Source: Candidatus Moraniibacteriota bacterium (GTDB lineage Bacteria; Patescibacteriota; Minisyncoccia; Moranbacterales; UBA2206). From it: 33,567 nucleotides of DNA. How positions within the stretch are numbered: the stretch's first letter is position 1; each line of letters starts with the position of its first letter. Under the pieces are notes generated by a model, which saw nothing but the letters and a program-made list of their open reading frames with translations, was not told the origin of the DNA and ran no database searches. The stretch is taken from the NCBI GenBank assembly GCA_030679985.1, contig JAUXSI010000011.1, forward strand, positions 1 to 33,567. Reading direction: 5' to 3'. Shown here in pieces: positions 1-33,567 of this stretch. Both the position numbers and the translations under genes were made by a program.

Positions 1-891
1 GTGAAGCCGCTTTTTGAAGAAGCCGGTTTGAAGGTCGGTAAGGACGTTTTCATCGCACACTGCCCTGAAAGGATCAATCCGGGCGACCCGAAATGGAACG
101 TCACCAACATTCCTCGAGTAGTCGGCTCATTCGATAAACAAGGATTGGCAACGGCCGTAAAATTTTATGAAAGCATCGTGGACGGAGCCATCCGCCCGAT
201 GAAATCGATCCGTGAAGCCGAAGCTGTGAAGATCGTGGAAAATTCTTTCCGCGACATCAACATCGCTTTCGTCAATGAGCTCGCCAAATCTTTCGACAAG
301 CTCGGCATCGACGTCAAGGACGTGGTCCTCGGCGCTTCGACCAAGCCGTTCGCTTTTATGCCCCATTTCCCTTCTTGCGGCGTCGGCGGACATTGCATCC
401 CGGTCGATCCCTATTATCTCATCGAGCGCGCCAAAAAATCCGGCTTCGACCATAAATTCCTGAAAATCGCGCGGGAAATAAACAATTCGATGCCGTCCTA
501 TACCGTCGAACTACTGCAGGACGCGCTGAATGAATTGCGCTTGCCGATGAAAGGGACCAAGATCGGCGTTTTGGGAATTTCCTACAAGGCCAACGTCGAT
601 GATACCCGGGAATCCCCGACTTTTAAAATCCTAGCCCTGCTTGGAGAACACGGCGTCAAATACGATACGCACGATCCGCATATCTTGAAGGGATCGACCA
701 TCAAAACGCTCCCTGCCCTGCTTAAAAAAGTCGACGCGCTCATAATCGCTACCGACCATAAGGAATTCAAAGAAATCGATCCTAGAATATTCAAACGGAA
801 CGGAATCAAGGTCATCATTGATGGAAAAAACTGCCTGGACAAGGATGCGATTAAAAAACTTGGCATCATCTATAAAGGCATCGGCCGCTGA
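1..891 (+). CDS. Nucleotide-sugar dehydrogenase, UDP-ManNAc/UDP-glucose dehydrogenase family (5'-truncated by window edge)
   Basis: The visible 296 residues are the middle and C-terminal parts of a UDP-glucose/GDP-mannose dehydrogenase-family enzyme. These enzymes oxidise C6 of a UDP-sugar to the uronate with two NAD+, supplying precursors for surface glycans. The central domain has the NSFRDINIAFVNE helix (about 81-93) and the catalytic-cysteine motif GVGGHCIPVDP (127-137, Cys132). The C-terminal domain has GISYKANVDDTRESP (about 192-206). The family is usually about 430 residues, so about 130 N-terminal residues, including the NAD-binding Rossmann fold, lie upstream of the window. The GTG at base 1 is therefore an internal Val codon, not a start. 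The NSFRDINIAFVNE and GGHCIPVDP pattern resembles the WecC-like branch, but the substrate cannot be fixed from sequence. Frame and family are certain. Confidence 0.93.
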   Translation: MKPLFEEAGLKVGKDVFIAHCPERINPGDPKWNVTNIPRVVGSFDKQGLATAVKFYESIVDGAIRPMKSIREAEAVKIVENSFRDINIAFVNELAKSFDKLGIDVKDVVLGASTKPFAFMPHFPSCGVGGHCIPVDPYYLIERAKKSGFDHKFLKIAREINNSMPSYTVELLQDALNELRLPMKGTKIGVLGISYKANVDDTRESPTFKILALLGEHGVKYDTHDPHILKGSTIKTLPALLKKVDALIIATDHKEFKEIDPRIFKRNGIKVIIDGKNCLDKDAIKKLGIIYKGIGR

Positions 892-922
892 AATATCCAT
901 ACTTCAGTTGGATTTATTCTTA

Positions 923-953
923 CCAAACTCCGAAAAAAATCGGGGTTTGGTTT
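923..953 (+). terminator. Candidate intrinsic terminator after the dehydrogenase gene
   Basis: An 11-bp inverted repeat (923-933 with 940-950, one G.U pair in RNA) encloses a six-A loop and is followed by a short T run (TTTG). The stem is strong and well placed 32 bases after the stop codon, but the T tract is short, so termination may be partial. Confidence 0.5.
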
Positions 954-980
954 GCTAAATGAGCCGTTTTCTGCCATACT
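952..980 (+). promoter_or_regulatory. Possible sigma70-type promoter for the small membrane protein and GT2 gene
   Basis: TTGCTA (952-957) and CATACT (975-980) are separated by exactly 17 bases. The predicted start is about 987, giving a leader of about 27 bases before the ATG at 1014. Both hexamers are imperfect and overlap the end of the preceding terminator, so this is tentative. Confidence 0.3.
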
Positions 981-1013
981 GAAAAAATAATGGTGCTAAT
1001 TTAGTAATAAACT

Positions 1014-1244
1014 ATGTTTGATCTGTTAAAAACAATTATTTGGATCGCGGGCTTGGCGGTCGTATCCTACTTCGCCCTGCCCTATTTCGGCTATGGAATC
1101 AATCTGAATTATTTCAATGAAAGCAAGGCGAAATGCCAAGAAAACCTGAGCAATTGTACCAAAGAATTGATCCAGCAAGGAACCAAAAACGCTAAATGCG
1201 ATTTCAACTGCGTTGATCCGCAATTAATCATTAAGAAGCAATAA
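1014..1244 (+). CDS. Small single-pass membrane protein, unknown function
   Basis: A 76-residue protein with one hydrophobic segment (about residues 7-27) and a hydrophilic C-terminal tail. The tail has four cysteines (the CQENLSNC pair and CDFNC), which could form disulfides if it faces outward. The stop is followed three bases later by the ATG of the GT2 gene, so the two are probably co-transcribed and translationally coupled. I recognise no family. A helper or anchor for the adjacent glycosyltransferase would fit the arrangement, but that is inference. A real gene is supported by tight linkage and a sensible membrane topology. Confidence 0.6.
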   Translation: MFDLLKTIIWIAGLAVVSYFALPYFGYGINLNYFNESKAKCQENLSNCTKELIQQGTKNAKCDFNCVDPQLIIKKQ

Positions 1245-1247
1245 ACG

Positions 1248-2234
1248 ATGAAGCTTATCGTAAACATACCGGCCTATAATGAAGGCGCGCTTATCGGAGG
1301 AACTATAAAAAAAATCAGGGAAAGTTTTTCCGCCGATTTTTACGCGGAAAAAAGCGCGCTTATCGATGAAAAAATCATCCAGGTGGTCGACGACGGTTCG
1401 ACTGACGATACGGCGCAAAAAGCCAAGGAAGCGGGCGCGGACATCGTCATTTCCTACAAACCCAACCGGCGCCTGGCCTATTCATTCAAACAAGCGGTTG
1501 AAAGCTCGCTCAAGAATAGCGCCGACTTGATGGTCAATATCGACGCCGACGGACAGTTCAATCCCTATGACATCCCTAAGCTGCTCACCCCCATCTTGGA
1601 AGGCAAGGCCGATATGGTCATCGCCAACCGCTTCGGGGAAATCGAAGCGAAAAACATCCCGTGGGTCCGCAAGAACCTCAACAAGTTCGCCGCCAACGTC
1701 ATCGGGTTTTTCCTGAACTACAAAACCAACGATTTGACTTGCGGTTTCCGCGCCCACAACCGCGAAACGCTTTTGCGTTTGAACCTGACCAACGTCCATT
1801 TCACTTACACCCAAGAAACCATCATCGACGCCATCGGCAAAAACCTGAAACTCTTCTGGGTGCCGATCGAAGTCACCTATTTCGACAACCGCGAGGCCAA
1901 AATCACCAAATCCATCTGGAAATTCGTCAACAACTCCACCAAAATCATCCTGAAAGCTATCCGCGATATCCGCCCGATGAAATTCTTCGGCGTGCCGGGA
2001 CTGTTCCTGATCTTCCTGTCGCTCGTTTCCTTCGGCATCTTCCTTTTCAACTATTTCCCCGATCTCAATATAACCCGCTACCGGAATTACTTGATTTTCG
2101 GCATCGCCCTCTTCCTAGTCGGATTACAATTCGTCGTGTTCGCCTTGATCGCCGACATGATAAAATCTTCCCGGCAACTGACAGAAGAACTGATGTACCA
2201 ATGGAAAAAGGACAAATACGACGCTGGAAAGTAA
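1248..2234 (+). CDS. GT2 glycosyltransferase with C-terminal membrane segments (polyprenyl-phosphate sugar synthase type)
   Basis: A 328-residue inverting GT-A enzyme. The N-terminal domain begins with the typical MKLIVNIPAYNEG. It carries the nucleotide-binding DDGSTDD (48-54) and the metal-binding DADGQF motif (99-104). Two hydrophobic segments follow near 245-265 and 280-305. This layout matches dolichol- or undecaprenyl-phosphate mannose/glucose synthases (DPM1/GtrB-like), which transfer a sugar from a nucleotide donor to a polyprenyl phosphate at the inner face of the membrane. Such lipid-linked sugars are the donors used by GT-C enzymes, of which this window encodes many, so the enzyme is a plausible donor supplier for them. 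The sugar is not predictable. The start is fixed by the family N-terminus. Confidence 0.9.
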   Translation: MKLIVNIPAYNEGALIGGTIKKIRESFSADFYAEKSALIDEKIIQVVDDGSTDDTAQKAKEAGADIVISYKPNRRLAYSFKQAVESSLKNSADLMVNIDADGQFNPYDIPKLLTPILEGKADMVIANRFGEIEAKNIPWVRKNLNKFAANVIGFFLNYKTNDLTCGFRAHNRETLLRLNLTNVHFTYTQETIIDAIGKNLKLFWVPIEVTYFDNREAKITKSIWKFVNNSTKIILKAIRDIRPMKFFGVPGLFLIFLSLVSFGIFLFNYFPDLNITRYRNYLIFGIALFLVGLQFVVFALIADMIKSSRQLTEELMYQWKKDKYDAGK

Positions 2235-2298
2235 AAAAACCGTTACTAAAAATTCCGACCCGGATATATCTGCTATGTACTGAGTAGTTTTTTGCGTC

Positions 2299-2748
2299 TC
2301 AAAGCAATCCTTCGTTGATTAACTCGAACGATGATTTGCCGGATTGCGTCTTCGCAACCACTCCGTCGGGACCTTCCAAAACGTCTTTGATGCGCTCAAT
2401 TTGTTTCGGAGAGGTATTGCTTGGAATATCGTTAAGAGCGAAGTATTTTATTTTGTCAGCCTCGTCATTTAGGGTCATTTCCCCTCCAGTTACCCTGCAG
2501 ACATATTGAAAGACTATCTCATCCTTGGCCGGCTTACTGTAGATACCTGAAAGCCGTTCCACAACCGTGTCCAATCCGGTTTCCTCTTTTACCTCCCTGA
2601 TAACGCAATCCCAGGGCGCCTCACCGTGTTCAAGCTTGCCCCCGGGAAGGTTCCACAAATCGCAATCGGTTCGATGGCAAAATAAAATACGGTTTTCATC
2701 GTCGAATATGGCAGCGAATACGCCGATTGTAAAAATTGGTTTGGACAT
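2299..2748 (-). CDS. NUDIX hydrolase (nucleoside diphosphate-X hydrolase)
   Basis: A 149-residue single-domain protein with a complete Nudix box, GX5EX7REUXEEXGU, at residues 37-59 (E43, R51, E52, E55, E56 and G58 all present). The first beta strands read TIGVFAAIFDDENRILFCHR, as in MutT-like and ADP-ribose pyrophosphatase-like members. Nudix enzymes cleave a pyrophosphate bond in nucleoside diphosphate derivatives such as oxidised dNTPs, sugar nucleotides or NDP-alcohols; the substrate cannot be deduced here. It is convergent with the GT2 gene. Upstream lies an AT-rich stretch with TATTAT and GATAAT just before the ATG and no Shine-Dalgarno sequence. Confidence 0.9.
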   Translation of the reverse strand: MSKPIFTIGVFAAIFDDENRILFCHRTDCDLWNLPGGKLEHGEAPWDCVIREVKEETGLDTVVERLSGIYSKPAKDEIVFQYVCRVTGGEMTLNDEADKIKYFALNDIPSNTSPKQIERIKDVLEGPDGVVAKTQSGKSSFELINEGLL

Positions 2749-2812
2749 AGATTATCCGATAATAAATTAAGATGGCACATTTCCGAATATAGGAAGTTTT
2801 TGTCTGCTTGAT

Positions 2813-3100
2813 TTATAGAAGCCAATAATTGATGATACCGAATGCGGTTATAATAGTAAAAATTATCGTTGTTATCAAAATCCCGATTTGCCCGGCTTGT
2901 TTCCATGCTTTCCATGATGAGTATAACCAAAATGGTTGAGCAAGCAAATTCATTATTAGTCCGTACTGTGGAAATTTCAGGGAAGTTGCTATCTGTGCGC
3001 CGATCGTCAATCCAGGCAGGGCAAATTGAGCTACATTATTAAATAATTTTTCTTTTTTAGATGCATCATTCATAAAATTTTTAAAATATTTCGCTACCAT
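2813..3100 (-). CDS. Small multi-pass membrane protein, unknown function
   Basis: A 95-residue protein. After a charged N-terminal stretch (about 1-20) come three hydrophobic stretches (about 24-40, 45-60, 70-94) separated by short polar turns, one reading WLYSSWKAWKQAGQIG. The pattern of a tryptophan-rich turn followed by a glycine-led helix loosely recalls the three-helix halves of SemiSWEET/PQ-loop and PnuC-type transporters. I see no diagnostic PQ dipeptide, so I do not assign a family. It ends 64 bases upstream of the NUDIX gene on the same strand and could be co-transcribed with it. No convincing Shine-Dalgarno sequence precedes the ATG. A TATTAT/TTATAC cluster about 40 bases upstream could be its -10 element. 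Confidence 0.6.
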   Translation of the reverse strand: MVAKYFKNFMNDASKKEKLFNNVAQFALPGLTIGAQIATSLKFPQYGLIMNLLAQPFWLYSSWKAWKQAGQIGILITTIIFTIITAFGIINYWLL

Positions 3101-3219
3101 CGGTTGTTATGCGGAGTATTTTCGCACAGCATGTATAATATTGTTATTTTTTAATATTACGCGCACTTTTGCCATAATTGCAGTATACGTCAATATTGTG
3201 ACAATGGAAAATGCCGGCC

Positions 3220-3248
3220 TTGAAAGATGGCCTATTTTGAGGTAGAAT
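3220..3248 (+). promoter_or_regulatory. Sigma70-type promoter for the 3275-9330 operon
   Basis: TTGAAA (3220-3225) and TAGAAT (3243-3248) are spaced by exactly 17 bases. The predicted transcription start is about 3255, about 20 bases before the ATG at 3275. A weak AAGG (3265-3268) sits six bases upstream of that ATG. It is the only good candidate upstream of a gene string with almost no internal gaps, so it probably drives the whole operon. Confidence 0.6.
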
Positions 3249-3274
3249 GTTGAAGTAACATATTAAGGCAAATT

Positions 3275-4396
3275 ATGCGAATATTATTCATTTCCCACTC
3301 TTTTCCGCCGATTTTCGGCGGAGTCGAAAGGCAGAATTACTATCTGTCCGAAGGTTTGAAAAAACACGCCACGGTCAAAGTGATCGCCAACACTAAGGGC
3401 AAATTATGGCTGCCCGTTTTTTTGCCGGTAACTTTTCTGCGGTCCCTTTTCTTAATGTCTTCCTATGATGTCTGTCTGGTCGGCAACGGCGTCCTGGCGC
3501 CGATCGGCGCCGCCTTGAAATTTTTCCATCCCGGAAAAAAATTCTTTTCCGTCGTCCATGGCCTGGACATCACTTTCGCCCATAAGAAAGGATTGCTCTC
3601 GAGGATATACAAGGCCGTGAACATCCCTTCCCTGAAAAAATTGGACAAGCTATTCATGGTCGGCAACCAGACTATCGAGGAAGCCGTCAAAATCGGCATC
3701 GCCCGCGAACATTGCGTTTTCATTCCTAACGGCATCCTCTTGGACGAACTGGCTATCCCCTGTTCCCGGCAGGATATGGAGAAGGTGTTAGGGATCGACA
3801 TCACCGGCAAAAAAATCATCTTGCGAGTCGGAAGGTTCGTCCCGCACAAAGGTGTCCATTGGTTCATCCGCAATGTCCTGCCGAAACTGCCGGATAACTA
3901 TTTTTTCGTCGCGGTCGGCGGGGTCGTTTCCGATAACTCAGCCGGGGATAAGAATGATTTTCCCGCTTGTGAAAAAGCCATCCAGGAACTCGGTCTCCAA
4001 CAGCGGGCCAAACTTATCGGCGACATACCCGAAAGACCTGACAAATTGATATTGATGAACTGCGCCGATATGCACATCGGCCCGAATATCCAAGTACCAG
4101 GATCGATGGAAGGCTTCGGCATTACCGCCATCGAAGGCGGCGCTTGCGGAAAAGTCATCCTATCTTCGAACTTGGAAGGTCTCAAAGACGCGATCAAGGA
4201 CGGCGAGAACGGATTTCTGGTCGAACCGGGTGATGCCGACGCGTATATCAGGAAAATCAACGAAATCCTGTCCGACGACGGTTTCCGGGAAAGATTCGGC
4301 GCCCAAGCCAAGCAATACGTCATTGATAATTTCAGTTGGGACAATATTTCTAAAAAATATCTGGCAGAGATCGAAAAGATCGCCGCTAAGAAATAA
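3275..4396 (+). CDS. GT4 family glycosyltransferase
   Basis: A 373-residue retaining GT-B enzyme. The N-terminal domain opens with the typical ILFISHSFPPIFGGVERQ, containing the glycine-rich acceptor-side loop. The C-terminal domain has the donor-binding RVGRFVPHKGVHWFI (184-198) and the EX7E motif (E279 to E287 in MEGFGITAIEGG), which contacts the nucleotide-sugar. GT4 enzymes transfer hexoses to lipid-linked glycan acceptors at the cytoplasmic face. It is the first gene of a tight operon, five bases ahead of the large membrane protein gene. The exact sugar and linkage are unknown. Family assignment is secure. Confidence 0.93.
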   Translation: MRILFISHSFPPIFGGVERQNYYLSEGLKKHATVKVIANTKGKLWLPVFLPVTFLRSLFLMSSYDVCLVGNGVLAPIGAALKFFHPGKKFFSVVHGLDITFAHKKGLLSRIYKAVNIPSLKKLDKLFMVGNQTIEEAVKIGIAREHCVFIPNGILLDELAIPCSRQDMEKVLGIDITGKKIILRVGRFVPHKGVHWFIRNVLPKLPDNYFFVAVGGVVSDNSAGDKNDFPACEKAIQELGLQQRAKLIGDIPERPDKLILMNCADMHIGPNIQVPGSMEGFGITAIEGGACGKVILSSNLEGLKDAIKDGENGFLVEPGDADAYIRKINEILSDDGFRERFGAQAKQYVIDNFSWDNISKKYLAEIEKIAAKK

Positions 4397-4401
4397 ATAT
4401 A

Positions 4402-6309
4402 ATGTTTGAAGCCGTAACCGGTCAAATCTTATTCTATGCCACGCTGGCCTTCGCGTTTTTTTCGCCGGGTTATGCTTTGCTATCGGCGATATTCGGAAAA
4501 AACAAGACGCTCAATACCCTCGAACGGTTCATCTTATCATTCGGCCTGGGCATCATCAGCGTTGACTTTTTGAATTTCTCCCTGGCCGGACTAGGCTTGC
4601 CGATCACCCGCCTGTCGCTTTTCATAAGCATCATCTTGTTTGTTTCCGCCTGCTTGATCATCCGCAAAATCCGATTTAACAAGACCGGTCCGGAATCAGA
4701 TATGGCGGAGGAAAAATTGTTCGATTTTTCCAAACACCAAATAGCCCTGATCTTTTTGCTGCTATTCCTGACCGTCTTCATCAAGACCGCCTATCTTTCC
4801 GACACGGTTTTCCCGACCGCCACCGATATGGGCCACCATATGTACTGGACGCAATGGATGGTTGACAACCACCAGTTACCTACCTATGACGGTATGCCGG
4901 ATTTCATCATCGGCGAGCAGATCCCATTCGGCACGATCGGTCTTTTGAGCGGCGCCAGCGTCTTTTCCGCCTTCCCGGTCGTACTGCTTCTGCTTGTGAA
5001 CCTCTTGGGAATATTGACGGTTTTCATCCTAGCCTTGCGGATATTCAAACGGAAAAACGTCGCCATCCTAGTCCTGCTCTTCTTGGGCGTCCTCTATGCC
5101 GTAGCCTCGCCGCAAGCCAAATTTGTCAGCGGCGGAGTCGTCGGCAATATCTTGGGAAATTTATTGATGCCGCTCGCTTTTTATTTTTATTACCGTTCGA
5201 TGGAATTCTTCGAAACCGGTTCCGCGATGAAAGAAAACTCCCGCGCCTTTCTCGCGCTCGCGATTTTCACGACCTTTGGTTTGTTTTACACCCATCATCT
5301 CACCGCCTTCATCCTTCTTTTTATTTTCGCTATGATCGCCGCCATATTTTTTATCGCCAATTTAAAAGATTTAAAAAATATCCTCCCGGCCTTGTCGCGC
5401 CTGATCTTTTCCCCCCAAGTCCTGGCGGTTTTTTTTGCCGGACTTGTTTTCTTCTTTTTCATTTTTACTCCGAATTATATCAAAGGTAGCGCCGTCAACA
5501 CCGCCGTCGGGGCGCCCAGCAAGGAAACCCGCGTCGGACTGACGATGGACAATTTACGCTCATCCGTCGGCGAAGCCCGGATCGCCCTGGGCTTTCTAGG
5601 CGTTATGATCCTCATTGCCGGATTCAAAAAGAGGAATTTCGGCCATTCGGTCATCCTCGCCTGGGCCGTGATGATCTTCCTGATGTCGACCCAGCCCCAC
5701 CTTCTATTTATCAATCTTCCCAGCAACCGCATCGGGAACTACCTGTCATATCCCATCGCCATCCTCAGCGCCTATTCGCTCTATATCCTCTTCGGAACGG
5801 ACAAAAAATCAAAGGTCAGCGGACCCACATCGTCTAGTAAGCTTATCCGCGCCGGATTCATCGTGACTTTGACTTTCGTCCTGGTGGACGGGATCTCCGA
5901 TTCAGCTTCGGCTTTCAAGGACAAGACCGATCTCGCTCCGGTCGCGCAAACCTTCAACGCTTCGGGCTATCTCGCCCAAAAAACCTCCCTGGACGATATG
6001 ATCCTGAAAGACCACAATTACATCACCGCTGATTCCTGGATGAAAATTTTCCTGATGCGCGGCTACAAATATCCGCTTTCACGCGGCTATTTCAAGCGCT
6101 ATGAGGATGAAACAAAACCGCGCGAAATGTGCACCTTGCAGATGATCGCCAGTCCTGACAACGCGGAGGCCCGGGCTTGCTTCGCCGAAACCGGCACCGA
6201 TTTCATTATGATCAATCCGCGCTATGACAGCGCCCAATTCAGAAAACTGAAAAATTTCGACCAGGCCTATTCCAGCCCCGGCATCAATATTTATTATCGC
6301 AATAACTGA
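4402..6309 (+). CDS. Large multi-pass membrane protein, GT-C-like, with extracytoplasmic C-terminal region
   Basis: A 635-residue protein with about a dozen hydrophobic segments up to about residue 500 and a hydrophilic C-terminal region of about 130 residues. The first large outer loop holds TDMGHHMYW (141-149). An acidic residue followed by a His pair at this position resembles the catalytic loop of GT-C polyprenyl-phosphate-sugar-dependent transferases. The N-terminal SPGYALLSAIFG pattern is shared with large DUF-type membrane proteins in glycan clusters. It sits between two GT4 genes and overlaps nothing: five bases after the first GT4 stop, one base before the next ATG. A GT-C transferase or polymerase role fits the context, but identity is uncertain. 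Confidence 0.8.
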   Translation: MFEAVTGQILFYATLAFAFFSPGYALLSAIFGKNKTLNTLERFILSFGLGIISVDFLNFSLAGLGLPITRLSLFISIILFVSACLIIRKIRFNKTGPESDMAEEKLFDFSKHQIALIFLLLFLTVFIKTAYLSDTVFPTATDMGHHMYWTQWMVDNHQLPTYDGMPDFIIGEQIPFGTIGLLSGASVFSAFPVVLLLLVNLLGILTVFILALRIFKRKNVAILVLLFLGVLYAVASPQAKFVSGGVVGNILGNLLMPLAFYFYYRSMEFFETGSAMKENSRAFLALAIFTTFGLFYTHHLTAFILLFIFAMIAAIFFIANLKDLKNILPALSRLIFSPQVLAVFFAGLVFFFFIFTPNYIKGSAVNTAVGAPSKETRVGLTMDNLRSSVGEARIALGFLGVMILIAGFKKRNFGHSVILAWAVMIFLMSTQPHLLFINLPSNRIGNYLSYPIAILSAYSLYILFGTDKKSKVSGPTSSSKLIRAGFIVTLTFVLVDGISDSASAFKDKTDLAPVAQTFNASGYLAQKTSLDDMILKDHNYITADSWMKIFLMRGYKYPLSRGYFKRYEDETKPREMCTLQMIASPDNAEARACFAETGTDFIMINPRYDSAQFRKLKNFDQAYSSPGINIYYRNN

Positions 6310-6310
6310 T

Positions 6311-6685
6311 ATGTCAAAAACGAACTCGAACAACCGCATCATCTATTTCTTCCTAGTCTTGTTTCTGGCCGGCTCCGCCTATTTGTTCGCCATTGATTCG
6401 CGCTACAACGACCCGACTTACAATTCCGACTGGTATGCCGTGTCCTTCGTCGAACCCAAATCGGACCGGTTGGATTTCGTCATTGAAAACTTCAGCTCCC
6501 GGACGGATTTCCATTGGGAACTCCTGGCCGACAATGCAGAGAGCGTTTCCCAGGGCGATATCGAAATAAACACCGGAGAAAAAAAAGAGCTGCGCATCCC
6601 GGAAACCGTGTCCGACAAAAAAGTGACTATCCGCGTTTCCACCGGCGACGACACCCGGGAAATCTATAAAAACATAAAGAACTGA
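6311..6685 (+). CDS. Membrane-anchored small extracytoplasmic protein, unknown function
   Basis: A 124-residue protein with one N-terminal membrane segment (about residues 9-27). The remaining part is probably beta-sandwich-like, rich in alternating hydrophobic strands (DRLDFVIENFS, KELRIPE, KVTIRVS). It starts one base after the stop of the GT-C-like gene and ends one base before the next GT4, so all are probably co-translated. The small domain may act as an accessory to the large membrane protein, much as some membrane transferases carry a fused beta-sandwich domain. I do not recognise the family. Confidence 0.7.
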   Translation: MSKTNSNNRIIYFFLVLFLAGSAYLFAIDSRYNDPTYNSDWYAVSFVEPKSDRLDFVIENFSSRTDFHWELLADNAESVSQGDIEINTGEKKELRIPETVSDKKVTIRVSTGDDTREIYKNIKN

Positions 6686-6686
6686 T

Positions 6687-7808
6687 ATGTCCCATCCTAA
6701 AAAAATCCTGCTAGTCACGCGGCCCATCGCCCCGCCTTGGGACGAGGCTTCTAAAAATTTCGCCTACTACCTGGCGCGTAATGTTTCCGGCGTGGAAATC
6801 AACCTCCTGACCAACGGACTCGTACCGGACCTGCCATCCGACGTGCGCCAAAGGCCGATCTACACTTCCAACCATCTTTCTTGGCTGCAACGCGCCCGCC
6901 TATTGAAACTGATGCGCATCAGAAAAGATTTCGATATCATGCATTTTATGCTCACCCCCAACAAGCTCAACGCGTTCGGTTTCAAAACTTTCGTAAAAAA
7001 TAAAAGGTCCCGCACCATCCAGACCATTGCTACTTTGCGCGAAGACCTGTTCCAGGATAAGGATTACGCGGGGATGCTTTTCGCCGATCTCATCATCACC
7101 TATTCTGACTATGCCAAAAACAAGCTCAACAATTTGGGCTTCCATAATGTCAAACGCGTCTATCCTGGCATCGACCTGGCTTATTATTCTCCGCGGCTGA
7201 AAGATAAAGCGATGCTGGAAAAAATCGGGATCGCCGAACAGGATTTCGTGGTGACCTATCCGGGGGAATATGTCCGCCTGGGCGCGACTGACGACATCGT
7301 GGATATGATAATCGGAAACGTCGAAGCGCTCCGGGAAAGAAAGATCAAAGTCATCTTGGCTTGCCGCCTCAAAAATGACCCGGAAGCCATCCGCAAGAAA
7401 GCCGAAGTGGCCGAGCGCCTTCAAAAGCATTCCGCCCAGGATCTAGTGATTTTCATCGATATCTTTCCTGATATGGCCGCCCTTTACAACCTGTCGGACG
7501 TGATCATCTTTCCGGTCCGGAATATGCGCGGCAAGTTCGACGTACCGCTGGCCGCCGTGGAACCGATGGCTTGCGAAAAACCGGTGATCGTTTCCGATTT
7601 GCCGATCCTCAAGGAATTCGCCAACGAAAAAAATTCCCTTACCGTCCATGCCGGGAATATCAGGGAGCTGGCTGGCGCGATTTTCGACCTGCAAGACCAC
7701 CCGGAAAAAAGAAAAACTCTCGGCAAGGAAGGGCGGAAATTCTGCGAAGAAAATTTCGATATTCGGAAAGTCGCCGCCATCTACGAAAAAATTTACGAAA
7801 AATTATAA
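6687..7808 (+). CDS. GT4-like family glycosyltransferase
   Basis: A 373-residue GT-B fold protein. The N-terminus KKILLVTRPIAPPWDEASKNFAYYLA has the typical first strand and acceptor loop. The C-terminal donor domain includes VVTYPGEY, a DLVIFIDIFPDMAALYNLSDVIIFP segment and the loop FDVPLAAVEPMACEKPVI. In this loop the usual first Glu of the EX7E motif is replaced by Asp (DVPLAAVE), a variation seen in some GT4-like enzymes. It belongs to the tight + operon and probably adds a sugar to the same lipid-linked acceptor as the first GT4. It is followed by the RtcB-like gene after a 19-base gap. Confidence 0.9.
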   Translation: MSHPKKILLVTRPIAPPWDEASKNFAYYLARNVSGVEINLLTNGLVPDLPSDVRQRPIYTSNHLSWLQRARLLKLMRIRKDFDIMHFMLTPNKLNAFGFKTFVKNKRSRTIQTIATLREDLFQDKDYAGMLFADLIITYSDYAKNKLNNLGFHNVKRVYPGIDLAYYSPRLKDKAMLEKIGIAEQDFVVTYPGEYVRLGATDDIVDMIIGNVEALRERKIKVILACRLKNDPEAIRKKAEVAERLQKHSAQDLVIFIDIFPDMAALYNLSDVIIFPVRNMRGKFDVPLAAVEPMACEKPVIVSDLPILKEFANEKNSLTVHAGNIRELAGAIFDLQDHPEKRKTLGKEGRKFCEENFDIRKVAAIYEKIYEKL

Positions 7809-7827
7809 TTTCTTAAGTCAGTCCCAT

Positions 7828-9330
7828 ATGTCAAATTCGTCCTATAAGATCAACGATCTCTCCGCCCACAAAAAAGAATTTAAAACCGACACGATGGAAG
7901 TGCCGGCCATCCTGCATGTTTCCGACGACCTGATGCCCAGCGACGCTACGCTGGCTGAAATTGAAGGCGTCGCCTCCGATCCGCATATCTTCCATCATGT
8001 CGCCGCGATGAGCGATGTGCACAGCAAGAAGGGGCGCAAAAATCCTACCGGCACTGTCATCGCTTCCGAGCGCCATCTCTTGCCACAAATCAACGACACC
8101 GCGCCTAACTGCGGGATGCGTTTTTTAAAAACCGACCTCACCGACGCTGATCTGACTCCCGGAAACATCGACCGGCTTTTCCAAGAGCTGGTGCGCGTCA
8201 TCCCCACCAAGGCCTATGTCGGCACCTGGGTCCCCTATTCATTGATAATGGACATCTGCCGCAAAGGCGTGGCGCCGGTCCGAGATTTTTTCAAAATGCG
8301 CACCAAAAATGAAATTGAAAACACTTTTGCCGGTGGCAATTTTTTCCCGGAAATTCCGACCGAGAAAGAGATCCTCAACGCGATCCCGAAATTATTCTTG
8401 CACATCGGCCAGTACCGGCTGGGTATCCTGGGCGCCGCCGGCAACCACTTTCTGGACCTGATGAAGGTCACCGAAATCCGCGATCCGGAAATCGCCGAAA
8501 AATTCGGATTGAAAAAAGGACAATACATTTTCCTCCTGCATACCGGCTCCGGACTGCTGGGGCAATACGCCTCCTATCTCTACACTCCCAAGCGGAAGGA
8601 GCACTTGAGCCAGAAAATAATCCTGGAAATCGGCAAATTCTTTTTCCAAACCGACTACAAAAAGGAATTCAAAGCTTTGTGGAAAAAAATCGAGTCTTTC
8701 AAGGATGCCAAAAAATATTTTTCCTACGACGACCAAAGCCGGGAGGGACAACTATTCATCACTTCCCACAATGCCGCCGCCAACCAAGGCTATGCCAACC
8801 GCTCCATCCTTACCCACCAGCTGGATATGGCGATCGAAAAGGTCCTGGACAAAAATCCTGGGCTTGATATGCTCTATGACATGCCCCACGTTTTCGTCCA
8901 TCGTGAAAAAAACCATTTCGGCAAGGACGTCTGGGTGCATCGCAACGGCACCGTGCGCGCCAACGGACCGGCCCGGATGAACCATCCGCTCTTCTCCCAG
9001 ACCGGAGAACCGGTCTTCATCCCGTCTTCGATGAGCACCCCGGCCTATATCTGCGCCGGCACCGACGACAACCAATCGAGCTTTTTCTCAGCTAGCCATG
9101 GGACCGGACGCCGGAAAAATCCCCTGGCTGACGCGTCGCACGACAAAGAAACGCTTTTCAAAAAAATGGAAAAGAGCCATGTCAAGCTTTTCAATGCCAA
9201 ATCTTCAGGCGTCATAATGCAGGACAGTTCTTATTATAAAGACGTGGAAGAAGTCATCGCCGGGATGGAAGACAACCGGATCGTAAAAGCCGTGGCCAAA
9301 ATGGAACCGGTGGCGGTGCTGATGTACTGA
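7828..9330 (+). CDS. rtcB: Divergent RtcB-family RNA ligase
   Basis: A 500-residue protein starting at the ATG at 7828; the reading frame stays open upstream into the GT4 gene, but that part is shadow. RtcB joins RNA 3'-phosphate or 2',3'-cyclic phosphate to 5'-OH ends using GTP and Mn2+. The conserved blocks appear in order: SDVH (62-65), NCGMR (94-98, metal Cys95), GNHF (205-208, His207), HTGS (238-241), YDMPH (His354), HRNGTVRANG (371-380), a serine-rich SMSTPAYI (401-408) and HGTGR (424-428). His424 corresponds to the guanylylated histidine. The Asp three residues before the metal cysteine in classical RtcB (DxxC) is Ala92 here, and GSMGT is replaced by SSMST. It is the last gene of a glycosyltransferase operon, and no archease gene is nearby. 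A working ligase is plausible but not assured. Confidence 0.88.
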   Translation: MSNSSYKINDLSAHKKEFKTDTMEVPAILHVSDDLMPSDATLAEIEGVASDPHIFHHVAAMSDVHSKKGRKNPTGTVIASERHLLPQINDTAPNCGMRFLKTDLTDADLTPGNIDRLFQELVRVIPTKAYVGTWVPYSLIMDICRKGVAPVRDFFKMRTKNEIENTFAGGNFFPEIPTEKEILNAIPKLFLHIGQYRLGILGAAGNHFLDLMKVTEIRDPEIAEKFGLKKGQYIFLLHTGSGLLGQYASYLYTPKRKEHLSQKIILEIGKFFFQTDYKKEFKALWKKIESFKDAKKYFSYDDQSREGQLFITSHNAAANQGYANRSILTHQLDMAIEKVLDKNPGLDMLYDMPHVFVHREKNHFGKDVWVHRNGTVRANGPARMNHPLFSQTGEPVFIPSSMSTPAYICAGTDDNQSSFFSASHGTGRRKNPLADASHDKETLFKKMEKSHVKLFNAKSSGVIMQDSSYYKDVEEVIAGMEDNRIVKAVAKMEPVAVLMY

Positions 9331-9381
9331 AAATTAAACGATACTGTTATAAAATAAAAACCAAGCCAGGAGGCATAAACT

Positions 9382-9582
9382 ATGATGCGGATTTCCGTAT
9401 GCTCTTTTGATGACTACGAGAGGATTGTCGCATTCTTACTGGATAACGGCGGTCCGATCACAAGTTGTGATCCAGAAAGGTTGGTGATAACCGCCGAAAT
9501 TTCCGAGGAGTTTGCAAACCGGATGTATGCCGATGCCGGTATCGAAAGCGAGATATCGATCTGGGAAACGACGCCCGATTAG
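9382..9582 (+). CDS. Small soluble protein of 66 residues, unknown function
   Basis: A 66-residue acidic protein with a predicted mix of strand and helix and no membrane segment. A full AGGAGG (9368-9373) lies eight bases before the ATG at 9382; the second ATG at 9385 would be 11 bases away, so 9382 is preferred. This is one of very few textbook Shine-Dalgarno sequences in the window. A TATAAA-rich stretch (9347-9355) could supply a promoter, and a strong terminator follows nine bases after the stop codon. It is therefore a self-contained transcription unit. I recognise no family. Confidence 0.75.
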   Translation: MMRISVCSFDDYERIVAFLLDNGGPITSCDPERLVITAEISEEFANRMYADAGIESEISIWETTPD

Positions 9583-9590
9583 GGGCATCC

Positions 9591-9616
9591 GGGATGGGCA
9601 AAAAACCATCCCTTTT
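9591..9616 (+). terminator. Intrinsic terminator of the 66-aa gene
   Basis: A perfect 7-bp stem (GGGATGG at 9591-9597 with CCATCCC at 9606-9612) with an 8-base loop, directly followed by TTTT. It starts nine bases after the stop codon. Confidence 0.8.
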
Positions 9617-9646
9617 CGCCAATACACCGCAAGGTTGAGGCGTTTT

Positions 9647-10711
9647 TTATTTCAATACCATCGGGTGTTTTTCGAAAAACTCCCAAATTTTTTCATTGGC
9701 CAGAAGGTCTTGACTTGACGGACCGACGGTATTTTTCCATTCCTGGCAAATTTTTCCGTTCGGATCCTTTCCGCAGGCTTGGATGCCATAATCCTCCCTT
9801 CCCGCCCAATTGTGCCCCAAACCGTCAACCGCGCACAAAGTCACGTCCGCATTCTGCTGGCAACCTTCATATGTCGAACAGACCGCGCCTCCGTTTTGGA
9901 AAGTTATATTTGTTTTTTCGGAACAGCCGTTCATCGTCCGCCACTTATCGACATAGTCCGGTATGGAAACGCATTGCCAATCATCATAGCGGGCAGGTAC
10001 GCCGATTTTCCGCCAGAAGTCAGCCATACACCTCCCGCACGTCCCGCCCCCGTACGGACTGCAAGGATCAGCCTTTCCCTGGATGTGGAAAACCGGAACC
10101 GCTCTTTCCGGCCGGCAATCATCGAACGTCCCTTGCGAACCGCTGGGCGCGATCGCCGCGATTTTCCCCGACAGTTCGCAGGCCAGCCGGTACGCCATCT
10201 GCGCGCCGTTGGACATCCCAGTCGCGAATATCCTTCTTCCATCGATATTGAAATCCGTTTCCATTTTTCCGATCATCGCCGCGATAAACCCGACGTCATC
10301 GACGTTTTCCCGCAAAGCGTCGCCGCAACACCTGCCCGCGTTCCAAGTAGCGAATGTTTTTCCGAAAACTTCCTTCCCGCTTCCTTCCGGATACGCGACA
10401 ATGAAACCTTTTTCGTCGGATGTCCGGTTCAGTCCGAAATATTCCGGACCGTTGGCGGCGTCGCCTCCCCCGCCATGGAGAGCGATGACCAAAGGCGTTT
10501 CGGAATTCCTGTCATAACCGGCAGGAATATGGACGATGTATGACCGCTCAATTCCGTCGTGCTCCAAAGTGAAATTGAAATCCCGCCGGTCATATCCGGA
10601 CAAATCCCTGTCCGGCTCCATCGAAGAAAATTTTCCCATACCAACAACAATCAAAACCATCGCAAACAAAACGGCAAAAATCAAAACTAATATTATTTTT
10701 TTATTTTTCAT
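9647..10711 (-). CDS. Membrane-anchored esterase, PHB depolymerase / feruloyl esterase-like (CE1 alpha/beta hydrolase)
   Basis: A 354-residue alpha/beta hydrolase with an N-terminal signal-anchor (about residues 5-25), so it acts outside the membrane. The oxyanion loop is HGGGG (79-83), the nucleophile is Ser167 in GMSNG, the likely acid is Asp215 (GKADP), and the catalytic His is His300 in GLGHNW. The family includes secreted polyhydroxybutyrate depolymerases and feruloyl/acetylxylan esterases (LpqC-like). Many cysteines suggest disulfides. The start is uncertain: an in-frame ATG at 10729 adds MKICSI, but those codons lie inside a 31-base sequence repeated at 12946-12976, so I place the start at the second ATG. 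The gene lies at the edge of the AT-rich island but has a base composition like the surface-glycan genes. Substrate is unknown. Confidence 0.88.
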   Translation of the reverse strand: MKNKKIILVLIFAVLFAMVLIVVGMGKFSSMEPDRDLSGYDRRDFNFTLEHDGIERSYIVHIPAGYDRNSETPLVIALHGGGGDAANGPEYFGLNRTSDEKGFIVAYPEGSGKEVFGKTFATWNAGRCCGDALRENVDDVGFIAAMIGKMETDFNIDGRRIFATGMSNGAQMAYRLACELSGKIAAIAPSGSQGTFDDCRPERAVPVFHIQGKADPCSPYGGGTCGRCMADFWRKIGVPARYDDWQCVSIPDYVDKWRTMNGCSEKTNITFQNGGAVCSTYEGCQQNADVTLCAVDGLGHNWAGREDYGIQACGKDPNGKICQEWKNTVGPSSQDLLANEKIWEFFEKHPMVLK

Positions 10712-10739
10712 TATTGAGCAAATTTTCATAACCTAATAC
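10709..10739. repeat. Repeat R1, copy 1 (31 bases)
   Basis: This matches 12946-12976 at 29 of 31 positions, in the same orientation. On the minus strand it ends exactly at the second ATG of the esterase gene and includes the upstream ATG, so it contains the start region of that gene and probably part of its promoter (TATTAG at 10734-10739). Confidence 0.85.
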
Positions 10740-10768
10740 GCACTGTTGGTTGCGCAATGTAAATCCAT

Positions 10769-11173
10769 TTAACTTTCGACTTCTTGCAGGAACTCTCTTA
10801 GCGGTTGGACTATGTCAGTCAATTCAACATACTCAATAATTTTATCAGCGACCCCCTTGGCAGTGTCGCGAAGCTGGACCCCTTTATTGATGATTATGAT
10901 TATCTTTTTGCCAGCGCCAAAAGCAATCCCGGCTTCAAGAGCTCTTCCAGTTGATGAAGTTGATAGGTCAATCAATAAAGCATCACAATTAAGGATTTCT
11001 GTCTTAGCTCGACTCATCAATTCTTGCGGATCATAAAACATCTTTTGGTAGTTTTCAACGTCACGAATAAAACAGAAATCATCAAATCCAGCTTCTTTTA
11101 CCAAATTACACAGATTTTCGATCTCGGACTTATTTTCACCTTCTTTAAAGGGGGCGGTAATAAAAATTTTCAT
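10769..11173 (-). CDS. Nucleoside 2-deoxyribosyltransferase-like protein
   Basis: A 134-residue protein starting MKIFITAPF, the usual start of nucleoside 2-deoxyribosyltransferase/DNPH1-type proteins. The diagnostic region is CDALLIDLSTSSTGRALEAG (63-82). Asp64 and Asp69 are at the substrate pocket, and Glu80 in the S-T-G-R-A-L-E context is the predicted nucleophile that forms the deoxyribosyl-enzyme intermediate. The family swaps bases between deoxynucleosides or hydrolyses deoxynucleoside monophosphates. An in-frame ATG at 11206 would add 11 residues, but that stretch lies inside repeat R3 and overlaps the predicted -10, so 11173 is preferred. It is downstream of the phosphoribosyltransferase on the same strand, in a nucleotide-salvage block. 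Confidence 0.85.
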   Translation of the reverse strand: MKIFITAPFKEGENKSEIENLCNLVKEAGFDDFCFIRDVENYQKMFYDPQELMSRAKTEILNCDALLIDLSTSSTGRALEAGIAFGAGKKIIIIINKGVQLRDTAKGVADKIIEYVELTDIVQPLREFLQEVES

Positions 11174-11194
11174 AGTAAGAGAGTTAAAAATAGA

Positions 11195-11240
11195 TTTATT
11201 TTTCATAACTGGCCTTATCCGTACCTACCAATAATTTGGC
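11195..11240. repeat. Repeat R3, copy 1, containing a probable minus-strand promoter
   Basis: The core at 11215-11240 matches 15783-15808 at 24 of 26 positions in the same orientation, and weaker similarity continues to about 11195. Read on the minus strand it contains TTGGTA (11231-11226), a 17-base spacer and TTATGA (11208-11203). This predicts a start near 11196, 23 bases before the deoxyribosyltransferase ATG. Confidence 0.7.
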
Positions 11241-11346
11241 AAGGAATGGGTGTCTGAGCCAAAAACATCTTATCCTTAATCTGAATATAGCAAATTATCG
11301 GGAAAAAATAAATGGAGGAAGCGGGACTGCTTCCTCCATAAGTGAA

Positions 11347-11991
11347 TTAACGTAAGCCTTCAATGATTTTCAAGAAGACTTCCGCTTTGTTGCCGAGATT
11401 TCGTCGAGCATAAGACTCGGCAATTTCTCGACACTCAACAAGCGTCGAGAGGGAATTTATCGGCACCTTGCGGTCTTTTGTGCCAACAGTTTTGGTGGCA
11501 CAAATCCTAGAAAAGCCTTTTACCGCTGCAGACTCCTGCTTGACCCAAGCGATGGCCTGCCAATCAGCTCCAGGAATCCAAGGCTCATTAACTTGTCGGA
11601 GGTGTCGGATTGTTGCGCCGGACGAAATAACATCATCCATCACGACAATATTCTTAACTCCAAGAAGCATTTGTGTTGAGGCGATTCGGTTAACAAATGT
11701 TTGGGGATTTTCGCCTGGAATCCACACTCTTTTGGCGTGTGGAGAAAATTTCCACGGCCACCGGTTTAACCAAGACGGTTTTGTTTTTTTAATGTACTTT
11801 TTGACAATTGACGCTCCGTTGCCTGGAAGCACAATTATTGTTGACCACGGATCAAGGCGTCCCCATCCTTGCCATGACAATAAGTCGTTTATCATTGCCT
11901 GAGCATCAAGAATTGTCAGCTCAAATTTTTCTGCCATTTCTTTTTTAACATCAGCCCCTACGCCGATATCAACAATCAAAAACCTTTCCAT
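11347..11991 (-). CDS. Type I phosphoribosyltransferase-like protein
   Basis: A 214-residue protein whose PRPP-binding motif is IVVMDDVISSGATI (115-128), with the two acidic residues Asp119 and Asp120 and the loop SSGAT that holds the phosphate. Type I phosphoribosyltransferases attach ribose-5-phosphate from PRPP to a free purine, pyrimidine or related base. The flanking sequence is divergent and does not identify the base. The start at 11991 is fixed by GGGAGG (12003-11998), six bases upstream, an unusually strong SD for this window. A longer open frame to 12024 would begin inside the leader just after the terminator and is rejected. It is preceded by a His-codon leader ORF and terminator hairpin, so expression is probably controlled by attenuation. 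Its upstream neighbour is the LOG-like gene. Confidence 0.85.
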   Translation of the reverse strand: MERFLIVDIGVGADVKKEMAEKFELTILDAQAMINDLLSWQGWGRLDPWSTIIVLPGNGASIVKKYIKKTKPSWLNRWPWKFSPHAKRVWIPGENPQTFVNRIASTQMLLGVKNIVVMDDVISSGATIRHLRQVNEPWIPGADWQAIAWVKQESAAVKGFSRICATKTVGTKDRKVPINSLSTLVECREIAESYARRNLGNKAEVFLKIIEGLR

Positions 11992-12026
11992 ATTCTTCCT
12001 CCCTTTTTGTGTTTGAGTCGGCAAAT

Positions 12027-12056
12027 GAAAAACCCCTTCTCTTTCAAGAAGGGGTT
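12027..12056 (-). terminator. Intrinsic terminator in the phosphoribosyltransferase leader (attenuator)
   Basis: A perfect 10-bp stem, AACCCCTTCT (minus 12056-12047) with AGAAGGGGTT (12040-12031), has a 6-base loop. The T run of five includes the last stem bases. It lies upstream of the gene's SD and ATG, so it can only act as a conditional terminator. Its 5' arm and loop are also complementary (17 of 18) to the segment at 12094-12111, which would form a competing antiterminator. Confidence 0.85.
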
Positions 12057-12081
12057 CATGGTTTTTGATGTCTAAACAATA

Positions 12082-12165
12082 TCAAATACAACCAACCTCT
12101 TCTTGAAAGAGTTGATTGTGGTGATGATTGAAATTTATAATTGCCCTGGATGACATTTTGCGCAT
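12082..12165 (-). CDS. Leader peptide with three consecutive His codons, upstream of the phosphoribosyltransferase
   Basis: A 27-codon ORF reading MRKM...NHHHNQLFQEEV..., ending in TGA. It begins four bases after the LOG-gene stop codon; an internal ATG at 12156 is an alternative start. The His codons CAT CAC CAC (12126-12118) are directly followed by a segment (12111-12094) that can pair with the 5' half of the terminator hairpin. A ribosome stalled at His would leave that segment free, favouring read-through. A ribosome reaching the stop would cover it, favouring termination. The peptide resembles the other His leader (12786-12860) in having HHH followed by F-x-[KE]-E-V. Function is inferred from architecture. 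Confidence 0.75.
   Translation of the reverse strand: MRKMSSRAIINFNHHHNQLFQEEVGCI
12094..12111 (-). promoter_or_regulatory. Antiterminator segment in the phosphoribosyltransferase leader
   Basis: The minus-strand sequence CTCTTTCAAGAAGAGGTT is complementary at 17 of 18 positions to minus-strand 12056-12039, the terminator's 5' arm plus loop and neighbouring bases. The two pairings exclude each other. It overlaps the leader-peptide codons immediately after the His triplet. Confidence 0.75.
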
Positions 12166-12169
12166 ATAA

Positions 12170-12715
12170 TTATTTGGCTAACAATCGTAATGCTTTGTCA
12201 ACCGCTTCTTCGGCATCATTGGCAGTTTCAATTTTGATCGTATTTCTGTCATCTAAAAATTTTCCCGCCAATTCTTTCGCCCAACCTGCTTGTGTAGTCA
12301 AGGCAATAATTGGTTTTTTGTTACGATAAGCGATTGCCATTTCTTCAAGTGTTCCAGCGCCCCCGCCGATAACGATTAACGCGTCACACATATTGACTAA
12401 AAGCAGCTCATCAAAACCATCAGCCTCCATCCCGCTTATTACTTCAATATCTGTAAAATTATTAGAGGTAAATCTCTTCGTTCCTTTTACAACTCCAACT
12501 GTTTGGCCGCCCGCCTCTTTAGCCCCCTTGGCTCCCGCCTCCATAATTCCGCTTTTTCCTCCAGTAATGACGATAACATTATTTTTTGCCAAAAGACTGC
12601 CGATTCTTTCAGCTTCGGTTATCATATTACTAGTAGCGCCTTGTGCTCCGTTGTAATCATCATTTCCAGCAGATCCAATGATGCCTATTTGATATTTTTT
12701 CTGTTGATTGTTCAT
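12170..12715 (-). CDS. LOG/SLOG family nucleotide-binding protein (TIGR00725-like)
   Basis: A 181-residue Rossmann-like protein of the LOG/lysine-decarboxylase-like superfamily. The first loop is IGIIGSAGNDD, then ITGGKSGIMEAGAKGA (about 50-65), and the hallmark GGGAGTLEE (117-125), a variant of PGGxGTxxE that binds the nucleotide phosphate and carries the catalytic glutamate. Characterised LOG proteins are nucleotide 5'-monophosphate phosphoribohydrolases, releasing base and ribose-5-phosphate; SLOG relatives only bind nucleotides. Next to a phosphoribosyltransferase and a deoxyribosyltransferase, a base-salvage role is plausible. It has no nearby SD: GGAGG at 12746-12742 is about 26 bases from the ATG and belongs to the hairpin. 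It is controlled by its own His-codon leader and terminator upstream. The following leader ORF starts four bases after its stop. Confidence 0.85.
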   Translation of the reverse strand: MNNQQKKYQIGIIGSAGNDDYNGAQGATSNMITEAERIGSLLAKNNVIVITGGKSGIMEAGAKGAKEAGGQTVGVVKGTKRFTSNNFTDIEVISGMEADGFDELLLVNMCDALIVIGGGAGTLEEMAIAYRNKKPIIALTTQAGWAKELAGKFLDDRNTIKIETANDAEEAVDKALRLLAK

Positions 12716-12734
12716 ATAATTAAAATTAAAAAAT

Positions 12735-12756
12735 AAAAAAACCTCCTGGAAAGAGG
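12735..12756 (-). terminator. Terminator-like hairpin in the LOG-gene leader (attenuator)
   Basis: CCTC (minus 12756-12753) and GAGG (12745-12742) close a 7-base loop, followed by seven consecutive T (12741-12735). The core stem is only 4 bp, extended by a G.U pair and two A-U pairs past a mismatch. The 5' arm plus loop CCTCTTTCC (12756-12748) is exactly complementary to GGAAAGAGG at 12808-12800, giving a 9-bp competing structure. Confidence 0.65.
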
Positions 12757-12785
12757 CATTATTTCGTTGATTTGTATAAAATTTA

Positions 12786-12860
12786 TTACCACAACAAAAC
12801 CTCTTTCCTAAAAATGAAAGAAGTGTGATGATGATAAATTTTATTTAAATCTTTTCTCAT
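12786..12860 (-). CDS. Leader peptide with three consecutive His codons, upstream of the LOG gene
   Basis: A 24-codon ORF starting MRKDLNKIYHHHTSF and ending in LLW and TAA TAA. Its His codons CAT CAT CAC (12833-12825) are followed by FRKEV codons. These codons contain the segment (12808-12800) able to pair with the 5' arm of the downstream hairpin. The ATG lies seven bases past a near-perfect promoter -10 element, so the transcript probably begins at or next to the start codon (leaderless). The same order, His triplet, pairing segment, hairpin with U-run, gene, recurs in front of the phosphoribosyltransferase. Confidence 0.75.
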   Translation of the reverse strand: MRKDLNKIYHHHTSFIFRKEVLLW

Positions 12861-12866
12861 AGTCTT

Positions 12867-12895
12867 AATATACACGATATTTAACATTTTGTCAA
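12867..12895 (-). promoter_or_regulatory. Strong sigma70-type promoter of the LOG-gene leader
   Basis: TTGACA (12895-12890), exactly 17 bases, then TATATT (12872-12867). The predicted start lies at about 12860, which is the A of the leader-peptide ATG. It is the best promoter match I found in the window. Confidence 0.8.
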
Positions 12896-12914
12896 TTTTT
12901 TAAAATTAAATCGC

Positions 12915-12942
12915 TTTTTCTGGCCCTTTGTGGACAGAAAAA
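12915..12942. repeat. Inverted repeat between R1 copy 2 and the LOG promoter
   Basis: TTTTTCTG (12915-12922) pairs with CAGAAAAA (12935-12942) around a 12-base loop in which two more G-C pairs can form. There is no T tract after either 3' arm, so it is not an obvious terminator. It fills most of the gap between the repeat copy and the LOG promoter. Confidence 0.6.
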
Positions 12943-12945
12943 ACA

Positions 12946-12976
12946 CATTATTGAGCAAATTTTCATTACCTGATAC
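12946..12976. repeat. Repeat R1, copy 2 (31 bases)
   Basis: A direct repeat of 10709-10739 (29 of 31 identical). On the minus strand it again presents TATCAGGTAATG followed by a short reading frame starting MKICSIM, which here runs into unrelated sequence and stops after about 24 codons. It is an orphan start region with no downstream gene in frame. The two copies flank the deoxyribosyltransferase, phosphoribosyltransferase and LOG genes. Confidence 0.85.
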
Positions 12977-13007
12977 ACGCTATTAACTGATGTATTCCTT
13001 ATTGCAA

Positions 13008-13541
13008 TTAGACATATTTTAAAACATCACTCAATGTTTTAGCAATTTTTTTTACTCTCTTTCCGTACTTATCTTTCCTCATATAGCCTGACTCCATAAG
13101 CAGAGCATCCACGCCAACATCTTTGGCTGGCTTATAATCCCAGCGATAACTATCTCCGATCATCAATGCTTTATTTTTGAAAATACCGCGCTCTTTTAAA
13201 ATTCTAATAATAAATTCTCCTTTGGATCCATGAAATTCTCTCGTCGCATGTATTTCATCGAATAACTCATTGAGTTTAAAATGTGATACCTTGTGATTGA
13301 TGATAACATCAGCTTCTTTCGGTGGGTGCGGATGCGTCGAAAGCAGCACGGTAATAATTTTCTGCTTTTTTAATTTTTTCAAAGTATCCAACACGGTTGG
13401 AATAATTACTAAATGCCCGCAATGGTCATCAAGCGTTCCTTTTAGCGAATATATCCAATGTGGCTTTTCTTGATACTTAGTTTTTTTTGGATACCATAGC
13501 GTGCCATCGCCATCAAAAAATATTATCTTTTTATTTCGCAT
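13008..13541 (-). CDS. HAD-superfamily phosphatase
   Basis: A 177-residue small HAD hydrolase. Motif I is FFDGDGTLW (Asp10 nucleophile, Asp12 acid/base), motif II is LLSTHP (Ser68/Thr69), Lys107 is a candidate motif III lysine, and motif IV is GDSYRWD (129-135). The DGDGTLW form is common in MDP-1-like and polynucleotide/sugar phosphate phosphatases. It starts within the end of the kinase gene (ATG inside the last codons, 11-base overlap), so translation is coupled and the two products probably work on linked substrates. The substrate is not identifiable; nucleotides or polynucleotide 3' ends are possible. Confidence 0.88.
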   Translation of the reverse strand: MRNKKIIFFDGDGTLWYPKKTKYQEKPHWIYSLKGTLDDHCGHLVIIPTVLDTLKKLKKQKIITVLLSTHPHPPKEADVIINHKVSHFKLNELFDEIHATREFHGSKGEFIIRILKERGIFKNKALMIGDSYRWDYKPAKDVGVDALLMESGYMRKDKYGKRVKKIAKTLSDVLKYV

Positions 13542-14067
13542 TTGCGCTTAAAATTATATCCGCTACTGATTTAGCGGTTTCTTCCGGCGTCAAATTAGTC
13601 GTATCAACAACGGGGGCATTCAATTCCTCAAAGGCCTCTTTCATTTGACCCGAAATATAGATATTGCCATCGATGAATTCCTTGATTATTTTGCCAATGA
13701 CCTTTTGATTTTCATCAAAAACGCCATCCTTATTGGTGTATCTTTTCGTTAAGCGCTGGCGGATCGTTTCCGGTTGAGCGTCGAGGAATATTTTGACGAT
13801 TTCTAAAGACTCGGAATCCGGAAAATCCGCCACCTTAACAAAACCACAAATCACTGTGCTTTTATTTTCCTGCGCCAATCTCATCCCTTCATCTATCCAA
13901 TGCTGTGTTTCTGAAATTCTCCAATTCCTATCGGCATTTTCCGGCACGCCACGCTCATCGAAATCATGGATTTCAAATTTATCCGCTGGAAGTAACGAAC
14001 TCAAAAATGGCATTATCGTAGACTTGCCTATGCCATTAACCCCACTTATAAAATATATTTTATTCAT
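13531..14067 (-). CDS. P-loop kinase-like NTPase
   Basis: A 178-residue protein with Walker A GVNGIGKST (9-17) and a nucleoside/nucleotide-kinase-like layout: a short core, a conserved ICGF strand, IFLDAQPETIRQRL and a basic lid region (RQRLTKRYTNK). It probably phosphorylates a small molecule or a nucleic-acid 5' end. Its gene overlaps the HAD phosphatase gene by 11 bases, a split version of the kinase-plus-phosphatase pairing known in polynucleotide kinase/phosphatase, though the similarity is only in arrangement. Upstream is repeat R2 with TATTAT eight bases before the ATG and no SD, suggesting a leaderless message. Confidence 0.82.
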   Translation of the reverse strand: MNKIYFISGVNGIGKSTIMPFLSSLLPADKFEIHDFDERGVPENADRNWRISETQHWIDEGMRLAQENKSTVICGFVKVADFPDSESLEIVKIFLDAQPETIRQRLTKRYTNKDGVFDENQKVIGKIIKEFIDGNIYISGQMKEAFEELNAPVVDTTNLTPEETAKSVADIILSANAK

Positions 14068-14074
14068 GTTTTTT

Positions 14075-14113
14075 ATAATAAATTCGTTTTCATAGCGATA
14101 GCGGAGAAAACAC
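14075..14113. repeat. Repeat R2, copy 1, shared promoter-like module upstream of the kinase gene
   Basis: A 39-base element matching 15636-15674 at 34 positions. On the minus strand it contains CTCCGCTATCGCTA, a short A-rich stretch, then TATTAT (14080-14075) eight bases before the ATG. There is no TTGACA-like -35; the CGCTA direct repeat occupies that place. An inverted repeat GGAGAA/TTCTCC overlaps its upstream end. Confidence 0.75.
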
Positions 14114-14141
14114 CTTATTCTCCACTATAAAACAAAAGTCC

Positions 14142-14780
14142 TCAGCATATTTGTTTTTTATCTTTTAACTCTGTGAATTTCTTAAAAAAAATATCTAATG
14201 GGTACCTGAAAAATTCTTTAAAAAGGGGGTCAATAAACTCACTGTGATTTTCTCCCCTCTTTTGCATTTTATAGCCAAACAATTCAATAGGCGCTGATGT
14301 CAAAATTAAATCGACTATCCGCTCTTTTTCATTTTGCCCAACTTGGTATTTTTGGATGTATGGCTCGATTATCAAGTGTACAATTTCATGAAGTATGGTA
14401 TAAACCGAAGAAGATTTCATCCCTAAATTATAGATAATTTTATTTGGCACAGAATATGAACCGCCAACTCCATATTTTGTAAGCATTATTTTGAATCTTC
14501 TTCGTATTCTTTTACCGCAGACCTCTTGCAGATTTTCAAAGAACGAATTTTCTATTTCGGAAAATTTCTTAATTATTTCGTCTGCAGATCTTTGATAATC
14601 TTCTTCCTTATATTCATTTTTTAAAGCAAGAAATATTTTTTCTAAATTATCGACTCTTGGATTAATATCATTGGGGAATCGTGGACAATATCCAAACTCG
14701 TCATACCAAGTTAATTTTTCTAATGTATCTTTTATCCTCTGCCTCTCAAGTCTCTCGCTATATGTTATTACTAATGGCAT
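14142..14780 (-). CDS. HExxH-containing protein, probable metallopeptidase
   Basis: A 212-residue soluble protein with a zinc-binding HEIVH (131-135) in the helix TILHEIVHLIIEP, and acidic residues about 16-20 further on (Glu151, Glu153 in NEKER) that could be the third metal ligand. This is the pattern of gluzincin-like or ImmA-like minimal metallopeptidases. No signal peptide or membrane segment is visible, so it should act in the cytoplasm. It is AT-rich and sits between two repeat-bearing spacers. I do not recognise a named family and found no cognate antitoxin-like gene. The 306-base upstream spacer holds a short ORF with His codons. Confidence 0.75.
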   Translation of the reverse strand: MPLVITYSERLERQRIKDTLEKLTWYDEFGYCPRFPNDINPRVDNLEKIFLALKNEYKEEDYQRSADEIIKKFSEIENSFFENLQEVCGKRIRRRFKIMLTKYGVGGSYSVPNKIIYNLGMKSSSVYTILHEIVHLIIEPYIQKYQVGQNEKERIVDLILTSAPIELFGYKMQKRGENHSEFIDPLFKEFFRYPLDIFFKKFTELKDKKQIC

Positions 14781-14891
14781 ATTTAAAATTTATTACAGAA
14801 TAAATATTTGTTATTTACTTTATCATGCTATTTTTTTAATCTAATATCATCGGCACTCTTACATCCTCTTAATCCCTCGAGTTCGGCAATT

Positions 14892-14957
14892 CTAGAAACA
14901 ATTTAGGCGAAAAAACCATAACCTCATGTGCTTTATTGGATGATGTAAATTTTTCAT
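14892..14957 (-). CDS. Possible leader ORF upstream of the metallopeptidase-like gene
   Basis: A 21-codon frame beginning MKNLHHPIKHM and ending at TAG. Its ATG follows GATAAT by eight bases with TTTTAG 17 bases further up, so transcription could start at the ATG. It has three His codons, but not consecutive. The segment ATGAGGTTATGG followed by six T can pair weakly with CCAATAA upstream. No antiterminator partner like that of the two HHH leaders is found, and the regulated ATG is about 110 bases further on. Confidence 0.35.
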   Translation of the reverse strand: MKNLHHPIKHMRLWFFRLNCF

Positions 14958-14992
14958 TTCCTAAAATTATCTCGAACTTTATCTGTCACTAA

Positions 14993-15012
14993 AATAAAAT
15001 TTTGCTTTTTCT
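14993..15012 (+). repeat. Left arm of a 20-base perfect inverted repeat flanking the NUDIX gene
   Basis: The reverse complement of this 20-mer occurs exactly at 15699-15718. A second match, 14 of 14 bases, lies at 14946-14959 against 15753-15766. The gaps between the two matched blocks are nearly the same (33 and 34 bases), so the arms are about 67 bases long with a diverged middle. Confidence 0.85.
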
Positions 15013-15013
15013 G

Positions 15014-15062
15014 TTTTTGATTTTAGACAGAGGGGTTAGGGGTAAATGCCCAAAATCAAAAA
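15014..15062. repeat. 11-bp perfect inverted repeat with G/C-rich loop
   Basis: TTTTTGATTTT (15014-15024) pairs with AAAATCAAAAA (15052-15062) around a 27-base loop containing GGGG runs on + and a nested GGG/CCC pairing. It sits 25 bases beyond the NUDIX stop. No T tract follows on either strand, so it is a hairpin of unknown role, possibly 3'-end protection. Confidence 0.6.
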
Positions 15063-15086
15063 CTCCTTATTTAAAATACCTCCTTT

Positions 15087-15629
15087 TTATTTTCTCCTTC
15101 CATCTGAAAAATTTTGCATCTGCAAATATCTCGAAGCTTCTATTAATGCTTGTTTTTTTCCTACTTCAAAATTATCTTTCTCATTGAATTTATTGATTGC
15201 AGTTTCAATGTCCAACCATTCATAATCCTCGTGCTCATCGCTAAGCTTAACTTCGCCACTTTTATAGAAGACCAGTATTCCAATGCCTTTTCCATAAATT
15301 TGAATTGTTTTTTGCTTTTCTTTGTCTAGAGCATATTCTTTTTCATAATCTGAAAGATAGACCACCGGGCCTACTTCTATTTTTATACCAATTTCTTCCT
15401 TAATCTCTCGGGCTAAGCCCTCTTTAATTTTTTCTCCGTGTTCAACTGCACCTCCTGGTAAATCAAGCTTACCCGCATCTCGAATACTATCTCCAGATCT
15501 TCTTAAAATAAGGACCTTTCCATCTTTAAAAATAACTGCCTTGACTGAAATTTCAAAAAGCCGTCTTTCGATTTTTTTCTTCTTACTTCTCTCGCTCTCT
15601 TGCATCTTGTTATTTTTTTCTTCTATCAT
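15087..15629 (-). CDS. NUDIX hydrolase
   Basis: A 180-residue protein with a complete Nudix box at residues 60-82 (G60, E66, R74, E75, E78, E79, G81), preceded by ISVKAVIFKDGKVLILRR. A charged, Lys-rich N-terminal extension (about 1-22) precedes the domain. The substrate is unknown; nucleoside di- or triphosphate derivatives are typical. TATAAT (15641-15636) lies six bases before the ATG, predicting a leaderless transcript, and is part of repeat R2. The whole gene is bracketed by a 20-base perfect inverted repeat (14993-15012, 15699-15718). It is not a close copy of the NUDIX protein at 2299-2748. Confidence 0.9.
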   Translation of the reverse strand: MIEEKNNKMQESERSKKKKIERRLFEISVKAVIFKDGKVLILRRSGDSIRDAGKLDLPGGAVEHGEKIKEGLAREIKEEIGIKIEVGPVVYLSDYEKEYALDKEKQKTIQIYGKGIGILVFYKSGEVKLSDEHEDYEWLDIETAINKFNEKDNFEVGKKQALIEASRYLQMQNFSDGRRK

Positions 15630-15635
15630 TTTGTT

Positions 15636-15674
15636 ATTATAAATTTATTTTCTTAGCGATAGCGGAAAAAACAC
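15636..15674. repeat. Repeat R2, copy 2, promoter-like module upstream of the NUDIX gene
   Basis: Matches 14075-14113 at 34 of 39 positions in the same orientation and at nearly the same distance from a minus-strand start codon. It includes TTCCGCTATCGCTA and a consensus TATAAT (15641-15636). Confidence 0.75.
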
Positions 15675-15698
15675 TTTTCACCCCTCTAAAAGTAGATA

Positions 15699-15718
15699 AG
15701 AAAAAGCAAAATTTTATT
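15699..15718 (-). repeat. Right arm of the inverted repeat flanking the NUDIX gene
   Basis: Exact reverse complement of 14993-15012. On the + strand it is followed, after 34 bases including TTTAAT, by ATGAAAAATTTA (15755-15766), the same 12 bases that begin the minus-strand leader ORF at 14957. A short + frame MKNLFRLTSFIRTCQ ends within repeat R3. Confidence 0.85.
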
Positions 15719-15763
15719 CCGTAGGTTACGCGCCAACTTTATTTAATGCACTAAATGAAAAAT

Positions 15764-15808
15764 TTATTTCGTTTAACTAGTTTTATCCGTACCTGTCAAT
15801 AATTTGGC
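15764..15808. repeat. Repeat R3, copy 2
   Basis: The core 15783-15808 matches 11215-11240 (24 of 26). On the minus strand it contains a consensus TTGACA (15799-15794), a 17-base spacer and TTAAAC (15776-15771), a possible second promoter about 135 bases upstream of the NUDIX gene. Confidence 0.7.
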
Positions 15809-15891
15809 TCAAATTAAGGTTTGTGTTATGATTTTGATGCGGACGTAAACAACCGGCTTGCACACATATCTTACCATAATTCCACTAAAAT

Positions 15892-16527
15892 ATGAACATA
15901 ATCACCATCTCCGGACTGGACGGGTCGGGCAAATCCACCCAGATCCAAATGCTTAAATCCTATCTTGAATCGCAAGGCAAGCGGGTTTTTTATTTCCATG
16001 CCATCGAGTTCGGCATCGCCACCAAGCTGGCGGAATTAAAGAAAAAATATTGCTTGATTTGCAAAATCAAAGGCTTGTGCCAAATTAAACCGAATATGAA
16101 AAAAAGTGTCACGAAAGCCAATCGGATTCAAATCCAGCTCCGGAAACTGGCGCTCCGGATCGACCTGTGGAGATTCAGCTCGTTAAGCGACAGGTTGCGC
16201 AAAGAAAATTACGATTACATCCTCAGTGACCGTTTTTTTTGGGACAGCATCATCAACATCCGGTATCTGGAAAATAAAGAGGCTGGATTCCAAAACTTGA
16301 AATTAAAAATTGAAAAGCCGGTTCCGTTTTATCTCAACACCGACCCGGAAGCGATCATGCGGCGCGAACGCCAGCCGGACCAGGGATTGCAATATCTCAT
16401 CGACAAGAAAAAACTTTACGACGAATATTTCCAAAATTTCCCCGAAACGAAAATAATCGACGGCAACCGCGACCCAGAAACCGTCTTCGCTGAAATAAAG
16501 GAAAAAATAACACAGGCTCAAAGTTAG
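15892..16527 (+). CDS. Thymidylate kinase-like P-loop kinase
   Basis: A 211-residue protein with Walker A GLDGSGKST (8-16), a DR motif (Asp113-Arg114 in SDRFFWD) and a lid-like RRERQPDQG (157-165), all as in the dTMP-kinase family. The middle region with a cysteine-containing insert (CLICKIKGLC) is not typical of housekeeping Tmk. It lies 34 bases ahead of a flippase gene in a surface-glycan cluster, where thymidylate-kinase-like proteins of unknown substrate also occur in other bacteria. It may act on a sugar or lipid phosphate rather than dTMP, or supply dTDP for dTDP-sugars. Which of these is unresolved. Confidence 0.8.
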   Translation: MNIITISGLDGSGKSTQIQMLKSYLESQGKRVFYFHAIEFGIATKLAELKKKYCLICKIKGLCQIKPNMKKSVTKANRIQIQLRKLALRIDLWRFSSLSDRLRKENYDYILSDRFFWDSIINIRYLENKEAGFQNLKLKIEKPVPFYLNTDPEAIMRRERQPDQGLQYLIDKKKLYDEYFQNFPETKIIDGNRDPETVFAEIKEKITQAQS

Positions 16528-16561
16528 GCACGATATTATATTATACACCTAAATCAATATT

Positions 16562-18082
16562 ATGTCAAGTATCGCAAAATCTGCCCTTTGGGTCACGGTT
16601 TCCGAGATTATCTTCAATCTGTCCGGTTTCATCATCCACAGCATCCTAGGGCGCGTTTTAGGCCCGGCAGACTACGGACGCTACGGCCTTGTCATCACCC
16701 TCACCACGAGGGTGATCGTCCGTATCGGCAACGGCATCCCGACGGCTATGGCCAAATACATCAGCGAGATTTTCGAAACCGACCCGCGCTTGGTTTTGCG
16801 GATAAAAAAACAAGCTATCGTCCTGCAAGCGGTCATCGTCGGCACCATCACGGTCATTTTCTATGCATGCGCCGGTTTGATTTCCAGGGCGCTCGGAGAT
16901 CCGACTTTGGAACCTCTCTTCCGCTTTTCAACCCTGATCATTCCGGCTTTCGCCGCCGCCTCTTTCTATTTCTCCTATTACACCGGCCTGCACCGGTTCA
17001 ATACCCAAGCTACCCTCAAAACCATCCGCTCCGTTTTCCGCATCGTTTTCGTCATCGGACTGGCTTTCATTTTCGGACTCAAAGGTTCGATTTCCGGCTA
17101 CGTCATCGCGCCTTTTTCCGTTTTTGCGATCGCCTACTTGATTGATAAATTCAAAGTTTCCCCAGCATTGGAAAAACAGCAAAAGATTTCCCTGGCCGGC
17201 AAAACCGATTTTGATTGGCGCAAGCTGGTCAACTATGGCTGGCAAGTAGTGGTTTTTTTCCTGGCCTATGAACTATTGATCAGTATCGACTTATATATGG
17301 TCCAGGCGATCCTGCGCGATGAGGCCCTGACTGGAATCTATAACGCCTCTCTCACCGTCGGACGCATCCCCTATTATATTTTTTACGCGATGACCGTTTT
17401 CCTGTTGCCGATGGTTTCCAAGGCCAGCGTCAATAGCAATTTCAAAAATGCCAAAAGCATCATCGACAACGCCCTGCGCATTATGCTGGTTTTACTGGTG
17501 CCGATGATCGTCCTGATGTCCGCCTATTCCCAAGAAATCCTCCAACTGCTCTATGGCCGGAAATATCTGGCCGGAGCGGAACCGATGGCGGCACTGGTCT
17601 ACGGCGTCGGCTTCCTGACGATTTTTTACGTGCTCAGTTTCGCGATGAACGGCGCCGGCAAGACCAAGACGGCGATGTGGATTTCCTTCGCCGGCCTGGT
17701 TCTGAACGTCGCGACCAACTATTTCTTCATCCGGAAATTCGGCATCCTCGGTTCCGCTTATGCCACGACTGCCACTTCTTTCGCCATTATGTTCCTGATG
17801 CTTTATTGGACTAAAAAATATTTCGATGCCGGCCTCAGCCTCGGTGAAACCGCCAAAGTCGCGCTCGCTGGCGCGCTCGCTTATCTTCTTACCTTTATTT
17901 TGCCGTCCGGCCGGTATTTTTTCATCGCGACCGCGGTTATAATTTTCGCTACCTATCTTTTCATTCTTTACGGAATGAAGGGTTTGACCGAAAAAGACGT
18001 GGATCACTTTATGTCCTTGGTGAGGAAGCGAAAAAAAGAAAATGTCGAACAAGAACTTTCCGGCAATGAGCCGAATGCTTGA
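16562..18082 (+). CDS. Oligosaccharide flippase, MOP superfamily (Wzx-like)
   Basis: A 506-residue protein with about 14 hydrophobic segments. The N-terminus SALWVTVSEIIFNLSGFIIHSILGRVLGPADYGRYG is typical of polysaccharide-transport members of the MOP/MATE superfamily (Wzx, RfbX, MurJ relatives). Such proteins move undecaprenyl-linked oligosaccharides from the inner to the outer face of the cytoplasmic membrane. A conserved LLYGRKYLAGAEPM loop lies in the second half. A Lys/Arg-rich cytoplasmic tail ends the protein. It follows the thymidylate-kinase-like gene and converges with the next minus gene, nine bases between the stop codons. Family sure; cargo unknown. Confidence 0.92.
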   Translation: MSSIAKSALWVTVSEIIFNLSGFIIHSILGRVLGPADYGRYGLVITLTTRVIVRIGNGIPTAMAKYISEIFETDPRLVLRIKKQAIVLQAVIVGTITVIFYACAGLISRALGDPTLEPLFRFSTLIIPAFAAASFYFSYYTGLHRFNTQATLKTIRSVFRIVFVIGLAFIFGLKGSISGYVIAPFSVFAIAYLIDKFKVSPALEKQQKISLAGKTDFDWRKLVNYGWQVVVFFLAYELLISIDLYMVQAILRDEALTGIYNASLTVGRIPYYIFYAMTVFLLPMVSKASVNSNFKNAKSIIDNALRIMLVLLVPMIVLMSAYSQEILQLLYGRKYLAGAEPMAALVYGVGFLTIFYVLSFAMNGAGKTKTAMWISFAGLVLNVATNYFFIRKFGILGSAYATTATSFAIMFLMLYWTKKYFDAGLSLGETAKVALAGALAYLLTFILPSGRYFFIATAVIIFATYLFILYGMKGLTEKDVDHFMSLVRKRKKENVEQELSGNEPNA

Positions 18083-18091
18083 CCCCATCCG

Positions 18092-18769
18092 CTAAAACAT
18101 CCGCCCGGATGGCGATATGAACGGGCTGGGCAAATTGATTTCCGGCCATAAAAGCCTCTGCACTTCCCGATTTATAGGATCCAGGTTTTGATCCAGACAA
18201 ACGCTGCCGCTTTGGGAAATTTCCGAAGGGATTTTTTCAAGCCGGCTTTTTTCAACAACGGGGATTTCCGGGCGGACAGCTTCCGCGACTTTCTTTTTTT
18301 CCGCCGCAACCGGAACTATTTTTTTCGGCGCGGCCGGCCGTGCGATCCGACGGTCGGAACTCACCGAGACCTTGTCCGCGTTGACGTCAAAAACGACCCG
18401 GATAGTCTCTCCGGGACGCGCGACAATCGGACCGCTGCTCAGCAGTTTTTTGCCGCCTCTTTCGGTCTTGTGTCTTTCGATGCCGCCCTGGAACGCCGTT
18501 ATGGTATAAACATTATTTTTCGGATCATCAAATTTGCCTTTCTTTCCATTCTCCACTTCGACAAATTTCCCATCCCGGTACATCACCGCCTTATATCTAT
18601 CACTCGCTCCATTGGCAATTATCTCGTAATAAACGACTGTTCCGCCATGCGCCAGGACCCAAGCGGGGTTGCGATATCCGGTCCCCCACCACGAACGGGC
18701 TGACACGGTCTTGTCGGCATAGGCCGTCACGAAAATAACTACCGATAGGACCAGAAGTGATTTCTTCAT
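18092..18769 (-). CDS. Secreted protein of unknown function
   Basis: A 225-residue protein from the ATG at 18769, giving MKKSLLVLSVVIFVTAYA, a clear signal peptide with a likely cleavage after TVSA near residue 24. The frame is open to an ATG at 18832, but the extra 21 residues would spoil the signal sequence. The mature part begins with a Trp/Gly-rich stretch (WWGTGYRNPAW), then a beta-rich region to about residue 135, then a Pro/Ala/Lys linker (about 145-185) and a short C-terminal segment. I recognise no family. It is the last gene of a minus-strand glycosyltransferase series and may be a target or carrier of the surface glycan. Confidence 0.75.
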   Translation of the reverse strand: MKKSLLVLSVVIFVTAYADKTVSARSWWGTGYRNPAWVLAHGGTVVYYEIIANGASDRYKAVMYRDGKFVEVENGKKGKFDDPKNNVYTITAFQGGIERHKTERGGKKLLSSGPIVARPGETIRVVFDVNADKVSVSSDRRIARPAAPKKIVPVAAEKKKVAEAVRPEIPVVEKSRLEKIPSEISQSGSVCLDQNLDPINREVQRLLWPEINLPSPFISPSGRMF

Positions 18770-18878
18770 AATATTCGATAAATTACTTAGATTGCCTTTG
18801 AAAATCATCACCGAGAAAACAAGCCTTCCCATCCGAACGGTAGACTATACCACCTAAGTCGTAATTTGTCAAGAAAAA

Positions 18879-20507
18879 TCACTTCACCCGCAAGTCGAAA
18901 ATTGAAAACTGCCGATAAACTGAGCAGTTTTTGATTTCATATTTTTTCGAAACCTTGGACGGCAATTCGCATTTCTCCTCGGCGTTCCTCAAATAGAACA
19001 GCTGCGATCCGCCCGCCAATTTCACGTCCTCGCTCAATTCGACCACTTCCAAATCCGATTTTTTCGCGACGAAACGCAAGGACTTCAGTGATTTAAAAAG
19101 ATACCCAGCCTGCGCGTCCACGTACGCGGTCTTGCTATCCGAAACGAGGTTGTCGCGCATATATCCCGTTATGAATTCCGCCTCGCCCAATGTGATATAT
19201 TCGAAATCGCCGTTGATTTCGCGCCCGCCGAACTGCAAATCACGGAAAACAGCAAAGTCTTTCTGCAAATTGAAAAATGAAGCCACGATGACCAGCGCGA
19301 TCGCCAACCAGCGCCTATCTGATCTTACCCACAAAAACTTCAGCCAGAATCCCAGAAGAAGGAATGGGACGAATTCCAAAATCAAGAAAAAACGCATCGA
19401 CAATTCGGTCGCCCAGACTATGAAAAATAGGAAAGTCAGGATCGTATAAGTCGCCGCCAATTTGGCAAAAAGTTTTTTCTTCTTGTCTTCTTGTTTTTTT
19501 AATTCACGGAACGCGATATAATACCCTCCGATGGAAAAGACTGACGCTACGATTACGTATGCTACAAAAATGGTCTTATCAGTCAACGGAACCCTTTTAC
19601 TATCCAACTTCTCCGTCCGATTCACAAGGTCGCCATACCCGCATTCTTCTTCATTGCCATAGGCCGCCAGGATGCCATAGTTGGCCCGGATATGGCAAGA
19701 CACGTCCAGGGCGAGATTGTCCGATATGCTGGTATTGCGCTCATTTTTTTCGGTAACGCTCAGGATGAAAACGCGCGTATTCATTCCGCCCGTTTGAAGC
19801 TCGCTGGCGATTTGGGGAGCATTGACCAACAAGGCTCCGGCCACGACCGCGATGACACAACCTTTCGTAAGTGATCCGCCTTTGAAAAGGTAATATGTGA
19901 AAAACAGCGCGGCAATCGGCATAATTATCAATAGCGTAGTGTGAAGCTGGATGCCGACTCCCATCGCGACACCCGCCGTAGCCGCCCACCAAACTTTCCT
20001 ATTTCCTTGCGAACCGCCGATGCGATAGACGGCATAGAGGAAAAGCATCGTGAAAAACGGGGTCGAATTCGGATTCCAAGCGAAGCGGGAATATTTTATG
20101 ACGAAATATGAGATTGAAAACAGCCAAGTCAAAGAAAGTGCGATCGGCTTATTGAAATAAATCCTAGCCAACAGGAAGAACAACGGGATCGAAAGCAATG
20201 AGAAAAATAAGTCCGGATACGCGGCCGCTTCGGGAGTGGCGCCGAATATCCTAGCCGAAATGATCTGGAAATAATAGAAAGCCGGCCCGAGCTTGAAATC
20301 GGTGCCGCCCGCCCTCGGTCCGAGCGGAGGCCAAACACCCTCCTGGATCGAATTTTCAACCACGCCGATATCGCGCGATTGGTCCATATTGAACCGCAAC
20401 CATTCGGAAAAATTATACGCCCGGAAGACGAATCCGACCAATATGATGCCGCACAGGATTGCGATCATTTTCTTATGGGGAGACATATTTTGCAAAAATC
20501 CGTACAT
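18879..20507 (-). CDS. GT-C glycosyltransferase, ArnT/PMT-like (DQxRD type)
   Basis: A 542-residue multi-pass membrane protein. After the first helix, the outer loop has NMDQSRD (40-46); acidic residues here are catalytic in GT39/GT83 transferases, which use polyprenyl-phosphate sugars outside the membrane. Further conserved features are GPRAGGTDFKLGPAFYYFQ, YPDLFFSLLSIPLFFLLAR and KYSRFAWNPNS. The C-terminal soluble part holds a Cys pair (KCELP ... KNCSVY), and another pair (SCHIRAN ... EECGYGD) lies in an outer loop, both also present in the 22421 paralogue. It is one of four homologues here, the last of the minus series before the secreted protein gene. Confidence 0.88.
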   Translation of the reverse strand: MYGFLQNMSPHKKMIAILCGIILVGFVFRAYNFSEWLRFNMDQSRDIGVVENSIQEGVWPPLGPRAGGTDFKLGPAFYYFQIISARIFGATPEAAAYPDLFFSLLSIPLFFLLARIYFNKPIALSLTWLFSISYFVIKYSRFAWNPNSTPFFTMLFLYAVYRIGGSQGNRKVWWAATAGVAMGVGIQLHTTLLIIMPIAALFFTYYLFKGGSLTKGCVIAVVAGALLVNAPQIASELQTGGMNTRVFILSVTEKNERNTSISDNLALDVSCHIRANYGILAAYGNEEECGYGDLVNRTEKLDSKRVPLTDKTIFVAYVIVASVFSIGGYYIAFRELKKQEDKKKKLFAKLAATYTILTFLFFIVWATELSMRFFLILEFVPFLLLGFWLKFLWVRSDRRWLAIALVIVASFFNLQKDFAVFRDLQFGGREINGDFEYITLGEAEFITGYMRDNLVSDSKTAYVDAQAGYLFKSLKSLRFVAKKSDLEVVELSEDVKLAGGSQLFYLRNAEEKCELPSKVSKKYEIKNCSVYRQFSIFDLRVK

Positions 20508-20532
20508 AAATTAAGTTTGGTTTTTAAAAAAA

Positions 20533-22410
20533 TTATTCGTTTTTGCTATCAAGCAGATCTTTCCAAAAGACCCTGCTCTCCCGGCCGACATCTTCCGGAA
20601 TCAACCAGGAATCGCCCTCCTCCTCTTTCCGCTCCTCCTCGGCGCTCTTCTCATCATCCAGACCGTCGAAATTCTTTTCCTGGTCTTCATCATCCAAGTC
20701 GCTTCTGTCAGACACATCAAGATTGTCAGTTTCCTCATCGCTTTGGTTTTCTATCTCTTGCAAGTCGACCTTTCCTACTTTTTCTTTCTTAAACGGATTT
20801 TTTATCCTATCTTCCCCATCCAAAGTTTCGGTATTTATTTCAAAACGGACCAAGCTAATATCCCCGAACCGTTTTCCGCCCACTTTTCTCACCTGCCAAT
20901 CGAAACGGTCGGAAAAGTCATTTTTGGAAAAATACATCAGATAATAACAAGCGTCCGGATAATATTCGATCGTCCCCCATTTGATGCTATAACTCCGTTT
21001 TTGATCAGCATTTTCCAGTGAATAATCAACCAGGCTGCGGAAACTTTGTTTAGGCGGAATGACGACGATTCTTTCCTTTTCACAATCGTTTTCCATATAT
21101 TCGGCGGTTTTTTTGAGATGCCACCAAGACTCCCCGCCCACCGATTTCAAAAGACCTGACTTTCTCGGATGGGAAACTTTGGCCTGGGAAGTTTCGATTT
21201 CCCCGAACCACACTTTGACGCTATGGGCATTCAGCGCGGTCGGCAGGAATAAAAGAAAGGCCGCGACCAGGAATTTATACTTGAATTCCATCAGTCTGTC
21301 CGCAAACGTGACCGCAAATCCCCAAAAGATGAACGGCAAGGGAAGGATGGGTAGGAAGTGCCTGGGTTGGACTTTGGATCCCAGGGGAAAATAGACGGCC
21401 ATATAGGAAAAAAACCAGACCAGGACGGCGGCGATGAACATCCTCTTTTTTTCATCCGGTTCTTTCCGGAAAAGCGCCGCACCCGCGACCAATCCCGCGA
21501 GGATAAAAAAAGAAAAATATCTATAAGCTGTTTTCGGAGCATCGATTATCCCCGACCAGATAATCATCGAGTATTTGGAAAAATTTAAAATGTCTTTCCG
21601 GACAAGTTCCACGATTTCCGCATCCGAACTCTTGCTCTTAAAGGAGGCCAGGAAATTGAGCGCGTTATTCCCATTGGTCTGGATGTCACTCAGCACGACC
21701 GGCACATAAAAGAAAACTAGGATCACAACAGCCAGCGGGATATGCCGGAAAAAAGTGCCGACTGGTTTTTTTAAAGCGAACCGCCTGAAAACGACCAAGG
21801 CCAGCGCGGCGATCGGAAAAGCGAACAGGCAGACGAAGTGGAGTTGGCTGGCGACGGCATAGGAAATCCCAGCCGCAACCGTCCAAATTTTCCGCTTCCT
21901 GCTATCGGAAGTTCCAAAAAACTTCAACAGGGCGTAGAAAAACAGCAGATTGAAAAAAGGCAACGAGTTCGGGTTCCAAGCGAAACGGGAATATTGGATG
22001 GCGAAAAAACAGACCGCGTAGGAAGCCGCAATGGCCAGCGACCATTTTTTTGGAAAAAATTCCCTGAGAAAAAGATAGAGAAGCGGGATAGTCAGGATGG
22101 AAAAAAACAGATCAGGATAGGCGGCTTTCCAAGGTTCGTCCAGTCCGAAAACCATTCCCGACAGATATTGGAAATAATAGAAAACCGGACCCAGGCGCAG
22201 GAACGTTCCGCCCGCCTTCGGTCCGAGAAGCGGCAATTCCTGCGGTCCGCCCTCCACCGCTTTTGCGACCAAAGACAAATCCCGAGCTTGATCCCCTTGA
22301 AAAAACAGCCAATCGCCGAAATTATGCACCCGTAAAAAAATTCCGACTGCGACGATGATCGTCAAAAATATACCTATTTGATATTTTTTAATTCCGTCCC
22401 GAAAAACCAT
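20533..22410 (-). CDS. GT-C glycosyltransferase (DQxRD type) with long acidic C-terminal tail
   Basis: A 625-residue homologue of the 18879 protein. The catalytic-loop motif is GDQARD (39-44), followed by GPKAGGTFLRLGPVFYYFQYLSG and QYSRFAWNPNS. The last roughly 100 residues (524-625) form a very acidic, low-complexity tail rich in Asp, Glu and Ser, ending in RVFWKD (613-618). The same RVFWKD closes the 31154 paralogue, which lacks the long acidic insert. The tail is absent from the other two homologues. Stop and next ATG are 25 bases apart. Donor and acceptor are unknown. Confidence 0.88.
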   Translation of the reverse strand: MVFRDGIKKYQIGIFLTIIVAVGIFLRVHNFGDWLFFQGDQARDLSLVAKAVEGGPQELPLLGPKAGGTFLRLGPVFYYFQYLSGMVFGLDEPWKAAYPDLFFSILTIPLLYLFLREFFPKKWSLAIAASYAVCFFAIQYSRFAWNPNSLPFFNLLFFYALLKFFGTSDSRKRKIWTVAAGISYAVASQLHFVCLFAFPIAALALVVFRRFALKKPVGTFFRHIPLAVVILVFFYVPVVLSDIQTNGNNALNFLASFKSKSSDAEIVELVRKDILNFSKYSMIIWSGIIDAPKTAYRYFSFFILAGLVAGAALFRKEPDEKKRMFIAAVLVWFFSYMAVYFPLGSKVQPRHFLPILPLPFIFWGFAVTFADRLMEFKYKFLVAAFLLFLPTALNAHSVKVWFGEIETSQAKVSHPRKSGLLKSVGGESWWHLKKTAEYMENDCEKERIVVIPPKQSFRSLVDYSLENADQKRSYSIKWGTIEYYPDACYYLMYFSKNDFSDRFDWQVRKVGGKRFGDISLVRFEINTETLDGEDRIKNPFKKEKVGKVDLQEIENQSDEETDNLDVSDRSDLDDEDQEKNFDGLDDEKSAEEERKEEEGDSWLIPEDVGRESRVFWKDLLDSKNE

Positions 22411-22420
22411 ACTTTTGAAT

Positions 22421-24046
22421 TTAATTATTTTTTTCCGTGCGTATCTTTAAGATAGTCACGTCTTCTATCTGTTTGCAACCCTCTATTTCCCCGTAGTCTT
22501 TATATGACGCAGCTATCTGGCATTTTTTTGACATTCCGCTGACCGCCACGAAAAATGGGAGTTCCGGATCAACATTTTTTTGATCATCCAGTTCGATAAT
22601 CGACATTCCCGCCCCATTGACGAAATAGGAAGTCCGGTCGACAAACCTGCCCAAATCGGTGTTTTTTCCGCCGACTTGGAAGCTCCGGTGCGGAGCCGAG
22701 CTTTCCATCAGATATTCCGCCATCGACTTGGCTTGCGGCATACTCCCGTCGATCATATTGCCGGAATTGCCGGCATACGCGTTGAAAACCTGCGCGCAAA
22801 AATATAGATTATAGAAAAATACCGCCCCGACGAAAGACCAGGCGACGGCAGGCTTGGTTTTTGCCATCGACCATTCCACGAGCAAGGCCACAAAAAGATA
22901 CGGCACGAACGCCGTCAGGATGAAGTAGCGCAAGCTTATCTCCCGGCCGAAAGGGAAAGATACGAGCAATAATGAAACGCAATACGCGAATATGACCGCG
23001 AAAAAAATCCGCTTTTTTCCATCTTTTTCCCGAAAAGCACGGCGCGTTACCAAATAATAACCCGCCAGGGAAAAAGCCGCGGCGAAAAGCGATCCCACGC
23101 CATAGGCGATCCAGACTATCAGGCCCGCGTCTTTCTTGATGATCTTTTTCAAGTTGCCTTCGGCAAAGGGAAAGCCGCATTTTTCCTGGTCGTTTTGCGG
23201 CAACAGTATCTTGGCGTTCGCTTGGACCTGGCAGGCGGCAACATGCAGGATATTCCCTCCCAAAGAAGATTGTTTAGGAGATTTTTTTATGAGTGCGGAA
23301 AAAAAGGCGGTCGCGTTCGCCTGTCCGGTCCGGACCTCATTGATCAATTGGGGCGCGTTAAGCGCGGCTGCCACCGCCACGATTACGACGATATGTGCGA
23401 TATTGATTTTCTTATGTCTGACCAGGTGCACTCCGATTATCACGAAAAAAAGCGGCACGCTGAAAAGCAGCAAGGTGTGGAGCTGCACCGCGACTCCGAA
23501 GGCTATCCCAGAAACAGCAGCCCAAAGAAATTTCTTGCCGCCGTTTCCATAGGCGGTCCGGATAATCGCATATAACAGCAATACGACGAAAAACTGGGCG
23601 GAATTGGAATTCCACGCGAAGCGCGAATATTGCACGGCAAAAAAAGAGACCGCGTATAAAGCCGTGCTGGCCAGTGCCGCTTTGACACTGAAATATTCGC
23701 GCAAAAACAAAAAAATCAACGGTACCGACATTATGCCGAAAAGCAGATCGGCATAGGCCATCTTGTCGGGCGCGATCCCGAATATCCAAGCCCCTAATGA
23801 TTGGAAATAAATGGATATCGGGCCGATCCTGAAATCGGTTCCGCCAGCTACCGGCCCTAATAAAGGAATGACGCCTTCTTCGACCATAGTCCGCGCGACG
23901 GAAGCATCCCGCGCCTGGTCCGCGTTGAACCGCAACCAATCGGAAAAATTATAGGTGCGGAGAAAGATGCCGACAATTACGATCAAAATGAAGATTCCTA
24001 AAATCTTAGACGTTGAATTGATGTGGGCCGCTATTTTATCCAGCAT
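22421..24046 (-). CDS. GT-C glycosyltransferase, ArnT/PMT-like (DQxRD type)
   Basis: A 541-residue homologue with NADQARD (41-47) in the first outer loop, GPVAGGTDFRIGPISIYFQ and QYSRFAWNSNS. It is closest in layout to the 18879 protein: similar length, the same two Cys pairs (AACQVQAN ... EKCGF and KKCQIAASYKDYGEIEGC), and no acidic tail. A dozen membrane segments are expected. It lies 10 bases upstream of the 20533 gene and 33 bases after the ALG10-like gene, all on the minus strand, forming one probable transcript. Confidence 0.88.
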   Translation of the reverse strand: MLDKIAAHINSTSKILGIFILIVIVGIFLRTYNFSDWLRFNADQARDASVARTMVEEGVIPLLGPVAGGTDFRIGPISIYFQSLGAWIFGIAPDKMAYADLLFGIMSVPLIFLFLREYFSVKAALASTALYAVSFFAVQYSRFAWNSNSAQFFVVLLLYAIIRTAYGNGGKKFLWAAVSGIAFGVAVQLHTLLLFSVPLFFVIIGVHLVRHKKINIAHIVVIVAVAAALNAPQLINEVRTGQANATAFFSALIKKSPKQSSLGGNILHVAACQVQANAKILLPQNDQEKCGFPFAEGNLKKIIKKDAGLIVWIAYGVGSLFAAAFSLAGYYLVTRRAFREKDGKKRIFFAVIFAYCVSLLLVSFPFGREISLRYFILTAFVPYLFVALLVEWSMAKTKPAVAWSFVGAVFFYNLYFCAQVFNAYAGNSGNMIDGSMPQAKSMAEYLMESSAPHRSFQVGGKNTDLGRFVDRTSYFVNGAGMSIIELDDQKNVDPELPFFVAVSGMSKKCQIAASYKDYGEIEGCKQIEDVTILKIRTEKNN

Positions 24047-24079
24047 ATATATTTTGACGTTTTAAAAAAATATTAAGTT

Positions 24080-25306
24080 TCAGAAGAATAGTCCCGTGTA
24101 AAAAATCATCATCACGAGTGCCACTGAGAGGACAATGAAATATGACATCAGTGCCAACTCCGCCTTTTTCCCATCCTCTTTTCGAAATAACAACAGCAGG
24201 AACAACGGAACGATATAATATCTTTGCTCGACCAGAAGAGACGGGAACAGCGACATAAAAATAAATGGTAGCAAAACCGCCCGCTCCTTTTCAAATTTCA
24301 TTAAAAAAATCGCCATATACCCGGTAAAAATCGCCCCGACATACGCCCACATATATTGGTGATATCCGGATTGCAATAATATGTTCCTAAGCATCGACAG
24401 TTTATTATTGCCATGATGGATTTCCGGTTGGACGAATATGAAAGATCCGGCGATAACGATTCCGATGATGACGCCATACAGCATAAATGGCTTAATTTTT
24501 GACAAATCAATTTTTCTAATATATGCAAGCAATATCGGAAGAAACAACAAACCGACAGTAGCCAGAAAAAAATAACTATTGCCCATATAAAATCCCACCT
24601 GGTGGTTACGCTTATCCCCTAACGCGACTCCCCCGTTTACCAACACGAAAATTATAAAAATAATAAAAACAGCCAGGTGTCCGATCGTCCGACGGATATG
24701 AACTTTGATATTTTCCAGAGAAAATACAAAGCCATAGTTCGATAAATAAGCATAGATCCATATCAATGCGATCCAGATTATATTGTCTTGCCTGACCAGT
24801 ATGGCGGTCAATGAAAAAAAAGCAGAGAATCCATACTTGCCGCTAAGCATAAAATACAAGGCTCCTAAAACCAATAGCAGTGAGAATATATCCGTATATA
24901 TCAATGGAAAATACAGGAAGCTTATCGGCAGAAACGCGCATTGAAGCGTCTTTATCAATGGGTGCTTGGAATCAAGTTTTTTACTGATAAGATAGGCTGC
25001 CAATAACGAACCGCTGGCTACCAAAAGGCTGATGAAGCGCACAAATGCCAATGACGGATGCTTGAAAAATTGGACAAAAAAAGCGATTACCGCGTGATAT
25101 CCCGGAATAGTGGTAAGGCTTGGGAGCACTTCAAAATTTCCCTTGAGGAAACGGTTGATTTGGCGGAGGTGGGTTTTTTCATCAACAAACGCAGTCGGGC
25201 TGAAAAACAATATGATGAGCCATAAAGAAAATGCCAGACATAGAAAAAAAACAAATGCCTTATTGCGCCTTGCGAAAACTGCGGCCTGCTTGAATCTTTC
25301 AATCAT
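24080..25306 (-). CDS. ALG10/DIE2-like alpha-1,2-glucosyltransferase homologue (GT59-type)
   Basis: A 408-residue multi-pass protein. It carries the sequence landmarks of eukaryotic ALG10, which adds the last glucose to dolichol-linked oligosaccharide. These are a VDEKTH loop (41-46) matching the MDExFH catalytic loop, LTTIPGYH (64-71) matching ITTxPGLY, YTD (137-139), RQDNIIW (172-178) matching RQTNIxW, LGDKRNH (229-235) matching LGDKSNH, and EQRYYI (360-365) matching ExRYFxxP. The order and spacing agree along the whole chain. I know these ALG10 features from family knowledge; no alignment was run. The start is the ATG at 25306, since the open frame upstream begins only with TTG. It heads a minus series of GT-C genes. 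Glucosyl transfer is inferred; the acceptor is unknown. Confidence 0.82.
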   Translation of the reverse strand: MIERFKQAAVFARRNKAFVFFLCLAFSLWLIILFFSPTAFVDEKTHLRQINRFLKGNFEVLPSLTTIPGYHAVIAFFVQFFKHPSLAFVRFISLLVASGSLLAAYLISKKLDSKHPLIKTLQCAFLPISFLYFPLIYTDIFSLLLVLGALYFMLSGKYGFSAFFSLTAILVRQDNIIWIALIWIYAYLSNYGFVFSLENIKVHIRRTIGHLAVFIIFIIFVLVNGGVALGDKRNHQVGFYMGNSYFFLATVGLLFLPILLAYIRKIDLSKIKPFMLYGVIIGIVIAGSFIFVQPEIHHGNNKLSMLRNILLQSGYHQYMWAYVGAIFTGYMAIFLMKFEKERAVLLPFIFMSLFPSLLVEQRYYIVPLFLLLLFRKEDGKKAELALMSYFIVLSVALVMMIFYTGLFF

Positions 25307-25350
25307 TTTTCTAAATATATAAAACAAAAAGGCATCTCCGGGTGATGGTT

Positions 25351-25378
25351 TTGCAATAATTCCGTTTAAGTATATAAT
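25351..25378 (+). promoter_or_regulatory. Promoter for the three tandem GT-C genes
   Basis: TTGCAA (25351-25356), a 16-base spacer and consensus TATAAT (25373-25378). The predicted start is about 25385, 48 bases before the GTG start at 25433. It lies in the divergent gap with the ALG10-like gene. Confidence 0.6.
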
Positions 25379-25432
25379 AAATTCACAAGTTATCCAAATT
25401 AGCCCTATAAATCGCTTATTTTTTAAAATTCT

Positions 25433-27313
25433 GTGAAATACGGCAAGGCGACTTTTTTAATCTTTCTCGTTATAATAACTTCAAGTTTCTACTTCGGTTA
25501 TTCCAGACTTAGTCATTTTTCAGGAGTGGATGAATCCTTTTGGTCATATGACCGCGTACCGACCTTCTGGAACGCTGTCTCCGAGATGAGATGGAAAAAA
25601 ACCAATATCAGCGACAAGCCGGGCATACCGCTGGCGATAATTTCCGGGGCAGGCTTGCCTTTTTTAAATGAAAATCCGAAAGACCTGAAAGGCTTGCGCT
25701 ATAAACCGAAAACCTTCGAACAGCTCCAACAAATAAGGGATTCCTATTTCCACCTTCGTTTGCCGATTTTTCTTTTTACCTTGGCCGTAATGCCGTTATT
25801 TTATTGGATCATCAAAAAACTCCTAGGAAAGGACGTAGCGCGATTCTCCCTTATTTTCATAGGTCTTTCGCCTATTCTCCTGGGTATTTCGCTTATCATA
25901 AACGCCGATGCGATGCTCTGGATTTTAAGCGCCTTGTCCACGCTCAGCTTGTTTGTTTTTCTAAAAAACAATGAAAAGAAATACCTATTGCTTTCCGGTT
26001 TCTTCCTTGGCTTATCCGTCATCACCAAATATGTCGCCAATGTCCTTTTTATCTATTTCTTCGCACTTTTCTTTTTGGAATATATCCTGCATGCCCACAA
26101 GAACATGTCTTTGGGAAAATACCTGAAAATCGCCAGTATCAATTATTTGCTACTGTTTGCAACCGCTATGGCGACGGCCTTCCTATTTTTTCCCGCCACC
26201 TGGGTTAAGTTCTCCGTACTCATCAAAGCTACGGTCGGCAATGTGGTTTTTGCTTCGGTCTGGCCTATCTTTGTCGGAATCGTAAGCATTTTGGCTTTGG
26301 ACGCGTTAATTTTTAAAACGAAATTTTCAAGTATTTTATTTAATTTTTTAATTAAACATAAGCGCGGATTGACAAAAACCATCAGTGTGATATTCCTTCT
26401 TTTTATCATAGTCGTTTTTCTCCATATATTTTTTAAAATTAATATTTTCGACATCCAAGGGATGGTCGCCGCCCCCAAGGGTATAGGCTTGGATCTGGAC
26501 ACTAGGGATCCCCAGCTGGACACGCTCGTAGCCTCCCAAAAAGGGACTGGATTGTTTGATATATCCCAAAGATATATCGGAGCAATTCTGGCTGATTTCT
26601 ATAGCCTTATTTTCAGCATTTCGCCGATCATCCTTTTCGCCATACTATTCGCAGCCAGCAACATAGTGCGCAAAAAAGATATGGGCCGCGATTCCATAAC
26701 CGCAATATACATAATATTTTTTATCCTGCTTTTTTATCTCGGCTCGACCATTGATAATGTGATTGCCACCGTAAGATACCAGATTATGATATATCCGCTA
26801 GCTTTTATCCTGGCAGCTATCGGAATTTCAGAATTGATAAAAATTGAAAAAGTCGGAAAGTATCTGAAATTGCCAGTAGCATACGCGTTGATCATTCCCA
26901 TACTTCTTTCCAGTCTCTTTTTCATCAAACCGAACTATTTCGCTTATTCCAGTGAAATACTGCCTAGTAATTTTCTAGTCAATCTTAAAGGCATGGGGGA
27001 GGGCAGCTACGAAGCCACGGACTATCTTAATAATCTTCCAAACGCGCAGAACATAGCCATATGGTCCGATAAAGCGACGGCGTGCGATCAATTCGTCGGA
27101 TCTTGCTACTGGAACAAATCACAGCCAGCAAACGTCGACTATTATGTCGTTTCAACAGACCGCAAATCAAGGACCTTGAAATCGATTTCATTCGATCTGA
27201 CAAGCGCTTATGAAAACGAACATCCCGCTTTTGAGGTTTTAATCGGCAATAATCCGAATAATTTCGTAAAAGTCATAAAAAGTATCGATCTTAAAAAAAC
27301 TGGCGCACAATAA
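25433..27313 (+). CDS. GT-C glycosyltransferase, PMT-like (VDExxWSYDRVP type), first of three tandem paralogues
   Basis: A 626-residue multi-pass protein. GTG is the start: alignment with the third paralogue (MKYGKATF against MKSKIIFT) shows the N-termini correspond. The first outer loop has GVDESFWSYDRVPTFW (31-46), with Asp33-Glu34 the likely catalytic acids, followed by DKPGIP. Later features are RYQIMIYP and an outer-domain motif CDQFVGSC. Compared with the third paralogue it has an extra stretch of about 20 residues after APKGIG, in which a similar phrase (ASQKGTG) recurs, suggesting a small internal duplication. Its DNA is more AT-rich than that of the other two copies. Confidence 0.88.
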   Translation: MKYGKATFLIFLVIITSSFYFGYSRLSHFSGVDESFWSYDRVPTFWNAVSEMRWKKTNISDKPGIPLAIISGAGLPFLNENPKDLKGLRYKPKTFEQLQQIRDSYFHLRLPIFLFTLAVMPLFYWIIKKLLGKDVARFSLIFIGLSPILLGISLIINADAMLWILSALSTLSLFVFLKNNEKKYLLLSGFFLGLSVITKYVANVLFIYFFALFFLEYILHAHKNMSLGKYLKIASINYLLLFATAMATAFLFFPATWVKFSVLIKATVGNVVFASVWPIFVGIVSILALDALIFKTKFSSILFNFLIKHKRGLTKTISVIFLLFIIVVFLHIFFKINIFDIQGMVAAPKGIGLDLDTRDPQLDTLVASQKGTGLFDISQRYIGAILADFYSLIFSISPIILFAILFAASNIVRKKDMGRDSITAIYIIFFILLFYLGSTIDNVIATVRYQIMIYPLAFILAAIGISELIKIEKVGKYLKLPVAYALIIPILLSSLFFIKPNYFAYSSEILPSNFLVNLKGMGEGSYEATDYLNNLPNAQNIAIWSDKATACDQFVGSCYWNKSQPANVDYYVVSTDRKSRTLKSISFDLTSAYENEHPAFEVLIGNNPNNFVKVIKSIDLKKTGAQ

Positions 27314-27340
27314 TATTATTTTGTATAAATCTACGATCCT

Positions 27341-29215
27341 ATGAGCAAAAAAACGATCCACATCCTCATAATTTTCGCTGTGATCATCACCAATCTTTTT
27401 TTCGGCTTGCCGCGGCTTGCCCGCTACACCGCCGTGGATGAAACGCTCTGGTCATACGACCGGGTGCCGAAATTCTGGCGCAGCATCGAAAAGGGCAACT
27501 GGCGCGGAACCAACCTGTGCGACAAGCCCGGCGTCACTTTGGCGATAATCTCCGGCCTCGGACTGCCTTTTATCCCCGATCCCAGAGATTATGAAAAATT
27601 GCAATTCCACCCGAAAACCCCGGAGCAATTGGCGATGATCGAAAAGATTTATTTCTCGCTCCGGTTGCCGGTCTATCTCTTCACCTTGGCCTCATTGTTC
27701 GCTTTCTATTTCCTGCTTAAAAGATTGCTTTCGGATGATATTGCCCTTCTGTCAGTCATTTTTATCGGACTTTCCCCCATCCTCCTGGGCATCTCGCTCA
27801 TCGTGAATACCGATGCCATCCTCTGGATTTTGATGCCGCTGACGTTCATCAGCTTCCTGATTTATCAGAAAGAAGACAATCGGAAATTCCTCTACCTAGC
27901 CGGTTTTCTCTTGGGACTCGGGATTCTTGACAAGTTCGTGGCCAATTTCCTTTTCCCCTTCCTATTAGCGCTGGTATTGTTAAAATATGTTTTAAGCGAC
28001 CACGCCCGAACCGAAGACAAAATCGGCTTTTTGAAGAAATCGATGATTGACTATCTAATTCTCATCGCGATCGCCCTCGTAACCATTTTCATCTTTTATC
28101 CCTCCGCCTGGATTAAGCCTAAGGAATTGTTGAACACCACTATCTACAGTATGGCGCTCCGGAAGATGTGGCCGCTGATTACTAGCGCCATCGGACTCAT
28201 CCTGGCGGATGTCTTCCTTTTGCGCGGCGCCGTTCTCAGGAAAATCTTGGATTTTTTCTCGACCCACCGGATAGCACTTATCCGATCGGCCAGCCTGGCC
28301 ATCCTAGGTATGGTCGCTTTCGTCTTTATCAATACTTATTTAGGAATGAAACCTTATGACTTCCAAGAAATCTTGGCCAATCCGAAGCCAGATATGCCAT
28401 TTGTCAATGAATTTCCGCTTAATTTTTTCTCGGCTTTCTTCCCGCTCCTGTTCGGACTCATCCCCCTTGCCGCCATCGCGCTTATCGCGGCGATCGTTTT
28501 TTTGGTGAAGATGCGGCCGTCTGACGCCGTTTCGGAAAACAGCCGGGTTTACGCGTTCTATTTTCTCCTGTTCATCCTCGTCTTTTATCTGGGCAATTCG
28601 GTTTCCAGCATAGGTTCGACCGTCCGCTACCAGATAGTCAATTACCCGGTTGCAGCCATAATCGCCGCCATTGGTCTATCTGGGATAATCAAACTTGAAC
28701 CCGTCAAAAAATATTTCCTCGGGATAAAATTCTCTCTCTTGGTAGGTTTTATTTTCATAATTTCCATTGTTTCTCTTGCGCAAACCAAGCCGTTCTTCCT
28801 GGCCTATTCTTCAAGCCTCCTGCCGGACAGATTTATGACCAACCTGAAGGATATGGGCGACGGCAGTTGGGAAACGTCCGCCTACCTCAACAGCTTGCCC
28901 GGCGCGGAACGGCTGGTGATCTGGTCGGACAAAAAGCAGGTCTGCGAAAAATTCGTCGGCCGATGCAAGACCGGTTTCAGATATCAGGATCTTGCCAATT
29001 TCAAATTCGATTATCTCGTAGCCTCCGCCGGCGGAAAAGCGGAAACCCTCAGCCGCTCATCCCAGCGGAAAGCGACTTTCGAATCGGCCTTCGGCCCCAT
29101 CAACGTGGAAAAACTCTATGCTCCGGACGATTTTTACGACTTCCGGGTCAATATCGACGGCAAGCCGGCGGACTTTATCAAAGTCGTGAATCCTGCTACA
29201 ATATCAAATGACTGA
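27341..29215 (+). CDS. GT-C glycosyltransferase, PMT-like (VDExxWSYDRVP type), second paralogue
   Basis: A 624-residue paralogue with AVDETLWSYDRVPKFW (31-46), DKPGVT, RYQIVNYP and CEKFVGRC. It is the most diverged of the three: its middle loop (GMKPYDFQEILANPKPDMP) differs from the APKGIG loop shared by the flanking copies, so its acceptor may differ. The gene follows the first copy after 27 bases and precedes the third after 26 bases, without visible terminators. The family transfers sugars from polyprenyl-phosphate donors on the outer side of the membrane. Confidence 0.88.
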   Translation: MSKKTIHILIIFAVIITNLFFGLPRLARYTAVDETLWSYDRVPKFWRSIEKGNWRGTNLCDKPGVTLAIISGLGLPFIPDPRDYEKLQFHPKTPEQLAMIEKIYFSLRLPVYLFTLASLFAFYFLLKRLLSDDIALLSVIFIGLSPILLGISLIVNTDAILWILMPLTFISFLIYQKEDNRKFLYLAGFLLGLGILDKFVANFLFPFLLALVLLKYVLSDHARTEDKIGFLKKSMIDYLILIAIALVTIFIFYPSAWIKPKELLNTTIYSMALRKMWPLITSAIGLILADVFLLRGAVLRKILDFFSTHRIALIRSASLAILGMVAFVFINTYLGMKPYDFQEILANPKPDMPFVNEFPLNFFSAFFPLLFGLIPLAAIALIAAIVFLVKMRPSDAVSENSRVYAFYFLLFILVFYLGNSVSSIGSTVRYQIVNYPVAAIIAAIGLSGIIKLEPVKKYFLGIKFSLLVGFIFIISIVSLAQTKPFFLAYSSSLLPDRFMTNLKDMGDGSWETSAYLNSLPGAERLVIWSDKKQVCEKFVGRCKTGFRYQDLANFKFDYLVASAGGKAETLSRSSQRKATFESAFGPINVEKLYAPDDFYDFRVNIDGKPADFIKVVNPATISND

Positions 29216-29241
29216 TTCTTATAATTCATTTAAAAACCTTT

Positions 29242-31065
29242 ATGAAAAGCAAGATTATATTCACTCTTTTGATTTTTGTCGCTATTGCCGCTTCCAGCCT
29301 CTATTTCGGCCTGCCGCGGCTGAAGGATTTTTCCGGCGTAGATGAACCCTACTGGTCATACGACCGGGTGCCGAAATTCTGGGAAAGCGTCAGCGAAGGC
29401 AAATGGCGGAGCACCAACATCTGCGATAAACCCGGTATAACTTTGGCGATGGTTTCCGGCGCCGGATTGCCTTTCATTCCGGATGATCCGCGCGATTACG
29501 AATATCTGCGCCAACACCCTAAGACACCGGCCGAAGTCGAAACCATCCGCGACGCCTATTTCTATCTGCGCTTGCCGGTTTTCCTTTTTACGTTGGCTGT
29601 CTTGCCGCTCTTCTATTTCCTTATCAAAAAACTCCTCGGCAAAACCACGGCCCGCTTCGCCCTCATTTTCATCGGCTTCTCCCCCGTCCTTCTCGGCATC
29701 TCGCTCATCATCAACTCCGACGCGATGCTCTGGATCCTGACCGCCCTTTCGACCCTCAGCCTTTTCGTTTTCCTCAAAGAAGGCGCGAAAAAATATCTGC
29801 TTCTGTCCGGTTTTTTCCTCGGCCTATCCGTCATCACCAAATACGTCGCCAACATCCTGTTCGTCTATTTCTTTTTCATTTTCCTTTTGGAATATATCCT
29901 CTACGCCCACAAACACATCGAACTTAAAAAGTATCTTCCGCAAGCCTTCTTGAACTATTTGATCCTTTTCGCCGTCGCGATGGCAACCGCCTTCGCCTTT
30001 TTTCCCGCTACCTGGGTGAAATTCTCCGTCCTATTGAACGCCACGATCACTAATGCCGTTTTCTCTTCGACCTGGCCGCTTTTCGCCGGAATCATCGGGT
30101 TGCTGGCGTTGGACATCCTGTTTTTCAAAGAAAAAATTTCAACCCCGGTGTTTGACTTTTTCATCCGATACAAAACAGCGCTCCTAAAAACGATCGGTGG
30201 CGTTTTTCTCGCGCTTTCCTTCTTCGTCTTCCTGCATGTCTATTTAGGCGTCAATGTGATCGATATCGAATCGATCATCGCCTCCCCCAAAGGCATCGGT
30301 CAGGGCAATCTGACGGAAAGGTATCTCGGCGCGATTTCAGCCGACCTCTACAGTCTCTTTTTCAGCATCTCGCCTTTGGTTTTGTTTTTCCTGCTCTTTT
30401 CGGTTTTCGGGATTTTCAGAAAAAAAGAACTCAAACGCGAATCCATCACCGCCGTCTACATCATTATTTTCATACTGGTCTTCTATCTCGGCTCGGCCGT
30501 CAATGAAGTGGTCACCACCGTCCGCTATCAGATAATGACTTATCCATTGGCTTTCGTCCTGGCAGCCATCGGCGCCAAGCAATTCATCAAATTGGAGAAG
30601 ATTAAGGCACTGGTCCCGGCCTACGCCGCCTATCTCGTACTCATCCCGCTTCTGCTTTTGAGCCTTTTCTCCATCAAGCCGCATTTCCTAGCCTATGCCT
30701 CGGAAATCCTGCCGAAGGATATGATCGTCAATCTCAAGGGTATGGGTGAGGGCAGCTTGGAAGCCGCCTACTATCTCAACACTTTGCCGGGCGCCCACGA
30801 GATGACCATCTGGGCTGACAAAGGCGCGGTTTGCGAAGCTTTCGTCGGCCGCTGTTTCATCGATTTTAAGAACAAAACCTTCAAGGAAAACCGGATAGAC
30901 TACTTCGTCGTTTCCACCGATCGCCGGTCGCGAAGCTTGAAAATGTCAGGCGGCCAGGTCGGCTATGCCGATTTCAACAAACTCTATGCCGCCCAAGATC
31001 CGGTCTTCGAGGTCATCATCGGCGGACGCGACCTCAACTTCGTCAAAGTCATCAAGGCCGAATAG
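29242..31065 (+). CDS. GT-C glycosyltransferase, PMT-like (VDExxWSYDRVP type), third paralogue
   Basis: A 607-residue paralogue with GVDEPYWSYDRVPKFW (32-47), DKPGIT, ASPKGIGQ, RYQIMTYP and CEAFVGRC. Long stretches match the first copy almost word for word (for example LSLFVFLKE and KKYLLLSGFFLGLSVITKY), so these two arose from a recent duplication that either spanned or was later interrupted by the second copy. It ends 33 bases before a strong terminator. Confidence 0.88.
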   Translation: MKSKIIFTLLIFVAIAASSLYFGLPRLKDFSGVDEPYWSYDRVPKFWESVSEGKWRSTNICDKPGITLAMVSGAGLPFIPDDPRDYEYLRQHPKTPAEVETIRDAYFYLRLPVFLFTLAVLPLFYFLIKKLLGKTTARFALIFIGFSPVLLGISLIINSDAMLWILTALSTLSLFVFLKEGAKKYLLLSGFFLGLSVITKYVANILFVYFFFIFLLEYILYAHKHIELKKYLPQAFLNYLILFAVAMATAFAFFPATWVKFSVLLNATITNAVFSSTWPLFAGIIGLLALDILFFKEKISTPVFDFFIRYKTALLKTIGGVFLALSFFVFLHVYLGVNVIDIESIIASPKGIGQGNLTERYLGAISADLYSLFFSISPLVLFFLLFSVFGIFRKKELKRESITAVYIIIFILVFYLGSAVNEVVTTVRYQIMTYPLAFVLAAIGAKQFIKLEKIKALVPAYAAYLVLIPLLLLSLFSIKPHFLAYASEILPKDMIVNLKGMGEGSLEAAYYLNTLPGAHEMTIWADKGAVCEAFVGRCFIDFKNKTFKENRIDYFVVSTDRRSRSLKMSGGQVGYADFNKLYAAQDPVFEVIIGGRDLNFVKVIKAE

Positions 31066-31098
31066 ATCCAACGGCATCCATATGACCGCCCGACATAA

Positions 31099-31138
31099 AA
31101 AATACCCCGGATGAAATGAAATTTATCCGGGGTATTTT
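31099..31138. terminator. Bidirectional intrinsic terminator between convergent GT-C genes
   Basis: A perfect 14-bp stem (31099-31112 with 31125-31138) with a 12-base loop. A-rich and T-rich outer ends provide a U run in either direction. It lies between the end of the third tandem paralogue (+) and the end of the 31154 gene (-). Confidence 0.88.
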
Positions 31139-31153
31139 GTAATCCTATTTCCG

Positions 31154-32917
31154 TTATTCCGTCCCATCAATCAGAATACCTTCCCGCCCATCATCAATAC
31201 TGACCACATCCTTCCAAAAGACCCGGTCCGTTTTACTGCGTCTCTTATTAAACCTGAATTCCGGCGATGTGATCCTGTCATTGAAATCGATCTCGTACAC
31301 AGCTAATTGGCCGAACTGTTTTTGTGCGATAATCGAAATATTTTTCCCATATTTCTTATACGCCGGTTCCAGGCCGTTTTCCGCCGGCACGACTGCGAAG
31401 AATTGAGCATTGGCATCCTCATTCAAGGAAAGCGTCTTGAAAATCAAACCCTTATCGTGTTTTTGCCAGAGCAGAAATTCAATCGGACGGACATGCTCCG
31501 GCTTGACGTAATAGTATAGCGTCATTCCTGCCTTATGGCGCGCGTACATCCAGTCCGTGACTCCTTTGAGCTGGCCTAGCGTCACCCCGTCTTTAGCTTT
31601 CAATATCAAGGTGCGTTTCACTGCCAAATCGCCCTTCTGCGAGGCGGCCTGCTCCTGAAACCAGGCATATGTACCTTGCGAATTCCAACCGATGATTCCA
31701 GTCGCCAGCAATATCGATGCAACCAGGGCTTGCTTGCGGCTGAGTTTTTCCTCCAGATATTCGAACATCAAGCCCAGAAAGACAAATGGAATCGCGAACA
31801 CGACGATGAAAAAGCGCGGACGCAATTGGAAAGAAACCGGAATGGTCAGAATCGTGAATACGCCGACCCAGATGATCAGTAGCGCCAAAAAATCTCTCTG
31901 CGCGACAGACCTGCCCTTCCGGAGCAGCCCGCGGACCGCCAGGACCAATCCGGATAGCAGGACTAATCCGGTCGCCATGACCGCCGGCAAATCATTTTTG
32001 GAATTGCTCGAATAACACTGGGAGGTCGTAATGAGGCAATAATATTTCAAGTTTTCCTTCGCGCTCTTACCGATCTTGTCAACCAAAGGTTTCTTGACCG
32101 GTTTGGCAGTGAGCGCTTCGAAGAAATTTTTGGTGTTTTCTCCACCTTTCCGGACATCACTGATGATGACTGGCGCATAGAATATCGCGAAAACCATCGC
32201 CAAAATCCCCGTATAGACTGCGATTTTTTTCAGTACGTTTTTCTGGAAAAAATAAAGGATGTTGGCTTTTTTCCATAATTGGAAATGCGTGATGATCAAA
32301 AGTCCGGAAATCCCCAACAGACTGAAAAAACCAAAAAAATGCAATTGCGAACCGACCGTGATGCCGGCCGCCCAGACAGCCAACCACCATTTCTTACGTC
32401 CACTATGCGTTTCACCCAGAAATTTCAAAAGGCCGTAAAAACTCAGGAGAAGGAAAAATTGCAATGAATTAGGATTCCAAGCGAAACGGGAATATTGGAT
32501 GATGATGAAGGAAAAAGCATACATCGCCGCTATCAGCAAAGAATTTTTTTCAGAAAAATACAGCCGGGCGAAAAGGTACAAAAGCGGGATAGCCAGGATG
32601 GAAAAAAGCAGATCCGGATAGGCATAGACATAGGGCTCGGTGGAATGGAAAAGCACCCCCGCGGCGTATTGGAAATAGTAGAAAATCGGCCCAAGGCGCA
32701 AAAAACCCTTTTCAAGCTCGACAGCTCCCGCGCGCGCGCCCAAAAGTGGCAAATAGCCCGGCCCGTTCTCCACCGCATTGCTGATTAAGAGCGCATCCCG
32801 GGACTGGTCCATTTTGAAATAGAGCCAATCGTTGAATTCATAGGTGCGCAAAAAAACCGCCCCGATGATGATGATAGCCAAGGCGATCGCGCTCCAGCTG
32901 ATAGCGTTTTTTTTCAT
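31154..32917 (-). CDS. GT-C glycosyltransferase, ArnT/PMT-like (DQxRD type)
   Basis: A 587-residue homologue of the 18879, 20533 and 22421 proteins, with KMDQSRD (35-41), GFLRLGPIFYYFQYAAG and QYSRFAWNPNS. It resembles the 20533 protein most: both share the FYYFQY form and the closing motif RVFWKD (565-570 here), here followed by 17 residues. The long acidic tail of 20533 is missing. It stands apart from the other three DQxRD genes, beyond the + strand triplet and the shared terminator. About a dozen membrane segments are followed by an extracytoplasmic C-terminal region. Confidence 0.88.
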   Translation of the reverse strand: MKKNAISWSAIALAIIIIGAVFLRTYEFNDWLYFKMDQSRDALLISNAVENGPGYLPLLGARAGAVELEKGFLRLGPIFYYFQYAAGVLFHSTEPYVYAYPDLLFSILAIPLLYLFARLYFSEKNSLLIAAMYAFSFIIIQYSRFAWNPNSLQFFLLLSFYGLLKFLGETHSGRKKWWLAVWAAGITVGSQLHFFGFFSLLGISGLLIITHFQLWKKANILYFFQKNVLKKIAVYTGILAMVFAIFYAPVIISDVRKGGENTKNFFEALTAKPVKKPLVDKIGKSAKENLKYYCLITTSQCYSSNSKNDLPAVMATGLVLLSGLVLAVRGLLRKGRSVAQRDFLALLIIWVGVFTILTIPVSFQLRPRFFIVVFAIPFVFLGLMFEYLEEKLSRKQALVASILLATGIIGWNSQGTYAWFQEQAASQKGDLAVKRTLILKAKDGVTLGQLKGVTDWMYARHKAGMTLYYYVKPEHVRPIEFLLWQKHDKGLIFKTLSLNEDANAQFFAVVPAENGLEPAYKKYGKNISIIAQKQFGQLAVYEIDFNDRITSPEFRFNKRRSKTDRVFWKDVVSIDDGREGILIDGTE

Positions 32918-33014
32918 ATGCTTTTACAGCGCCCTTTCCGCGCTTATTTATTACGCCTGAATTATATCATCCCCGCCGGATCTTTGCCAGACTGGCGTTT
33001 TTTCCTTTGTGTTG

Positions 33015-33020
33015 TATAAT
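33015..33020 (+). promoter_or_regulatory. -10 element upstream of gtrA-like gene
   Basis: A consensus TATAAT with TG two bases earlier (GTTGTATAAT), about 37 bases before the ATG at 33058. No matching -35 hexamer is seen at 16-18 bases, so assignment is tentative. Confidence 0.4.
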
Positions 33021-33057
33021 TATAACCGTCCGGGACTTTATCCATATCGCAAAAAAA

Positions 33058-33513
33058 ATGATCAAACTGCTCGACGCCATCCTCAATAAATTGCTTGACG
33101 GCAAAGTTCCCAAAAGCGTCCAGCAATTCGTCCGCTATCTTTTCGCCGGCGGCACCGCAACCGTAGCGGATATGACTTCGCTTTTCCTGCTGACCCACTT
33201 CCTGCATATCAACTACCTGGTGGCCGCCGCCATCGGTTTCGTAATCGGCGTCACCACTAACTATTTGATGAACATCGCCTTGGTTTTTGAAAGCACTGGC
33301 AAAATCAAGCGGGAATTTTCGCTTTTCGCGATGGTCGGCATCGGCGGGCTTTTGTGGACCGAACTCATCCTTTGGATCCTGGTCGACAAATTCGGAATCT
33401 ATCTGATGGTTTCCAAAGCGGTCGCCGTCGTCCTCGTGCTCAACTGGAATTTCTTTATGCGCAAAAAATTCGTCTTCGCGGCAAAACCGAACCTGGTCCA
33501 TAATTCCCACTGA
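33058..33513 (+). CDS. GtrA family membrane protein
   Basis: A 151-residue protein with four hydrophobic segments, starting after a short amphipathic N-terminus. Typical GtrA features are QFVRYLFAGGTATVADMTSLFLL in the first helix, a GVTTNYLMNIALVFE segment between helices two and three, and NWNFFMRKKFVF at the end. GtrA proteins are thought to flip polyprenyl-phosphate-linked glucose or related sugars across the membrane, so this could deliver donors to the outer-face GT-C enzymes encoded nearby. The start at 33058 is chosen because the 17 extra residues from 33007 are not part of the family and overlap the -10 element. Confidence 0.9.
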   Translation: MIKLLDAILNKLLDGKVPKSVQQFVRYLFAGGTATVADMTSLFLLTHFLHINYLVAAAIGFVIGVTTNYLMNIALVFESTGKIKREFSLFAMVGIGGLLWTELILWILVDKFGIYLMVSKAVAVVLVLNWNFFMRKKFVFAAKPNLVHNSH

Positions 33514-33567
33514 CGCCCGGATCAAGCTAAAAGAGGAAATTTAAATTTCAATATAAAAAGAGGGGGC

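Follow-up and report, generated by a model that had tools for sequence, protein, structure and literature searches.

Attenuation at histidine codons is described for the enterobacterial his operon, whose attenuator (Rfam RF00514, His_leader) combines a short leader peptide containing tandem His codons with the hairpins 1:2, 2:3 and 3:4 and a U-run terminator, the outcome being set by the position of the ribosome. Candidate His attenuators were also reported in the Bacillus cereus group, Eubacteriales and Erysipelotrichales, where a terminator/antiterminator switch follows a leader peptide with a run of three to five His codons and controls his operons in genomes devoid of HisR (PMC9413887). 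HisR itself (YerC/YecD, TIGR02531), a repressor of the TrpR family, has a regulon in Firmicutes, and the R. gnavus protein binds its operator in vitro in the presence of histidine (PMC9413887). Two leader ORFs with attenuation within one operon are found in Salmonella mgtCBR, where a single long leader region ahead of the first gene contains the two short ORFs (PMC3641672). Features of several of these systems were found at a locus of a Candidatus Moraniibacteriota bacterium (GCA_030679985.1, contig JAUXSI010000011.1, positions 1 to 33,567; this whole stretch of 33,567 nucleotides is called the window below).

All features of the locus are on the minus strand and, as read from the sequence, are predicted to form a single unit in the order promoter, leader 1, LOG, leader 2, PRT, terminator. 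An initial annotation had pointed out two leader ORFs, with three His codons each, ahead of the LOG-like and PRT genes, and the string F-x-[KE]-E-V in both peptides; all of this is read directly from the sequence. The predicted sigma-70 promoter of the operon (TTGACA-17-TATATT, 12867..12895), a consensus match only, has 11/12 matching positions and is the best in the region. The ATG of leader 1 lies about 7 nt past its -10 box, and the leader 1 mRNA may be nearly leaderless. Leader peptide 1 (MRKDLNKIYHHHTSFIFRKEVLLW, 24 codons, 12786..12860), recognised from its sequence and stall profile, carries the sensing codons CAT CAT CAC at 12825..12833. Folding and a hairpin scan place its hairpin 1:2 at 12799..12824 (segment 1 at about 12824-12816, segment 2 at about 12807-12799), and its segment 3 at 12748..12756; in the simulated stall the antiterminator forms by pairing of 12808-12800, GGAAAGAGG, with 12756-12748, of which it is the exact reverse complement (9/9). 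The terminator hairpin 3:4 (12741..12757, followed by T7) has a weak stem, of -6.6 kcal/mol. The LOG-like gene follows at 12170..12715, and 4 nt after its stop codon leader 2 begins, inside the operon. Leader peptide 2 (MRKMSSRAIINFNHHHNQLFQEEVGCI, 27 codons, 12082..12165), likewise taken from the sequence, has its sensing codons CAT CAC CAC, located by a per-codon stall scan, at 12118..12126; its segment 2 (12094..12111) pairs with segment 3 (12039..12056) at 17/18 positions, in competition with a 12-bp terminator hairpin 3:4 with a T-rich tail (12030..12057, -17.9 kcal/mol). The PRT gene, coding for a type-I phosphoribosyltransferase by fold and motif (VVMDDVISSGAT), spans 11347..11991, and an operon terminator, with an 11-bp stem and a T-rich tail, lies 3' of it at 11312..11339. 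Both pairings, and the competing hairpins ending in a U-run, had been proposed initially together with a folding check; folding and stall simulation return mutually exclusive structures in both leaders, each more stable than its shuffles (z -4.8 and -4.2).

LOG and PRT lie within a minus-strand run of genes of nucleotide flavour (13008-15629 and 10769-11206), including a HAD hydrolase, an AAA/adenylate-kinase-like protein, a Nudix hydrolase and a weak nucleoside deoxyribosyltransferase match. Elsewhere in the window (25433-31065), three consecutive large genes for membrane proteins (about 610-626 aa) resemble one another and look like tandem duplicates.

In all likelihood, leaders 1 and 2 are histidine-specific, translation-coupled transcription attenuators, arranged in series in one operon that is part of a histidine regulon of Patescibacteria. 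The basis, by sequence and computation, consists of the leaders themselves, the exclusive structures, the His codons in the antitermination window, the occurrence in 17 genomes, and the linkage to hisS, hisG, hisI and hisR. From these it is inferred that the leaders are translated, that transcription terminates there in the cell and that the signal sensed is tRNA-His charging. With charged His-tRNA plentiful, the ribosome would reach the leader stop codon and cover segment 2, the 3:4 hairpin would form and transcription would stop; with charged His-tRNA scarce, the ribosome would stall on the His codons, segment 2 would pair with segment 3, the terminator would be lost and the downstream gene would be transcribed. 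Because leader 2 is inside the operon, PRT would be gated twice, and a response sharper than that of LOG is therefore expected for it. The regulon would also employ the HisR (YerC) repressor in some lineages, and the enzymes presumably help the cell to obtain histidine or to adjust to its lack.

The mechanism is that of known his-type attenuation, while the phylum, the targets, the serial arrangement of two gates for a single signal and the apparent use of the end of hisR as a leader are new. Compared with the enterobacterial attenuator, no more than three His codons are consecutive, the phylum is another one and two switches are in series; LOG and PRT are regulated, no his operon follows, and hisD was not found in the genome. 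Rfam searches gave, for RF00514, 24.8 bits for leader 2 and 17.4 bits for leader 1 (gathering 49), and no Rfam family was matched at its gathering threshold; because of these scores, and of the lack of a his operon downstream in the window, the leaders were not filed under RF00514. The Firmicutes candidates are alike in their His-run leader peptide, but they control his operons in genomes without HisR, whereas here the targets are others and HisR and attenuators often occur together. Similarly to the Firmicutes HisR regulon, a hisR gene and operators near ACTTTAGTATACTAAAGT flank the module in several relatives; unlike in that regulon, the targets are LOG, PRT, AspA-like and GNAT genes, the hisR tail is an apparent leader in six genomes, and the window genome is without HisR. 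In contrast to mgtCBR, two consecutive genes are gated by the same type of signal codon, the second leader being inside the operon. No report of leader-peptide attenuation in Patescibacteria was found in the open-access literature searched, a scope outside which most subscription journals fall.

The effect of ribosome position was evaluated by a stall model, in which the ribosome footprint is taken to reach 13 nt beyond the first base of the A-site codon and the probability of the terminator, P(terminator), is computed with the RNA past it allowed to fold; folding kinetics and RNA-polymerase pausing do not enter the simulation. The leaders tested had been picked by His codons and terminator, not by stall-dependent pairing. 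In the window leaders, stalling on the His codons brought P(terminator) to about 0 (0.00 at any of the three codons of leader 1), and a ribosome at the stop codon gave 0.91-0.96. In the 18 leaders first tested, the value was at most 0.2 at a His codon in 16, and 0.88-0.99 at the stop codon in all 18; in the relative G893 it was at most 0.2 at the first His only. When the stretch from His codon to terminator was dinucleotide-shuffled (200 shuffles per leader), mean P(terminator) rose to 0.75-0.97, and in 16/18 leaders no more than 2/200 shuffles reached the real value (Fisher p 5e-19, which overstates independence, some leaders being related by descent). Among four cases added later, the G015 leader and the G467 hisR tail switched as expected, and the hisR tails of G450 and G299 partly. 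The G406 and G849 leaders were devoid of a stall/stop switch in the simulation. Overall, His stalling disrupts the terminator in 18/22 candidates. A scan of leader 2, codon by codon, revealed that the terminator is abolished only with Asn13, His14 or His15 in the A site, all other codons leaving it at 0.7 or higher. The antitermination window is equally narrow in G504 and G564, somewhat broader, with the His codons still at its centre, in G765, G810 and G450, and wider, opening at the start codon, in the remaining leaders.

A comparison with genomes of relatives had been suggested along with the initial proposal, and it revealed the same arrangement in 16 other Patescibacteria, for a total of 22 attenuator candidates in 17 genomes, that of the window included. 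PRT is rare, being found in 4/384 genomes of the class; in the window's family it is present in none of the 33 other genomes, and LOG in 2. Since a contig scan with PRT gave only two relatives, LOG was chosen as search bait. Searches in IMG/VR, plasmids and phages gave no relatives of PRT, and those with the LOG alignment in IMG/VR none of LOG. In G299, from a family other than that of the window, LOG is followed by a tandem-His leader (MKKLIFNNSKLHHRTSFS), a terminator and PRT. His leaders also lie between LOG and a PRT in G504 (SHHRNLF), G506 (FHHYNLF), G467 (SHHTNLFLEEV) and G450 (KHHHNPS), and in G564 the leader found between LOG and PRT, LHHYHQLFQEEV, is close to leader 2 of the window; the G564 relative of leader 2 in this position reads MNIFLNKPTQNKLHHYHQLFQEEVDGF. 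The order LOG, His leader, PRT is found again in G299, G504, G564 and, read in the same way, G506. In other genomes a His leader is located ahead of LOG, as in G864 (YYHHNF), G849 (PHHHS), G765 (SHHTN), G694 (LHHHNH), G406 (HYHHSH) and G893 (YHGAWHYH), while in G015, of the window's own family, it is ahead of hisG (LKHHLK). Leaders with a terminator were found upstream of LOG in 8/19 near relatives vs 0/20 distant paralogs; a ninth match flagged among the near relatives (L053, VFHLSHFSLK) was judged spurious. The link between His leader and LOG is not universal, because the search upstream of LOG found no leader in L046-L050, L052, G687 and G628.

The initial annotation had called the target unusual, no his biosynthesis gene being regulated here. 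Yet the target is not detached from histidine, for in relatives the same operon has hisG/hisI, HisR or hisS: hisS adjoins the leader or module in G406, G694, G849 and G015, and hisG and/or hisI are in the same operon in G015, G877 and G639. The G015 locus (L041 3360-8093), from the window's family, has the operon-like order hisS, His leader (MKSNKGFNLKHHLKVLI), hisG, LOG, PRT2. HisR (TIGR02531) is encoded upstream of LOG in ten genomes (G299, G504, G506, G467, G450, G535, G564, G765, G810 and G877), as called by family scans in five of the ten and by evident similarity in the others. Palindromes with 1-3 mismatches from ACTTTAGTATACTAAAGT are present at the module in G504, G506, G467, G450, G535, G299 and G401, against about 0.2 HisR-like palindromes per 100 kb of shuffled sequence, and both hisR gene and operator were seen in the first five of these. 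Searches of the window genome (1.07 Mb, 93% complete), on which all genome-wide statements about it rest, did not find HisR or any detectable histidinol dehydrogenase (hisD), and no HisR site was seen in the window; the bacterium seems unable to make histidine. Among 18 module genomes tested (G015 and G893 being outside the 18), hisD was found in one, G639, which is without a His leader.

In six genomes, hisR closes with a tail encoding HH or HHH, shortly ahead of a terminator hairpin: G564 (L117 1649-2030), G467 (L113 3359-3703), G450 (L114 4068-4373), G535 (L078, minus strand), G810 (L112 2823-3198) and G877 (L102 5003-4633, minus strand). The tail of G299 is similar, with a single His codon. 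Judging by sequence, the repressor gene seems to provide an attenuator leader with its final codons. Of the HisR-like palindromes, three (L040 2647, 5177, 5514; G401) lie around a nucleoside phosphorylase and a HAD-PRT fusion, where no His leader was detected, and one (L039 1974-1991; G299) is strangely sited for an operator, in the gap where PRT and a PepE-like peptidase gene converge with their 3' ends.

These data bear on the nature of the signal. The same attenuators could respond to slow decoding of NAY codons, depending on the queuosine state of tRNA-His/Asn/Tyr/Asp, or to a general slowdown of translation: the His run frequently has Asn and Tyr codons beside it (NHHHN, YYHH, HHYH), and modified bases would be conceivable substrates of LOG and PRT. 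However, the narrow antitermination windows have His codons in common, and the neighbours hisS, hisG, hisI and HisR answer to histidine (PMC9413887). A signal of this kind is accordingly improbable, though it keeps somewhat more credit than the alternatives considered below.

The enzymes themselves had been ascribed to base salvage, which is only a guess from fold families. The LOG-like protein passes the cut-off of TIGR00725 (109.8 bits vs 106.9) and matches PF18306 (SLOG cluster 4) with an E of 2e-35, and is below the cut-offs of the cytokinin LOG models (TIGR00730, 48.7 vs 96.35; NF058542, 34.1 vs 300); it is thus of the TIGR00725/LDcluster4 type rather than a curated cytokinin LOG. Its nearest solved relatives by profile are 1rcu ('conserved hypothetical protein VT76') and molybdenum cofactor carrier proteins, cytokinin phosphoribohydrolases being further off. 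Profile searches with PRT gave no Pfam or NCBIfam match, the threshold of PF00156 not being reached. The best Foldseek matches of its AlphaFold model (pLDDT 90.5) are all type-I PRTases, with the Sulfolobus HGXPRT, a 6-oxopurine enzyme, at the top (E 2e-7); the predicted fold, together with the PRPP-binding motif VVMDDVISSGAT, identifies PRT as a putative type-I phosphoribosyltransferase. A second PRT-like family, PRT2, with the motif CERDF-x-x-G-x-P-x-x-GR, replaces PRT in several module loci (L041 7137-8093; L111 5704-6561; L112 5177-6043; L113 4484-5347; L114 5174-6046); its Pribosyltran/PRTase-CE matches are weak at most, and its predicted structure is of unusable quality (pLDDT 48.6). Fusions join LOG to an AspA/AstE-type deacylase in G765 and G810 (L093 1504-2763, L097 1507-2742) and to a HAD-like phosphatase in G893 (L101 1495-2499), and a HAD phosphatase-PRT fusion is encoded in G401 (L040 2853-4244), beside the nucleoside phosphorylase with HisR-like sites. 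As annotated from sequence, these fusions would link LOG, the AspA/AstE-like deacylase, the HAD phosphatase and PRT in a common function. Genes of the GNAT and PfkB types are found repeatedly in the module loci of relatives, and the partner of LOG may be PRT, PRT2 or HisG. Fusions and alternative partners together suggest a single histidine-controlled pathway that relies on phosphoribosyl chemistry, in cells that lack a complete his pathway; it may supply histidine, recover a precursor or constitute a starvation response.

An RNA-binding phosphoribosyltransferase similar to PyrR, possibly PRT itself, could also control the hairpins, the ORFs being incidental. PyrR is a type-I PRTase, and PyrR attenuators have similar exclusive hairpins. 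These probably explain a sub-threshold Rfam PyrR match on leader 2 (12113-12025, minus strand; 26 bits vs gathering 54). Such control is highly improbable, since a His leader precedes LOG without an adjacent PRT in G406, G849, G694 and G893, and the conserved His codons would be left unexplained.

When the upstream halves of leaders were swapped between genomes, termination was mostly restored (mean 0.65 for non-cognate vs 0.11 for cognate combinations, permutation p 5e-5), with the caveat that short, weak terminators, such as that of leader 1, are readily disrupted by foreign halves too. This result is covariation in another form. It also bears on nascent-peptide arrest, in which a small molecule would cause the His-containing peptide to stall the ribosome by itself. 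Leader peptides of comparable length are capable of this; arrest peptides, however, conserve a motif, whereas here the residues next to the His run differ freely from genome to genome and what is kept is the pairing of each leader with its own terminator, so that arrest is scarcely credible.

Specificity was evaluated by a finder that required tandem His codons in frame, a stop codon close by, a terminator and a stall/stop switch. Only leaders 1 and 2 matched in the window, and a run over the window and 16 stretches of relatives (313 kb, both strands) gave 13 matches, 12 of them ahead of LOG/PRT-module genes. Elsewhere in the window genome, among the matches listed (100 of the 139 CAYCAYCAY sites), 89 HHH-bearing stretches included no convincing further attenuator; four marginal finder matches, two of which are the same site, do not resemble one. 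CAYCAYCAY is about four times commoner in this genome than the reversed pattern (139 vs 37), probably owing to coding-strand codon runs, and most of its sites are not leaders. Ordinary intergenic terminators beside random His-rich ORFs, without any regulation, might be thought of, given the abundance of short ORFs and terminators and the excess of CAYCAYCAY, but such a coincidence, which the initial annotation had already argued against, is contradicted by the shuffle, swap and background tests and by the recurrence at one gene boundary in 17 genomes, and deserves hardly any credence.

Histidine-specific attenuation by stalling at the His codons, as initially proposed, is strongly supported by the stall simulations, by conservation in 16 additional genomes and by neighbouring genes for hisS, hisG, hisI and HisR. 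More tentatively, and with a probability well short of even, histidine 'auxotrophs' of Patescibacteria might use the LOG-PRT operon, along with HAD, AspA-like, GNAT and sometimes HisG/HisI proteins, as a so far unrecognised route to histidine or one of its precursors, through synthesis or recovery. PRT and PRT2 would occupy the position that HisG has in other lineages, and the end of the hisR reading frame would serve as a leader, so that repressor and attenuator would be combined in one gene.

Ultra-small, gene-poor bacteria without histidinol dehydrogenase thus keep an elaborate histidine sensing, sometimes by both repressor and attenuator, in the service of LOG, PRT and other genes without assigned function. 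Since such regulation normally controls the making or the import of the amino acid, the attenuators point to what LOG, PRT and their partners do. The recurrence of the leaders across the phylum, often beside HisR or hisS, points to an unrecognised histidine-controlled pathway, and how these organisms obtain histidine becomes a testable question.
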